Source of the DNA: Chthoniobacterales bacterium
GTDB taxonomy: Bacteria; Verrucomicrobiota; Verrucomicrobiia; Chthoniobacterales; UBA10450
Direction of reading: 5' to 3'
DNA length: 64,000 nucleotides
Assembly (NCBI GenBank): GCA_013815325.1
Contig: JACDGM010000002.1
Location: 28,556 to 92,555, forward strand
This document shows, in pieces, positions 1 to 64,000 of the stretch (its first letter is position 1; every line of letters begins with the position of its first letter). Both the position numbers and the translations under genes were made by a program. The notes under the pieces are model-generated. The model ran no database searches, was not told the origin of the DNA, and saw only the letters and a list, made by a program, of their open reading frames with translations.

Positions 1-236
1 GGCACTCCGGGCCGTTTCGCTTGAGCAAGCGCGAGAGCGTGAAGTCCATCAAGCTCTGGGAGGAATCGCTCCGCGAGAATGAGGTCGAGCTCCGGCGCGT
101 CCAGCGCCCTAACGAACTCTTCCTCCGTCCGCACGCGCTGGGCGGCGGACTCGATGCCGTTGCGTTCGAGCTCCGCGCGAACGACCGCGGCGTCGGCCGC
201 GCTGGCCTCCAGATGAACGATCTGCAATGGCGACAT
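1..236 (-). CDS. Response-regulator receiver-like protein, partial (runs off window start)
   Basis: Read manually on the minus strand from ATG at 236: MSPLQIVHLEASAADAAVVRAELERNGIESAAQRVRTEEEFVRALDAPELDLILAERFLPELDGLHALALAQAKRPGV; REC-like pattern (DLILxxxxLPxLDGLxAL). No stop before the window edge, so absent from the ORF track. Confidence 0.6.
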   Translation of the reverse strand, partial: MSPLQIVHLEASAADAAVVRAELERNGIESAAQRVRTEEEFVRALDAPELDLILAERFLPELDGLHALALAQAKRPGV

Positions 237-346
237 GGAGGGTGGACGTTGAGACGACCGCCGATTGGCCGCCGGGGTCCTTTCCTCGTTCACTCGTCCC
301 ACGTTCGCCAAGGCGCTGCCAGTTTCTTGAAGCATTGAAGCGTTAG

Positions 347-382
347 ATCGTTAGGTAAAAGACGACAATTTTGCCTAACGAT
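347..382. terminator. Hairpin built from an inverted pair of the CCTAACGA motif
   Basis: ATCGTTAGGtAAAAgacgacaaTTTTgCCTAACGAT lies just downstream of the POT transporter stop (minus strand). Confidence 0.6.
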
Positions 383-416
383 TAACTGACCTGAGTTATG
401 CGGCCCGATTCTCCGT

Positions 417-1841
417 TCACGGCATCCCGAGTTCGGTCGCCATCTCAGGCGGGCCGTGAATCCCAGGCTCCTGCGATTGGAGATACGTCCGTTCGCGGTA
501 GTGACGCGAGACGAAGACGTAAATGACGGCAGCAGCAAACATGAGCAGGGTGAAGAAACGGAAGTAATTCGCCCCTTCCAGATTCATGCCCGCCGCTTTC
601 AGTTTCGGGAGGAGGAAACTAATGAGCGACGGTATTTGATTTCCGAGCGCGATGGAGAGCAGCCACATCGCCATGAGCAAACTCTTCATGCGGTTCGGCG
701 CCTGCGTGTAGGAGAATTCCAAGCCGGTGATCGAAACCATGACTTCGCCCGCGCTCAGGATGATGTAGGCGAGGAATTGCCAGCCGACGTTCGGGTGGCC
801 GCCGTGATCGATGCTGAGTTGGATTCCCCAGATGACGACGAAGGAAAGGGCGGTGAGGAACAAGCCGATGCCGATCTTGCGCAAAGGCGTGAGGGGGAAG
901 ACGCGGCTGATCGCCGGATAGAGCCAGTAATTGAACAACGGAATCATCGCCAGGATGAAAATCCCGTTTACGACGTTTACCTGCTCGGGCAGAAAATTGA
1001 TCCCGAAGAAATGGAGATCCATATGCTGGCATTGGAGGGTCCATTCGCCGCCGCTGCTCTGATCCCAGAGCGCCCAGAAAATCATGGTGAAGGCAAAGAT
1101 CTTCCAGACACGCGCGAGCACGCTCCGCCCTTCCTTGCTCTTCAGGTCGCGCAGAAAGCCAAGCCCGGCCGGCGGGATGTGCACCATCTTCTTGCGGCCG
1201 AGCCAGAAGATGATCGTGGCGATAAACATCAACACGCCGGGAAGCCCAAAGGCGTAACGAGGTCCCCACTTCTCGCTACGGAGCAGAACCGGACAAAGCC
1301 AGATCGAAAAAGCCGAGCCGAGGTTGATAGAAAAATAGAACCAGCCAAAAACGCGGGCGAGCAAATGCTTGTTCGACTCGCCGAACTGGTCGCCGACGTT
1401 CGCCGAGACGCACGGCTTGATCCCGCCAGCGCCGGCGGCGATCAGGATCAGCCCGATCGCGAGCACCCATTTCTGTCCGAAAGCGATCGCAAATGATGTA
1501 TCCATCAACGCTAGGGTGAAATGGCCGAAGCAGTAAACGATGGAGAGATAAAGGATCGTCCGATATTTCCCCAGCCAGCCATCCGAAATGATCGCGCCGA
1601 AGAACGGCATCCAGTAAACCGAGGAAACGAATTGATGAAACCAGCCTTGCGCTTCGTTTTGCGGCATGCCCTCGAGCACGCCGGATTTATTCACCAGAAA
1701 CTGCGTCATGAATCCGATGAGGATGGTCCGCATCCCATAAAAGCTGAAGCGCTCCGCGCCTTCGTTCCCGATGATGTAAGGCACGCCCGGCGGCATCGTC
1801 GTGATGTTGGGCGGAGTGCGCAGGTATTTATCGTCGGCCAT
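417..1841 (-). CDS. POT/PTR family proton-dependent oligopeptide transporter (MFS)
   Basis: 474 aa multi-TM ORF with PTR2 signature NEGAERFSFYGMRTIL and GAGGIKPCVSANVGDQF. Confidence 0.92.
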   Translation of the reverse strand: MADDKYLRTPPNITTMPPGVPYIIGNEGAERFSFYGMRTILIGFMTQFLVNKSGVLEGMPQNEAQGWFHQFVSSVYWMPFFGAIISDGWLGKYRTILYLSIVYCFGHFTLALMDTSFAIAFGQKWVLAIGLILIAAGAGGIKPCVSANVGDQFGESNKHLLARVFGWFYFSINLGSAFSIWLCPVLLRSEKWGPRYAFGLPGVLMFIATIIFWLGRKKMVHIPPAGLGFLRDLKSKEGRSVLARVWKIFAFTMIFWALWDQSSGGEWTLQCQHMDLHFFGINFLPEQVNVVNGIFILAMIPLFNYWLYPAISRVFPLTPLRKIGIGLFLTALSFVVIWGIQLSIDHGGHPNVGWQFLAYIILSAGEVMVSITGLEFSYTQAPNRMKSLLMAMWLLSIALGNQIPSLISFLLPKLKAAGMNLEGANYFRFFTLLMFAAAVIYVFVSRHYRERTYLQSQEPGIHGPPEMATELGMP

Positions 1842-1887
1842 GGCGCTGCTTTTCGTTAGGCTGGTTTTTTGTCTGCGCTTTTGCAGC

Positions 1888-1965
1888 GCGGATTACACGG
1901 ATAGGGAAGCTCGATTCGGGCCCTCCTGGATCTCTGCTCTCCATCCGTGGCGTCAGTGTAATCCG
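1888..1965. repeat. Inverted repeat of GCGGATTACACGGAT type
   Basis: gcggattacacggat (1888-1902) and atccgtggcgtcagtgtaatccg (1943-1965), one arm with a short insertion. Confidence 0.55.
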
Positions 1966-1983
1966 TTGTTCAAACTTTTTTCG

Positions 1984-2205
1984 TTAGGGCGTTTGACCTG
2001 GAAAAAAATTGGCGGGCGTGGGCGAAAGAGGCGGGGTGGGGATGGCGGCCTTCACTTCCTCTCTTCCGGGCTGGAGCGGGTGGAAATGTTCCCGTTGCAA
2101 TTCGGGCAGCTCGCCCGGGTGATGACGTTCGCAGGAGGTGAAAACGAGAAGCAAACCGGCGAGCACGCCGAGCGGAGAGAGCCGAGGACGAAACATGCGC
2201 GGCAA
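1984..2205 (-). CDS. Small putative lipoprotein
   Basis: 73 aa with hydrophobic leader and lipobox-like LLLVFTSC; stop codon lies inside a CCTAACGA motif. Confidence 0.4.
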   Translation of the reverse strand: MPRMFRPRLSPLGVLAGLLLVFTSCERHHPGELPELQREHFHPLQPGREEVKAAIPTPPLSPTPANFFPGQTP

Positions 2206-2282
2206 GAGTAAGGGGCCAGTCGCGCGCCGCGCAACAAAAAGATTGGCGCGGCGCAGCCCGGGCTCCTAGCCTTCTGCGCACG

Positions 2283-2699
2283 ATGCGATCTGCTCGGACG
2301 CTCCTCTGTCTCATCGCACTCGGCCTTTCCTCTTGCCGCACGACACCGGAGATGCCGGCGAATATTCCTCCGACCATTGACGGCTACAAAAAGGTTGTCG
2401 AAGACCAGCTCGGGCCCGTTTGGTATCGCGAGGTCGCGGCGAACCCGGGAACGACAACCGGAACAGTGAAATTGACCTTCGAATTACCCGCTGCGGGCGG
2501 ACGGGCGCGCAATCTCAAAACCGTTTCCAACGACAGCGGAGTCGCGGACGAGAGAATTGCCCGCGCGGCGGTCGGGCGGCTGCGTGTGCCGCCCATCCCA
2601 GCGGCTATTCTCAAGGCAGCGCGCAAAGACTATCTCGCGTTCGACGAGAGTTCACCGTTTACCCGAACCCGCCAGCTTCGCCGGCGCCCGCACCGCTGA
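2283..2699 (+). CDS. Putative lipoprotein, possible TonB C-terminal-like domain
   Basis: Leader MRSARTLLCLIALGLSSC lipobox; followed by GTVKLTFELPAAG...LKTVSNDSGVADERIARAAVGRLRVPPIP. Confidence 0.6.
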   Translation: MRSARTLLCLIALGLSSCRTTPEMPANIPPTIDGYKKVVEDQLGPVWYREVAANPGTTTGTVKLTFELPAAGGRARNLKTVSNDSGVADERIARAAVGRLRVPPIPAAILKAARKDYLAFDESSPFTRTRQLRRRPHR

Positions 2700-2700
2700 A

Positions 2701-2726
2701 ACGTTAGGCGCGACTTTGGCCTAACG
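2701..2726. terminator. Hairpin of inverted near-motif copies
   Basis: acgttaggcgcgactttggcctaacgg: CGTTAGGC/GCCTAACG arms immediately after the 2283-2699 stop. Confidence 0.55.
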
Positions 2727-2761
2727 GATTGCGCGACCGGCGGGCAGTGCCAGTTTAGCGC

Positions 2762-4981
2762 ATGTTGAACCGACTCCTGCGGACCGCTCTTCTTCCATTG
2801 GTTTGCCTAACGATCGCGCCGCTGGGCCACGCCGCCGCGGAAAAGAAACGCAACATCACTGAGAAAGATCTTTTCGATTTCGTCTGGATCGGCAACCCGC
2901 AGGTTTCGCCCGATGGCGCGCGCGTTGTTTACGTCCGCGTGGTCGTGAACGAAAAGAAGGAGGGCTACGACACGTCCCTCTGGATGCTAGCGACGGCCGG
3001 TGGCGAGGCGCCGCGGCAACTCACGAACGGCCCGCACGATGGCGGCGCGCGCTGGTCGCCGGATGGGAAGCTCCTCGTTTTCACCCGCGCAGACGAGAAG
3101 GACGGGAAGCCGCAGCCACCTCAGCTTTGCCTGCTCTCGATGGCCGGCGGCGACGCTTTTGTTTTCACTGATCTGCCGAAGGGAGCGGGCGATCCGAAGT
3201 GGTCGCCGGATGGGAAATGGATCGTCTTCACCGAAAGTTCGAATCCCGAGGATCTCGCGAAACAGGCGGCGAAGAAAAAGAAGGAGAAAGCAGGAGAAAA
3301 GGCAGAGGAAGAGCACGAGAGTGACGTGCACGTTATCACGCAGGCAGTCTACCGCGAAAACGACGAAGGCTATCTCGACCCGAAACGTCCGCAGCATCTT
3401 TGGATTATCCAGGCACTGCAGAGTGCGGACGAAAAGCGCGAGCCCCGCCAGCTCACGAGCGGTCGCTTCGACGAGGGCAACGCCTTTTGGTCGAAGGACG
3501 GCGCGCAGATTTACTTCACCTCGCTGCACGTGGTCGAGCCGTATTACGAGCTGCCCAAGACAGAGCTCTACGTCATCCCCGCGAAAGGTGGCGACGCGAA
3601 ACTGTTGCTCACCATTCCGATGGACACCGGTGCACTCGCGCTCAGCCCGGACGGCAAGAGCGCGGCCTTTGTCGCCTCCGTGGACGAGCCGGTGAACTCC
3701 TATACGCAGCCCGATCTCTGGACGATCGATCTCACGCCGGGCGCGCAGGCGCGCAACCTAACGAGTGGATTTGATGACGACGCGGGCGCCGGCGTTTTCG
3801 GCGATAACGCCGCGCCGCGCGGGTTGGGCGGCAACGCGCCTGTCTGGTCAGCCGATGGCAAAACCATCATCGATATTTACGCCAAGGAAGGGCAGACACA
3901 GCTCGCCGCCTTCGACGTCGCGAACAGTGCCGTCACGGACCTGACGCATGGCAAACAGGCGATCATTCGTTATTCCGCGGCGGCCGATGGGAAAAAAACC
4001 GTTTGCCTCGTTTCCACTCCGACGCGCATCAACGACTTGTTCTGCATCGACCAGCCGGGAGCGGAGCCGCGCCAGCTCACGCACGTTAACGATACCCTCT
4101 TCGCCCAGCTTAACCTGACCGAGCCGGAGGAAATCTGGTACGAGAGCTTCGACGGCAAACGCGTTCAGGCCTGGGTGCAAAGGCCGCCGGGATTCGACCC
4201 GACGAAAAAATATCCACTCATTCTCAACATCCACGGCGGGCCGCACGCCGCCTACGGCTACATCTTCGAACACGAGTTCCAGTGGATGGCAGCGAAGGGT
4301 TACGTCGTGCTTTATCCAAACCCGCGCGGAAGCACGAGCTACGGCCAGCAATTCGGGAACATCATCCAATACAAATATCCCGGCGACGATTTCAAGGACC
4401 TGATGGCGAGCGTGGATGAGGTCGTTAGGCGCGGAGGGATCGACGAGAAAAAACTGGGTGTGACGGGCGGAAGCGGCGGCGGGCTGCTGACCGATTGGGT
4501 CGTCGGTCACACCGACCGCTTCGCCGCTGCGGTGGCCCAGCGCGACATCGCAGATTGGGCGGACTGGTGGTACACGGCGGATTTCACGCTCTTCCAGCCG
4601 AGCTGGTTCAAGACGCCGCCGTTCCTCGATACGGAAGGCGACTACAAAGCGCGTTCGCCGATCACTTCCATCAACAACGTCAAGACGCCGCTCATGCTCG
4701 TGCTCGGCGAAGACGACACGCGCACCCCGCCGGGAGCGGGCGGCGAGCAGATGTTTCGCGCGCTCAAGTTCCGCAAAATCCCGACGGTGATGGTGAAGTT
4801 CCCTAACGAGACCCACGAGCTCTCACGCTCCGGTCAGCCTTGGCATCGGGTCGAGCGGCTCGAGCACATCGTTGGCTGGTTCGATCACTGGCTGCTCGGC
4901 GTGGCGAAACCGGAATACGAGGTCGCCCCGAAGGATGAAGTGTCGGCGAAACCGAAACCGCCGGCGGAGAAAAGGCCTTAG
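2762..4981 (+). CDS. S9 family prolyl oligopeptidase/acylaminoacyl-peptidase
   Basis: 739 aa, signal peptide, WD40-like propeller repeats (SPDGKxxxF), catalytic domain HGGPHAAYGY and GGSGGGLLTDW. Confidence 0.93.
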   Translation: MLNRLLRTALLPLVCLTIAPLGHAAAEKKRNITEKDLFDFVWIGNPQVSPDGARVVYVRVVVNEKKEGYDTSLWMLATAGGEAPRQLTNGPHDGGARWSPDGKLLVFTRADEKDGKPQPPQLCLLSMAGGDAFVFTDLPKGAGDPKWSPDGKWIVFTESSNPEDLAKQAAKKKKEKAGEKAEEEHESDVHVITQAVYRENDEGYLDPKRPQHLWIIQALQSADEKREPRQLTSGRFDEGNAFWSKDGAQIYFTSLHVVEPYYELPKTELYVIPAKGGDAKLLLTIPMDTGALALSPDGKSAAFVASVDEPVNSYTQPDLWTIDLTPGAQARNLTSGFDDDAGAGVFGDNAAPRGLGGNAPVWSADGKTIIDIYAKEGQTQLAAFDVANSAVTDLTHGKQAIIRYSAAADGKKTVCLVSTPTRINDLFCIDQPGAEPRQLTHVNDTLFAQLNLTEPEEIWYESFDGKRVQAWVQRPPGFDPTKKYPLILNIHGGPHAAYGYIFEHEFQWMAAKGYVVLYPNPRGSTSYGQQFGNIIQYKYPGDDFKDLMASVDEVVRRGGIDEKKLGVTGGSGGGLLTDWVVGHTDRFAAAVAQRDIADWADWWYTADFTLFQPSWFKTPPFLDTEGDYKARSPITSINNVKTPLMLVLGEDDTRTPPGAGGEQMFRALKFRKIPTVMVKFPNETHELSRSGQPWHRVERLEHIVGWFDHWLLGVAKPEYEVAPKDEVSAKPKPPAEKRP

Positions 4982-5057
4982 ACAGGATTAACAGGATGGG
5001 AAGAATCCGCTGCGCAGTTCTTCTCTCTTAATCCCAATAATCCTGTTGATCCTGTCT
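4980..5057. repeat. AGACAGGATTAACAGGAT inverted repeat
   Basis: Arms agacaggattaacaggat (4980-4997) and atcctgttgatcctgtct (5040-5057), 17/18 complementary; related copy at 55510-55588. Confidence 0.8.
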
Positions 5058-5109
5058 AATAAACACAGCAGGCCTTGTCACGGCCGCGGCCTTTTGCGAA
5101 CGTCACTCG

Positions 5110-6174
5110 ATGCGGATCCCAAAGCAGAACTACGCCGACATCGAGCGCATCATCGAATTCGATTTCGTCCGCGCGACCGAAGCCGCCGCCCTCAATGCGC
5201 TCGCCTGGCTCGGCCGCGGCGAAAAGGAAAAAGCCGACGCGGCCGCCTGCGACGCGATCCGCGGGATGTTCGACCTCATGAACATCTGCGGCGAAGTCGT
5301 CATCGGCGAGGGGATCAAAGACGACGCGCCCGGTATTTTCAAAGGCGAACAACTCGGCATGTGGCTGCCGGGCGCGCCGCAATTCGACATCGCCCTCGAC
5401 CCGATCGACGGGACCACGAACATCGCCAAAGGCGCGCCGAACTCGATCACCTGCATCGCGGCGGCGAGTCCGGAAAAAGGAGTCAACGTCGCGCTCCGCG
5501 ACATCCCGTCGTTCTATATGATGAAGCTGGCTTACGGCCCAGCCGTCATTCGCAGCATGAAGGTCGCGGGGATCGAGACTTTGAAACTCGAGAGCCCGAT
5601 CGAGGAGACGCTCATTACTGTGGCGAAGGCCTCTAACAAGCGCGTGCAGGACGTCGTCGTCATGATGCTTGACCGGCCGCGCCACAAAAAAATCGTCGCG
5701 GAAATACGGCGCGTTGGCGCGTCGTTGCGCATGATCAGCGATGGAGACATCGCAGCGGCGATGGCCCCGTCTTATCCGGAGAGCGGGATCGATCTTTACG
5801 TTGGCATCGGTGGTTCGCCTGAAGCCGTTCTGGCCGCGGCGGGAATCAAGTGTCTCGGCGGCGATATGCAATGCATGATGTGGCCGCGGGATGAAAACGA
5901 GCGCACGGAGTTGATCGCCGCGGGCCATGAAGCGGATCTGGGCCGCGTCTTTTTCGTCGACGACCTCGCGAACGGAAAAAACATTATCTTCTGCGCGACT
6001 GGCATCAGCGACAGCGCGCTGTTGCGCGGAGTGAAATCACAAGGCGCGAACGCGATTACTCATTCAGTCTTGATGCGCGCGAAAAGTAAAACCGTCCGCT
6101 TCATCCGCGCTTCGCACGATTTGCAAAGCAAGACGATCCGGCTGCGCTCCGATAATCGCGAACACGGACTTTGA
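5110..6174 (+). CDS. glpX: Class II fructose-1,6-bisphosphatase (GlpX)
   Basis: 354 aa; ICGEVVIGEGIKDDAPGIFKGEQLG, DPIDGTTNIAKGAPNSI, GGSPEAVLAAAGIKCLGGDMQ. Confidence 0.93.
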   Translation: MRIPKQNYADIERIIEFDFVRATEAAALNALAWLGRGEKEKADAAACDAIRGMFDLMNICGEVVIGEGIKDDAPGIFKGEQLGMWLPGAPQFDIALDPIDGTTNIAKGAPNSITCIAAASPEKGVNVALRDIPSFYMMKLAYGPAVIRSMKVAGIETLKLESPIEETLITVAKASNKRVQDVVVMMLDRPRHKKIVAEIRRVGASLRMISDGDIAAAMAPSYPESGIDLYVGIGGSPEAVLAAAGIKCLGGDMQCMMWPRDENERTELIAAGHEADLGRVFFVDDLANGKNIIFCATGISDSALLRGVKSQGANAITHSVLMRAKSKTVRFIRASHDLQSKTIRLRSDNREHGL

Positions 6175-6240
6175 AGAAGAATGAAGGATGAAATTAAACC
6201 TCGTTGGAGCCACTCCTTTCATGTTTCATCCTTTCTTCAA
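6175..6240. terminator. Inverted repeat downstream of glpX
   Basis: gaagaatgaaggatgaaat ... atgtttcatcctttcttc. Confidence 0.45.
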
Positions 6241-6297
6241 ATCTCCTGCTCGACATGCGAGACGTCTCCTGTTCAAATCAGATAACCAACGCCGCTT

Positions 6298-6696
6298 ATG
6301 AGACAAATACCGAAATCTGAACTGTCGCCAGATAATGGCGCGATCATCGACACGAAATGGAAATTGGAACCGCTGAGTTACCACTCTTGCGCCGCGGGTC
6401 CCTCCCACGAGAAACCGACGGACGGGAACCTCCACTTGCCCGAGGTTATTATCTACGACCACGTCGGCTTCAAAGGCGCCTACGCGCGGACGAACTTGAG
6501 CTTCCATTTTCTCGGGACCTTTTGGAACGATCGTATCAGCTCTTTGATCGTCGTTAGCGGCGTCTGGCGCTTTTATCGCGACGAGTACTACAAGGGCGAT
6601 CACTGGGATCTTGGTCCGGGCTTTTACGAATGCTTCTTCACCGACGCCGGCCCGGATGACGTCGTCAGTTCATTTAAGGCTATTTCGTTAACCTAA
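6298..6696 (+). CDS. Beta/gamma-crystallin family protein
   Basis: 132 aa; EVIIYDHVGFKGAYARTNLS...RISSLIVVSGVWRFYRDEYYKGDHWDLGPGFYE matches Greek-key motif spacing. Stop TAA lies inside CCTAACGA. Confidence 0.75.
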   Translation: MRQIPKSELSPDNGAIIDTKWKLEPLSYHSCAAGPSHEKPTDGNLHLPEVIIYDHVGFKGAYARTNLSFHFLGTFWNDRISSLIVVSGVWRFYRDEYYKGDHWDLGPGFYECFFTDAGPDDVVSSFKAISLT

Positions 6697-6942
6697 CGAA
6701 CGGGCAAATCGCGATGTGCGCGGGTGTCTTCACCCGCGTCGAAGGGGCGATATGGGACCGGACGAGCGCGCGCGCGGCATTTCGATCTGGAATCACTGTT
6801 TGCCCTCGTCACCCTCGCGGGTCTCTCGTCGAGAACCGCTTCATCATTCTACGGGAGGACGCCGTCGATGGCATATTCCTTTTATTTTGCCTCCGAATGA
6901 TCCAGATGCAGAGCTCGGGGCACTCGTCTAAGTTGCCCTCCG

Positions 6943-8031
6943 ATGGTCGCGCTGGGGCAGATATCGCTGGAGCAAAAAATCCTCACGGGAGAGCGAATCT
7001 CCGCCACGGAAGCGCTCGAGATATATCGCTGGCCACTCGCCGAACTGGGGGCGCTGGCTGATGAGCGGCGCGACCTGGCGAAGGCGAAAAGTTACGACGG
7101 CAGCGGACGCGAGATCGTCACGTACATCGTCGATCGCAACATCAATTACACGAACGTTTGCAATGTTTATTGCAAATTCTGCGCGTTTTACCGGACGGAA
7201 AGGGATGAGGATCATTACGTCCTCACGCGCGAGCAATTTGACCAGAAGCTCGATGAGCTGACCGCCGCCGGCGGAGTGCAAATCCTCATGCAGGGCGGAC
7301 ATCATCCCAAGCTCGGCTTTGATTGGTACCTCGAGCTGCTCCATCACATCCGGGAGAAATATCCGCACATCAACATCCACGGTTTCAGCCCGCCGGAGTT
7401 TCAGCATTTCGCGGAGACGTTCGCAATGCCGCTGCGCGAGGTGATTTCCCGCTTCAAGGAGGCCGGGCTCGGATCGATCCCGGGCGGTGGCGGGGAGATC
7501 CTCGTCGATTCCGTTAGGAAACGGATCGCGCCGCTCAAGTGCAAGAGCGATCAATGGCTCGAAGTGATGCAGGTCGCGCACGAGCTGGGTTTGAAATCGA
7601 GCGCCACGATGATGTTCGGCCATGTCGAGACGGTCGAGGATCGGGTGCAGCATTTGCAGCGGCTGCGCGACCAGCAAGACGCGAGCGGCGGCTTCACCGC
7701 GTTCATCTGCTGGACGTTTCAGCCCCAGCACACAGTGTTAAGAGTCGAGCATCCAACCGGCTCTGCCGAGTATCTGCGGATGCAGGCGCTGGCGCGGATT
7801 TTTCTCGATAACATTCCCAACATCCAAAGCTCCTGGGTGACGCAAGGGCCGAAGATCGGGCAGGTCGCGCTCAAGTATGGCGCGAATGATTTCGGCTCGG
7901 TCATGATGGAAGAAAACGTCGTGAGCAGCGCGGGCACGACCTTCCAGCTCGACGCGGAGAAGATCGAAGCGCTGATTCGCGGGGCCGGTTACGAGCCGCG
8001 ACGGCGCAACAACTGGTATGAGCTCATTTGA
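6943..8031 (+). CDS. mqnC: Cyclic dehypoxanthine futalosine synthase (radical SAM, menaquinone pathway)
   Basis: 362 aa; NINYTNVCNVYCKFCAFYR (CxxxCxxC), QILMQGGHHPKLGFDWYLELL, GLGSIPGGGGEIL. Confidence 0.93.
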   Translation: MVALGQISLEQKILTGERISATEALEIYRWPLAELGALADERRDLAKAKSYDGSGREIVTYIVDRNINYTNVCNVYCKFCAFYRTERDEDHYVLTREQFDQKLDELTAAGGVQILMQGGHHPKLGFDWYLELLHHIREKYPHINIHGFSPPEFQHFAETFAMPLREVISRFKEAGLGSIPGGGGEILVDSVRKRIAPLKCKSDQWLEVMQVAHELGLKSSATMMFGHVETVEDRVQHLQRLRDQQDASGGFTAFICWTFQPQHTVLRVEHPTGSAEYLRMQALARIFLDNIPNIQSSWVTQGPKIGQVALKYGANDFGSVMMEENVVSSAGTTFQLDAEKIEALIRGAGYEPRRRNNWYELI

Positions 8032-8051
8032 TTGCCGACTGATGATTGCTG

Positions 8052-8092
8052 ATTGCTGATTGGAAGAGCAGCAATCAGCAATTCTTCCAACT
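8052..8092. terminator. Inverted repeat downstream of mqnC
   Basis: attgctgattggaagagcagcaatcagcaattcttcc. Confidence 0.45.
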
Positions 8093-8177
8093 CCTGCCTT
8101 GACGTTGCCGTCCGCATTACCCATCTAGTACGCGAAATTCTCCGTAACTTTCTTCCGGCTTAGCGGTCGTTTTTTCT

Positions 8178-10487
8178 ATGACAAATCTCATTTCGTTAGG
8201 CCGCCTTGCGGCTTTTTCTCTTCTGTTAAGCCTGGCCGTCGCTTTTCCGCAAGGAGCGCGGGCGCAGAGCGTGGAAGGCGCGACCATTACCGGGATCGAC
8301 GTCAGCTATGTCGGGCCGCAAACGGTGAGCAAGGAGCGGGTCCTCGCGAACATGCGCACGAAAGTCGGCACTCGTTATTCCGAGACGACGGTGGAAGAGG
8401 ACATCCGCGGGCTCTACGATACCGGCAAAATCCAGAACGTGCGCATCTTTGGCGAGCCCTCGGGCGCGGGCGTGCGCGTGCAGGTGATCCTCGCGACCCG
8501 GGCGCTCATCACCGAAATCGAGATCGACGGGGCGCAGAAGCTCAGCGCCGCTGCGGTGCGCAAGCGAGTCAAATTCAAACTCCCGGGCCCCTCCGATGCG
8601 GAGAAGCTCGAGGAAGGTCGCGAGTCGATTAACGATTATTACCAAGGCAAAGGGTTTACCGACGTGAAGGTGGACCTCCAAGTCGTGAACAACGAAGAGC
8701 GCGGGACTGCGCGCGCCGTTTACACGGTCAACGAAGGCGAAAAGGGTGCGGTGCGCGCGATTCGCTTCGAGGGAAACAAGACTTTTAGCGATCGCAAACT
8801 GCGCAAGCAGATGAAGACGAAGGCGAAGACAGTGCTCGCCCTTTTCGATAAGTCGGGGCGGCTCGATCAGGCGCAGTTGCAGCAGGATCTCGACAGCATC
8901 CGTGAGTTTTACCAAAACAAGGGCTACATCGACGTCGCGATCCCGGAGGTGCGGCAGGAGCGGTCGGCGGACGGTTTGCGTCTTGTCATCGTTATCAAAG
9001 AGGGCGCGCAATATCACGTGCGCCAACTCACTTTCTCCGGCCAGGAGGTGACAGACGAGAAAAGGTTGCGCGCGATCCTGAAGATGAAGGAAGGAGCGGT
9101 TTATAGTCCCGAAGCGCTCGCCGCGGACACGAAATCGATGAACGACGGCTATGGCGCCGGCGGTTTCGTGGATGTCGATGTTCACCCCGAAGGAACGGCG
9201 GCCGGGCCGGGGCTGGTCGACCTTCATTACACGATCACGGAGGGCGAACGCTCCTTTGTCGAGCGAGTCAATATTGTTGGCAACACGCGCACGAAGGACA
9301 AGGTGATTCGCCGTGAGGTTCTGGTCTTGCCGGGCGACGTCTATAATACCGTCCGCGTCGATGTCTCGAAGCAGCGACTCCAAAACCTCGGTTATTTCGA
9401 GAAGGTCGACACTTTCCCAGAGCAAACCGGCATCCCAAGTCGGCGGAATCTTCTCGTGCAGGTCGAGGAAAAGCGCACCGGCTCGCTCCAGTTCGGCGCC
9501 GGCTACAGCACGATCGACAGCATCATCGGATTCGTGGAATTTTCGCAGGGCAACTTCGATTTGTTCAACTGGCCCTCCTTTACCGGTGCTGGCCAAAAAT
9601 TCCGCGCCCGGGCGCAGTTCGGATCGCAGCGCCAGGATTACGAGCTCTCGCTCACCGAACCCTACTTTCTCGGTTATCGTTTCTCGTTAGGCGGGGAATT
9701 GTTCTATCACGGGGCGAGCTTTCTCAGCTCGATTTACGATGAGCGCGATTACGGTTTCTCGATCAGCACGCGCTTGCCACTGACCCCGTTTTCCTACACC
9801 AGCCTGACCTATCGGTTGGAAGAGGTGGAGATTTTCAACGTCGACGCCACGGCTTCTCCTTTTATCCAGATCGAAGCGGGCACCCGTTTGAAGAGCGAGC
9901 TCACGCCTTCCTACGTGTACGACACGCGCGACAATGTCTTTCTCACCCGCCGCGGCCACCGTTTCATCCTGACGCCGCACGTCGCCGGTGGTTTCCTCGG
10001 CGGCGACGTCCAGACCTACGGATTTGATTTCCAAGCCTCGCAATACTTCTTGCTCCCGCTCGACAACATCCTTCTCCTCAACGGAGAGGTGGCGGTCATT
10101 GACAGCTGGGGCGGCAGCGGTGAGGTGCCGATTTTCGATCGTCTTTTCCTCGGCGGCTCGAACGATCTGCGCGGCTTCAACTACCGGGATGTCGGTCCGA
10201 GGGATTCCAATGGTGAGCCGCTCGGCGGCCGGTCGCTGGCGCGTTTTACGATCGAAGACACCTTTCCCATCATTCCCAAAGTGCGCGTCGCCGTCTTCTA
10301 CGACACCGGTTTTGTGCATTCCGACGCGTATGATTTCGACACTGCGGGCCTCGCAGGGGATGTCGGCGTCGGCATCCGTCTCGACCTGCCGGTTGGGCCG
10401 CTGCGGCTTGACTACGGCTTCCCCATCAAAGGCAATCAGGGATCGAGCAGCGGCAAGTTCAACTTCAGCGTCGGCTATCAATTTTGA
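8178..10487 (+). CDS. bamA: Outer membrane protein assembly factor BamA
   Basis: 769 aa with signal peptide, POTRA repeats (NKTFSDRKLRKQM, GNTRTKDKVIRREV), C-terminal barrel with FLGGSNDLRGFNYRDVGP and terminal F. Confidence 0.95.
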   Translation: MTNLISLGRLAAFSLLLSLAVAFPQGARAQSVEGATITGIDVSYVGPQTVSKERVLANMRTKVGTRYSETTVEEDIRGLYDTGKIQNVRIFGEPSGAGVRVQVILATRALITEIEIDGAQKLSAAAVRKRVKFKLPGPSDAEKLEEGRESINDYYQGKGFTDVKVDLQVVNNEERGTARAVYTVNEGEKGAVRAIRFEGNKTFSDRKLRKQMKTKAKTVLALFDKSGRLDQAQLQQDLDSIREFYQNKGYIDVAIPEVRQERSADGLRLVIVIKEGAQYHVRQLTFSGQEVTDEKRLRAILKMKEGAVYSPEALAADTKSMNDGYGAGGFVDVDVHPEGTAAGPGLVDLHYTITEGERSFVERVNIVGNTRTKDKVIRREVLVLPGDVYNTVRVDVSKQRLQNLGYFEKVDTFPEQTGIPSRRNLLVQVEEKRTGSLQFGAGYSTIDSIIGFVEFSQGNFDLFNWPSFTGAGQKFRARAQFGSQRQDYELSLTEPYFLGYRFSLGGELFYHGASFLSSIYDERDYGFSISTRLPLTPFSYTSLTYRLEEVEIFNVDATASPFIQIEAGTRLKSELTPSYVYDTRDNVFLTRRGHRFILTPHVAGGFLGGDVQTYGFDFQASQYFLLPLDNILLLNGEVAVIDSWGGSGEVPIFDRLFLGGSNDLRGFNYRDVGPRDSNGEPLGGRSLARFTIEDTFPIIPKVRVAVFYDTGFVHSDAYDFDTAGLAGDVGVGIRLDLPVGPLRLDYGFPIKGNQGSSSGKFNFSVGYQF

Positions 10488-10545
10488 ACGACACCCGGCA
10501 CTTGCAGTCTAACGCCTTCCCGATTACCAGTCTGACCCTACATCT

Positions 10546-11157
10546 ATGAAAACACCTACCCTCATGGCCCTTTTCGCCGCCTTTGCATTGCCCGCCGCGG
10601 CTTTTTCGCAAGGCATGAAAGTCGGCACCATCGACATGAATCGCGCGTTCAAGGAATATAACAAAACCAAGGACGCCGAGACGAAAATCAACGAAGCCAA
10701 GAACTCCGCGAAGAAGGAATACGACGATCGCGCGGACGCCTACAAAAAGGCGCTGGACGAAATCAACAAGCTCAACCAGCAACTCGAAGCGCCGGCTTTG
10801 AGCGCCGACGCGAAGACGCAAAAGGCGAAAGACCGCGATGAGAAAATCGCCAGCATTAAGAACATGGAGCGCGAGATCAACGAGTTCCGCCAAACGCGCG
10901 AGAAGCAGTTGCAAGAGCAGGCTGTGCGGATGCGTGACGGGATCGTGAAGGAGATCACGGACGTCGTCATGACTAGGGTGCGCGCCGATAGCATGGACCT
11001 CGTTTTTGACAAATCGGGCGTGAGCTTGAACGGCGTCCCGACGGTCATGTTTGCGAAGGACAGCTTCGATTTCACAACCGACGTGATCACGCAATTGAAT
11101 AAGCCAGGCGCCGCCGCCCCGAAGACCTCGGCCAGCCCAAGCAAGTCCAAGCCCTGA
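10546..11157 (+). CDS. OmpH/Skp family periplasmic chaperone
   Basis: 203 aa, signal peptide, MKVGTIDMNRAFKEYNKTKDAE, coiled-coil body; directly after bamA. Confidence 0.9.
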   Translation: MKTPTLMALFAAFALPAAAFSQGMKVGTIDMNRAFKEYNKTKDAETKINEAKNSAKKEYDDRADAYKKALDEINKLNQQLEAPALSADAKTQKAKDRDEKIASIKNMEREINEFRQTREKQLQEQAVRMRDGIVKEITDVVMTRVRADSMDLVFDKSGVSLNGVPTVMFAKDSFDFTTDVITQLNKPGAAAPKTSASPSKSKP

Positions 11158-11244
11158 TCCGCATTCGTTAGGCGTATCGGTCCTATAGCGCCTATCCGCT
11201 GCCCTCCGGGTTGCAACCGGCCGGCTCGCACAGAAGGTTGCAAA

Positions 11245-12048
11245 ATGCGTGGCGTCACCTTCCTCGCGATCGGGATTGGGGTGGCTCTAGCGTGTGGCAA
11301 GGCGTCGGCCGCTTCCGACTGGGAGAAGACTGTCACCCGGACGGAGCGCGGCGTTTTCCCGAATCCCCGCCCGATGCGGGCCACCTATCAGTTCGGGTGG
11401 AACGACGTCGCCGCCGCCACCGCCGAGATCAGCTTCGGCAAAAGCGGCGGTCATCTGCAACTGATCGGCACCGGCCAGACCACTGGTGTCGTGCGCGCGC
11501 TCTGGCGATTTGACGTGCAACATCGCGCGACCGCCGACGCCGCCACGCTGCGTCCGCTGCTCATGAATCAGGTGGATGAGTTGCGAAGCAAGACAGTGAC
11601 GACCGATTTGGTCTTCAATGCCGGTGGCGTCGTCCGCACGCGCACCGATACGAAGACAAAGAAGCCGCCGACGCCCAAGGCTTTTAACTTTCCGGGCCTG
11701 CTCGACCTGCACTCCGCGCTTCTCCTCCTTCGCAGCCAGCCGCTCACAGACGGCACCGTGCATCGGCTCGTCGTCTATCCGGCCACCAACGGATATCTCG
11801 CCACCATTACGGTTGCGGGGCACGAGAGTGTGAAAGTCGGCGCCGGCACTTACAACGCGATAAAGCTCAATTTGCAGCTGAGCAAGATCAACAAAAAGCG
11901 CCAACTGGAGCCGCACGAGAAATTCCGCCAGGCCAGCGCCTGGATTTCTGACGATGCCGATCGGCTCCTGCTCCGGATCGAGGCGCGCGTCTTTGTGGGC
12001 ACGGTTTTTGCCGACATGCAGTCTGTGCAATTCACAAGCGAACGGTAG
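11245..12048 (+). CDS. DUF3108 domain-containing protein
   Basis: 267 aa exported protein; TYQFGWNDVAAATAEISF, ALLLLRSQPLTDGTVHRLVVYP, ISDDADRLLLRIEARVFVGTV typical of DUF3108. Confidence 0.78.
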   Translation: MRGVTFLAIGIGVALACGKASAASDWEKTVTRTERGVFPNPRPMRATYQFGWNDVAAATAEISFGKSGGHLQLIGTGQTTGVVRALWRFDVQHRATADAATLRPLLMNQVDELRSKTVTTDLVFNAGGVVRTRTDTKTKKPPTPKAFNFPGLLDLHSALLLLRSQPLTDGTVHRLVVYPATNGYLATITVAGHESVKVGAGTYNAIKLNLQLSKINKKRQLEPHEKFRQASAWISDDADRLLLRIEARVFVGTVFADMQSVQFTSER

Positions 12049-12133
12049 CGTGTCGCCGCAATCAAGACGGCGCGCTAACTCTCCTTGAGCGCGCGGCACG
12101 CCCGCCTCTACGTCGCCTAACGAGACAAGTTCC

Positions 12134-12877
12134 TTACCACGGGATCCACTGCCCGCGATAAACCGGCCGGCGCAGCAGAGGCCGGCGTCGTAATTGGATG
12201 CGTGGCGCGTGCTGGCCCGGAAGCAGACCGAGCGCCGACAGCGTTTCCATGTTCAACCGGCCATTCGGCAGAATTCCCGTCTGGCTTTGAAAAGCGCGCA
12301 CCGCCGTTGCCGTGCCCGGCCCAAAATGCCCGTCAATTCCGCTGCGAAAATAGCCGGCCCGGGCGAGAAGTGCCTGCGCGCCGACGATCACATGCCGTCG
12401 CACATCCGGCGGCGCGAGCTCATATGGCGTGCCGACAAAAACCCCACTCACTTCTGGTTGCGATCCGCGCGGCCCCGGCGCGTAATCTCCATCAGGCGCC
12501 GGCGCCGGCGCTTCGTTCGAGGGCGCTCGTTCGGGCGAAATTTCGGCCGATTGACCTACATTGTCCTCATCCGAGAAGCTCTCCGCAGGAGTCGCAACCG
12601 CCTCGGGCGGCGGCGCGGGCGCGGCTCCGCCACTGTTCCCCACGCCTAACGAACGCAATGTTTCGGCATCGATCGCGCCCGTGATTTGGAGTCCGTTGCG
12701 AATCTGATAACGCCGGATCGCCGCTGTGGTGTCGGCATTTTTTTGGCCGGAGACGTCGCCATAATAAAATCCCTGGTCCTTCAAAACCTGCTGCACCGTG
12801 GCGGTGGTCTGATCTGCGCGGGCGGCGACGGGGCTCAGGAGGAGCATGGCGAAAAATGCGAAACAGATGCGTTTCAT
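12134..12877 (-). CDS. Peptidoglycan-binding domain-containing exported protein
   Basis: 247 aa; signal peptide; two PG_binding_1-like units (KDQGFYYGDVSGQKNADTTAAIRRYQIRNGLQITG; YFRSGIDGHFGPGTATAVRAFQSQTG). Confidence 0.82.
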   Translation of the reverse strand: MKRICFAFFAMLLLSPVAARADQTTATVQQVLKDQGFYYGDVSGQKNADTTAAIRRYQIRNGLQITGAIDAETLRSLGVGNSGGAAPAPPPEAVATPAESFSDEDNVGQSAEISPERAPSNEAPAPAPDGDYAPGPRGSQPEVSGVFVGTPYELAPPDVRRHVIVGAQALLARAGYFRSGIDGHFGPGTATAVRAFQSQTGILPNGRLNMETLSALGLLPGQHAPRIQLRRRPLLRRPVYRGQWIPW

Positions 12878-12907
12878 AGACGGAATTCGACGCTCCAGCG
12901 AGAACAG

Positions 12908-13684
12908 TTATTCAGCGGGCGCGGCCCAGGCCAGCGTCGGTTCGTTAGGCGAAAGCACCTCCCGATAACGCTCAACGCCGTCACTGATCGCCGAGGCGAT
13001 CTGCTGCCGATACTCGGCCGTCGCCAGCTTCGTGAGATCGGAGGGATTGGTGATGAAGCCGCCTTCCACGAGCGCGGCCGGGTGCCGGACATTGGCGATG
13101 ACGTAAAATTGCTCGGACTTGATTCCGCGATTTACCGCCCGCGTCCGCTCCACCAGAGCGGCCTGGAGAAAGCGCGCCAGACTCTCGCTTTTTGCGAGGA
13201 GCGGTTTGGATTCCGCCGGGCGCAAAAACGGGAGCCAGGCAAAAATTCCCGGACTCATCGCGGATTGCCGCACCGCAAAATAGGTTTCCACTCCGGAAGC
13301 CGCCGCCCGTTCGCCGTCGTTAAAATGGATGCTGACAAAGAGCGAATTTCTCTCGTGATTCCCAACTGCCGCGCGCTCAGCGAGCGAGAGGTAACGATCC
13401 GAATCCCGCGTCAGCAATGTCGTGTAGCCGGCGCTGCGCAGGAGCAACTCCGCGCGCATGGCGACGTCGAGCGTCAGCTCTTTTTCCATCACCGCCCCGC
13501 AGATCGCGCCCGAGTCCTTTCCGCCGTGTCCGGGATCCAGCACCACGACGACCGGTTCGTTTTTCCCGTGGACAGCCCTCCGCGGCTGCGCCACCGGACG
13601 CACCGGCGGTGCGAGCAGGACAAAGCAGAGAAACGAGATCGACAGGAGAAATAACCCGATCCAGGAAAGGATGCACCGCATCAT
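12908..13684 (-). CDS. N-acetylmuramoyl-L-alanine amidase (Amidase_3)
   Basis: 258 aa; VVVLDPGHGGKDSGA, TLLTRDSDRYLSLAER, FVSIHFN, ALVEGGFITNPSD. Confidence 0.92.
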   Translation of the reverse strand: MMRCILSWIGLFLLSISFLCFVLLAPPVRPVAQPRRAVHGKNEPVVVVLDPGHGGKDSGAICGAVMEKELTLDVAMRAELLLRSAGYTTLLTRDSDRYLSLAERAAVGNHERNSLFVSIHFNDGERAAASGVETYFAVRQSAMSPGIFAWLPFLRPAESKPLLAKSESLARFLQAALVERTRAVNRGIKSEQFYVIANVRHPAALVEGGFITNPSDLTKLATAEYRQQIASAISDGVERYREVLSPNEPTLAWAAPAE

Positions 13685-13698
13685 TTTTTTCGGATTCG

Positions 13699-14466
13699 TT
13701 AGGCAGAGAGCGCTTGCAACTCGTCACCCGCCAGCTGGCGGTAACGAATCGACGTCGCTGCGCTTCGTTCCAGCACACACGCTTCGAGCGTCGCGCTGAC
13801 CAGCTTTTCCTGCCGGTATGCGAGCAACGCAGGGCGTCCGGGCAGTCCGCTGGGAAGGTCATCCGCCGGCGGCATGCTTCCTATGCTCCACGCATCGAGC
13901 GCGACCTTCATTGCTCCATGCAACGTCGCCTTCGGGTCGTGATCGCGTTGTAGCAGTTCTTCCATCAGCTCCGTCGCGCGGGCCGTGCCGCTGATCGCGC
14001 AAAAACCGGCTCGCTTCACGCCTCCCTCTGCCGCGATCGCGCCATCATATTCCACTCGCAAATAGAGATCCCCCTCCGGCGCCGCGCCTACTTCCGCAAA
14101 AATCATCCGCGCCAGATAAGGCGCGCCGTAAACCTGCTCAAAAGCCGTTTTCAAAAGCGGGCTGAGGGAATAAAAAGCCAGCCGTCGCAACGACACGTCC
14201 GCGGCAGAACGCGTGAACCCCTCCGCGCTTGCCAGCTCGATTGCCGCCATGCGCAGCCGCTCGATGTCGCCCGGATGCCCGATCGCTCCCAGCGCGATCC
14301 GGTCGTAAATCTCGAAAAGCTTTTGCCGCGCCTGTCCCACGGTCACGAACAAAATCCCACCGCCATAACTGAGCGCGGCGATCGGGCTCCCCGGCGCGAG
14401 TTGCGTCTCGATGTATTCGCGCCGATTGGCGATCGCCTCGACCCAACGATACGGCTCTTCAATCAT
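13699..14466 (-). CDS. prcA: 20S proteasome alpha-type subunit
   Basis: 255 aa; RREYIETQLAPGSPIAALSYGGGILFVTVGQARQKLFEIYDRIALGAIGHPGDIERLRMAAIELA; directly after the beta-type subunit. Confidence 0.88.
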   Translation of the reverse strand: MIEEPYRWVEAIANRREYIETQLAPGSPIAALSYGGGILFVTVGQARQKLFEIYDRIALGAIGHPGDIERLRMAAIELASAEGFTRSAADVSLRRLAFYSLSPLLKTAFEQVYGAPYLARMIFAEVGAAPEGDLYLRVEYDGAIAAEGGVKRAGFCAISGTARATELMEELLQRDHDPKATLHGAMKVALDAWSIGSMPPADDLPSGLPGRPALLAYRQEKLVSATLEACVLERSAATSIRYRQLAGDELQALSA

Positions 14467-15269
14467 GCGACGGTGCTTTTGAAACGCGCGGCGATCTGCT
14501 CTTCCGGCAGAGTTTTAATCCCGGCAGCGGAAATGATTTTGATGATCGGAAAAATCCGCGCCTGCCGGTCTACGCCGCCGGTCGCGGTATCCGCCTCCGC
14601 GGCGGTGTCGAGCGCGCGCAAGGCAAGCGTGACTGCGTCGTCCTCGCGCAATTTTCCCAGGAGTTTTTTCCCCCAGCGATTTTCGTAAAACAAAACGCCC
14701 CGCACCGCCGGCGACCCGGAGCCGGTTGCGGCGTATTCCGCCACCTCAAATTGCGCGCCCATTGCGTCATAAAAATAGAGGCGCGCCTGTCCATCGCCCG
14801 CGAAATCGTAGGTCGCAAAAATCGGCACGACCACGCCGACGCCCTGCATGACGAAGCCAAAATTATCGCGCAAGAGTTTAGAGAGCGCGCGCACTTTCCC
14901 ATCCACGCTCATCTCTTGCAGTTGCGTGCGTCGAAAATATTGCAGTGAATGCTCGAGCACCCGCGCCATCTCCCAAGCAGTTGCTGGCACCCCGGCGATC
15001 GCCATTATGGAATGCCTATCGATCTCGAGCACCTTGTCCGCGCGATCGTAAACCACCGTGTTTCCCGCCGTCGCACGCCGATCACCAGCGACGAGCACGC
15101 CGCCGCTAAACTTGAAGGCGAGAATCGTGGTGGAGTGCGTTGGGACGAAGACCGCACCCGCGGAGCTGACGCCCACCGCCGGTGATTGCGCAGCCTCATT
15201 CAGCAAGCCGCGCCGCCGCAAAAGCGCCGGAAAATCGGCCGCCGCCGCGCCTAACGAGTCGCCCGTCAC
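14463..15269 (-). CDS. prcB: 20S proteasome beta-type subunit
   Basis: 268 aa; propeptide then THSTTILAFKFSGGVLVAGDRRATAGN (N-terminal Thr nucleophile pattern); GTG start at 15269 overlaps the UBact stop. Confidence 0.9.
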   Translation of the reverse strand: MTGDSLGAAAADFPALLRRRGLLNEAAQSPAVGVSSAGAVFVPTHSTTILAFKFSGGVLVAGDRRATAGNTVVYDRADKVLEIDRHSIMAIAGVPATAWEMARVLEHSLQYFRRTQLQEMSVDGKVRALSKLLRDNFGFVMQGVGVVVPIFATYDFAGDGQARLYFYDAMGAQFEVAEYAATGSGSPAVRGVLFYENRWGKKLLGKLREDDAVTLALRALDTAAEADTATGGVDRQARIFPIIKIISAAGIKTLPEEQIAARFKSTVA

Positions 15270-15442
15270 TGGCCGGTGCGCTGCCGGTAGCGCTTCGATT
15301 GGTTCGGATCCACCTTGCGCATTTTCTTGAGCAAATCGCGCGTGTCCGGTTTCGAAACATCAGGCGATTTTGGGCCGCCGCCGTCCCCTGGTTGGGGTCC
15401 CCACGGCACAGGCGTCACCGGTTTTTCCGTCCGCTCAGGCAT
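15266..15442 (-). CDS. UBact-like ubiquitin-like modifier (58 aa)
   Basis: Manual translation: MPERTEKPVTPVPWGPQPGDGGGPKSPDVSKPDTRDLLKKMRKVDPNQSKRYRQRTGQ*; matches my memory of the UBact pattern (MPER..., SKPDT..LLKKMR.VDP, RYRQR[ST]GQ C-terminus). Overlaps prcB start (CAG TGA / GTG ACG). Below the ORF-track length cutoff. Confidence 0.88.
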   Translation of the reverse strand: MPERTEKPVTPVPWGPQPGDGGGPKSPDVSKPDTRDLLKKMRKVDPNQSKRYRQRTGQ

Positions 15443-15523
15443 GAAAAAATGCTACGGCGAAAGCGCCGAAACGCAAGCCGCGGCGAGCTTGCCAGCCTCG
15501 GAGAGAGGTGCCAAGCTTCGCCC

Positions 15524-15982
15524 ATGACGCGCGCCTTTTTCGCTCTCCCGCTTCTCTTCCTGGGCCTTCTCCTCGCGCCTCTTTCCCCGGCTCAAACTCC
15601 AGCCTCCGAGAACAACGAACTACTCGCCCTAACGAAAAAGATCGACGAACAGAACACAAAAATCGACGCACTCTCGCAACAGATTCTCAAACTTCAGCAG
15701 ACGCTCGAGCAAGGGAAGCCAACTCCTTCTCCGACCACGGTGGGCGTCGCCTCGGACGAAAATGCAACGGCTACTCCCGTGCCCGCCGTTGGCGGCAACA
15801 GTCACGTCGTGACTCGCGGCGAAACGCTCACCTCCATCGCGAAGCAGCACAAAGTGGGCATCGAAGAGCTGCAGAAATTCAATCACATCGAAAACGATCG
15901 GAAGCTGCAGATCGGCCAGACGCTCGCCATCCCCGGTCCCGGCAATTCCGCGCCCAGCGCCACGCCCTCGCCTAACGAGTAA
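15524..15982 (+). CDS. LysM domain-containing exported protein
   Basis: ATG at 15524 (MTRAFFALPLLFLGLLLAPLSPAQT), coiled-coil, then SHVVTRGETLTSIAKQHKVGIEELQKFNHIENDRKLQIGQTLAIP. Confidence 0.88.
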   Translation: MTRAFFALPLLFLGLLLAPLSPAQTPASENNELLALTKKIDEQNTKIDALSQQILKLQQTLEQGKPTPSPTTVGVASDENATATPVPAVGGNSHVVTRGETLTSIAKQHKVGIEELQKFNHIENDRKLQIGQTLAIPGPGNSAPSATPSPNE

Positions 15983-16512
15983 TGGAAACGGCCGGCCAGC
16001 AAAACTGGTTTTTGCGCAAGCACGTTGACGGCAGCGTTTTTGGTCCTCTACCCTTTGAGCAGATGCGGCGCTGGGCCGACGGCGCCCAGATCGCGCCGCA
16101 CGACCAAATTTCCCACGACCAGGAAACCTGGCTGAAGGCGCCGATGTTTCCGGAACTGGAGATGGACTGGCTTGTCGAAGTGACAAGGGAGCATTACTAC
16201 GGACCGACCACGTTAGGCGCAATCCAGGAATTTCTTCGCCTCGGCGAGATCGGCGAAGCGAACTTCATCATCAACTCTTGCAACGGCTCCCGCCGCCAGA
16301 TCAAAGGGCTGCCCGAGCTGGCGCGCGAGCCTAACGAACCTTTCGATGTCTCTGACCACGCGCCTCCGCCCAGCCCGATGGCGATCAACCTGCGCGACCG
16401 GATCGATGATCTAGAACAGAGCCTGTTCGAAGAGCGCCGGGCTCTCGAGGAATGCGAAGCGCGCTACCGCGACCTCGAAGCGCAATACCTCGAACTGCAA
16501 AAGCAGTCGTAG
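15982..16512 (+). CDS. GYF_2/DUF4339-like domain protein with C-terminal coiled coil
   Basis: 176 aa; WFLRKHVDGSVFGPLPFEQMRRWADGAQIAPHDQIS; TAATG overlap with the upstream LysM gene. Confidence 0.72.
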   Translation: METAGQQNWFLRKHVDGSVFGPLPFEQMRRWADGAQIAPHDQISHDQETWLKAPMFPELEMDWLVEVTREHYYGPTTLGAIQEFLRLGEIGEANFIINSCNGSRRQIKGLPELAREPNEPFDVSDHAPPPSPMAINLRDRIDDLEQSLFEERRALEECEARYRDLEAQYLELQKQS

Positions 16513-16606
16513 GATGCCTCCCGCTGGGTTGGTGCGGGTAATCGCAGCGGCGGCCCGAACTGCAGGCGTGCGGCGCAAGCCCCTCTTTGGCAGAGGGCGA
16601 AGCGCT

Positions 16607-18361
16607 CTACAGCCGCGTCGCCAGCTCTGCTTCGCCTTCCGGCGCCTCAAGAAAACTCTGCTCACAGAGCCGCGCGTATTTTCCGCCTAACGACAGCAGC
16701 TCTTCATGCGTCCCCCGCTCGATGATGCGCCCGTGATCGAGCACCAAAATTTGATCCGCGCGCACGATCGTCGAGAGCCGGTGCGCAATCACGATGCACG
16801 TGCGATGGAACATCAAGTTCTCCAGTGCCTGCTGAATCAGCCGCTCCGTCGCCGTGTCCACGCTCGCGGTCGCTTCATCGAGAATCAGAATCGGCGGGTC
16901 CTTGAGCAGTGCCCGCGCAATTGAGAGGCGTTGCTTTTCGCCCACGCTCAGCTTCACTCCACGCTCGCCCACCAGGCTCCCGAGTCCGTTAGGCAAACGA
17001 TCAATAAAGGCGCGGGCATTGGCCGCCTCGGCCGCTTCGAAAAGTTCCTCATCCGTCGCTTCCGGTTTCCCGAGAAGTAAATTTTCGCGAATCGTCCCGT
17101 TAAAGAGAAAACTCTCCTGCGCCACCACGCCGATCATTTCGCGCAAAGCGTGCACGCGGAAATCGCGGATCGGCTTCGCATCGATCATGATTTCTCCCGA
17201 GGTGAATTCATAAAAGCGAGTCAGCAGATTCACCATGGTCGACTTCCCCGCACCGGTCGCGCCGACTAGCGCAATCGTCTCGCCCGGCTCCGCGTGGAAG
17301 CTGACGTTGCTCAAGGCCGCGAGACCTCGGGCATAACTAAAACTGACGTCGTCATAATGAATTTCGCCCTCGATCTGGCCGATCGATTCGCCCTCGTGCA
17401 GCCCCGGCTCCTCCGCTTCATCGAGAATCTCAAAGACACGCTCACCGGCGGCGCGACCTGCCTGCACGAGCTGATTGAGCTGATGCAACCGCGTCACTGG
17501 TTCGTAGAGGAATCTCGTTAGGGTAATAAATGCGACGAGCGAGCCGACCTGCATTTCACCGCGCAAAACCGCGCGCCCGCCGAAGCCGATCGCGAGGACC
17601 AGACCTAACGAATTCACAAAATCCATCGACGGGCTGTAAAGCGCCCAAGCCCGCATAATGCGCAGCGTCGCCTGCCGCAAGGCGTCGCTCGCCCGGTTGA
17701 AGCGCGCGTGCTCCTGCGCTTCCCTAACGAACGATTTGATCTGACGGATACCGGCGAGATCGTCGAGCAGGAGCGCGTTCAAGGCGGAGGCGGCGCGCCG
17801 CTGCGGACGATAACGGCTCGGCCCGCTCAGCGTGTAAGCTATCGCGCCGCCCGCCAGCAACGGCACTGGGGCGAGGACGCACCAAGCGAGGCTGCCGTTA
17901 AAATAAAAGAGCGTCACGATCACGATCGCGACCTGCAGGACCGCGACGACGCCTTGCTCGATGCCATCGATCAGGACGCGCTCGACCGAGTTCACATCCT
18001 CGACCACGCGGGTGATGAGGTCGCCGGTCGCGCGATTATCAAACCAGCGCAGCGGCAGCAATTCGATGTGCTGAAAAAGGTCGCTCCGCAGATCGAAGAT
18101 AACTTTTTGTTCGAAGCTGTTGTTGAGCAAAATCCGCAATCCGTTGAGCAGGTCCTGAAGGAAAAACGAGAGGAGCGCGAGGCCCACCATGGGCAGGAGC
18201 AGCTCCGGCCGATGACCCGCGATCACGTCGTCGATGATGAACTTCGTGACCGCCGGAAAGACGATGATCATGAGCGTGCTCACGACCGCGCAGCTGAGCG
18301 TGCCGGCCGCCATCCAAGGGTAGCGTTTGAGATATGCGAAGACGCGCCAGACGGTTCTCAT
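16607..18361 (-). CDS. ABC transporter ATP-binding/permease (MsbA-like)
   Basis: 584 aa; TM domain plus GATGAGKST, LSVGEKQRLSIARALLKDPPILILDEATASVD. Confidence 0.94.
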   Translation of the reverse strand: MRTVWRVFAYLKRYPWMAAGTLSCAVVSTLMIIVFPAVTKFIIDDVIAGHRPELLLPMVGLALLSFFLQDLLNGLRILLNNSFEQKVIFDLRSDLFQHIELLPLRWFDNRATGDLITRVVEDVNSVERVLIDGIEQGVVAVLQVAIVIVTLFYFNGSLAWCVLAPVPLLAGGAIAYTLSGPSRYRPQRRAASALNALLLDDLAGIRQIKSFVREAQEHARFNRASDALRQATLRIMRAWALYSPSMDFVNSLGLVLAIGFGGRAVLRGEMQVGSLVAFITLTRFLYEPVTRLHQLNQLVQAGRAAGERVFEILDEAEEPGLHEGESIGQIEGEIHYDDVSFSYARGLAALSNVSFHAEPGETIALVGATGAGKSTMVNLLTRFYEFTSGEIMIDAKPIRDFRVHALREMIGVVAQESFLFNGTIRENLLLGKPEATDEELFEAAEAANARAFIDRLPNGLGSLVGERGVKLSVGEKQRLSIARALLKDPPILILDEATASVDTATERLIQQALENLMFHRTCIVIAHRLSTIVRADQILVLDHGRIIERGTHEELLSLGGKYARLCEQSFLEAPEGEAELATRL

Positions 18362-18453
18362 TGCGGGAACGAAACGTCAGCGACGGGGTAGGGGAGTCAA
18401 GTTGCACGGCGCGGCGGGCACTAGCATGGTGCGGACGCAACGCGTTTCCTGCG

Positions 18454-18942
18454 ATGATCATCGAGCAGATTTTCACTTCCCCGGGCCACAATTATTTCGG
18501 CCATTACGGCAAGGCGCCCGACGTTTTCTCGATCCAGGAAACGAGCGAGATCGAGTGTCTCGCGGGCCACGGAATTCGCGGCGACCGCTTCTTCGATTAT
18601 CGCGACGATTACAAAGGGCAAATCACCTTCTTTGCCCGGGAGGTCTTCGACGAACTCGCGCGCGCGCTCAGCCTAACGACGAAATCTCCGGGCGTTTTGC
18701 GCCGCAATGTCATCGTCTCCGGCGTCCAATTGAACAACCTGATTGGCGCTGACTTCGAGGTGCAGGGCGTGCACTTTCATGGGGCCGCGCACTGCAAGCC
18801 GTGCGCCTGGATGGACATCGCCTTCGCCCCCGGGACGGAAGAGTTTCTCGCCGGCCAGGGCGGATTGCGCGCGAGGGTTCTGAGCGACGGCCGGATCAGC
18901 GTGGGCGAGGCGCAGCTAAAAATTCTCGAGGCCGCGGCCTAA
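18454..18942 (+). CDS. MOSC domain-containing protein
   Basis: 163 aa from ATG 18454; ECLAGHGIRGDRFFD, RRNVIVSGVQLNNLIGADFEVQGVHFHGAAHCKPCAWMD. Stop TAA lies inside CCTAACGATG. Confidence 0.88.
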   Translation: MIIEQIFTSPGHNYFGHYGKAPDVFSIQETSEIECLAGHGIRGDRFFDYRDDYKGQITFFAREVFDELARALSLTTKSPGVLRRNVIVSGVQLNNLIGADFEVQGVHFHGAAHCKPCAWMDIAFAPGTEEFLAGQGGLRARVLSDGRISVGEAQLKILEAAA

Positions 18943-18944
18943 CG

Positions 18945-19490
18945 ATGCGCTTCAGCGCGGTGTTGCTGGCGGGCGGGAAGTCAACGCGCATGGGCCGCGA
19001 TAAAGCATTGCTCGAAATCGAGGGCGAGCCGCTCTGGCGCCGGCAGCTCGCGACGTTGCGCCGGTTGTCGCCTGAGCGAATGATAATTTCCGGTCCCCCA
19101 CGCGATGGGTGCATTGCGGTTGAGGATGAAATCGAGGGCGCAGGTCCGCTCGCCGGGGTCGCCGTTGCGCTGCAAAAATGCACTTCGCCCCTCCTCGTTG
19201 TGCTGGCGGTGGATCTGCCGAGGATGACGACAGATTTCTTGCAGTCGCTTCTCGCCCTCTGCCGCGATGGAAAAGGCGCCGTGCCGCGTGGACCCGGATT
19301 CTTTGAGCCGCTCGCGGCGGTTTACCCGGCGGCCTGCGCCGGGCTGGCAGCCGCGGCTTTGCACAGTGCGGATTTTTCAATGGCAAGTTTCGTCCGGGCT
19401 GCGATGGAGCAGAAACTGCTCGTGTCGCGAACGATCCTGCCGTCGGAAGTCTCCCTCTTCACCAACCTCAACACTCCGGCCGATCTGTGA
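18945..19490 (+). CDS. mobA: Molybdenum cofactor guanylyltransferase
   Basis: 182 aa from ATG 18945; FSAVLLAGGKSTRMGRDKALLEIEGEPLW, LVVLAVDLPRM. Confidence 0.9.
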   Translation: MRFSAVLLAGGKSTRMGRDKALLEIEGEPLWRRQLATLRRLSPERMIISGPPRDGCIAVEDEIEGAGPLAGVAVALQKCTSPLLVVLAVDLPRMTTDFLQSLLALCRDGKGAVPRGPGFFEPLAAVYPAACAGLAAAALHSADFSMASFVRAAMEQKLLVSRTILPSEVSLFTNLNTPADL

Positions 19491-20368
19491 ACGCGAATCG
19501 CGAAGCGGCTCGAGACGTTGCCATCGTTAGGTATCGCGAAGGTGCGCTGCGGCCCGCGCAACCCGATGAAGTCGCGGTCGAGGAACCACTCGAAATTCGC
19601 GTGGAAGGCCGCAGCGTTGCGGTCGTAATGCGCACTCCGGGCCACGATCGAGAACTGGCTGCGGGCTTCGCTTTGAGCGAAGGGATCGTGCGCCGGAGAT
19701 CCGATATTTTCGAGATTACTTCCTGCCTAACGACTGCTCCAGCGGGCGGCGACGTCGTCGATATTGCCCTGACCGATCCGGCCAGTTTCGACGCCACTAA
19801 ACTCAGCCGCCATGTCTTCAGCTCGTCCAGCTGCGGCATCTGCGGCAAGGCTACGATCGAGGCGGCGATGCAGCAGTTCCCGCCAATCGGTAGTGCGCCT
19901 CGAATCCGCGCCGAACTTCTTCTCGGGCTGCCGCAGAAATTGGCCGCAGCTCAGGAAACTTTTCAGCGGACCGGCGGGCTGCACGCCTGCGCGTTCTTCA
20001 CTGCGGAGGGCGAGCTGCTGCTCCTGCGCGAGGATGTCGGCCGGCATAATGCGCTCGACAAGTTGATCGGGCACGAGCTGCTCGCGAAGCGCCTCCCGTT
20101 AGGGGACTGCATCCTTCTGCTCAGCGGCCGCGTTTCGTTTGAGATGGCGCAGAAGGCGCTCGCGGCTGGCATCGCGATTATCGCCGCGGTCTCCGCGCCG
20201 ACTAGTCTCGCGGTTGAATTTGCGCGGGCGAACGGTCAAACGCTCGTCGGGTTTCTGCGTGGCGAGACGATGAATGTGTACAGCGGCGCAGAGCGGCTAA
20301 CCGATCATGGTCATGTCTATACGCGAGGTGATGCTGAATTCGGTGCCGGTGATCCAGCGCCCCATTAA
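19487..20368 (+). CDS. fdhD: Formate dehydrogenase accessory sulfurtransferase FdhD
   Basis: 293 aa; SSSCGICGK, TGGLHACAFF, REDVGRHNALDKLIG, GRVSFEMAQKALAAGIAIIAAVSAPTSLAVE. Confidence 0.94.
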   Translation: MNANREAARDVAIVRYREGALRPAQPDEVAVEEPLEIRVEGRSVAVVMRTPGHDRELAAGFALSEGIVRRRSDIFEITSCLTTAPAGGDVVDIALTDPASFDATKLSRHVFSSSSCGICGKATIEAAMQQFPPIGSAPRIRAELLLGLPQKLAAAQETFQRTGGLHACAFFTAEGELLLLREDVGRHNALDKLIGHELLAKRLPLGDCILLLSGRVSFEMAQKALAAGIAIIAAVSAPTSLAVEFARANGQTLVGFLRGETMNVYSGAERLTDHGHVYTRGDAEFGAGDPAPH

Positions 20369-20754
20369 AACACCGGCGCGAGCAACCCCATCGCGAGGAT
20401 GGCGACCCGGGAAGCTCTCGTGGAGAAACAAAGGAGCATGAAAACGAGCAATCGGGATGATCGTTAGGCCTCTGAAAGCAGGATCTGCTGCTGCTCGTGA
20501 AGTTCGCCTAACGTGTGTGGGACGGGATTGAGCAGAAATCGTTTTTGATCGCGCCTGCCTGCTTCTTCACCAAAATCTCGCACCGTGACCGCGCACGAGC
20601 GCTGCGGCGCAATCTCGGGAGCAGCGGCGATACTTCCGTCGCACTCGCCCATCCTACACGTGATCGTCGGCGCCGGGCTTTTCGCCGCTGCGATTCTTCC
20701 GCTCATTGAGATCGCCTCCCAAGCTATGCAAAGAAGTCGTTATGCAGCGAAACG

Positions 20755-22992
20755 TCACTGCCCAAAGCCGGGCGGCGGCGGCACGATGACGCGTCGGTCC
20801 GACGAAGCGAGTGAGAGGATCCACTTGCCGTCGGAAGTGGTCCCAATCAATTCTGCCCGGGTCGAACCGACACGCAAAGTCGGAAGCTTTCGGGCACGCG
20901 GCACGTTCTTCGCGACGCCCGCCTTATTGCGCCTGCTGGTGTGGGCGATTTTCGCTTGCGCCTTGTTGCGCTTTTTGCGGCTGGCCGAAGCAGCGGCGAC
21001 CGATCGATTTGCAGATTTTTTCGGGGCGACTTCCTCAACCAGCTTGGTTTCTTCCGTTTTCGGCTCGGTTGCGGATTGCGCGGCAGAGTCCTCGTCAGCG
21101 ATGGGCGGGGAATTCGCGGCTGTGCCGGTGATCGAGGAAGGTTCGTCCACAAGGAAGTGCGAGGCCGAATCAGAGGATTCAGCTACCGATCCGTCGGATG
21201 TATCTGTTTCTGTCGGGACTGCTGGCGCTTCTTCTTTTGGGAAATTGTTTTGGGAATTCGCCGAAGGCGATGCGGTAACAACCTCCGGACCATCCTCGGG
21301 CGGTGGTGTTTCCGCGCTGGGCTCGGTTGCGGCTTGCGCGGCAGAGTCGTCGCTGGCTACGGGCGGGGGGCTTGCGGCTGCGTAGGCGATCGCGGGAGGT
21401 TGGCCCGCAGGAAAATGCGAAGGTGCATCAGAGGACTCAGCTACCGACCCGTTCGGAGTGTCCCTTTGCGTTGAGCCAGCCGTCGTTTTCTCCTCTGCGA
21501 AACTTTGTTTGGAATTCGTTGACGGCGATGCGGCAGCAACCTTCGGGCCTTCCTCAGGAGGTGCCGGTTCAGCGGCGATTTCGGAGCCCGTCTTCTCCCG
21601 CGCGACGGAGACTGCATGGGTCGCCGCGGCGATCGGTTGCTCCGGTGGGGGCTTCGCCACCGTAGGACTTGTAACTGACATCATGTCGGTTTGCCTTGGT
21701 CTGCGGGCGTTCGTTTCCGCCGTTAGTTGATTAGGCGGAAGTTCCGCGCGAGCAGAATTTGCGGTCAAGACAGGTGATGTCGTTTTAGGTTGTTGTGCCG
21801 ACGCTTTCTTCGCTGGGCGCGCCGGAGAATCTTCAAGTCCGCTCCCAAGCTGACTGACTGCCGGTGTGTTCGCCTGAGCGATGGTTGGAGCATGGAAATA
21901 TTGCGGCATCGCGAGCGCCGCGAACGCTGCGCAAAGGAGCAGGATCGCAGCGGCCGCCAGAGATTTTGTTGGCCACCTTCGAGTGGTACCCGCCTCGGCC
22001 AGCCGCGGCCGGGCGCCCGCTGGTAGTCCGAGCCGGCGATTAAGCGCGCCCCGCCTCTCGACTCGCGCAAGACAGGTTTGCAGATAGGCTGAGAGCGCGA
22101 CCGGATCTTGCGGCCGCTCGTCGGGATTGTGTCGCAACATGCGGCCCAGCAGGTGGCGGACGATCTTGGGCACACCCCGCAGTTTTTCCACATCGGCGGG
22201 CGCCGACGTCGTTCCTTCCTTCATCGGCACCGAAACAGCGGGCCGAGCGCCGGTAAGGAGAAACCACATCGTGCAGCCGAGCGAATAAGTTGCCGAAGGA
22301 AAATCCACCTTCTTTCCACGGAGCTGCTCGGGACTCGCGAAACGCGCCGCGGCGGCAAGACGCGCGTCGCCTTCCCGTGCTTCCGCAAAATCCGTTGGGA
22401 GGCCGAGCCAGTGCAGCACTTTGATGGCGGGCCACTCGCGCAGCGCATTCTCATCCGGCACGAAAACAATATTCGCCGGGCAAAGAGCGCGGTGGGAGAG
22501 ATGATGGAAGCTCGCGGCGCGCAGCGCATCGGCGATTTGCACGGCGACGCGCAGAGCAGCCGCAGCTGGCAAAGGCCCCCGCGCTGCCACCCAGGCCTCG
22601 GCGGTGTGGCCATCGAAATACTCGGTGACGTAAATCAGTTGGCCGTCTTCAATGCCAAAGTCGTAAAGCTTCGGGATGTTGATGTGGCTGATCTGCTTGG
22701 CGGCGGTGGCTTCAGCTTCCAACTGCTCCCAGGCCCCGGGATCTGTCGAACTCCACGGCACCAATTCAATCGCCATTTCCCGTCCCGATTCCAACTCCTG
22801 GCCGCGATACATAGTGGCGGTCGGCGTGCGATGCAGTTCCACCGGCAAACTATTCCAGCCGCGCGAAAGGCGATAGCGATTGAGAAAGATTTTGTTTTCC
22901 ATGGGCAGGGGTTGACGCGCTCCGGCGAGCCGCATTCTGCGCGAAACTCCCGGGCCTTCTGTTTTAGACTTCGTTTTTCGCGACTTGTTCAC
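20755..22992 (-). CDS. Protein-kinase-like (probable pseudokinase) membrane protein with repetitive C-terminal region
   Basis: Kinase fold up to about residue 320 but HRALCPAN replaces HRDLKPxN and AIELVPW replaces VAIK; TM SLAAAAILLLCAAFAALAM; Pro/Ser/Glu repeats after it. Likely true start MENKIF at 22902. Confidence 0.8.
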   Translation of the reverse strand: MNKSRKTKSKTEGPGVSRRMRLAGARQPLPMENKIFLNRYRLSRGWNSLPVELHRTPTATMYRGQELESGREMAIELVPWSSTDPGAWEQLEAEATAAKQISHINIPKLYDFGIEDGQLIYVTEYFDGHTAEAWVAARGPLPAAAALRVAVQIADALRAASFHHLSHRALCPANIVFVPDENALREWPAIKVLHWLGLPTDFAEAREGDARLAAAARFASPEQLRGKKVDFPSATYSLGCTMWFLLTGARPAVSVPMKEGTTSAPADVEKLRGVPKIVRHLLGRMLRHNPDERPQDPVALSAYLQTCLARVERRGALNRRLGLPAGARPRLAEAGTTRRWPTKSLAAAAILLLCAAFAALAMPQYFHAPTIAQANTPAVSQLGSGLEDSPARPAKKASAQQPKTTSPVLTANSARAELPPNQLTAETNARRPRQTDMMSVTSPTVAKPPPEQPIAAATHAVSVAREKTGSEIAAEPAPPEEGPKVAAASPSTNSKQSFAEEKTTAGSTQRDTPNGSVAESSDAPSHFPAGQPPAIAYAAASPPPVASDDSAAQAATEPSAETPPPEDGPEVVTASPSANSQNNFPKEEAPAVPTETDTSDGSVAESSDSASHFLVDEPSSITGTAANSPPIADEDSAAQSATEPKTEETKLVEEVAPKKSANRSVAAASASRKKRNKAQAKIAHTSRRNKAGVAKNVPRARKLPTLRVGSTRAELIGTTSDGKWILSLASSDRRVIVPPPPGFGQ

Positions 22993-23057
22993 GTGTTTTA
23001 CATGCGCAGAAAATCGTCCGGCACCGCGAGCCCGATGCGGCTCGAAAAGTCCGAAGA

Positions 23058-23861
23058 TTATTCGGCCGGATGGATGAAATAGCCGCCCGCGTTTTTGTCG
23101 CTGTCGAGTTTCAGCAGCGCGCGCTTTTGCGCTTCCAGGAGCAGATCGCTGAAGGTTCGGAATCCATACGCGCGTTCGTTGAATCCGGGATGCCGACGCT
23201 TAATCGCCTGCTTTACCCGCGAACCATGGACCGGATAATCCTCACCGCGCTCCGCACGCAGGGCATCGAGCGTGTTGTCCAGCAGGTCGAGCGCTTCTTC
23301 GATCGGCGGCCCCTGATTTTTTTCCTGGGCGGCCTTCGCCGGCACCGAGGGGGCGGTCGCAATGGGACGTTTGCGCGTCGCTCCAGTCCGCACCAAATCG
23401 TCGTAATAAATAAATTCGTCGCAGTTGGTGATAAAGAGATCGGAGGTCGATTTTTTCACACCGATGCCGATGACGGTCTTGTCGTTTTCGCGCAGCTTGC
23501 TCACGAGTGGAGAGAAATCCGAGTCGCCACTGATGATGACGAAGCTATCGACGTGGCTCTTGGTGTAACAAAGGTCGAGCGCATCGACCACCATCCGGAT
23601 GTCGGCGGAGTTCTTGCCCGATTGGCGGACGTGCGGGATCTCGATCAACTCGAAGGCGGCCTCGTGCAGACCACGTTTAAAGGCCTTGTAGCGCTCGAAA
23701 TCACAATAGGCCTTTTTCACCACGATGTGGCCTTTGAGCAGGAGACGTTCGAGGACCTTGCCGATATCGAATGCCGGGAACTGCGCGTCGTGCGCCCCAA
23801 GGGCGATGTTCTCCAGGTCGAGAAAAACCGCCATCGTAGCGTCGGAATCGGATGCGCTCAT
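23058..23861 (-). CDS. NYN domain / OST-HTH (LOTUS) protein, putative RNase
   Basis: 267 aa; AVFLDLENIALG, SADIRMVVDALDL, VIISGDSDFSPLVSKLRENDKTVIGIG; C-terminal LOTUS-like RVKQAIKRRHPGFNERAYGFRTFSDLLLEAQ. Confidence 0.9.
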   Translation of the reverse strand: MSASDSDATMAVFLDLENIALGAHDAQFPAFDIGKVLERLLLKGHIVVKKAYCDFERYKAFKRGLHEAAFELIEIPHVRQSGKNSADIRMVVDALDLCYTKSHVDSFVIISGDSDFSPLVSKLRENDKTVIGIGVKKSTSDLFITNCDEFIYYDDLVRTGATRKRPIATAPSVPAKAAQEKNQGPPIEEALDLLDNTLDALRAERGEDYPVHGSRVKQAIKRRHPGFNERAYGFRTFSDLLLEAQKRALLKLDSDKNAGGYFIHPAE

Positions 23862-24021
23862 AGCTCCGAAGGATAGTAGCGAGATGGCTTGCCCGAGAAA
23901 GCGACAATTGACTCTGACGGTGCTCGAAATTGTTTCTCGCCAATCGACAGCATTATCCTCCTCTCGCTCTCGTGAATGATTGGCCTAACGAGACCGCTCT
24001 TTGTCGTGTGGAGTCTCGAAG

Positions 24022-24461
24022 TCAGCGGCAAATCCTGATTCTGATCGTCGGCGGATTGTTCCTGCTCGCCAGGAGCACGCGCGAAGTTCACGAGAAGCTC
24101 AAGGGCGATGAGAAGAAGGGAAAGCGGCTGGCCGCTCCCTTCCCCCAGCTCCGTTCGATTCAGATCATGCTGCTCAATGTCATCTTCTCGCTCGATTCGG
24201 TCATCACCGCGGTCGGCATGGTCGATCAGATTCCGGTGATGATCGCGGGGTCGTCATCGCCTTCATCGTGATGATGTTTTTTTCGGAGCGATCAGCGCTT
24301 TTATCGAGCGTCATCCGCCGATCAAGGTAATGGCGCTGAGTTTTCTTTTCCTCACCGGCGGGTCTCTCATTGCGGAAGGGGCCGGTTTTCACATCCCGAA
24401 AGGCGGCACGTACTTCGCGATCGGGTGTGCGGTTTTCGTCGAGATGCTCAATCTAAATTGA
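24022..24461 (+). pseudogene. TerC family integral membrane protein remnant (5' truncated, frameshifted)
   Basis: QILILIVGGLFLLARSTREVHEKLKGDE...LRSIQIMLLNVIFSLDSVITAVGMVDQIPVMIA, then VVIAFIVMMFF and GAISAFIERHPPIKVMALSFLFLTGGSLIAEGAGFHIPKGGTYFAIGCAVFVEMLNLN* in other frames; N-terminal part missing. Confidence 0.82.
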
Positions 24462-24593
24462 GAACGTATCGCCTGCGGAAAGTCGGTCGTTGGTTGGCCA
24501 CCTCATCTCTGGCATGTAGGCGAGGTCGCGTCCGCGAAATCGAAAATGTTCGGGCTTTACAGGCCGGCAATTCATCTGCACTCTTCGCTCATT

Positions 24594-24845
24594 ATGACAA
24601 TACTCTGGACTCTAATTATTGGTCTCATCGTCGGGGCGATCGCGAAACTTTTGATGCCGGGGAAAGACCCGGGCGGCTTCATCATCACGATTCTTCTCGG
24701 CATTGCCGGCGCGTTTATCGCGGGCTTTCTTGGCCGTGCCTTGCATTGGTATCGCGAAGGCGAACCGGCAGGCTTTATCGCCTCGGTCATTGGCGCCATC
24801 ATCCTCCTCATCATCTACCGGATGTTTAGGAGTAAAACTGCCTAA
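24594..24845 (+). CDS. GlsB/YeaQ/YmgE family stress-response membrane protein
   Basis: 84 aa from ATG 24594: MTILWTLIIGLIVGAIAKLLMPGKDPGGFIITILLGIAGAFIAGFLG; stop TAA inside CCTAACGA. Confidence 0.9.
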   Translation: MTILWTLIIGLIVGAIAKLLMPGKDPGGFIITILLGIAGAFIAGFLGRALHWYREGEPAGFIASVIGAIILLIIYRMFRSKTA

Positions 24846-25354
24846 CGACCATCGCAACGTGGTGCCGCCCGAAGCGGTAGCAGCCGATGCAGTTTCAGCA
24901 GGACTAGATCTCGCGCCCTTCGCGAGCATCTTGACTCTGTCAGCCCTCCCAAATGCTGCCCGTAGGCACCGGTTCTGAAACAGAACAGGCGATGGCCCGC
25001 GCCGATAGCGTTCCGCCACCGGCGCGAAATCATTATTCGAGCTATTTTGCCGGGCATGATCGCCCGCGCCGCTGCCCGATGTGAAAGGCTGGGTTAGGTC
25101 GGATCGGCGACGAGGGGGAAGATACTTTAAGACAGCTTTTTGTTCGCGTCGACTGGATTTGTTCTGACTGTTGCTCTGAAACCGCCGGCTGGATCACTCA
25201 AGTAAGTCTTCCAGTCGCTGCCGCCGAAGCGCCCGTATTCGCGTAAGCGAGCCTTTGGGCCCTTACCACCAAGATCTTTCAACCGATATTACTTTTACCC
25301 CCTGCAGGGTAGCGACTGGGGTTGGAGTCGGCGTGGAAAAGTGAGGGCGAAATT

Positions 25355-27094
25355 TCAGTTTCTTGGAACGCGAAACACGTTCGGCTGCAATTCCGTTGTG
25401 ATCGGGGTATTGCGTCGGATGATGTTCGCGAGCGTTGTCGCCTCGAGAGATTGTACCGTTGCCGCATCGAGATACGATTGGTACCAGAACCGGTCGCCGT
25501 CGCGAAGACGTTCGAATTGATCTTTGAGTATGGTGAAGATTGTTTCGCCAACCATCTTGCCGGTCATGTGCTTTTCCGCCAGCGCACCCACCCAAATATC
25601 GATGTCGTCCGGCGTAGCGTAGGCGGAAGCCAGTTTGGCCTGCAAGCTCGTATCGCGCGTTATTTGTCTAAAGCTCGTAATGGGCGCCAGACCATAAGCG
25701 ATACGGACCTGATTATAGCGGGGCAGCCCGTGATCGCGCCCGCGTTGCATGTTGAGTGCTGCCAAGTCAAAGCCGCTAGCAGGACCGAAAAGGAAATTTC
25801 GCATCTCATCTACGATAAAGGCGTCGACCTGCTGTGCCGGCTGCTTGGCCAATCCACGCAGATAGGGCTCAATGCCAGGTCCCGTGATAGTGGACGGGCT
25901 GAAATGCGTATCGTGCAGATTAAGGTCGCCAATGGATACGCCATTCGCATCAAATCGGAGCAGTTGTTCCGATAGCATGGTATGCCCCACCCGGAATGCC
26001 GCCGTCGAAAACTCGTTTGCGATACCGGGATCAACATCTGGATTGTATCCAGCGTAGGGAGTGAGCGCATTCGCGCCGAGCAGAAGAGGAATAAAGTCGC
26101 GATACGTGATGACCTCAATTTCCGCGCCAACCATCGCGCGCGCCCGGAAGTAAATCCCATCATCATCCAGAGTCGGGTCGGCATTTTTGAAGCTATCGGC
26201 CCAGAAATTGTGTTCGCGCATGAACAGCGTTTGAAGAACCGTAAGCCCCGTGGTTTCATTAGCCCGGACGTCGCCTGTCAGGAAAAAGGCGGACGTGGTG
26301 TCCGGCTGGTTGTCGAAGCCGTTTAAATTGAAAGGCAGCAGGTTGTTGGCGCTGCTTTTTAATTTGCCGCTGCCATCGAGCATTCGTAGCTCCTGCGCGC
26401 GTGCTTCGTCCGACCCGTAAACCTGAGACGCGTCGATATAGGCCGTGTTTACGTTAACCTGTTGCCGCACGTTATTCACAAGCACGAAAAGTGACCGCTT
26501 AAAGCCAAGGCTCTTGGTGCCGGTGCCGGTGGGATCGAAGACGGGATCGCCTAGCGGCACAGGGATGACAAAGTTTTGGGCGGGAGTGGCCACAGGCGTA
26601 AGACTCATGTCGTGGTCGAGGAATTGGCCCCACTGCCACAGATAATCGGAAGCGTTTTTCGTGTTGGGAATCGGTGCTGCCTGTGCGACCACAAGATTGC
26701 TGATCTCGCGCGGGCTTTTCTGACCCACGCCACCTGGCGTGCCAACTCCGTCAGCGTAACCGACCGGGCTAATGCGCAAAAGAGGGATATCAGCGGCGCC
26801 GCGCAGCAGGTCGGTCTCGTTGTTGCCCGACCCATCGATCGAACGAAATTCACTCGGAAATACTGCCGGCCCGTTAAAAAACGGGAAGAGCGTAGATCGT
26901 TCTGAATGCCTCAACTCAGATAGCCCCATTGCCGTATGAAAGGCGTCAAAGGCTGCGGCTGACTGGGGGGTTACCCCGAGGTTGTCGTCGGCTCGTAATG
27001 GAGGGTGGAAGGGTTCCTGCGCAGCGACCGGGGCGGAGGCACAAACACAGAAGAGGAGGGAACAAGTGAGATGTATTTTGATGGGGATTTTCAT
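25355..27094 (-). CDS. Animal-type heme peroxidase family protein, exported
   Basis: 579 aa; WGQFLDHDMSLTP, TVLQTLFMREHNFWAD, MVGAEIEVITYRDFIPLLLG, FRVGHTMLSEQLLR, LNMQRGRDHGLPRYNQVRIAYGL. Confidence 0.93.
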   Translation of the reverse strand: MKIPIKIHLTCSLLFCVCASAPVAAQEPFHPPLRADDNLGVTPQSAAAFDAFHTAMGLSELRHSERSTLFPFFNGPAVFPSEFRSIDGSGNNETDLLRGAADIPLLRISPVGYADGVGTPGGVGQKSPREISNLVVAQAAPIPNTKNASDYLWQWGQFLDHDMSLTPVATPAQNFVIPVPLGDPVFDPTGTGTKSLGFKRSLFVLVNNVRQQVNVNTAYIDASQVYGSDEARAQELRMLDGSGKLKSSANNLLPFNLNGFDNQPDTTSAFFLTGDVRANETTGLTVLQTLFMREHNFWADSFKNADPTLDDDGIYFRARAMVGAEIEVITYRDFIPLLLGANALTPYAGYNPDVDPGIANEFSTAAFRVGHTMLSEQLLRFDANGVSIGDLNLHDTHFSPSTITGPGIEPYLRGLAKQPAQQVDAFIVDEMRNFLFGPASGFDLAALNMQRGRDHGLPRYNQVRIAYGLAPITSFRQITRDTSLQAKLASAYATPDDIDIWVGALAEKHMTGKMVGETIFTILKDQFERLRDGDRFWYQSYLDAATVQSLEATTLANIIRRNTPITTELQPNVFRVPRN

Positions 27095-27252
27095 GGGGTT
27101 TTCAGTTGAGCGTCTCTGATCGCGAACAAGCTGGTCAATAAGATTCTAGCCCTGTCGATTCATGAGGATTTTCCCTAGAGACGGGCTGTCCAATTTCGGT
27201 CGAATTTGGCGCGCCATCTGCTGCCATTAACAGCGGTCTTACAAAATCGCAG

Positions 27253-28260
27253 ATGAAACAACCGCCTCTAACAACACAGATTCTCCGAACTTTGATCGTA
27301 GCCGCTCTCCTAAGCGTGACGTCGCTTGCCTTAGCAAAGCCTTTCCCAGCAGGCATTATCCGACTCTTCAGCACAGGTGTGGCGAAGCCGGCTAACAGCC
27401 CGTCGTGGTTCAACGCCAACCTGGACGGCATGCGCCTCAGACCGGCCTGGCGCGATGTGCAGACGGGACCCGAAACTTATGACTGGAGTGCGATTGACAC
27501 GATCCTGGGTTTGGGCGCCCAGTACGGCAAGACGATCGGGTTGTCGGTTGGGGCTGGAGTGAATTCTCCGCAATGGTTGTACGATGCTGGCGCGATCAAA
27601 TATAGCTTGCAGGACCGCTCCGATCTCTCCATGCCGATCCCGTGGGACCCTACTTTTCAAACGAACTGGCTCGCGTTCATTCGCACAATGGGTGCCCGCT
27701 ACGATGGGAACCCAGCCCTCGGGTATGTTGTGATTTCTGGACTAGGACAAAACGTTGAGACGTATCTCTCCAAAACTGTCGCGGACGACGCTGCGCTGAC
27801 TGCGATGGGCGGAACGACTGCTTGGGTGGCCGCGGCCGAGGAAATTATCTCCACGTACGCGGAGGCATTCCCGACCACACCATTCTTTATCACCGCCGCA
27901 CGACCATTTACCCCTGTCGAGGCAATATCAGCTTTGCAGCAGGTGATCGATTGGGGAGTAGCTACTTATCCAGGGAGATTTGGGATAATGAATGCAACAT
28001 TGAACGCACACTCCTCGACAGGTTACTATCCGAATTTGGCTCTTTATACCTATAGAGGTACTCAGCCAGTGGGGCTCCAAATGCTGTGCTCGTCTATCTC
28101 GGACCCCGTTCGGCTTGGTGGCACACTGAATCTAGCTCTACTGCAGGGTGTAGGATTGGGCGCCGAGTTTGTTGAGGTGTACCAAAACGACGCTGATTCA
28201 CCAGGCAACCAGACTGTTCTGGCGGGTAATGGGGCTGCGCTGGAGGCAAATCTCCCTTAG
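27253..28260 (+). CDS. Exported glycoside-hydrolase-like (TIM barrel) protein
   Basis: 335 aa, signal peptide; MRLRPAWRDVQTGPETYDWSAIDTIL and GYVVISGL pattern of beta-galactosidase-like barrels. Family not determined. Confidence 0.6.
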   Translation: MKQPPLTTQILRTLIVAALLSVTSLALAKPFPAGIIRLFSTGVAKPANSPSWFNANLDGMRLRPAWRDVQTGPETYDWSAIDTILGLGAQYGKTIGLSVGAGVNSPQWLYDAGAIKYSLQDRSDLSMPIPWDPTFQTNWLAFIRTMGARYDGNPALGYVVISGLGQNVETYLSKTVADDAALTAMGGTTAWVAAAEEIISTYAEAFPTTPFFITAARPFTPVEAISALQQVIDWGVATYPGRFGIMNATLNAHSSTGYYPNLALYTYRGTQPVGLQMLCSSISDPVRLGGTLNLALLQGVGLGAEFVEVYQNDADSPGNQTVLAGNGAALEANLP

Positions 28261-28544
28261 TGAGCGCCTTTTGCTCGTTAGTCGTATTGTTGACGGCTGG
28301 TCGAACTGCTGGAGAGCGCACCCTGACCGCTAGCGGTGGGAAGAGAGGGAGACTGGAGGCAAGAGCCTTCGCGTCTTGGCCCACTCATCCTTGATGCGTT
28401 TCTGCGGCTCGATCCCAGCCGACCGCTTGCGCCGACACTGTGTGAGCGTTGTTGCCCATACTCCAACGCGCCTCTTGAGCAATTTCGCCAGAACACTTAC
28501 GGCGCAGGCCCGCGGTGACGAGCTTGTTAAGGTCCCGGCGGCCA

Positions 28545-29297
28545 TCAGGAGCTGCTAAGGTATTTCTCTAGCTTTGCGCGATTGCCCTCGACCGTCATCA
28601 GATAGGCTTGGTCACCTTCCACCCAGGTAGCAGTCATCCACTCTCCGACGGCCTGGTAGCGCAGAGCTTTGTCACTCTCGCGCAAGTGCGATAAAGCCGC
28701 GCGACGGATGACAAAAAGGTGGATGAGCTCGCCCTGTTCGCGTCCGAAACAAATCAGCGTCACGTCCTGGCCACGAAATCGCAAAGTGCGACAACCGAGC
28801 GGATGCTGCATCTGTTGGAGCTTCTGCGGAAGGTCCAGGCGCGAGGGGGCGCCAGCCTTTTTAAGAAAGGCAGTAATGCGCGAAAGTTGCGGCGTCTCCA
28901 TCTCGAGCACGGGATCAATCCTGATGAAGCTCACCATCTCATCGCGATAATCTCCGAGGGATACGGCCGGTTGGAAGGGGCCCTGCCATGAGCTGAAGTA
29001 AACTGTCAGGACGACGATGGCGGCCGCGACGAGTGTGAGTTTACGAGTCCATCGTGCAGAGGAGGGAATCACCGGCCGCGGCAGATTGAGCAGGCGCGCC
29101 TTGAGACCGGCCGGCGCCGGCGCGCTCTGGAGTTTTAGCCCGATGACTCGATCTAACTCATCTTCTTCGACTGCGCCTGGCGCGAAAGATGGTTCCGTTT
29201 CACTTAGTTTCCCGGCCCCCGCGGGATGCGCGTCGTGCACGCCCGAGTCACCGGGGCGATAGATTCTTAAGGTTGAGTAGTTAGCTCCCTTATCCAT
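28545..29297 (-). CDS. Putative anti-sigma factor (single TM)
   Basis: 250 aa; TM KLTLVAAAIVVLTVYFSSW; start overlaps the stop of the ECF sigma gene. Confidence 0.6.
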   Translation of the reverse strand: MDKGANYSTLRIYRPGDSGVHDAHPAGAGKLSETEPSFAPGAVEEDELDRVIGLKLQSAPAPAGLKARLLNLPRPVIPSSARWTRKLTLVAAAIVVLTVYFSSWQGPFQPAVSLGDYRDEMVSFIRIDPVLEMETPQLSRITAFLKKAGAPSRLDLPQKLQQMQHPLGCRTLRFRGQDVTLICFGREQGELIHLFVIRRAALSHLRESDKALRYQAVGEWMTATWVEGDQAYLMTVEGNRAKLEKYLSSS

Positions 29298-29820
29298 GAC
29301 TTTTACTGATTTTGGGAAGGTCCTCGACAGCGTTGATCTTAATAAGACGCGCGCGTAACTCCGCCCGCCCTCGATGGATCCGGGACATCACCGTGCCGAT
29401 GGGGATTCCCAAGATCACGGCGATCTCACGATACGAATGTTGCTTTAGGTAAAACAGAGTGACCGGAGCACGGTAATGATCAGCCAGGGCATGCAATGCC
29501 TCTTGCACGGTGCTGGCATCGAGGGCATCCGCGGCGGAGGATGAGACGTGCGCTGGGGCGACGAAGAGCGAGTCTGCTTCCACCTCGACAAAACGGGCAG
29601 CCTCCCGCTTCATCGAGAGAAATTTGCGATATAGAGTGGTGAAGAGCCAGGTCTTCACCTTCAACGGATCGCGTAACTGATGGCCTTTTGACGCCCAAGT
29701 ATAGAACGTGTGCTGCGTGAGATCCGCTGCTTCGGATGGCTGCCGACTTAACGACAAGCCGAAGCGATAAAGCGGCATGTAAAATTCCGTAACCAACGTT
29801 TCGAAATCAATCTCGGCCAC
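29290..29820 (-). CDS. ECF-type RNA polymerase sigma factor
   Basis: 176 aa; region 2 LYRFGLSLSRQPSEAADLTQHTFYTW, region 4 LKQHSYREIAVILGIPIGTVMSRIHRGRAELR. Confidence 0.94.
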   Translation of the reverse strand: MAEIDFETLVTEFYMPLYRFGLSLSRQPSEAADLTQHTFYTWASKGHQLRDPLKVKTWLFTTLYRKFLSMKREAARFVEVEADSLFVAPAHVSSSAADALDASTVQEALHALADHYRAPVTLFYLKQHSYREIAVILGIPIGTVMSRIHRGRAELRARLIKINAVEDLPKISKSHG

Positions 29821-29893
29821 AACCCATCACTACAAAACTGACGGACCCGAAGCAAGCAAAAAGTCCGACCAGGAGAAAGAACTGAACAGAACC

Positions 29894-31120
29894 CTAGTAG
29901 GCGGCGAGACCCGAGGCGCCATCGGCGACAGGAAGAGCCTTCCCAACACCAAAGATGCCGAGGGAGATCAGGCTTCCGTCCGGTTCGACCCGGAAAGCGG
30001 CCACGCCGCCGGTTCCGCGAAGAAGGTTATAGAGATACCTACTATGCGTGCTAAAAGCCAGGTCCGTCGGCTGGCTGTCTATTCCGGAAAAGGCCGCAGC
30101 TCCTCTTATGAGCGTGACGCTTCCATTAGCGTCGAGCTGATAGCTGGAAATCGTGCCGCTGGCGAAGTTTGCCGTAAAAGCATACTTCTGATCGTCCGTG
30201 ATCACGATCCAGCAACCATCTTCCTGCCCATTTTTCTCTGATCCGGTGATGACAGAGAGCGCGCCACTCGGTTGATCCAAGTTGTAGGAAGAAACTCCGG
30301 CGTTGTTCGGGATTGGCAGCCCGGATTCGACCACTAACAGACGACCATCGTTGCGGAATGCTTCTGAGAAAGGTCGCCGGCCGAACGACGGATTTTGGAT
30401 AGGATTGCTAACCAGTCCATCCGAGCTGACTTTAAAGACATCAAGGATGCTGCCCACTTTCCCTGTGACCACGATGGTCTGGCCATCCGGACTGAATTTT
30501 ACATCGCCAGGGACGGCGATCGGCGAGCTTAGCGCCTTGAACGAGTCTGGGATCGCCCTAAGCGTGCCGTCGGCCCGAACTGTGAATCCGGTGATCCCGT
30601 TGCCAGCGACTGAACCATCAAGCACATAGGCCAGGTCTCCCGAGAGAGCTATGCTTAGTGGTTGATCTCCGGCGTAAACGCGTTGAAGCAAAGTCAACCT
30701 GTCCGCATTGACGGCGAAAACAGTCACGTTATCGCTGCCGGGATTACAGGCATAGAGGAAGCGATGATCCGTACTAAGGGTCAAGCCATCCTGCGTATCG
30801 AAATCTACTCCGATACCACTGCCTCCCGTCGAGTAACGGTTCGTCTGCCTAAGAGTGCCATCGGCCTCCCGTCTGAAGGCGACCACTTCGTTGTTCCGTG
30901 CTCTGTTTGTCATCGCAAAAACCGCTCCTCCGCCATTGGTATTCCCGTTTGCGCCTGCCGAATCGGGCGCCTGAGCCTGAGTGTCTTGAGTCATACTGGC
31001 AATCGCAAGAAGGATAGCCATGGTCACACGACACAAATTTTTATAAGAGGAGAGAATATCTTCCTGTGTTTTTTCTTTCTTTGAATTTGTTTTCAGTTGG
31101 TTCATGCCGGTGCGAAGCAA
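29894..31120 (-). CDS. Exported lactonase-like beta-propeller protein
   Basis: 408 aa; NNEVVAFRREADGTLRQTNRYSTGG, HRFLYACNPGSDNVTVFAVNAD, PGDVKFSPDGQTIVVTGK. Confidence 0.75.
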   Translation of the reverse strand: MLRTGMNQLKTNSKKEKTQEDILSSYKNLCRVTMAILLAIASMTQDTQAQAPDSAGANGNTNGGGAVFAMTNRARNNEVVAFRREADGTLRQTNRYSTGGSGIGVDFDTQDGLTLSTDHRFLYACNPGSDNVTVFAVNADRLTLLQRVYAGDQPLSIALSGDLAYVLDGSVAGNGITGFTVRADGTLRAIPDSFKALSSPIAVPGDVKFSPDGQTIVVTGKVGSILDVFKVSSDGLVSNPIQNPSFGRRPFSEAFRNDGRLLVVESGLPIPNNAGVSSYNLDQPSGALSVITGSEKNGQEDGCWIVITDDQKYAFTANFASGTISSYQLDANGSVTLIRGAAAFSGIDSQPTDLAFSTHSRYLYNLLRGTGGVAAFRVEPDGSLISLGIFGVGKALPVADGASGLAAY

Positions 31121-31275
31121 AGAGGGGCATCTTTATTCCAGGAAACTCGCGTCTCGCGGATGTAACAGTTTTCCCGCGGAAATCTCGAAGCGTTCTTCTG
31201 CAAAAAGAAAATCCGCGCCGCGGGCTATACCCAGCGACGCAGAATTCCTCGTCTAGTTTTCGCGGTGTGTAACGT

Positions 31276-32538
31276 TTACTGCCGCGTGTGATCGTCCGGT
31301 TCGTGGCCCGGAGGGAAGGGCTGCGTCGGATCGTGAACGAACGGAAAGACGTTGCGGAAGCGTACTTCGTTTGCATCAACATAGTCAGTCGTTGGCACAT
31401 CGTTGTGGATAAGGGTGAAGGTCGCGTCGACAACATCATCTACCAGCCTGCGGCCGCCCAGATTGCCAAAGCCGCCCCCGGGATTGGTCCCGCCCTGCGG
31501 TCCGGAATTCGGCACATTCAGGTCGAGGCGAAGGATGTCGCCCTTAACTTGGACCATGTTTAGAATTTGGGTTACATGGGCCGGGTCGGTTCCGAAGTTT
31601 TGCAGGTCAACGATCAAGTCGCCGCGGAACACTCCACGCGCGTCAGCCTGCGTCGTAGCGCCATTGTATTCGTTTTTGCGCGGCGCGGGAATGAGTACGT
31701 TATTAACGAGCGGATTACCCTGCCGATCGACGTTCACAAACCCACCTTGACCGGTGTATGCACCGTCTTCGATCTTCTGATTGGTGCGCCGCTGGGTGAC
31801 CGCGTTGATTCCAATCACACTGGTATTCGCCCCGCGCAGGAAACTCGCTGGAATGCTCACCACGGTAGCCATGGTGTTGAAGCCGGCATAGGTATCCCGT
31901 CCGCGGCGGAAGCCGAGAAGGAAGAAATCGGGATGGCCGGGATTCATCAAGGACGATGCGACCAGATTATTCGCGCCGGTGTCGTCGAGAAAGAAGGGAT
32001 CATCGGAGGCACCGCCAAAGAACTTCGCGCCGGTGTTGGGATCGGTAGTGACCACCGGATTTGGTGGCGGAACCGGCCGGGGCACCTGGGTCGCGATGGT
32101 AGTCGGCCCAGTGAAGCCAAGTATCACCTGCTTGTTCAAATCCGTCAGCTTGATGGTTGCCGTCTGGTTGGTGAGACGGCCCAGCCCCGGAGAGTAAGTC
32201 ACATCGACGAAGAGGTCCGGTCTGGCGTCTCCTGTATTTTCAATTTCAAAACGGTAGCGAATGTTGGAATCGAAGATCACCATCCCGAAATGTTCGCCCG
32301 AGACAATAAAGCCCTGCGTGCTCAGGACGAGAATGACTTGCGAGTTGTCGTTAGGATCGAGGAAGGCCCACAGATCGGCAATATCAGCGCCGCGGTCCTG
32401 TGCGATCGTGGGTGAATCGATGTGATCGGAGGCCTGCAGCCGCGCGGGCCCAGAGAGCGCGAGCGCGAGGAAGGCGCAAGCGCCGAGAAGATTGGGATAT
32501 TTAGACCGCGAGGTGCGAATTACATTTTCATGTTGCAT
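31276..32538 (-). CDS. DUF4331 domain-containing exported protein
   Basis: 420 aa; ASDHIDSPTIAQDRGADIADLWAFLDPNDNSQVILVLSTQGF and YRFEIENTGDARPDLFVDVTY. Confidence 0.88.
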   Translation of the reverse strand: MQHENVIRTSRSKYPNLLGACAFLALALSGPARLQASDHIDSPTIAQDRGADIADLWAFLDPNDNSQVILVLSTQGFIVSGEHFGMVIFDSNIRYRFEIENTGDARPDLFVDVTYSPGLGRLTNQTATIKLTDLNKQVILGFTGPTTIATQVPRPVPPPNPVVTTDPNTGAKFFGGASDDPFFLDDTGANNLVASSLMNPGHPDFFLLGFRRGRDTYAGFNTMATVVSIPASFLRGANTSVIGINAVTQRRTNQKIEDGAYTGQGGFVNVDRQGNPLVNNVLIPAPRKNEYNGATTQADARGVFRGDLIVDLQNFGTDPAHVTQILNMVQVKGDILRLDLNVPNSGPQGGTNPGGGFGNLGGRRLVDDVVDATFTLIHNDVPTTDYVDANEVRFRNVFPFVHDPTQPFPPGHEPDDHTRQ

Positions 32539-32808
32539 AAGCTGGCTTTTTCTTTGGGTTTCTAAGTTGCGAGTTCCCGAGTTCGAGTCCGCGCCTGTAA
32601 ATTTATTCCCACTTTGTTCAGGAATGAATCAGCAGGCGCCTCGTTGCGGCAATCGCGGCCTTGGGCTTTTTGCGGGTGCCTATGTTTTCGCAGACGCCGT
32701 TTTCGTTTCCAACTCAACTTTGGCAGCCCTCCTCGACCTAAGTTTGATTCCTGTGAGGCCCGATGCAGCTGTGGGTGCCCACGACCTATGGGGCACTAGG
32801 GTAAGCCG

Positions 32809-33107
32809 CGACCGGGAGTAACTATCAAACTCTGATCGAACATTGGAATGGCCGGCGCTGGACCTTTGTACCGAGCTCTCCACTGGAACGGTGCGTGTGG
32901 AGCAGTGTCACGAGATCGAATGTGGAGAAGGCCGTTCTCTATGCGGTGGATGGAGTGGCATCGAACGAGATCCGGCGGTCGGTATTAATTCAGGCGAACG
33001 AGCGCACGTTTACCTGCATCGGGATGGGATACCTGCAGTGTGATTCCCAGCCTAACGACAGCTCGGAGGATAACTTTCCTCTTTGCGGTCCCGGCGGTCG
33101 GGTGTAG
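32809..33107 (+). pseudogene. Decayed propeller-repeat fragment
   Basis: GSNYQTLIEHWNGRRWTFVPSS resembles Kelch/WD-type NxxLIEHWNGxxWxxVPSP units; no intact ORF. Confidence 0.4.
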
Positions 33108-33230
33108 CGCGGTGTCTCTGACGCGCGAAGATGAAATGCAGGCCCTGCGTGCGAGCACGCGCATTTGCCCGGCGCCGATGGCATATTTCCTCCGCCTCAC
33201 CGGCGGCTACGCCTAACGCGTTCCTCTGCC

Positions 33231-34118
33231 TCAGTACGGATTCGCGGCCATTCCGCGCGACGCCCGCACTTCGATTTGTCCCTCGCTCACACGGACCTCA
33301 AAGCAGGGCTGCGCATAGGTAGCAGGCCCGGCGAGAATGCTGCCGTCCCCGATCGCAAACGTCGAGCCATGCCACGGACAAGTCACCGCCTGCCCATCGA
33401 ACTCGCCTTCGGAGAGAGGCCCACCCAGATGGGAGCATTTTTCCGCCATGGCAAAAATCCGGCGGCCGCGCCTAACGAGAAATAGAGGAACACCGTCGGC
33501 CTCCGCCTTGACCATTTTGTTATCGGGCAGCTCTGACTCTTTCATCACCGGCACGAATCTTTCCGGCAGTGCCTCCGGCGCGTGATTGACGCCGATCCGC
33601 TCATTAAAAACCAGATGCCCGCCCAGGTACGCCCCCACCATGGAGAGAGTATAGCCGGCAAAGCCTGTCGTTAGGCCGGCACGCCGGCAGCCGTTCCGCC
33701 GCTGCCACCAAGAGCCGAGATAACAGGCGGTCGCGGCGATGTTTGTGATGGCGTGGAGCGCGCCCACGCGGCGCGGTTTATCAGAGGTGTGATTCCAATC
33801 ATTGAGACCGGTGAACGCCGCCCCCGCCGCCCCGATCAAGCCGATTCCGACCGCCACGTCGGCGCCGCGGGCAAGGCTTTTGTCGCCCGTGGAAAGCTCG
33901 TAAAGATCGAATGCCGCCGCTGCTGTCCACGCGCCCAGCGGCACGTCGGTGATGACAGGATGTAACGGATGCCCAAGCCAGGTGCCGTGGAGAAAATTCC
34001 GCACCTTCTGGCCCAGCGGAACATCCTTGAGAAAGAGAACATCGGCGACCGCGCCAAGCACTCTCTCCACCGGGCCGAGCCAATTCTGCCGACTGACTAA
34101 ATCTCCGAGCTTATCCAT
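33231..34118 (-). CDS. Rieske [2Fe-2S] protein with DUF2231-like N-terminal membrane domain
   Basis: CSHLGGPLSEGEFDGQAVTCPWHGSTF Rieske motifs; N-terminal HPLHPVITDVPLGAWTAAAAFDL. Likely start MDKLGDLVSR at 34118. Confidence 0.9.
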   Translation of the reverse strand: MDKLGDLVSRQNWLGPVERVLGAVADVLFLKDVPLGQKVRNFLHGTWLGHPLHPVITDVPLGAWTAAAAFDLYELSTGDKSLARGADVAVGIGLIGAAGAAFTGLNDWNHTSDKPRRVGALHAITNIAATACYLGSWWQRRNGCRRAGLTTGFAGYTLSMVGAYLGGHLVFNERIGVNHAPEALPERFVPVMKESELPDNKMVKAEADGVPLFLVRRGRRIFAMAEKCSHLGGPLSEGEFDGQAVTCPWHGSTFAIGDGSILAGPATYAQPCFEVRVSEGQIEVRASRGMAANPY

Positions 34119-34200
34119 GCTAGTGAATCGCAAGCCGTCGAGTCGGTGGCTCCCGCGAATGGCAAGTCCGGCCGCGCGGGCGGGAACGATTCTTCCTGCA

Positions 34201-34446
34201 ATGAATGCCGATGAAGTTCCGCCAGGTACCCCGCCGCCCGCCGCTCTCAATCCAGAGAAAGATCCTGATCAATGGACGACCGGCAATGAAGTCATGACCG
34301 GACCGCAGCGTTCCTATCTGCAAACCCTTTGCCGCGAAGCGGGCGAGGAATTTGATCCCAGACTAACGAAAGCGCAGGCGTCAAAAAAAATCGACGAGCT
34401 GCGCCAGAAGACCGGTCGGGGCGAAGGCGGGCCGGCAGAGAACTAA
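34201..34446 (+). CDS. DUF3072 domain-containing protein
   Basis: 82 aa; EKDPDQWTTGNEVMTGPQRSYLQTLCREAGEEFDPRLTKAQASKKIDELRQKTGR. Confidence 0.85.
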   Translation: MNADEVPPGTPPPAALNPEKDPDQWTTGNEVMTGPQRSYLQTLCREAGEEFDPRLTKAQASKKIDELRQKTGRGEGGPAEN

Positions 34447-34846
34447 GAAAACGGTCCTGAGCGCGGGAGCGGAGCTGGCAGCGACTTTCGCGTCGGGCGC
34501 GGCGGACATTCGAGGATTTGTCGCGCCGTCGGCTGTTCATCGGGCACGCGCTTTACCGGCACGCGCTGCGCCACTTCGACGAAGCATTTCGGCGGAAGGC
34601 TGAAGCGCGCGCCGGATGAGCATCGACATCCACTTATCGGCTGTCCCGGGCGCATAGCCGCAAGCTGCACTTCCTTGGAGTTCGCCACCACCCAAACCGG
34701 CGGCGGCGGAGATAGCCAATTGCACCGGACCGGATTGATTGCGTTCTGCCAGGACGATAGGTGAGGGCCGATGTCCCAGATTCCGTCCGATATTTTGCGT
34801 ATCAAGTATAAAATATGGCACGAATAAGGCTTCTCTGCATGCCTAC

Positions 34847-36060
34847 ATGAAAATAAATAACCGCATCAAAGCAGCCGCGCTGCTCTTTCTCTAGTCGTCG
34901 CGGGCGCGTTAGCCGCTCCTCTCCCCGCCACGCCTGTCGCAGGTGATATCTATGTGTCGGACCCGCCTCTTCTCGTGAAGATCAGTGTCGACGGCATCCA
35001 ATCGATCATCCCCACCACTATCGTCACTCCCAGCGGAGTGGTCTTCGACCAAACCGGCGATGTCTACATCGCCGACTCTGCCACCAACAGCGTGGTAAAG
35101 ATCACTCCCGACGGTATCCAAACCACCATCGCGTCCGGTCTCGCTAATCCGAAGGATCTGGCGCTAGACTCTTCGGGAAATCTTTATGTCGCCAACTCCG
35201 GCACCAACTCAGTGCTTAAGATCGCGCCCGACGGCACCAAGACAACCTTCGCAACCGGGTTGAACGGTCCTGCGGGTCTCGCTTTTGACGCCTTGGGCAA
35301 TCTTTTCGTCTCCAGCAAGGGCAGTAACGCCATCTTCAAAATCTCGCCCAAGGGCACCAAAAGCACCTTCGTCAACGCGGGTTTGAACGCCCCTGGCGGT
35401 ATCGCCTTTGACGCGACCGGCAACTTGCTCGTCGCCGATACTGGCAGCAATTCGATCCTCACAGTGGACCGTAACGGCAACGTCAGCGCCGAAGTCACCC
35501 GCGGGCTCAATGCGCCGGCCGACGTGTCCGTAGATGCGCTGGGTAATTTACTTGTCGCCGATACAGGCAGCAATTCGATCCTGAAGATATCGCCAAGTGG
35601 GACGATCACGCCCATCACCACCGGATTGATCGCGCCGGAATTCCTGGCCATGGCGCCGGGTCTGCATCAATTACTCAACATCTCGACGCGCGCGTTTGTC
35701 GAAACCGGAAATCACGTGCTGATCGGAGGCTTCATCGTCCGAGGGACGCCAGAAGCCGATCTCGGACAGACGACCGTGCTTGTCCGCGCGATTGGACCAT
35801 CGATCGATTCGAGCGACGTGCCTGATCCGCTTTTGAATCCGGTGCTCGAACTGCACGACAGCAGCGGCGCAATTATCGCGACCAACGACAATTGGATGGA
35901 CACGCAAAAGGGCCAGATTCAGCAAACCGGCCTCGCGCCGGCCGACAAGCGTGAGTCCGCCATTAAGGCAACTCTGCCGGACGGCACCTACACGGCGCTT
36001 GTTCGGGGCGCGAATGATACCAGCGGTGTCGCGCTGGTCGAGGTCTACAAGCTCAAGTAA
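34847..36060 (+). pseudogene. NHL-repeat protein with frameshift in the signal peptide
   Basis: MKINNRIKAAALLFL* from 34847 and LSLVVAGALAAPLPATPVAGDIYVSDPPLLVKI in the frame of ORF 34954-36060 form one signal peptide when joined; intact tandem NHL repeats and C-terminal domain follow. Confidence 0.65.
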
Positions 36061-36220
36061 GGATTTCTCGAAGACGGCGCGTTTTGGGCTTTGGTTCAAT
36101 CTCAAAGCCGCCGCCCGGCGGGTCAAAAGATGGGGCCGGTCTGAAAGTCAGGCCGGCCCCATTGCTTTTGTTTGGGAGCCGCCGAGTGAGAGCTACTTCC
36201 GGTAGGCCGGAATCCGTTAG

Positions 36221-36821
36221 GCGGGGATGTTCGCCAGCTCCTCGCGGTCCCAATTGCGATGTTGCGCGGTCGCGGGGATGAACTTGGCCGATGTTTTCCT
36301 CGCATCGCCTTTTCGTTGATCAAAGTGCTGGGTCGTTCTTCGCCGTCTCGGCATCAAGGTCAATCGCAGAAGCCCGTGATAGTTCTACGCCATCTCCGGT
36401 CGCCGCGATCGCTTTGCGATGCTTATAGCACTCGTTCACGGCATGAATCGCGCGGGCCTCATTGGTCAAGGTGGCCGCGCTCTTCTCTCCGCCCGGGACA
36501 TGAGCCGGATCAAAGAGCATCGAGACCGCACTAAGCAGGTTCATTTCTCACACCGAGCTCCTGGTCCTTCGTGCTGTTCAAGCCCGCCAGCGGCCCGATG
36601 ATCTTCACTATCGCCCCTTTACTCGTTAGGGCTTCTTTGATCGCGACGAGATCGTTCGTCCACGAGGAGGTAACAACCCTCCGCGTCTCGAAGATACTTC
36701 GACGCAAGACAGGCGTCCCGCGCAACCCGCTGATGCTGTTCTTGACCGTGTTCGCCATACTTGATACCGGCAACTCGGCGATTGAGTTCTTCTCGCTGTG
36801 ACTCAGTTCCTCTCCCGGCAC
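36221..36821 (-). pseudogene. Remnant of large-subunit catalase (KatE/HPII) C-terminal domain
   Basis: SMANTVKNSI...LVAIKEALTSKGAIVKIIGP, then in another frame FDPAHVPGGEKSAATLTNEARAIHAVNECYKHRKAIAATGDGVELS, then AKFIPATAQHRNWDREELANIPA*; multiple frameshifts and no catalase core. Confidence 0.75.
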
Positions 36822-36851
36822 AGCCGCCGGTGCTCCGCCTGAGCCAGGTAG

Positions 36852-37805
36852 TTACTTAGCCCCGGCTACGGCTGTCTCGAGCACTTCCCCGCGGGCGGCG
36901 TCGGCTTCCAGGAGCGCGGTGTTGATCGCAAAGGCGGCCTGCATTCCTTCGGCCGCGGCCGCGATGACGAGCTGCACGCCGCGGCTCGCGTTGCCTGCCG
37001 CATAAACGCCGGGCACGGAGGTGGCCGCGTTTTCGCCGCACTGGACGCATCCGTCGTCCTGGCAAAATCCGCAGCCGAGCTGCTCGGCGAGGTGCGACCG
37101 CTGATGCTGACCAGGAGAGAAAAAGAGGGCCGCGCGCGCGAGCTCGCTGCCATCGCGAAAACGGATGCGTTCAAGTCTGTTCCCGCTGCCTTCCAGGCGC
37201 GCGATCGGGCGGTCGATGACGCGGACGCCGTTGCGTTTCATGCAGGCGAGCACATCCGGGTCGCACTCCAGCGCGCCGTCGGTGCAGAGAATGACGTCCT
37301 TGCTCCAAAGCAGGAGTTCGAGCGCGAGGTCAGCTGCCTCCTTGTTGCACCTGAGGACGGCGAGTGGCTGGTCGCGATGTTCCCATGCATCGCAATAGGG
37401 ACAGCTGTGAGCGGTGACGCCGTAGAATTGCCGAAAGCCTTCGACCTGCGGGAGTTCATCCACCAGCCCGGTTGCGAGCAAAAGCATGCGCGCGGAAAAT
37501 CGCTCACCCCCTTCCACAGTTGCAGTGAAGCGGCAGTCCCCGCCCTCGACGTCCAGGACTTTGACATGCCGCAACTCGATCGTGTCGTACGGCGCGAGCT
37601 GTTCGCGGCCAATCGCCAGGAACTCGGCGGGAGAAATACCGTCGCGCGTAAGATAGCCGTGGAGCGCATGCGACGCTTCATTGCGCGGGTGCCCGGCGTC
37701 AAAAACGATGGCGCGCCGCCGACAGCGGCCAAGCACCAGCGCCGCGCTCAGTCCCGCGGGTCCGCCTCCCACGATGATTACATCGAGCAGATCGTCCGTC
37801 CGCAT
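36852..37805 (-). CDS. NAD(P)/FAD-dependent oxidoreductase, thioredoxin-reductase-like
   Basis: 317 aa; DVIIVGGGPAGLSAALVLGRCRRRAIVFDAG, SCPYCDAWEHRDQPLAV, VPGVYAAGNASRGVQLVIAAAAEGMQAA. Confidence 0.92.
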   Translation of the reverse strand: MRTDDLLDVIIVGGGPAGLSAALVLGRCRRRAIVFDAGHPRNEASHALHGYLTRDGISPAEFLAIGREQLAPYDTIELRHVKVLDVEGGDCRFTATVEGGERFSARMLLLATGLVDELPQVEGFRQFYGVTAHSCPYCDAWEHRDQPLAVLRCNKEAADLALELLLWSKDVILCTDGALECDPDVLACMKRNGVRVIDRPIARLEGSGNRLERIRFRDGSELARAALFFSPGQHQRSHLAEQLGCGFCQDDGCVQCGENAATSVPGVYAAGNASRGVQLVIAAAAEGMQAAFAINTALLEADAARGEVLETAVAGAK

Positions 37806-38386
37806 TCCGCCGTTGCCCTGCTACCGCGCCCGTTTCGCCTTGCGCGCTGGTGAACTACTGGGACGCGACTGCTTTTTTCCATCGACGCCGAGAGTCGTTC
37901 GACTCGCTTTCGGCGTGGTTTTCAGAACCTGGAACTCCGCGAGTGCCGGTGCTTCCACAACGGTGATTCCGTCTCCGGAATTTCCACGGGCCGGTGGTGT
38001 CCACCTCGGCGTTATCGCCTTCACCGGTTGAGTCATTGTAGGATTGCATGTTGCCAAAATGTGGCTCCGGCTAACCGACGTGGACCGTAAACATGAGTTT
38101 TTTAATGTGGTGATACATAGAATTGCATGAGTTTTGGCGGCCTGTGATCTGCCGCCGTGTGGATTCGCCATCCCAACCTTCACTGGTTGTAAAAATCTGC
38201 TGGACCTCTTTCTGGGTCGCGAGGGCGCGCGGTCGCGGATGAGGGAGATCAATACCGTTTCGGCGGAGTGCCGGGCACCCGTTTCTTCCGACCAGAATCT
38301 CCGCCGGAAGAAGTCATGGCGCGGCGGTGCAAATGCAGTAGTTTTTCGGCCGCCAATATCAAAGCAATATAAAACAAAGGAGAATC

Positions 38387-38752
38387 ATGAATACCGAAGA
38401 AGTAGCAAAAAAGTTGGTCGAACTCTGTGAGAAAGGTGCCTATAAAGAAGCGACGAGCAGCCTTTACGGAGAAAACATCGTGAGTGTGGAAGCGCACTCC
38501 ATGGGTGGCATGCCGGCGGAGATCAACGGCTTCGATGCGGTTTGCAAAAAGACGCAATGGTGGATCGAAAACCATGAGGTCCACAGCTCGAAGGTGACGG
38601 GCCCTTTCGTGGCCCGGGATACCTTTGTTGTGCGCTTCGACATAGATGTGACCGAGAAGAATTCCGGCAAACGGATGCAAGCCTCGGAAATCGGCATCTA
38701 CAAAGTCAAAGAGGGCAAGGTAGTCCGCGAAGAGTTTCTGCCCATGGTCTAA
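38387..38752 (+). CDS. SnoaL-like / NTF2-fold protein
   Basis: 121 aa; LVELCEKGAYKEATSSLYGENIVSVEA, GFDAVCKKTQWWIENHEVHSSKVTGPFVARDTFVVRF. Confidence 0.85.
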   Translation: MNTEEVAKKLVELCEKGAYKEATSSLYGENIVSVEAHSMGGMPAEINGFDAVCKKTQWWIENHEVHSSKVTGPFVARDTFVVRFDIDVTEKNSGKRMQASEIGIYKVKEGKVVREEFLPMV

Positions 38753-38895
38753 ACCGACGAGAGGCAATCAAAGGCGATGGCGATGTGATCTCGCCATCGC
38801 TTTTTTTGCGGCGCGATACCGTCCTCCAGTGCAAACTGTTCGTCGCTCAATTCCCAACGCCCTTCTTTCTTCCGCGATAGTTCGCTCATCAAAAT

Positions 38896-39702
38896 ATGAA
38901 CCGCACCCACATCAAATGGATTCCGGTCCTGCTCGCCGGCATCTTCTTCGCCTACCAATACTTTAGCTCGGAGAAGTTCGTTAATCCCGAGACTGGTCGT
39001 AAGAGTCATGTCGGGTTATCGACCGAGCAGGAGTCGGCGCTCGGCTTGCAGAGTTACCGCCAGGTCCTCTCCGAAGCGCAAGCGATCGATTCCGGGCCGG
39101 AGGCCGAGATGGTAAAGCGGGTGGCGACTCGGCTCGCCGCCGCGACGGGCACGGCGGGCGCGGGGTTCGATTGGCAGGAGTCACTCATTCGTGACGAGAA
39201 GGTGAATGCCTTCTGCCTGCCGGGCGGAAAGATCGTCGTTTATACCGGCATTTTACCGGTCGCCGAAAATGATGCCGGCCTCGCGACCGTTCTTGGCCAC
39301 GAAATGGCGCACGCCACTTCCCGGCATGGCGCGCAACGGGTCTTGCAGCAAAATCTGGCGCAAACGGCGATGACTGGAATCGCCGTCTCGCTCTCCGACA
39401 TGGACTACACCAAACAGCGCGCAGTCATGGGTGCACTGGGCGCCGGAACGCAGTTCGGCGTCCTCATGCCCTTCGGTCGCGAGCACGAATCGGAAGCGGA
39501 CCACATCGGGCTGATCTACATGGCGCGCGCCGGCTTCGACCCGCAGGAAAGCATCCGCTTTTGGGAACGAATGGAGCGGCAGGGCGAGGCACAGCCGCCG
39601 GAATTTCTCTCCAGTCACCCCTCCCATGGCCATCGCATCCAGCAGTTACAAAGCTGGCTGCCTCAGGCGGAGGAAGAATATCAAAAGGCGAATAAGAGCT
39701 AG
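38896..39702 (+). CDS. M48 family metalloprotease
   Basis: 268 aa; VNAFCLPGGKIVVYTGIL, TVLGHEMAHATSRHGAQR (HExxH), ESEADHIGL. Confidence 0.94.
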   Translation: MNRTHIKWIPVLLAGIFFAYQYFSSEKFVNPETGRKSHVGLSTEQESALGLQSYRQVLSEAQAIDSGPEAEMVKRVATRLAAATGTAGAGFDWQESLIRDEKVNAFCLPGGKIVVYTGILPVAENDAGLATVLGHEMAHATSRHGAQRVLQQNLAQTAMTGIAVSLSDMDYTKQRAVMGALGAGTQFGVLMPFGREHESEADHIGLIYMARAGFDPQESIRFWERMERQGEAQPPEFLSSHPSHGHRIQQLQSWLPQAEEEYQKANKS

Positions 39703-39814
39703 CTGGTTGATCGTTGTGAGACGACTTGCCAGCCTAACGATTAAAGGCGCCGCGGGCTGTCGGTGACGCTTCAATGATACCGTCACCAAGCCAGGAAGAA
39801 TCCCACCGCCGGCC

Positions 39815-40837
39815 CTAAGCGCGCCGTGCCCAGCGCAATTTCGCGGCGGTCGAGCGCGAGTTGGAGTGGCGCTCGGCGGCGCTCGGACGAACCACTTTCT
39901 CCGCGATCCGGGAGTAGATCCCTGCACTGAGGCCAGCTGCGAAAGAGCTCTTTACCCGGCGATCCTCGCCGGAGTGAAAGGTGAGAATCGCCACGCGGCC
40001 ATTAGGTCGAAGGCAGTTCGGAAGATTGCGCAGAAAGGTTTCGAGTGCGGAGAATTCATCGTTGACCGCGATCCGCAAGGCCTGAAAAACGCGCCGAATC
40101 GAGACCTCGAGCGCCTCGTTAGGTATGCGCGGCAAGGCCCCCCGGATGGCCGCGGCTAACGAACTGGTGCCGGGGAAAAGTTTCCCGGCGAGAGCCGAAG
40201 CGAGTGCAGCCGCGTGCGGTTCATCGGCATTTTCCTGCAGCAGCCTAACGAGTTTATCACGAGACAGTGTCGCCAGGAACGCAGACGCGGGTTGGGCTCG
40301 CTCCGGATTCATGCGCAAGTCGAGCGGGCCGTCGTGCTTCGCGGAAAAGCCGCGCGCCGGATCGTCGAGCTGCATGGAGGAAACGCCCAGATCCGCGAGG
40401 ATGATATCCGCGCCCTCGAGCCCGCTGCCGACGAGGAGCTGAGGAAGCCCGGCGAAGTTGCTGCGGCGTGCGGTGAAAACTTCCGGGCCGTAGCCTAACG
40501 AGCGCAGACGCGCTTCCGTCTTGGGTAGCTCAATCGGGTCGACGTCGAGACCGAGAAGACGTCCGCCGGGTTGAAGCAAAGGGAGAATGGCCTGGGTGTG
40601 GCCGCCGTAGCCGAGAGTGCAGTCGACCGCGATTTCGCCCGGCTGCGGAGCGAACACCTCCAGGATCTCAGCGACCATGATCGGTCGATGGCAACCGGCC
40701 GGAGTTTTTCCGGCGGCGATGACGCTGGCGATCGTTTCGGCATAGCGAGCGGGATCGCGTTCCTTGTATTTCTCCTCGAAGCGCCGCGGATTTTTACCGC
40801 GGTAGCGCGGGCGCCGCTGATGCTCACTCTCAGGCAT
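39815..40837 (-). CDS. rsmH: 16S rRNA (cytosine(1402)-N(4))-methyltransferase
   Basis: 340 aa; HRPIMVAEILEVFAPQPGEIAVDCTLGYGGHTQAIL, ILADLGVSSMQLDDPARGFSAKHDGPLDLRM, LTFHSGEDRRVK. Confidence 0.95.
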   Translation of the reverse strand: MPESEHQRRPRYRGKNPRRFEEKYKERDPARYAETIASVIAAGKTPAGCHRPIMVAEILEVFAPQPGEIAVDCTLGYGGHTQAILPLLQPGGRLLGLDVDPIELPKTEARLRSLGYGPEVFTARRSNFAGLPQLLVGSGLEGADIILADLGVSSMQLDDPARGFSAKHDGPLDLRMNPERAQPASAFLATLSRDKLVRLLQENADEPHAAALASALAGKLFPGTSSLAAAIRGALPRIPNEALEVSIRRVFQALRIAVNDEFSALETFLRNLPNCLRPNGRVAILTFHSGEDRRVKSSFAAGLSAGIYSRIAEKVVRPSAAERHSNSRSTAAKLRWARRA

Positions 40838-40844
40838 GGGCGGG

Positions 40845-40885
40845 CCTAACGATCAAAAGAGACATGCACAGCGGGCGTCGTTAGG
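40845..40885. terminator. Inverted motif pair between the PEP-mutase-family gene and rsmH
   Basis: CCTAACGA (40845-40852) and TCGTTAGG (40878-40885) flank 25 nt in a 43 bp intergenic gap. Confidence 0.4.
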
Positions 40886-41723
40886 TATTGGACGCGAAGC
40901 GAGCATTCAAGTCGGCGAAGGGCGCGCCGTCGGACAGACTTTGAAACTTCCCGTCGGTCACGATCTCGTCCGCGGCGCGGATGAATGCCCCCCACGCGGC
41001 CAGGGCCAGACCAGAGCCCACCGAAATGCGGCGCACTCCGAGATCGGCGAGCTGCGACACGTTGAGATGGGAGTTAAAGCCAGAGACCAATACATTCACC
41101 GGCTTCGGCGCGACCGCCCCGACGATGGCGGCGATGTCGTCCGGCTCGCTCACGCCGGGGGCGTAAAGGCAATCGGCCCCGGCCTCGGCATAGGCGACCA
41201 GACGCGCGAGCACCACTCGCATCGGCTCCGCGTGGCGGACGAGAAAGGCTTCACAACGTCCCGTCAAAACCACCGGCACGCCGAACGCGTCGATCGCCTC
41301 GCGCGCAGCCTTTACCCGGTCCACCGCCAGCTCCTGCGCGAAGAGCGGTTCCTCGCTTCGCCCCGTCGAATCTTCGATGGAAAGCCCGGCTACTCCGGTC
41401 GCGATGCAGAGCGCAACGTTCGCCGCGACGCCCGCCGGGTCGTCGGAAAATCCAGCAAGGAAATCCGCGTTCACCGGGATCGTCGTGGCGGCCACAATTT
41501 CGCGAATGTGCCCGAGCATTTCGTCACGGGGGACCGCGCCGTCCGGCCGGCCGCGAGTGAATGCAAAACCGGCCGACGTGGTGGCGAGCGCCTCGAAGCC
41601 GAGATGCTGCAAATAAAGCGCCGTCCCCATGTCCCACGGGTTCGGCAGCACGAAGCAACCAGACTCGTGCAGCGTCCAGAACCTTTCCAGCGCGCCCAAT
41701 TGCGCAGAGCCCGCATTTTGCAT
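40881..41723 (-). CDS. Isocitrate lyase/PEP mutase family protein
   Basis: LPNPWDMGTALYLQHLGFEALATTSAGFAFTRGRPDGAV, GVAGLSIEDSTG, AEAGADCLYAPGVS. ORF opens at 41822; start MQNAGSAQL at 41723 preferred. Confidence 0.9.
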   Translation of the reverse strand: MQNAGSAQLGALERFWTLHESGCFVLPNPWDMGTALYLQHLGFEALATTSAGFAFTRGRPDGAVPRDEMLGHIREIVAATTIPVNADFLAGFSDDPAGVAANVALCIATGVAGLSIEDSTGRSEEPLFAQELAVDRVKAAREAIDAFGVPVVLTGRCEAFLVRHAEPMRVVLARLVAYAEAGADCLYAPGVSEPDDIAAIVGAVAPKPVNVLVSGFNSHLNVSQLADLGVRRISVGSGLALAAWGAFIRAADEIVTDGKFQSLSDGAPFADLNARFASNT

Positions 41724-41856
41724 CGAGGAAAATCTAAGCGGAGGCCGCGCCGATGCGCGAGCGGTTTCTTCCGGCCGTGCGAGCCGTTGACTTGTTGCAC
41801 TTTCCCCGAATTTGTGCGCCAATCTGTGCCGGACGATCGCTCCTCATTCGCCAACC

Positions 41857-42258
41857 ATGAAAACCAGAATCCTATTCGCGGCCCTCTTTGCTTTCTGCCT
41901 AACGAACTGCGCGCCTTATCGCAATGCCATTACCCAGCCGGCGGTGAACCAAATCCGACCCGGCGTGACGACAGAGACCGACCTGGTCCAGCTCTTCGGC
42001 CGGCCTGAGACGCGAGTAACGGCCTTCAACGGGGACACGACGAGCGAGTGGTCCCGTTCCATTGGGCCGAAAGCGGCGGGCTACGCTCCGGTGGTCGGTC
42101 AGTTCCTCGGCGGGCTCGATCTGGAAGTGCAGGAACTCGTCGTCGTCGTTAGCCGGAGCGGACGCGTCCGAAGCTTTACCATGTATGATTCCAACGGCGC
42201 GGTGAAGCAGGAGAAGACCCGACTGCGCACCACCCGGGAAACGGGTTACCGCAAGTAG
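41857..42258 (+). CDS. Putative lipoprotein, SmpA/BamE-like pattern
   Basis: 134 aa from ATG 41857; MKTRILFAALFAFCLTNC lipobox; IRPGVTTETDLVQLFGRPETRV. Confidence 0.72.
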   Translation: MKTRILFAALFAFCLTNCAPYRNAITQPAVNQIRPGVTTETDLVQLFGRPETRVTAFNGDTTSEWSRSIGPKAAGYAPVVGQFLGGLDLEVQELVVVVSRSGRVRSFTMYDSNGAVKQEKTRLRTTRETGYRK

Positions 42259-42293
42259 GACGCGAGCGTCTCGCTCCGGCGAAATCGGCAGCC

Positions 42294-42692
42294 TTAGCTC
42301 GCGCAGGCGGTCACGGTCTGCGATCCGGAACCTTGCGATGCGGCTTCGTTCAAAATCTGCACGAGCATGGTGAAGCCGATCGGTTTTTGCAAAACGGCAA
42401 GCGCTCCGGACGACTGGGGCGCGAGATCGCGATGCTCGCTCAGGCCCGAGAGGAACAAAATACAGCCGGTGGGATCGTCGCTCAGGATATTCCGGCAGGC
42501 GGTCAGGCCGTTCAACTTTGCCATCGCGAAATCCATAAACACGATCTGCGGTTTGTGCCGGCGGTAGGAGCGGATCGCGTCGAGGCCCGAGTGCACGACA
42601 TCGACGACCTCGTGTCTCGCGGCGCGAACCATTTCGGCCAGCATCAGCGCGAAATCCCTCTCGTCATCGGCAATCAGCACGCGCACTCCCAT
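42294..42692 (-). CDS. Stand-alone response regulator receiver protein
   Basis: 133 aa from ATG 42692; VRVLIADDERDFALMLAEMV, QIVFMDFAMAKLNGL, LQKPIGFTMLVQIL. Confidence 0.88.
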   Translation of the reverse strand: MGVRVLIADDERDFALMLAEMVRAARHEVVDVVHSGLDAIRSYRRHKPQIVFMDFAMAKLNGLTACRNILSDDPTGCILFLSGLSEHRDLAPQSSGALAVLQKPIGFTMLVQILNEAASQGSGSQTVTACAS

Positions 42693-43502
42693 CGATGCAG
42701 AAGGTTTCGTGCCTAACGTTGGAAAATTATTCGCCTCAGGCGCATTCCTCAATTTACGAGGCAACGACGCGCTCGATCCGCGGGTCCGGCAGGAGCCAAA
42801 TGAACGCAACGACGATATGAAGCGTGCATGAGATCCAGGCGTGAAAGAAGGCCCGGGAGATCGCGGTCGCGCAAGCGCGGGAGAAAGTTTTCCCTTCCAG
42901 TCTCTTCCGAGGGCGCGCGAGCGGGCCGTCGGGTCCTCGGTAACGATCTGCCCTAACGAAAAGTCGAATCTCGCACCGGGGCTTGGGATGGCACCTTCGA
43001 AATTGCTGCACAATGTTAACGACGATAATTCAGCCACCCCGCGCCGAGTCGTGCTGCAAACCGCGATTGCGATCTTTCTCTCCTCGCGCTCTGCGGTGCG
43101 TGGGTTGCCAGGTCGCGGCCCCACCCCATCGCGCAACTCGGACTCGAGGACGTGAGCACCGAAATGCTTCGGATTGACGATTTGCCGGTGAGCATCGCGA
43201 GGTCGATTAATATCCATATCCGATGACGATGACGGTTGATTCGACCGGGCAATTCGTCATCGAAAGTTCCGGCTACTCCATTTCGCTCGGGCGACTGAAT
43301 GAGTCGTTAGGCCGCAATTCCGCGATCAAACCGGCCCCAGAGGACAGAGCCAGTTTAGCGTCGAGCGCAGCGTGTTGAGCTGGCCGACGCCGCTTGAGAT
43401 CAACTCCATCTCGGGGCACTCGCCGTCGTGGAAACGGCACCTCTATTACCGCTTGGCGTGGGAGAAGCCGAACGGCAGCCGACTGGAAATGGGCGATCAA
43501 TC

Positions 43503-43931
43503 ATGAACTACGATCAATTTATTCAACTCTATTTCGAGCGCTCCAATGCCACGCAAGAATATTGGAACCTCTAGGTCATTATCGTCGGCGGCATTCTCGC
43601 CTTTTCCTCGTTGCGCAAGCATCACGCGCCCGTGACCACGTTGATCGCCTGCGTGCTCTTCGCGCTTTTCGCCTACGAAAATCTCGGCGCGTTACACGAC
43701 GTGACGGCACAGCGTTTCGCGTTGCTCGACGCGATCAAGCAATTCGACGCCAACGGCGGCGCGACGACTAACCCGATGCAAGCGCGCGCGCTGCTCGAAC
43801 CGACCCTCACGCCAGCCAGCTGGACGAGCGTGAAGGTGACGCACATCTCGAGCGATCTGCTCACGATCCTGGCGCTCGTCGCGATGGAATGGCGGCGCCG
43901 AACTCTTCGCGATGCGCAGCACGTGCCTTGA
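43503..43931 (+). pseudogene. Small membrane protein interrupted by an in-frame amber codon
   Basis: MNYDQFIQLYFERSNATQEYWNL[TAG]VIIVGGILAFSSLRKHHAPVTTLIACVLFALFAYENLGALHDVT...; TAG at 43572-43574, same frame both sides. Confidence 0.65.
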
Positions 43932-43991
43932 GGAGGCCGCCTCCCCGTCGGGTTAGGGAACGGCCTGAGTCTTGCTACCCTGGCGGTGAGT

Positions 43992-44381
43992 ATGAAGGAA
44001 AGTTTAAAAATCCTCGCCGTCGAAGATGAGACGGCCGTCGCGCAACTCCTGGCGTTGGTGCTTTGCGGTCCATCCTGCCGGGTGACAACTGCCTGCAACG
44101 GCGCGCAAGCGCTGGAGAAAATCGCCGCGGCTTCGCGGCCATTCGATGTCGTTATAACTGATCACCAAATGCCTCAAGTGACCGGGCTCCAACTGGTGCG
44201 CGAGCTTCGCGCCCATCATTTTGGAGGCAAAATCGCGGTGCTCTCGGCGCACCTGAACGAGAAAAACGTCCATGCCTATGAAGAGCTGAGCGTTGATCTG
44301 ATGCTTTCGAAGCCGTTCGATGTCGAGGAGCTGCGTCACGCCATCGAAGTGCTCGCGCGTGAAGATTCGATCGCTGCCTAA
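43992..44381 (+). CDS. Stand-alone response regulator receiver protein
   Basis: MKESLKILAVEDETAVAQLLALVL, FDVVITDHQMPQVTGLQLV, LMLSKPFDVEELRHAI; stop TAA inside CCTAACGA. Confidence 0.92.
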   Translation: MKESLKILAVEDETAVAQLLALVLCGPSCRVTTACNGAQALEKIAAASRPFDVVITDHQMPQVTGLQLVRELRAHHFGGKIAVLSAHLNEKNVHAYEELSVDLMLSKPFDVEELRHAIEVLAREDSIAA

Positions 44382-44431
44382 CGAAGTTGCAGTCGCCGTG
44401 GTTTCCAGCCTAACGATTGCCGGCTCTTCCG

Positions 44432-45844
44432 TCAGCGCACCTTCACTGGCGCGATGACGAGATCGAACATGTTCAACGTCCCGTCGGGGTTATCGCCCGT
44501 GGCGTTCGAGTTATCGGCCGCGGAGAAATAGAACCTGCCGCCATAATAGGCGAAGCCGCTGTAGTCGCCGTAGTCCACCCCGCTGCGGGCGTCGTTGTCG
44601 TTCGAGGCCGCGAGCGAAAGCCGGACGTTGTGCTCGAAGGTGCGGCCGGCATCACTACTTACCGTGGCGTAGATCAGGGTATCGTCGTTAGGCACGCCGT
44701 TGGTGTCGCCGCGACCGTTGTCACCCGCATCGTTGCGGGCGTCATACCATGCGATCGCGATCTTGCCGGTGGTGGGATCGAGCGAAATCTTCGGGTTAAA
44801 CTGGCTGTTCCTCCCGACGTCATCATTCACTCGCGCCGAGTCACTCCAGGTTGCACCGTTATCATCCGAGTAGCGCAAATTAATGTCGGTATCGTTGCTC
44901 TCCGCCGGCTGCTCCGAGACATAGATGAAGTAAAGCCGGCCGTTGTGCGGGCCGCCCGTGCGATCCCACGCGAGCCCGGCCTCGGCATCAATCGAGCGCC
45001 CGGATTGGGCGGGAATGTAATCAAATCCGCCTACGTTGGTCGTCTGCAACACTTGGGCGGCTCCGAAACCTTGCGGCCCGAGGCCGTCCGGATCGAGCGT
45101 GCCGAAGATGGTTGCCGGACCTTCGCCGCCAGTCGGATTTTGAAAGACGATAAAGACCTGGCCATTGGGGCCGACCGCCGTATCCCCGTAATCACCGGCC
45201 CGATTTGCTCCCGGGATTTTCTGCGCAGGCGAGAACGCGCCGACCCGACCGAGCCCCGTGACCGCGGCGCCGCTCGCCTGGATGGTCCCGTCAAAAGATG
45301 TCCACGAAATCCAGACGCTGTCCGCGCCGGCGGCGATCGAAGGCTGATCTCCACCGACCGATTGCCCGATGGCGGCCAGACTTTTCCAAGGCATCACCGG
45401 AATGCCGGAGGGCAGCGAGGTAAGAAACGCGAGCGGCTGAAACGTCGCGCCCCCATCGGTCGAAATCGCCATCTTGATCGAGATATCGGACGAGAGATAG
45501 GTGAGGAAAATATTTCCAAAATCGTCGGACGCGAGTTGCGCATCGCAGCAGGCGAAGCCTAACGAGTCGCCGTTGGCGATCATGTTATGCTGCCAGGTGC
45601 GGCCACCGTCGGTGCTCCAGCTGTGAAAGAGCGCGTTCGCTTCGACGTTGGAGACGGTCGTGATTTGCAGCGGATTGGCGTGGTTCACGGCCACCGCGGT
45701 CTCGGCCTCGTTCCCGCGACTCACACTGACGTCGATTTCGATTTCTTTCAGGCCATGCGCACCTTCAGGCTTGGGACGAGGCTCCGGTAACTGAGCGAAG
45801 GCCATTGGCATAACGAGAAGTATTAGTGCGGCAAATATCTTCAT
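44432..45844 (-). CDS. Exported sialidase-like (BNR repeat) propeller protein
   Basis: Start MKIFAALILLVMPMAFAQ at 45844; repeated SxDGGxTW/F units (WSTDGGRTWQHN, ISTDGGATFQP, YSDDNGATWSD, VSSDAGRTFEHN). ORF-track extension to 46573 is antisense to the helicase. Confidence 0.85.
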   Translation of the reverse strand: MKIFAALILLVMPMAFAQLPEPRPKPEGAHGLKEIEIDVSVSRGNEAETAVAVNHANPLQITTVSNVEANALFHSWSTDGGRTWQHNMIANGDSLGFACCDAQLASDDFGNIFLTYLSSDISIKMAISTDGGATFQPLAFLTSLPSGIPVMPWKSLAAIGQSVGGDQPSIAAGADSVWISWTSFDGTIQASGAAVTGLGRVGAFSPAQKIPGANRAGDYGDTAVGPNGQVFIVFQNPTGGEGPATIFGTLDPDGLGPQGFGAAQVLQTTNVGGFDYIPAQSGRSIDAEAGLAWDRTGGPHNGRLYFIYVSEQPAESNDTDINLRYSDDNGATWSDSARVNDDVGRNSQFNPKISLDPTTGKIAIAWYDARNDAGDNGRGDTNGVPNDDTLIYATVSSDAGRTFEHNVRLSLAASNDNDARSGVDYGDYSGFAYYGGRFYFSAADNSNATGDNPDGTLNMFDLVIAPVKVR

Positions 45845-45979
45845 AGGCGCGCATGCTGAACAGGGGACGGCGCTGGCCGCAAGTTTATTCTGTCGGGAAT
45901 GATTCGGACCGTCGGCTGATCCTGCCAGCCGGCAAAAGAAGGCGTGCCTTTCGGCCTGACTAACCGATAGTCCGCGCCT

Positions 45980-47254
45980 GTGCCATTTCGCTCCCTTGGT
46001 CTCGAGGACCGCATTCTCAAAGCCATCCAGGAAGCTGGTTACACCGAACCGACTCCCATCCAGACCGCCGCCATTCCCGAGGTGCTGGCGGGGCGCGATG
46101 TCATCGGCATCGCGCAGACTGGCACCGGCAAGACGGCCGCCTTCGTTCTGCCCATCCTGACTCACCTCGTTAGGCAAACGAGGGAAAATCAGCGGCCCGG
46201 GACGCGCGCGTTGATCATCGCGCCAACGCGTGAACTGGTAGTGCAGATTGAGGAAAACGTGCGCGACTATGCCCGGCATCTGCCCTTGCGGATGGCGACG
46301 GTTTATGGCGGCGTGAGCGAGCGCCCGCAAATCCAGGCGCTCCGCTCCGGCGTCGAACTGGTGGTGGCGACGCCCGGGCGCTTGATCGACTTGATGGAAC
46401 AGCGCCAGACAAATTTTGCCGGCGTTGAATTTCTCGTCCTCGACGAGGCCGACCGAATGCTCGACATGGGTTTTCTCCCGCCCATCCGGCAGATCGTTAG
46501 GGCGCTGCCCGCGAAACGCCAGACGCTGCTCTTTTCGGCTTCGCTCTCGCGTGAAATCGAAGCGCTCACGCATGAGTTCCAGCGTTCACCTAAAGTGATC
46601 GAGATCGGGCGCCGGGCCAACCCGGCGGAGACGGTGACCCAGCTGGTTTACGAAGTGCGTCCACATTTGAAACCGGCCTTGCTTCAACATCTTCTGGCCG
46701 ATGAAGAGCTCGATACGGTTCTGGTCTTTACCCGCACGAAACATGGCGCCGACCGCCTCGCGCGGCGTCTCGAGAGCAGCGGCATCAAGACCGGAACAAT
46801 TCATTCGAACCGCTCGCAAAGTCAGCGGCTTAGGGCGTTGAAGGATTTCAAATCGGGTGCGGTCCGCGTCCTCGTCGCGACCGATGTGGCCGCGCGCGGG
46901 ATTGACGTGGACGGCATTTCCCACGTGGTGAATTACGATTTCCCGATGCACTCGGAGGACTATGTGCATCGCATCGGCCGGACCGGCCGCGCTCATGCGG
47001 TGGGCGACGCGATCAGCTTCGTCACGCCAGAGGATCAGGGGCCGCTGCGTTCGCTCGAGCGCTTCATCGGGCGCGGGATCGTGCGCAAACGCGCCGAGGG
47101 TTTCGATTACAACGCCGCCGCGCCGCCGCGCGAAGAGCGCGGCGGGGAGCAGCGCCCCAGATTGCCTAACGACGTTCGCCGCGGACCGGCGCCGCGCCGC
47201 GAAGATTTTCGCGGCGCCGGCCAGCGCCGTGCTGGACGACGCCGCTCGCGATGA
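45980..47254 (+). CDS. DEAD/DEAH-box RNA helicase (RhlE-like)
   Basis: 424 aa; AQTGTGKTAAF, LDEADRMLD, SAS, HRIGRTGRA, basic C-terminal tail. Confidence 0.95.
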   Translation: MPFRSLGLEDRILKAIQEAGYTEPTPIQTAAIPEVLAGRDVIGIAQTGTGKTAAFVLPILTHLVRQTRENQRPGTRALIIAPTRELVVQIEENVRDYARHLPLRMATVYGGVSERPQIQALRSGVELVVATPGRLIDLMEQRQTNFAGVEFLVLDEADRMLDMGFLPPIRQIVRALPAKRQTLLFSASLSREIEALTHEFQRSPKVIEIGRRANPAETVTQLVYEVRPHLKPALLQHLLADEELDTVLVFTRTKHGADRLARRLESSGIKTGTIHSNRSQSQRLRALKDFKSGAVRVLVATDVAARGIDVDGISHVVNYDFPMHSEDYVHRIGRTGRAHAVGDAISFVTPEDQGPLRSLERFIGRGIVRKRAEGFDYNAAAPPREERGGEQRPRLPNDVRRGPAPRREDFRGAGQRRAGRRRSR

Positions 47255-47874
47255 CGCGCGGGTCGCTCAGCCCGGAGCAAGAGCTGGCGGCGCGCGATCC
47301 GAAACTCGCGGTGCTGATCGCCCGCGTCGGGCCTTTTACGGTCGAGCCTGGTAGAGTCGTTAGGCCATTGGATGCGCTTGCGCGATCGATCGCCTATCAG
47401 CAGCTCAGCGGCAAAGCGGCCGCAACGATTTTCGGCCGCGTGCGGGCGCTTTATCCGGGGCGCAAATGGTTCTCGCCTGAGCTCATTCTCGCCACTTCGG
47501 ACGAAATTTTTCGCGGCGCCGGTCTTTCTCGCAACAAAATCGCCGCGTTTAAAGATCTCGCGGCGAAAACGCTCGACGGCACGGTGCCGAAACATGGCGC
47601 GCTCTCCCGCATGAACGACGAAGAAATCATCGCCCGCCTAACGAGTGTGCGCGGCATCGGCCGTTGGACGGTGGAGATGTTGCTGCTCTTTCACCTCGGC
47701 CGCCTCGACGTCTGGCCGGTGGACGATCTGGGCGTGCGCAAAGGCTATGCGAAAACTTTCCGCAAGAAGGTGGCGCCGACGCCGAAGGAGCTGCTTGCCA
47801 TCGGCGAGAAGTGGCGGCCGTATCGTTCGGTGGTTGCGTGGTATTTCTGGCGCGCGCTCGACCTGGAGAAATAG
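47251..47874 (+). CDS. DNA-3-methyladenine glycosylase (AlkA-type HhH-GPD)
   Basis: 207 aa; LARSIAYQQLSGKAAATIFGRV, RLTSVRGIGRWTVEMLLLFHLGRLDVWPVDDLGVRKGYA; ATGA overlap with the helicase gene. Confidence 0.92.
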   Translation: MTRGSLSPEQELAARDPKLAVLIARVGPFTVEPGRVVRPLDALARSIAYQQLSGKAAATIFGRVRALYPGRKWFSPELILATSDEIFRGAGLSRNKIAAFKDLAAKTLDGTVPKHGALSRMNDEEIIARLTSVRGIGRWTVEMLLLFHLGRLDVWPVDDLGVRKGYAKTFRKKVAPTPKELLAIGEKWRPYRSVVAWYFWRALDLEK

Positions 47875-47940
47875 CTCGTGCCCCGGACGAGGCGCGTAGA
47901 AAAAACCAACCGACGAGGCGCAGTAGAGTGTTCTTTTTTC

Positions 47941-48272
47941 GTGAAAACAGCAGCGCAGAAATTCCGAGGCATTCTCCTTTGGGCAAAATGCGTCTCGCCA
48001 GCGCTCGTCATCGCGGCGGCAACATTTAGCGCGCCGTCGGCTTCGGCACAGAACGTGACCCTCGAACCGCTGCGTAACAGCGGCTACGGTTCAGCCCGGC
48101 TGCAACGGCTGCGACCGTGCGTGCGCCTAACATCAGGCTGCGCAGGTCCGCGTCGTGGCTGGGCGCTTCGGTTATCGGGTCGCTCGGCATGGACATCCTG
48201 GGAAGTAACGGCGCGATCGTCGATTTCGGGCAGCAGAAGCTCTACTTCTATCCCGCGACGGCGGCGAGATGA
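47941..48272 (+). pseudogene. Retropepsin-like aspartic protease remnant
   Basis: Leader KFRGILLWAKCVSPALVIAAATFSAPSASAQNVTLEPLRNSGYG then, in another frame, VIGSLGMDILGSNGAIVDFGQQKLYFYP typical of the domain end; the middle is degraded. Confidence 0.5.
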
Positions 48273-48278
48273 TCGCAG

Positions 48279-48971
48279 CTATTCGACGGCGCGCCCGACA
48301 TCGTCATCAGCCGCGCCGCGATGCGCGCGGATGAACTCGCTCGGGTTAATCCATCCGCGCGTATCCTTGCGATAACCAGCGCCGACGAAAGGCGTGATGA
48401 ATTCGCGCATCTCAAAATGAAGATGCGCCAGATATTTCCCACCCGCGGTCCCGACCGTTGCGATCTGTTCCCCGCGGCGGACTTGTTGAGCCGGCGTCAC
48501 GAGCATCGTCTGCACGTGCGCGTAATAGGATTGCACATATTTGCGCACGCCCGCTTCGGGGTAAGCGTGGATGATGATGATGATATTGCCCCAGCCCGGT
48601 CCGCCCTCCCGCGCGAAAATGACGCGGCCGTCGGCCACGGCATAGACTGGATCGCCCAAGTCGCTGTTCTCCCCGCCGATACCGTTCAAGTCATCGCCGA
48701 GATGGTTGTTTTCGGTGAACGGTTGGGCGTTGTATGCCATCGCGCCATGCTCGGTGCCGAGCGGAAAATCAAAACGGGTTGCGGTCGGGAGCGCGGCTAA
48801 CTCGATTGGGGAAACAAGGTCGAGCGTTGGCTGATAATTTCGTCGGTTGAGCAGCTCCGGACCGAGGCGCCAGGCGAGATCCGCCGCGAGTGCGAAGAGG
48901 AAAAGGAGAACGCCCGCGAGCCACCAAGGCCAGGGAGGCGTCGATTTCTTTTCGTTAGGCAGCACGTTCAC
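48279..48971 (-). CDS. M23 family metallopeptidase
   Basis: 230 aa; single TM; HLGDDLNGIGGENSDLGDPVYAVADGRVIFAREGGPGWGNIIII, GKYLAHLHFEMRE. Confidence 0.9.
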   Translation of the reverse strand: MNVLPNEKKSTPPWPWWLAGVLLFLFALAADLAWRLGPELLNRRNYQPTLDLVSPIELAALPTATRFDFPLGTEHGAMAYNAQPFTENNHLGDDLNGIGGENSDLGDPVYAVADGRVIFAREGGPGWGNIIIIIHAYPEAGVRKYVQSYYAHVQTMLVTPAQQVRRGEQIATVGTAGGKYLAHLHFEMREFITPFVGAGYRKDTRGWINPSEFIRAHRGAADDDVGRAVE

Positions 48972-49059
48972 CGGGTTCTCTCCTTAACCGGCAATCGGTT
49001 CCTCCTCCTCGGCCTCGTCTGCGGGAAAGAAATCGAGCACGAGCACGATTGCGACAGAG

Positions 49060-50292
49060 CTATCCACTCGTTCCACGCAGCGTCGAGACGGGCGAGAGCA
49101 AACCGGCGCGGCGGGCCGGCACGTAGCTGGCGATCGCGACCGCGACGAGGGCGAGCAAGGTGGCCCAGAGATAATGGCGCCAGTCCCAAGTGACGAGAAA
49201 ATGATTGGCATAAATCAATCCCCGCACCCTGATCGGGATATGAGCGACGCCCAGCGTGAGAAGCGCCCCCGCGCCGCAGCCGACTAATGAACCGGCGCCC
49301 GCGATCATCGCGCCCTGCCAGAGAAAAATCGAGGAAATGTCGCGGCGCCGATAGCCGATCGAGCGCAGGATGGCGATCTCCTTCACCTTCGAGAGCACGG
49401 TCATGGTGAGGACATTGAAGATACCAAAGCCGGCGAGTAGGATGATGAGCGAGACAGTGATCGCCGCCGAGAGCCGGATGGTGAGGAACAATTGCAGGTT
49501 GGCCTCTTCGCGTTCTTGCCAGCTTTCCGTCTCGTGCCCAAAGAGCGTCTCAAAACGCGCCGCCAACGCCGGCGCGCGCTCCGGGTCGCGCAGTTTGTAA
49601 ATGATGAGCGAAGTCGTGTACGGTTTTTTCAGTAAACTCTGCGCAACTTTTGCGTGGCAATAGATGCGGACGGCATCGACCACGCCCACGCCGCTGCGCG
49701 CGGTCGCGGCGACGACGAAGCGTCGATATTCGCCGTCGGGCGAGAGCAGTTGCACGGAATCGCCGGGGACCACTTGAAGCGCGTCCGCCAGCCGCGAGCC
49801 GACGACGATCGAGTTCGGGTTGTTGCGGAAATCGTCCAGGCTTCCGGTCTCGATTTGCTGACCTAGATTGGTCGTTTGCAGATGCGGGGCAAGATCGATC
49901 CCGAAGAGATCGACCGTCCCGTTTTGGAACCCAGCGCGGGCGCTGAGCGTGCCGCGGAGAACGGGTGAGCAAGCGACCACATTGGAAAAACGCCGGCTCA
50001 CGCGCATGACCTCCGCTGCGTCGTTGACCCCTTCGAAAAGACGCCGATGCGGCGGGTGCACGGGCAGAGAAGGCAAGGCGGCCGTACCCTCGAGGGTTTG
50101 CACGCGCGCTCGCAGCACGAGCGCGCCGTTGCTCCCGAGGGTGGAATCGATGAAGCTTTTCGCGAAGCCTTGGGTCTGCGCCTGGGTGCAGATGAAAATC
50201 GCCACGCCGAAAACCACTCCGCCGAGGCTGAGGAAAAAGGCGCGTTTGCGGTGGCCGAGAAAACGGAGCGCGATGTAGAGCGGTGGCGTCAC
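49060..50292 (-). CDS. FtsX/MacB-like ABC transporter permease
   Basis: 410 aa; ALRFLGHRKRAFFLSLGGVVFGVAIFI, FGIFNVLTMTVLSKVKEIAILRSIGYRRRDISSIFLWQGAMIAGAGSLVG. Confidence 0.93.
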   Translation of the reverse strand: MTPPLYIALRFLGHRKRAFFLSLGGVVFGVAIFICTQAQTQGFAKSFIDSTLGSNGALVLRARVQTLEGTAALPSLPVHPPHRRLFEGVNDAAEVMRVSRRFSNVVACSPVLRGTLSARAGFQNGTVDLFGIDLAPHLQTTNLGQQIETGSLDDFRNNPNSIVVGSRLADALQVVPGDSVQLLSPDGEYRRFVVAATARSGVGVVDAVRIYCHAKVAQSLLKKPYTTSLIIYKLRDPERAPALAARFETLFGHETESWQEREEANLQLFLTIRLSAAITVSLIILLAGFGIFNVLTMTVLSKVKEIAILRSIGYRRRDISSIFLWQGAMIAGAGSLVGCGAGALLTLGVAHIPIRVRGLIYANHFLVTWDWRHYLWATLLALVAVAIASYVPARRAGLLSPVSTLRGTSG

Positions 50293-51446
50293 CGTCGCGG
50301 GCCCGGCTGATCGGAGTGGACGAGGCGTTGCCTAACGAATTGGCCCGGGCGCAATTGATCCTGATCGGTCACGACAACGTGCGCGCCTTCTTTCAGACCG
50401 GATCGCGCCTCGGCAAAATCGAGCGTGCGATAACCGACCTCGACGGTGCGCGCTTCCACCATGCCGTGGGCCACGACCAAAACCTGATCGACGAGCAACG
50501 CGCGCGACGGCACGAGGAGCGCGTTCTCGTGGCGGCCGGTGATGATGTTCATCTCGCCGGTCATCCCAGCCATAAGATTTTTCGGCGGATTTTCCAGCTC
50601 GAGCACGACCGTATAACGCTGCGTCTCGGGATCGGCCGCCGGCAGAATGGATGAGACCGTCGCGGCGAATTGACGCGTGCGATACGCATACATTTGCAGG
50701 CTGGCTTTCATCCCGGCTTTCACTTCGCCAACGTCCTCTTCGTTTACCTCGCCGCGCACATAATTCTTGCGGGACGAAACCGTGAGCAGCTCGTTGCCAT
50801 CGGCTATCAGCTCGCCGTCGATCACGCGCAGCCCGGAGAGAATGCCATCCATCGGCGCGCGGATTTCGGTGTTCTTCATTTGCGCTTCGGCCTTTTGCAC
50901 GGCAGTTCGGAGCGCTTCGAGATTGCGCTCGCGCTCGATCCGCTCCGTCTTGAGCGCGTCGCGCAAACGGTTCGCCTCGCTTTTCGCTTTCTCGTACTCG
51001 ACCGCCGGGACGTTGCTCAACCCGGCCAATTTTTTCAGCCGCTCCACGTTTCCTTCCGCGATTTTCAGCGGCTCCGATGAGGGTAAATCCAGACGCGCGC
51101 TTTCCGTCGCCGCTTGCAGATCGGCTTGTGCTTGCCTGAGCTGGCGCGCGGTGCTTTCATCGGTGATCGAGGCGAGTAGCTCACCTTTCTTCACCTGTTT
51201 GCCGATTGCCCCGCGTCCCGCCGCGAGTGGCTCGGCCATTTCGATGAAGCCGGCGTTCTGTGCCCGCACATGATTCACAAACGACGGCTCAATCCGCACC
51301 GTGCCATAAACCGCAGAGATGGCCGTGCCGCGCGTCACTCGCTCCACTTCGGCAACTGGACGCGACCAGAAAAAAATCAAGACGCAGGCCGGCACGGCCA
51401 GCGCGAGAATGATCCAGAGCGTGCGTTTCGAAATTCGCGGATTCAA
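50289..51446 (-). CDS. HlyD-type periplasmic adaptor
   Basis: 385 aa; N-terminal TM, coiled coil, MKNTEIRAPMDGILSGLRVIDGELIADGNELLTV, GMTGEMNIITGRHENALLVPSRAL. Confidence 0.93.
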   Translation of the reverse strand: MNPRISKRTLWIILALAVPACVLIFFWSRPVAEVERVTRGTAISAVYGTVRIEPSFVNHVRAQNAGFIEMAEPLAAGRGAIGKQVKKGELLASITDESTARQLRQAQADLQAATESARLDLPSSEPLKIAEGNVERLKKLAGLSNVPAVEYEKAKSEANRLRDALKTERIERERNLEALRTAVQKAEAQMKNTEIRAPMDGILSGLRVIDGELIADGNELLTVSSRKNYVRGEVNEEDVGEVKAGMKASLQMYAYRTRQFAATVSSILPAADPETQRYTVVLELENPPKNLMAGMTGEMNIITGRHENALLVPSRALLVDQVLVVAHGMVEARTVEVGYRTLDFAEARSGLKEGAHVVVTDQDQLRPGQFVRQRLVHSDQPGPRR

Positions 51447-52783
51447 CGTTTTGAATTATGCACGCTGGCGGCGTTCGCGTCCGAGAATTGAAAATAGCGG
51501 CCGGCCGCGCGATCCCATTCGGCCAGCGCCACGTTTTGCTGGTAGGCCGCGTTGAGCAACCCGCGGCGCGTCGCGAGCAGATCGGTTTCCGCGGTGCGGA
51601 ATTCCAATTGCGAGGCGAGTCCTTGCTGCCAGCTCTGCTCGACCACGGCCACATTTTTCTCCGCCACATCGATGGCTTTGACCAGCGAATCATGGCGCGC
51701 GGCGATGGCGCGAAAATTATTTTGCAGGCTGCCTAATTCCCGCACGACGCTCGCTTCCAGCTTTTGCAACTGCACCTCGTTTATTTCGCGCAGCGATCGC
51801 TGCCGCAGCGTCGCGCCGCCGACTGTGCCGTTATCGATGACCCGCCAGGTGTAGCCCGCGCCCGGGCTGATCTCGGAGGAAACGATGTCGTCGGACCGTT
51901 GCGCGGAACCGGAGCTGGCTTGGCGCAGATTGGTCGCGGGGATGTACCGGCCGAAGACGGTAAGATCGAGGCGCGGGTAATAGCCGGCCGCCACGATGCG
52001 CTGATCTTCGCGTGCTGCCCTAACGAGAAGCCGCGCAAGACGGAGGTCGGCGCGGCGCTCGAGCGCGGCCGAGATCTCACTTTCGAGAGAAAAATCCGCG
52101 CGCACGAAATCGAGCGTTCCTTGAGGCGAAGGCAGCACCGCGCCGGGGGCAAGATCGCCGCCGGTCGCGCTCGCCAGTTGCAGGACGGCGGCGCCGTAGG
52201 CGCGGTGGGCATCTTCGATTTGCGGATCGAGTTCGCGCGCCTGCAATGTCGCGGCGGCGAGCGCGCCGCGATTGACCGTGCCGGCTTCATAGCGCGCCTC
52301 TTCGCTGCGCATATTTTCGTCGAGCCGCTGGCGTTGCGATCGTCCCAACTCTTCGAGCGATCGATCGTAAAGAGCGGTGTAAAATGCGATCCGCGCCAGG
52401 TGCAGTTGCTCGACCACCGCGACGTTCAACTGCTGAGCAGCGATCAGCACTTCCAGATCGCCCCGGCGCAACGAAGCCGGAATCGCCGCCTGAAAAAGCG
52501 GCTGCCGGAAATTCCCTTGCGCGAAGGCGAACGGCTGGGTCGAATCCTGCCCGGCGCGAGCGCCGCCCTGCGCTCCCGCAGGGACCGCGAGTGCGACGTT
52601 GGGCAGCGCGATGGAACGAAAGACGAGGCGCTGACCGGCGGCTTGTTCGACCGCGGTCCTGGCTTGCAGAACGCGCGGATTTTTTTCGAGTGAGCGCGCG
52701 AGCGCGGTATCCAGGGTCAAACCTGGGGCGAGCTCGGGATTAACGAGGGCGAACGCAAGGATGGCGAACAACCAGGTTTTCAT
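51443..52783 (-). CDS. TolC family outer membrane efflux protein
   Basis: 446 aa; signal peptide, TLDTALARSLEKNPRVLQARTAVEQA, duplicated OEP repeats. Confidence 0.92.
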   Translation of the reverse strand: MKTWLFAILAFALVNPELAPGLTLDTALARSLEKNPRVLQARTAVEQAAGQRLVFRSIALPNVALAVPAGAQGGARAGQDSTQPFAFAQGNFRQPLFQAAIPASLRRGDLEVLIAAQQLNVAVVEQLHLARIAFYTALYDRSLEELGRSQRQRLDENMRSEEARYEAGTVNRGALAAATLQARELDPQIEDAHRAYGAAVLQLASATGGDLAPGAVLPSPQGTLDFVRADFSLESEISAALERRADLRLARLLVRAAREDQRIVAAGYYPRLDLTVFGRYIPATNLRQASSGSAQRSDDIVSSEISPGAGYTWRVIDNGTVGGATLRQRSLREINEVQLQKLEASVVRELGSLQNNFRAIAARHDSLVKAIDVAEKNVAVVEQSWQQGLASQLEFRTAETDLLATRRGLLNAAYQQNVALAEWDRAAGRYFQFSDANAASVHNSKR

Positions 52784-54153
52784 TTCTTGCCATCAAGACT
52801 CGAAGGGGGCCGCACCGCCTGGAAAACTCGATCCTCCGCGTGCTCGTCGTTAGGCTGGACCGCACGCGGCGAATCTCCGCCAGACGCGCGATCGAGTCGC
52901 GCCAAGGCGGCGTTGTGAAGATAGATCGCGCTCAACCGCGTCGTGCGCGTCCGCGTCACATCGCCGGCGGCTTGCAAAATATCGAGCTGCGTTCCGAGCC
53001 CGGCGGCGAGATTGCTTTGCGCGAAGCCGAGTGCTTCGTCCGCGGTCCGCGCATTTTGAGCCTGCGCCTGAAGCACGCTCTCGGCTTGTTGCAGATCGAG
53101 AAACGCGCTGCGCACCTCGGATTCAATCCCGAGCTTTACGGCTTTGAGCGCGAGCAGCGCACCGTCGCGGCGCGCCCTCGTCGCATCCATTCGGCCGCGC
53201 GTGGCGAAGCCGTCGAAAAGATTCCAGGTGGCGTTGAGGCCGACGACGTAGCCGTGATTGAACTCCGGGCCGACGTTGGGGTCGCGTTCGCTGTAGGCTT
53301 CGTAGCCGCTGAAAAATTGCACATGGGGACGGGTCGCGCTGCGATCGACTTCCAACTGTTTCTCCTCGATTGCCACGTCCTTTTGCGCCGAGCGGATTTC
53401 GGGCCGATCGGTCAGTGCGCGCATGAGTGCGGCATTCAAATCCGGGTGGCGCGGCTCGTACTGCAAACTGCCAACGGCCTCGAATGGCCGCTCGCCGGAG
53501 GCACGGCTCTCGAAGCCGCAGAGATCGCTCAAGTGCAGGTAGGAATTTTGCAGATCGGTCTGCGCCTGGATCAGCTCCGGCTCTTCGTTGGCCAGCGCGA
53601 CTTCCGCGCGGCTCGCGTCGAGCGGGCCGACTGTTCCCGCGCTCAAGCGTTCACGCTCGCTCTTTAACTCGCCGCGCAGGACAGCGACCGATTCTTCGCG
53701 GAGGTGGATCTTTTCCCGATTCAGAAGCAGTTCGTAGAAGGCGAGACGGACATCCATCGTCACGCGATCGGTTACCACCTGCCGCTCGTCGTCCTGCTTC
53801 GCCAGCGTAAGGCGGGCGATCGCTGTCTGGTTGCTGGTCGCGCCCCCAGTGTAGAGATTTTCCACCACACGGAGCGACGTGCTGTAGTCATCCGGGCGCA
53901 GACGTGAAGATTCCGCGCGTTCACGCCGGCGATAAAGTCCATCGGAAATAACCGAGGGCAGGTAACCTGCACGCGCTTCGATCTGACCGCCCCGCGCGGC
54001 CTGGATCTTCTTGCGCGCGATCGCGATCTCTGGGTTCTGCGTCTGGGCCAGCCTAACGAGATCGTCAATCGTATAGCGGGGAGCGCCCCGCACGCGCGCG
54101 ACCGAAGGCAAAGCGACAAGCGCGCAGAGCGCGAGGCGAAGGATCGGTCGCAT
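52780..54153 (-). CDS. TolC family outer membrane efflux protein
   Basis: Start MRPILRLALCALVALPS at 54153; RYTIDDLVRLAQTQNPEIAIARKKIQAARG; LEVDRSATRPHVQFFSGYEAYSERDPN. Confidence 0.92.
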   Translation of the reverse strand: MRPILRLALCALVALPSVARVRGAPRYTIDDLVRLAQTQNPEIAIARKKIQAARGGQIEARAGYLPSVISDGLYRRRERAESSRLRPDDYSTSLRVVENLYTGGATSNQTAIARLTLAKQDDERQVVTDRVTMDVRLAFYELLLNREKIHLREESVAVLRGELKSERERLSAGTVGPLDASRAEVALANEEPELIQAQTDLQNSYLHLSDLCGFESRASGERPFEAVGSLQYEPRHPDLNAALMRALTDRPEIRSAQKDVAIEEKQLEVDRSATRPHVQFFSGYEAYSERDPNVGPEFNHGYVVGLNATWNLFDGFATRGRMDATRARRDGALLALKAVKLGIESEVRSAFLDLQQAESVLQAQAQNARTADEALGFAQSNLAAGLGTQLDILQAAGDVTRTRTTRLSAIYLHNAALARLDRASGGDSPRAVQPNDEHAEDRVFQAVRPPSSLDGKK

Positions 54154-54384
54154 GGATTTTTTTCCATGTCGCCTCTTCTTTGCGCAACTAAAATCCCTTG
54201 CCCGCGCGCTTTTGGTTTTGGGAAATTCCTCGCACAAAGTTCGCAAAGGTCACACAGGTGACGACGGATGCTTTGCACAGAGGAAGCGAAACTCAAAAAT
54301 CTTTGTGCCTTTCAGGCCCTTTGCCAGGCAATCGCTTTTGCACCTTGCCCCCGGGGTGCGGGTGCGGCAAGGTTGGCGCTTCGC

Positions 54385-55488
54385 ATGAGTAAAATCCCCA
54401 TCGCACTTATCGGTGTCGGTAATTGCGCCAGCTCGCTGGTGCAGGGGATTAGCTTCTATGGGAGCGCGCCGCGAAACGGTTCCTCGGTCGGCCTCATGCA
54501 CGAGGAGGTCGGCCCTTATTCGCCTAACGACATCGAAGTCGTGGCCGCTTTTGATATCGATCGGCGCAAAGTCGGGTTCGATGTCAGTGAAGCAATTTTT
54601 GCTCCGCCGAATTGCACCAAGGTTTTTTGCGACAAAATCGCGAAGACCGGCACGATTGTAAAAATGGGTTGCGTGCTCGACGGCGTGGGCGCGCACATGA
54701 GCGGCTACGATCCGGCCCGCACCTTTCTGCCGCTCGAGAAAGAGTCGACCCGCGAACGGATCATCCAAGAGCTGCGCGAATCCGGCGCGCAAATCATGGT
54801 GAATTACCTCCCGGTTGGTTCGGAGGAGGCGACGCGTTTTTATGTGGGCTGCGCGCTCGAAGCTGGCGTGGGTCTGGTCAACAACATCCCGGTCTTCATC
54901 GCGAGCGATCCGGTTTGGGCGAAGCGGTTCGAGGAAAAAAATCTCCCGCTCGTCGGCGATGACATCAAAGCGCAAATGGGCGCGACGGTGCTGCATCGCA
55001 CGATCGTCGATCTCTTCCGCAAGCGCGGCGTGCAAGTAAAGCGCACCTATCAGCTCAACACCGGCGGCAACACCGATTTCCTGAACATGCTCAACCGGAG
55101 CCGGCTCGCCTCGAAGAAGACTTCCAAGACCGAGGCGGTGCAATCGGTCATCGGCGCGCGTCTCGCTGACGACGACATTCATATTGGGCCGAGCGATTAC
55201 GTTCCCTGGCAGAACGACAACAAGATTTGTTTCATTCGGGTGGAAGGCCGGCTTTTCGGCGACGTGCCGATGGAGATCGATCTCAAACTTTCGGTCGAGG
55301 ATTCGCCTAATTCCGCGGGCGTGGCGATCGACGCCATTCGCTGCTGCAAGCTCGCTCTCGATCGCGGGAAAGGTGGCGTCCTCCATTCCGCGTCGGCTTA
55401 TTTTTCCAAGCATCCGGCGGTGCAAATGACCGACGACGAGGCGTACCAGCGCGTCGAGGAATTTATCCGCGGCGAGCGCGACTCTTAG
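54385..55488 (+). CDS. Inositol-3-phosphate synthase family protein
   Basis: MSKIPIALIGVGNCASSLVQGISFY, MVNYLPVGSEEATRFY, TYQLNTGGNTDFLNM, RLADDDIHIGPSDYVPWQNDNKICF. Confidence 0.93.
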   Translation: MSKIPIALIGVGNCASSLVQGISFYGSAPRNGSSVGLMHEEVGPYSPNDIEVVAAFDIDRRKVGFDVSEAIFAPPNCTKVFCDKIAKTGTIVKMGCVLDGVGAHMSGYDPARTFLPLEKESTRERIIQELRESGAQIMVNYLPVGSEEATRFYVGCALEAGVGLVNNIPVFIASDPVWAKRFEEKNLPLVGDDIKAQMGATVLHRTIVDLFRKRGVQVKRTYQLNTGGNTDFLNMLNRSRLASKKTSKTEAVQSVIGARLADDDIHIGPSDYVPWQNDNKICFIRVEGRLFGDVPMEIDLKLSVEDSPNSAGVAIDAIRCCKLALDRGKGGVLHSASAYFSKHPAVQMTDDEAYQRVEEFIRGERDS

Positions 55489-55509
55489 CCGCGCAGACGT
55501 TTGAAGAGC

Positions 55510-55588
55510 AGACAGGATTAACGGGATTTAAAAGCGGCTTCGCCGGTTCCTCTTCTCGGAAAATCCTGTTAATCCTGTAAATCCTGTC
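55510..55588. repeat. Second copy of the GGATTAACAGGAT inverted repeat
   Basis: agacaggattaacgggattt ... aaatcctgttaatcctgtaaatcctgtc, same sequence family as 4980-5057. Confidence 0.8.
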
Positions 55589-55596
55589 CAGCCTCG

Positions 55597-56316
55597 ATGA
55601 GCGCGGAAATCTGGTTGAGCTGCCGCGATCTCGAGCGCTACCTCGGAGAGGACGACTCCCGCGTCCACGCGCTGCGCGGTGTGTCGCTCGACCTCGAGCC
55701 GGGCAGCGTGCACGCGGTCGTCGGGGCCTCGGGTTGTGGCAAGAGCACGCTCCTCTATATCCTGGGGTTGCTCGATCACGCGGACGGCGGCAGCCTAACG
55801 ATCGACGGTCATCTCATCGCGCAACTGCCCGATGACGAATTGGCGCGGCGGCGTAATGAGCTCCTCGGTTTCATTTTTCAATTTCATTTTCTGCTGGAGG
55901 ATTTCACGGCGCAGGAAAACGTCATGATCCCGATGCGCCGGCTCGGTCGCCTAACGGAAGAGGCGATGCTCGAGCGGGCCGCCAAACTGCTCGACGAGGT
56001 CGGACTCGCAGGAAAACTGCGCCGTCCGAGCCGGCATCTTTCCGGCGGCGAACAGCAGCGGGTGGCGATCGCGCGTGCGCTGGCGAACGATCCGCTGGTC
56101 ATTTTGGCCGACGAGCCGACAGGAAATCTCGACACCGCCAATGCCGCGCGCGCTTTTCGCTTGCTCCAGAAAATTGTGCGCGACGAGCGCAAAGCGCTAC
56201 TCCTGGTGACGCACAACCCGGCGATCGCGGAGGCGTGCGACTGGATTCACGAAATGCAGGACGGCGTAATCGTGGGCAGCCATGCGCGCGGCCGCGACGC
56301 ACGAACCGTTAGTTAG
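55597..56316 (+). CDS. ABC transporter ATP-binding protein (LolD/MacB type)
   Basis: 239 aa; VVGASGCGKSTLLYILGLLDHADGGSL, LSGGEQQRVAIARALANDPLVILADEPTGNLD. Confidence 0.94.
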   Translation: MSAEIWLSCRDLERYLGEDDSRVHALRGVSLDLEPGSVHAVVGASGCGKSTLLYILGLLDHADGGSLTIDGHLIAQLPDDELARRRNELLGFIFQFHFLLEDFTAQENVMIPMRRLGRLTEEAMLERAAKLLDEVGLAGKLRRPSRHLSGGEQQRVAIARALANDPLVILADEPTGNLDTANAARAFRLLQKIVRDERKALLLVTHNPAIAEACDWIHEMQDGVIVGSHARGRDARTVS

Positions 56317-56355
56317 GCGATCAGTCATGACGGAATTTTCGCGAAACCCTTGGGA

Positions 56356-57579
56356 ATGAGCGTACTTCAATTTCATCGGGTGGCGGACGAGGTGCACGCG
56401 AAGCCCAGCCGAAGGTGGCTCGTCCGGGATGTCCTGGTTCCCTTCGCCGCAACCCGGCTCCTGCTCATCGTGGTGGCCTGGGCCGGATTTCACTGGGTGA
56501 AAACACCGTTCAGAACCCACAAATGGGAAGTGGGAATCAATCACATGATGAGTCCGATCAAGGGCCAGCTCTCCGCGGATACTCACCCCTTGGTCAACAT
56601 GTGGTCACGCTGGGACAGCGAATGGTATCTCTCGGTGGCGAAGAATGGCTACGAGTTTACGCCAGGCAAGGAATCGAACGTTGCTTTCTTCCCGCTCTAC
56701 CCGTGCGCGGTGCGTGCCCTGCATTATATCTTTCCATTGCGGAGCGATGCTGGATGGCTCCTGCTCGGCATACTTCTCTCGAACGGATCGCTTCTGCTCT
56801 CATTGGTCTGCTTGAACCGGCTGGTTCGGCTGGACTATGACGACGCGATGGCGGCGCGCACCGTCCTTTATCTTTGCCTCTTCCCGACCACTCTCTTTCT
56901 CTCCGCCTTCTACTCGGAGTCCCTTTATCTCGCTTGTGTTCTCGGCGCTTTCTACCAGGCCCGGCGCGGGCGATGGCTTCTGGCTGGACTCCTGGCCGCT
57001 CTCGCTGCCATAGGCCGTGCGCCTGGCGGGCTAGTCGCTATCGCACTCGGCTTTGAGTACCTGCAGCAGAAGAAATTTCAATGGCGACAAATCAAGCTGG
57101 ATTGCCTGGCCTTCCTTCTGGCGCCGGCCGCGGTGGCCGCTCACATGGCGTTTTTCAAATGGCGCTTCGGCGACTGGTTTGTGATCTTCAAGGTCGAAGC
57201 CATAAAGAGCTGGTCCCGTACTCTTACTCCGCCCTGGGTCACACTCGGAACTTTTTTCCAACGTCCCCACGCGGGTAAAGGGACGCACGATTCTTATCTC
57301 GATCTGGTCTTCACCCTGGCCCTTCTCTGCCTAACGATCTTTGCCGCTTTGCGCTTGCGTTTGAGCTACGCTGTCTATGCCGTCCTCACGGTCATCTTCA
57401 TCACCTCCTGGGGGTATCTGACGTCCATCCCGCGATTTGGGGTGGTGATTTTCCCAATCGTGATCGCGCTCGCTTTGTTAGGGCTGAACGACACCTTCAA
57501 CCGCACCTACCTGATCGTTTCCGGAGGCATAGCCGCTTACTGCATGTTTACCTTTTCGCACTGGGGGTGGTTGGGTTGA
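56356..57579 (+). CDS. PIG-V-like membrane mannosyltransferase family protein
   Basis: Multi-TM; MWSRWDSEWYLSVAKNGYEF...VAFFPLYPCAVRALHYI, CLFPTTLFLSAFYSESLYLACVLGAFYQARRGRWLLAGLLAALAAIGRAPGGLVAI. Confidence 0.87.
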   Translation: MSVLQFHRVADEVHAKPSRRWLVRDVLVPFAATRLLLIVVAWAGFHWVKTPFRTHKWEVGINHMMSPIKGQLSADTHPLVNMWSRWDSEWYLSVAKNGYEFTPGKESNVAFFPLYPCAVRALHYIFPLRSDAGWLLLGILLSNGSLLLSLVCLNRLVRLDYDDAMAARTVLYLCLFPTTLFLSAFYSESLYLACVLGAFYQARRGRWLLAGLLAALAAIGRAPGGLVAIALGFEYLQQKKFQWRQIKLDCLAFLLAPAAVAAHMAFFKWRFGDWFVIFKVEAIKSWSRTLTPPWVTLGTFFQRPHAGKGTHDSYLDLVFTLALLCLTIFAALRLRLSYAVYAVLTVIFITSWGYLTSIPRFGVVIFPIVIALALLGLNDTFNRTYLIVSGGIAAYCMFTFSHWGWLG

Positions 57580-59117
57580 GACCGTGCAAAGAGATGATCG
57601 AGGACGTCGCGATCTCCGCGTTCCAAACCGATCACCCGCCACGCGAGCAGATAGCCAGCGAGGTACAGGCCCGCGGCGGCAAACTCCCAGATGATGCCGC
57701 GGGCAAAGAGGCGCGCGACTAACGCGATGGGCAACGGAATCAGCGCAGCGAGCCAGGGCTTGAGCAGGGCACGCCAGGGCCAGCGCCATTTCAAGAGCCA
57801 GGATATTTCCACTCCGCGCAGAACCCCCTGAATCGAATAGGGCACGAGCATCCCGAGCGCCGCACCCAGCGGACCAAAAGCGGGAATGAAAATGAGGTTG
57901 AGCCCGACAGCGGACACGAAGGCGATGGTTGAGTTGAAAAGATTAATTCCGGGCCGCTCGATCATGAGAATCGTCTCGCCCAGGCCGACGAAAGCGTTCA
58001 TTGCGCAGGCCGCGCCAATGATGGGGACCCAGGTGCCTCCTCCATAAAAGGCCGCTCCGAAAATGGTCATGATCCCGCCTCCGGCCAGCGCGAGCACAAT
58101 GAGCGCCGGCAGGAGAATGGCCAGCATCCAGCGAGCGAGGTAGCCGTAGCTCTCTTCCGCGGCGCGCATTTGTCCGGAAGAAATTTGGCGCGCCACCACC
58201 GGGGTAAAGATCGGGACAAAGACCCCGCCGACTTTCCGGAGACCACCGACGAGCTGCACGGCGGCAGCGTAAATCCCGAGTGTCTCGAGCGTCACTCCCG
58301 GAGCCCGCCCCACGAACCACCCAAGCATGATGACGTCGATATGCATCACTCCCAGATTGAGCAAGTCGTAGAGTGCAATCGGCGCGGAAGCCTGGACAAG
58401 CTTGCGCACGAGAGCATCGCCTTCCTGCCGGGGGGCGGCGCGCGACGCGCTCGCGAACAAACGGCGTGCGAGAAAAAATGCGACCAACCCGGAAGCCAGC
58501 GTCCCTGCGATGGCCGCGACTTCTGGCGCGAGATCCCGTATTCCCAAGGCCAGCGCCCCGAGTAGCGCAGCTGCCGTTCCCAAGCTTTCCGTGAAGCCGT
58601 GCGAATAGATTTCGTGATGCATCACCGCCATCCCCCGCGACAAGGCATTGCTGACGCGATAAAGCGCGAGGCCGGGAATCGCGAGCATCATGACGGATGC
58701 GGCGCGCGCCAGTTCCGGCCGCAAACCGAAACGGGGGCCGAAGATCCAGACCAGGACCGCAGCGACAAGCGCTAGGCCGATCCCGCTGCCAACAGAAATC
58801 GCGAGCGCCGCCCGCATCACCCGGCGGCTTCCGACGGGGTCGTGGGCCGCTTCGGTTTTGGCGACGAAGGCGATCGCGCTGTAGTCCAGACCGAGCGTGG
58901 CGAACTTGCTCAGCAAATCCATCGCCGCCCAGGCGAGCCCGAAGGTCCCGAGGACAGCGCTGCCCAGAAGGCGCGCGACCAAGAGCATGAAGATGGCCCG
59001 GAGATTGGAAGCGAGAAACGCCAGCGTGCTGAAGAACGCTCCCCTCGCGAGGACCGCGCCCTGCGCGGGCGCGTGGTTTGTCGCAGACCGGATTTTGGGG
59101 TCGAGCATGCGAGGCAT
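57537..59117 (-). CDS. Polysaccharide/oligosaccharide flippase (MATE/MOP type)
   Basis: 526 aa, about 12-14 TM; LLVARLLGSAVLGTFGLAWAAMDLLSKFATLGLDYSAIAFVAK. Confidence 0.9.
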   Translation of the reverse strand: MPRMLDPKIRSATNHAPAQGAVLARGAFFSTLAFLASNLRAIFMLLVARLLGSAVLGTFGLAWAAMDLLSKFATLGLDYSAIAFVAKTEAAHDPVGSRRVMRAALAISVGSGIGLALVAAVLVWIFGPRFGLRPELARAASVMMLAIPGLALYRVSNALSRGMAVMHHEIYSHGFTESLGTAAALLGALALGIRDLAPEVAAIAGTLASGLVAFFLARRLFASASRAAPRQEGDALVRKLVQASAPIALYDLLNLGVMHIDVIMLGWFVGRAPGVTLETLGIYAAAVQLVGGLRKVGGVFVPIFTPVVARQISSGQMRAAEESYGYLARWMLAILLPALIVLALAGGGIMTIFGAAFYGGGTWVPIIGAACAMNAFVGLGETILMIERPGINLFNSTIAFVSAVGLNLIFIPAFGPLGAALGMLVPYSIQGVLRGVEISWLLKWRWPWRALLKPWLAALIPLPIALVARLFARGIIWEFAAAGLYLAGYLLAWRVIGLERGDRDVLDHLFARSQPNHPQCEKVNMQ

Positions 59118-59122
59118 ATCGG

Positions 59123-60328
59123 TCAGGACCGCGCCGCCGCCGCCTCGTGATAAACGTCCAGGGTTTCGCGCGAGTTACGGTCCCAGGAAAAGTCCTGGGC
59201 CCGGCCTAACGACTGCTGGCTGAGGGAATGGCGGAGCGCCGGAGACTGCGTCACTTCGCGGAGGGCCGCACCAAACTTTCCGACATCGTCCGCTGGAAAA
59301 AGGAGGGCCGCGCCGCCCGTTACTTCACGGAATGGCGGAATATCGCTGGCGATCACAGGACAACCGCAAGCCATCGCTTCGAGCATAGGCAAGCCGAATC
59401 CTTCGTAAATCGAAGGCTGGAGCAAGGCCCCCGCCGCCTGGATCAAGGTGACCACGTCCTTCCGTTCGACCTCGGACAGCCAGACCACGCGATCCAAAAT
59501 GTGAAGACGTTGCGCCAGCCTAACGAGTCCATCGCGCGCCTTCTGACGCTGCAGAAGAACCAGCCGCCAGGGCACCGGCACCGCCGCGGCAAAAGCCGCG
59601 ATCGCCATGGCGTGGCGTTTCGTGGGCGCGTTCGCCCCGACGAGCAAGAGATAGGGAGAGGTCGCTCCGGTGAGCTGAGCGGCTCGCTCCTGGGCGACGC
59701 TTAAATTTTCCGGGGGCACGAAGCATGCATCGGGACCTTGCCGGATCACGGTCACGCGGGAGGCCGCCCCGGGATTGAGCACGCAAATACGATCAGCGGT
59801 CGCCTGCGACACCGTGATCAGACGAGTCGCCTCGCGCAGAGCGCGCCAGACCGCCTGTTGATAATATTTGCTCTTCACGAGGCGCTCGAATCCCTGGAGA
59901 TGCAAAGCCGGTCGCTCGATCGACATCACATCATGAACCGTGACGACACTCGCGCACGGCACTCGCCGCGGCAGGATGTTGTGCGGACTGTGAAAGACAT
60001 CGATATCCTCGAAAGAGGCGTAGCGCTGCGGCCAGAGCAGGAGCCACGGTGATGCCGGTCCCGGGCGAACCGTCACCTCGGACGTGTTGGACGCCACCGA
60101 AAGCGGACGGGGCGCGAGGCGATGGGCCCAGAAGAGAAAATGATCGTTGCGACTCAAAGCCGGCATCCGTTCGACCAGCGCTTGCACATAGGCGCCGATG
60201 CCGCTCGGTTTCTCGCGCACGTAGCGCGCGTCGAGCGCTATACGGAGTGAGTGGGATGGTGAGGCTGGGTGCATGGCGAGGCGGCAAAAGGGCAGATCGT
60301 CCCAGCCCTTGCGAACGAAGACTCTCAA
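59123..60328 (-). CDS. Glycosyltransferase family 4 protein
   Basis: RIALDARYVREKPSGIGAYVQALVERMP, VVTVHDVMSIERP, QPSIYEGFGLPMLEAMACGCPVIASDIPPFREVTGGAALLF. Confidence 0.93.
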   Translation of the reverse strand: MRVFVRKGWDDLPFCRLAMHPASPSHSLRIALDARYVREKPSGIGAYVQALVERMPALSRNDHFLFWAHRLAPRPLSVASNTSEVTVRPGPASPWLLLWPQRYASFEDIDVFHSPHNILPRRVPCASVVTVHDVMSIERPALHLQGFERLVKSKYYQQAVWRALREATRLITVSQATADRICVLNPGAASRVTVIRQGPDACFVPPENLSVAQERAAQLTGATSPYLLLVGANAPTKRHAMAIAAFAAAVPVPWRLVLLQRQKARDGLVRLAQRLHILDRVVWLSEVERKDVVTLIQAAGALLQPSIYEGFGLPMLEAMACGCPVIASDIPPFREVTGGAALLFPADDVGKFGAALREVTQSPALRHSLSQQSLGRAQDFSWDRNSRETLDVYHEAAAARS

Positions 60329-60372
60329 GCAGATAAACTCGGAGCTTTCAACTGGAAGCGAACCAAAATCAT

Positions 60373-61164
60373 ATGAAGAAGATTTTCCTCACGGGTGCAA
60401 GCGCCGGCATCGGCCTGGCCACGGCCGAGAGACTGTGCGCCGCTGGCCACGAAGTGTGGGGAACGTCGCGTGATCCGTCCCGCCTGCCGACGCTGGCACG
60501 GCTGCATCCAGTGCAGATGGACTTGTCGGATTTCGCTTCGATCACTCACGCATTCGAGACGGCGTGGCGCGAGGCTGGACAGATTGATGTCTTGATCAAC
60601 AACGCGGGGAGCGGCCATTTCGACGCCGCGGAAATGCTCTCGCCCGCAAGAGTCGAGGATTTCTTTCGCATTCTCGTCTTTGCGCAGATGGAACTCTGCC
60701 GGGTTGCTCTGCTGGCGATGAGCGCGCGTCAATCCGGGCTCATCATCAACGTCACCTCGCTGGCTGCCCGGCTCCCGGTGCCCTTCATGGCCCTTTACAA
60801 TGCCGGCAAAGCGGCGATGGCCTCCTACACTTTTTCTCTGCAACTCGAGGCCCGCGATCACCGCGTCCGGATCGTTGATCTGCAGCCGACCGACATTCGC
60901 ACGAACTTCAATGTCTCCATTTCGCGCTCTCCTTCCGGCGACACGCGTCTCGCTAAAGCGTGGGAAGTGATCGATCGCAATATGCGCAGCGCACCGCCGC
61001 CGGATCTGGTCGCGCGGCGCATTTTGCGTTTGATTGAGCGTGCCGATCCGCCGGCGCGCGTCACCGTAGGCGATTTTTTTCAGGCGCGAATCGCGACGTT
61101 GATTTTTCGCTTCTTGCCGCAGCGTGTGCGGGTTTGGGGGCTGAAACACTATTACGGGATATAG
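60373..61164 (+). CDS. SDR family oxidoreductase
   Basis: 263 aa; KKIFLTGASAGIGLATAERL, INNAGSGHFD, YNAGKAAMASYTFSLQLE. Confidence 0.94.
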   Translation: MKKIFLTGASAGIGLATAERLCAAGHEVWGTSRDPSRLPTLARLHPVQMDLSDFASITHAFETAWREAGQIDVLINNAGSGHFDAAEMLSPARVEDFFRILVFAQMELCRVALLAMSARQSGLIINVTSLAARLPVPFMALYNAGKAAMASYTFSLQLEARDHRVRIVDLQPTDIRTNFNVSISRSPSGDTRLAKAWEVIDRNMRSAPPPDLVARRILRLIERADPPARVTVGDFFQARIATLIFRFLPQRVRVWGLKHYYGI

Positions 61165-61167
61165 GAC

Positions 61168-61893
61168 GTGATTACCGACGCCGTCATTCTCATGGCCGGA
61201 ACCGGCTCGCGCCTGCGCGCCTCCGGGAAATCGCTACCAAAACCGCTCATCCCGATCCTCGGGCGTCCGCTTATTTCCTACGTGCTCGACGCGTTGCTCG
61301 CGGTGGAAATCACAACCCTTCACGCCATCGTCGGCAGCGAAAGTGAAACCCTGTTGGCCGGATTGGCGCTGTTGCTTCCGCAAGGTATGCACCTTGAGCC
61401 GACTCACAATCCGGAGTGGCAAAAGCAGAACGGTGTTTCTCTTTTGTGCGCGGCGCCGCAACTTGCGGCCCCTTTTCTCCTGCTCATGGGCGATCATCTT
61501 TTCGGACCGCAGTTGCTCGAGAATTTCGTTAGGCAGGCGAACCCCGCGCGGCTCAATCTTGCGATCGATCGCAAGCTCGATTCTATTTTTGATCTCGACG
61601 ACGCGATGAAAGTGCAAACCAACGACGACCGCGTCGTGGCCATCGGAAAGACGCTCCCTCATTACGACGCCATCGATACCGGAATTTTCGTTTGTCCGCT
61701 CGAGATCTTTGCTTATCTCGCCCGCGCCAGGCAAAACGGTGATTGCAGCCTCGCCGATGGCGTGCGTCTGATGGCGGCGGATGGCAAAGTGCGGGCGATC
61801 GATATCGGTGCAGCCTGGTGGCAGGATGTGGACGATGGCGGCATGCTCGGCCGGGCCGAAGAAGCGGCGGCGCGCCTAACGACTAAAAAATGA
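61168..61893 (+). CDS. Sugar/polyol-phosphate nucleotidyltransferase, inositol-1-P cytidylyltransferase-like
   Basis: 241 aa; VILMAGTGSRLRASGKSLPKPLIPILGRPLISYVLDAL, NPEWQKQNGVSLLCA, LLMGDHLFGPQLL, FDLDDAMKVQTNDDRVVAIGKTLPHYDAIDTGIFV. Confidence 0.9.
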   Translation: MITDAVILMAGTGSRLRASGKSLPKPLIPILGRPLISYVLDALLAVEITTLHAIVGSESETLLAGLALLLPQGMHLEPTHNPEWQKQNGVSLLCAAPQLAAPFLLLMGDHLFGPQLLENFVRQANPARLNLAIDRKLDSIFDLDDAMKVQTNDDRVVAIGKTLPHYDAIDTGIFVCPLEIFAYLARARQNGDCSLADGVRLMAADGKVRAIDIGAAWWQDVDDGGMLGRAEEAAARLTTKK

Positions 61894-62976
61894 TCTCAGC
61901 GCGAGCAGAGAACACCCGGCCGCGACCGCGCCTAACAAGTGCAAAATCCAGGCGGGCCGCCCGGCCAGCGCGAGGAAGAAGAAGGCGAGCAGCGCGACGT
62001 CGCGCTTGGTCAGTTGGATTAACCAGCCGGCGAGGCGTTCGCCGAAAAAGAGTAGGCCGGAACGCTCGACCAGCCGTCGATGGCGAGGGTAAAGCGCGCC
62101 ATCGCCTTTGTTGCTGGACGCTTCATCCGCGCCCCGCGCCGGCAAGCCAAGAAGCAATTCGTTAGTCGCGATCAGGAGTGCGACCACGATTCCTTCGACG
62201 GAGCGTGAAAGCCCATAACCAAGGCTTACCACCAACAGTAAGTTTCCGACCAGGTCGCACAAGGTGTCGAGCTTCGCGCCACGTTCCGACTCCAGGTATT
62301 TCGCGCGCGCGATCTCGCCGTCGCATCCATCGACGATGCTGTAGAGCTGGAAGAGGAACAGCCCGGCGACCACGCTGCCGTAGTCGCCGCGGGCTAGGAA
62401 TCCCGCGCCGGCGAGAGGAAGGATGAAAATCGCCAGCGTCCAACCGCTCGGCGTGATCGCCGTTCGCAGGAGCACGCGAGTGATCACGCGGGAGACCGGA
62501 CGATTAATTAACCTCGAGACCAATCCATCCTGCGGCTTGCTGCTTCCCCGTAGGAAACGTTTTTCGCAGGCCGCGATCTGCGCCGGATCATCCAGGTACT
62601 CCCATCCCTCGAGTCCCTCTGAGTTTCGCCAGGCTGCGCGGATCTCATCGGCGGTTTGAGGACCATCGGTCGTTATCGTGGCGAGAAGGGAGGCGACGAG
62701 CGGGCTCTTTCGACGCAGAAAGATTCGCGTGCTGAGAAACAGATCGGTCCGCTCCGGCGACGCCTCCACAAAGTCGAGGCGGGTCAACCGAGGATGGCGC
62801 GGGAGAAATCTTTTCTCGCGCGGGATATCCGATGACCATGAGATGATGAATTTCACGATCTCACCGCGCGCTGCGGCCAGCTCCTTTACCTCCAGCGCGA
62901 CACGGTCCAACTGACGCAAGCCGGCGATCTTCCACTGCGCGGAGTCATCTGCCAAAATGACGACTCGGCGCAACAT
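61876..62976 (-). CDS. CDP-alcohol phosphatidyltransferase family protein
   Basis: 366 aa; DGCDGEIARAKYLESERGAKLDTLCD = D-x2-DG-x2-AR-x8-G-x3-D-x3-D catalytic motif; multi-TM C-terminus. Confidence 0.92.
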   Translation of the reverse strand: MLRRVVILADDSAQWKIAGLRQLDRVALEVKELAAARGEIVKFIISWSSDIPREKRFLPRHPRLTRLDFVEASPERTDLFLSTRIFLRRKSPLVASLLATITTDGPQTADEIRAAWRNSEGLEGWEYLDDPAQIAACEKRFLRGSSKPQDGLVSRLINRPVSRVITRVLLRTAITPSGWTLAIFILPLAGAGFLARGDYGSVVAGLFLFQLYSIVDGCDGEIARAKYLESERGAKLDTLCDLVGNLLLVVSLGYGLSRSVEGIVVALLIATNELLLGLPARGADEASSNKGDGALYPRHRRLVERSGLLFFGERLAGWLIQLTKRDVALLAFFFLALAGRPAWILHLLGAVAAGCSLLALRSFFSR

Positions 62977-63097
62977 CTAATGCAAGCTATGAGTAGAAGT
63001 GAGATTGGAGCGCGCCGCTCTGTCGGCGCGAAGTACAAACACGCGATGACGGAGCATCGCGCTCCAGCGCTCGTCTCGATTTAAGTGATGCACTGCA

Positions 63098-64000
63098 CTA
63101 GGTCGTTAGGGCGCGCCGGTAGATCCGATAAGTCTTGTAACGTTGCGCGCCGATCGCAATGAGAAAGCGATTGATTAGATGATTATTCTCCAGTGTCATG
63201 CTCAGCTCGCCGGTGAACCCGCGTTTGATCATCGCGTCCTCAATGATGCGGAGGACGAGCATCTCAGCGATGCCGCCACGGCGGTACTTCGGCTTTACTC
63301 CGAGCGCAATAAGGCGCGCGGTGCGAATACGACTCTTGTAATAGAGGAGCTTCGCCAGACCTATCGGCAGTCCATAACTCGTTAGTCTCCCGTTGATTTT
63401 CTTAAAAGCGACGTTGATGTCCGGCACACAAAGAATGAAACCGGCCGGCTCGTCGCCCACTTCCGCGATGAGTGTGAACTCGGGCACCGCGATCGGTTTC
63501 AGCTCTTTCGTCAGGTGGTCGAACTCGGCGGGTGTAAAAGGGACAAAGCCCCAGTTATTTTCCCAGGCCTGATTGTAGATTTCGCGCAAGCGACGGCTCT
63601 CTCCGGCCGGGTCTTTCATGTTCACCGGGCGAATGGAAACGGCCAGCTTATTACCGAATCGTCCGGCGATGCGGCGCAGGCGCACCGCGGTTTTCTCAGG
63701 CTCGGAGAACCACCAGGCATACCAGTCCATTGCCTTCTGGAATCCGCCTGACTCGATGAGAGCCGCGTAGTACGGCGGATTGTGCGAAGTGAGAAGCATC
63801 GGCGGATATTCGAAGCCTTCGATCAAGAGGGCACAGACGTAATTGGTTGAGTAATCGATCGGACCCATGATCTCGCTCCGTCCCTTCGCGCGAACCCAGT
63901 TAGCGGCAGCCGTGAAAAGCGCGGCCGCAACGGCGGGATCGTTGACGCATTCAAAGAGTCCGAAGCAGCCGGCGTTCGTCTGATGAAGCGAGTTATAATT
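63098..64000 (-). CDS. GNAT-like N-acetyltransferase (YghO-type), partial at window edge
   Basis: ORF continues upstream of the track call: NYNSLHQTNAGCFGLFECVNDPAVAAALFTAAANWVRAKGRSEIMGPIDYSTNYVCALLIEGFEYPPMLLTSHNPPYYAALIES...GVKPKYRRGGIAEMLVLRIIEDAMIKRGF. Confidence 0.85.
   Translation of the reverse strand, partial: NYNSLHQTNAGCFGLFECVNDPAVAAALFTAAANWVRAKGRSEIMGPIDYSTNYVCALLIEGFEYPPMLLTSHNPPYYAALIESGGFQKAMDWYAWWFSEPEKTAVRLRRIAGRFGNKLAVSIRPVNMKDPAGESRRLREIYNQAWENNWGFVPFTPAEFDHLTKELKPIAVPEFTLIAEVGDEPAGFILCVPDINVAFKKINGRLTSYGLPIGLAKLLYYKSRIRTARLIALGVKPKYRRGGIAEMLVLRIIEDAMIKRGFTGELSMTLENNHLINRFLIAIGAQRYKTYRIYRRALTT

Follow-up and report, generated by a model that had tools for sequence, protein, structure and literature searches.

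The window analysed here, a stretch of 64,000 nucleotides, belongs to a Verrucomicrobiota soil bacterium whose genome assembly comprises 4.15 Mb in 209 contigs and is 94% complete. Three genes follow one another on its minus strand (Table 1), namely UBact, which codes for a small ubiquitin-like modifier, and prcB and prcA for the beta subunit and a divergent alpha subunit of the proteasome. The first-pass annotation had proposed a UBact-type peptide here on the basis of a manual translation, and our own translation is identical to it letter for letter. At 58 aa the peptide lies slightly below the customary 60-aa limit for open reading frames. Both UBact profiles recognise it well above their cut-offs (PF20513 of Pfam with 79.7 bits against 27.8, E 1.3e-22; NF033388 of NCBIfam with 83.9 bits against 35, E 6.6e-24), and nothing else in the genome exceeds the cut-off for UBact. 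The Pup profiles, which were also to be consulted according to that annotation, gave zero matches to the peptide, UBact models alone being returned from Pfam and NCBIfam at E up to 1. Since no Pup model matches, the tag is filed as UBact, and Pup proper was rejected as its identity. Among solved structures none resembles UBact in sequence, and disorder is to be expected of the tag. Upstream of UBact no promoter-like site was found, and terminator-like matches at the locus were no commoner than in shuffles.

Table 1. Coordinates of the genes in the window and of related features on other sequences. Recurrence is counted in the best 80 of at least 326 loci that encode UBact relatives.
Feature	Sequence	Coordinates	Strand	Supporting match	Recurrence
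UBact, 58-aa ubiquitin-like modifier, C-terminus ...RYRQRTGQ	window	15266..15442	-	PF20513, NF033388 and conservation	
prcB, proteasome beta subunit, GTG start inside the UBact stop	window	14463..15269	-	PF00227, E 5.9e-30	
prcA, divergent proteasome alpha subunit, ATG start inside the prcB stop	window	13699..14466	-	TIGR03691, E 1.3e-26; M. tuberculosis PrcA, E 1.6e-16	
N-acetylmuramoyl-L-alanine amidase (Amidase_3)	window	12908..13684	-	PF01520, E 4.1e-49	59/80
Secreted peptidoglycan-binding protein (PG_binding_1)	window	12134..12877	-	PF01471, E 1.5e-26	64/80
LysM protein, divergent, upstream of UBact	window	15524..15982	+	PF01476, E 5.9e-14	73/80
ARC-type ATPase	L007 (from contig C27)	1300-3054		TIGR03689, 469.6 bits	
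Six-gene cluster, family f15	L200	1080-7712			
Six-gene cluster, family f15	L201	1157-7718			
UBact gene of genome G040	L103	3609-3785	+		
UBact gene of genome G040	L104	77-253	+		

An overlap between UBact and the GTG start of prcB, with prcB abutting prcA, had also been described. Both junctions proved to be overlaps of 4 nt, GTGA between the UBact stop and the prcB start (15269-15266) and ATGA between the prcB stop and the prcA start (14466-14463), and the three genes thus form one tightly coupled operon. In PrcB the mature Thr1 corresponds to T47, which stands behind a leader of 46 residues, and the alignment with the mature actinobacterial PrcB chains of the PDB begins at query residue 47; D63 and K79 occupy the positions of Asp17 and Lys33. 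It may be noted that PrcB reaches 174.5 bits with TIGR03690, under the equivalog cut-off of 191.9, and PrcA 93.5 bits with TIGR03691, under the trusted cut-off of 139.05 (both NCBIfam). As none of the relatives checked attains the beta cut-off, these two models appear to be tuned to other lineages. The PafA, Dop and ARC proteins of this genome, like PrcA and PrcB, all score under the cut-offs of equivalog models trained on actinobacteria. Besides prcB and prcA, no further proteasome-family genes were found in the genome.

The genes for the ligase, Dop and the ATPase, rightly reported as missing from the window, were sought in the rest of the genome and all were found there, on three other contigs: one Dop-type gene on C45, one PafA-type gene on C96 and one ARC-type ATPase on C27. 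The Dop-type and PafA-type proteins match Pup_ligase (PF03136) over their full length with 553 and 418 bits, respectively. The gene on C45 (L001) is of Dop type, with 488 bits for TIGR03688 against 391 for PafA and with the Dop loop present. The gene on C96 (L002), a second copy alongside the Dop-type gene, scores 320 bits for PafA and 315 for Dop, and because these two values are almost equal its assignment to the PafA type rests mainly on the absence of the Dop loop. By alignment, the counterpart of Dop D94, which we take to be the catalytic aspartate, is D109 in L001 and D96 in L002. The ATPase on C27 combines two OB domains (PF17758 and PF16450) with an AAA domain (PF00004), and of the PDB entries Mpa, the proteasome-associated ATPase, matches it best (E 2.4e-102).

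The annotation had called UBact with a proteasome rare, a statement that does not hold within this lineage, where 43 of 58 related genomes have UBact; of the same 58, 43 have PrcB, 44 a Pup_ligase match and 39 a strong match to ARC. Across a species-level collection of genomes, relatives of UBact are encoded at no fewer than 326 places, the best 80 of which all lie in records named Verrucomicrobia(ota), Chthoniobacterales, Chthoniobacteraceae, Spartobacteria or Candidatus Udaeobacter. Conservation of the 58-aa frame upstream of prcB was confirmed in that UBact stands directly ahead of prcB on the same strand at 78 of these best 80 loci; at one of the two others prcB was matched only farther along (L142), and at the second the contig edge follows 114 bases past UBact (L154). 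UBact and Pup_ligase also occur together. In 95 distinct genomes (the 58 related genomes plus the family of one exception) both were present in 61 cases and neither in 30, leaving UBact only in 1 and the ligase only in 3. Judged by these comparisons, the host locus reads as a typical Pup-like proteasome system of the Chthoniobacterales, common in the order. One genome that is 96% complete, G057, carries prcB, prcA and a UBact of 73 aa with a Gly-rich insert (L102); the profile search of this genome found neither a Pup_ligase match nor a strong one to ARC. Of its congeners, G058 has UBact with two Pup_ligase genes, and G059 and G060 have neither. The gene pattern of G057 may mean either that genes are being lost or that the assembly has a gap.

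The relatives of UBact keep M1 and the terminus RYRQRTG[QE]. Among 77 of them, 61 end in Gln and 16 in Glu, always after an invariant Gly, and this mix suggests that the need for deamidation differs within the lineage. Compared with 68 relatives of equal length, the UBact gene shows 1520 synonymous and 683 non-synonymous codon differences, and 1922 of the 2968 differences fall on third codon positions, a pattern indicating that purifying selection acts on UBact. A related bin, G040, contains two different UBact genes (Table 1), one of which ends in GE and lies with prcB-prcA. Its orphan paralogue ends in GQ and is 53% identical to the UBact of the window, and no proteasome genes were found on the 7.6 kb read around it; this second gene may reflect contamination of the bin.

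In the host the genes of the pathway lie in four separate places, so the separation of modifier and protease from the conjugation genes, which had been pointed out from the window, is real. It is not a special trait of this bacterium, being the norm in the family and apparently a derived condition. In many Chthoniobacterales the genes form three loci, with ARC directly before dop in one, UBact-prcB-prcA in another and pafA in the last, and only in a few genomes (G073, G076 and G039) is pafA still close to UBact. In the genus to which the window belongs, the members examined have ARC and dop on different contigs too. A family of the same class with small complete genomes (f15) carries the genes as a single stretch of about 6.6 kb in the order ARC-dop-UBact-prcB-prcA-pafA, and since this family keeps all six genes in one cluster, the scattering is best read from gene order as derived, with the pair of tag and core staying together. 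Around the operon, genes for PG_binding_1, Amidase_3, LysM, GYF_2 and an ABC transporter (window 12134-18361) recur in most relatives. This conservation of neighbours is probably merely stable synteny, and the Amidase_3 neighbour probably lies outside the tagging system.

We also compared the docking interface between ATPase and core. In M. tuberculosis the C-terminal GQYL of Mpa docks on the core, where its Tyr contacts Arg26 or Glu119 of the alpha subunit, its Gly contacts Asp144 and Ser146, and the terminal carboxylate can bridge to Lys52 (PMC9599533). The ATPase of the host ends in SSVI, without GQYL. Of the 27 readable ATPase ends from the order, this one included, 23 are VI and 4 are II, with GQYL in none, and the four ATPases from f15 end in VV. 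On the alpha side, 74 PrcA sequences were aligned with the M. tuberculosis protein, to which their identity is low, flanking identities anchoring each site. The Arg26 position is changed in all of them (Pro, Ser, Thr, Ala or other) and the Glu119 position is Leu in 74 of 74, while the Lys52 and Asp144 positions are invariant; the PrcA of the window has Pro, Lys, Leu and Asp at the Arg26, Lys52, Glu119 and Asp144 positions. Given the low identity to the M. tuberculosis protein and the shared ancestry of these sequences, the shift in the pocket counts as one matched change and not as 74. Activators that lack the penultimate Tyr are found elsewhere, as in the actinobacterial Cpa and in the eukaryotic 11S activator, which is bound through its C-terminal residue (PMC6017811). 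It is conceivable, and we put it forward tentatively as somewhat short of an even chance, that in the verrucomicrobial UBact proteasome a Tyr-less tail (-[VI]-I or -VV) docks the ATPase and has co-evolved with the pocket, the docking being carboxylate-based as in eukaryotic 11S activators and the gate being opened by some other contact.

Taken as a whole, UBact-prcB-prcA very probably represents a translationally coupled operon that supplies a Pup-like tagging and degradation pathway with its tag and its 20S core. Sequence itself shows that each part is present and conserved, together with its place in the gene order and its key residues; for the reaction steps we infer the course from the actinobacterial Pup pathway, homology to which is the basis of the scheme (PMC3511204). 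As UBact ends in Gly-Gln, deamidation should come first, the Dop-type enzyme on C45 turning the C-terminal Gln into Glu. Next, the PafA-type ligase on C96 would join the Glu side chain of UBact to substrate lysines with the use of ATP. The tag would be bound by the ARC/Mpa-type ATPase on C27 at its N-terminal coiled coil, and this ATPase may in turn dock on PrcA through the Tyr-less tail by way of the terminal carboxylate and the conserved Lys. The ATPase would unfold the tagged substrate into the PrcAB barrel, Thr1 of PrcB would cut it and Dop would recycle the UBact tag.

A different role for the tag, in which UBact conjugated by PafA serves mainly as a mark for regulation or storage, with PrcAB degrading proteins regardless of the tag, appears improbable to us. 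Such a role would agree with an ATPase devoid of the GQYL docking tail and has a parallel in some actinobacteria, which keep pupylation without a proteasome (PMC3511204). But almost all relatives have UBact adjoining or overlapping prcB, the genes for the proteasome and for conjugation come and go as one set, and the altered tail is paired with altered pocket residues, as expected for an interface that is kept. Still less credence can be given to the idea that the locus is a decaying remnant with a degenerate conjugation arm; every gene of the set is an uninterrupted open frame in this genome, the catalytic residues are those expected and UBact is under apparent purifying selection, against which stand the four places of the genes and the case of G057, where UBact and prcB were found without a match to Pup_ligase or a strong one to ARC. 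That the 58-aa frame is a chance one with a UBact-like end, as its shortness and the want of a promoter-like site nearby might suggest, is so improbable in view of HMM scores far over the cut-offs, conservation at more than 80 loci and the synonymous bias of the coding pattern that we rejected it.

We return to the Pup-like degradation pathway and its known counterparts. UBact was reportedly named in 2017, in Gram-negative bacteria (Lehmann et al. 2017, BBRC 483:946, doi 10.1016/j.bbrc.2017.01.037, as cited in PMC12751074). The host shares with the UBact system of those bacteria the modifier family (PF20513/NF033388) and a single genome that codes for homologues of PafA, Dop, ARC and the 20S subunits, but has the genes in four places instead of the one cluster presumed for that system. 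With the Pup-proteasome system of Actinobacteria (Mycobacterium, Corynebacterium, Rhodococcus) it has in common the homologous ligase, deamidase/depupylase, ATPase and 20S core as well as a small tag whose C-terminal Gln or Glu needs or skips deamidation. It departs from that system in the end of the tag, Thr-Gly-[Gln/Glu] here as opposed to Gly-Gly-[Gln/Glu] in Pup, and in the tail of the ATPase, -[VI]-I as opposed to GQYL, with the residues for the Tyr contact lost from PrcA. For the Gram-negative Armatimonadetes, Nitrospirae and Verrucomicrobia, the last being the phylum of the host, bacterial alpha and beta subunits that cluster separately had been described before (Fuchs et al. 2017, PMC5666114), and Pup homologues were described in Verrucomicrobia, with Pup-type tags in Methylacidiphilum (Iyer et al. 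2008, PMC2588565). As verrucomicrobial proteasome subunits and Pup-type tags were known before, the host system is a regular example of a kind already reported. The parts of these two papers drawn on here describe neither a change of tail and pocket nor a stepwise scattering of the genes, and the tail-pocket change may be the sole part of the system that is new.

For this abundant and mostly uncultured soil lineage, the results confirm by sequence a complete Pup-like pathway that is common among its members. The gene order of the relatives records how a cluster once in one piece came apart into several loci, the tag staying with the protease core. If confirmed, the match between tail and pocket would let nature itself test to what extent a working ATPase-proteasome needs the Tyr-based docking rule.
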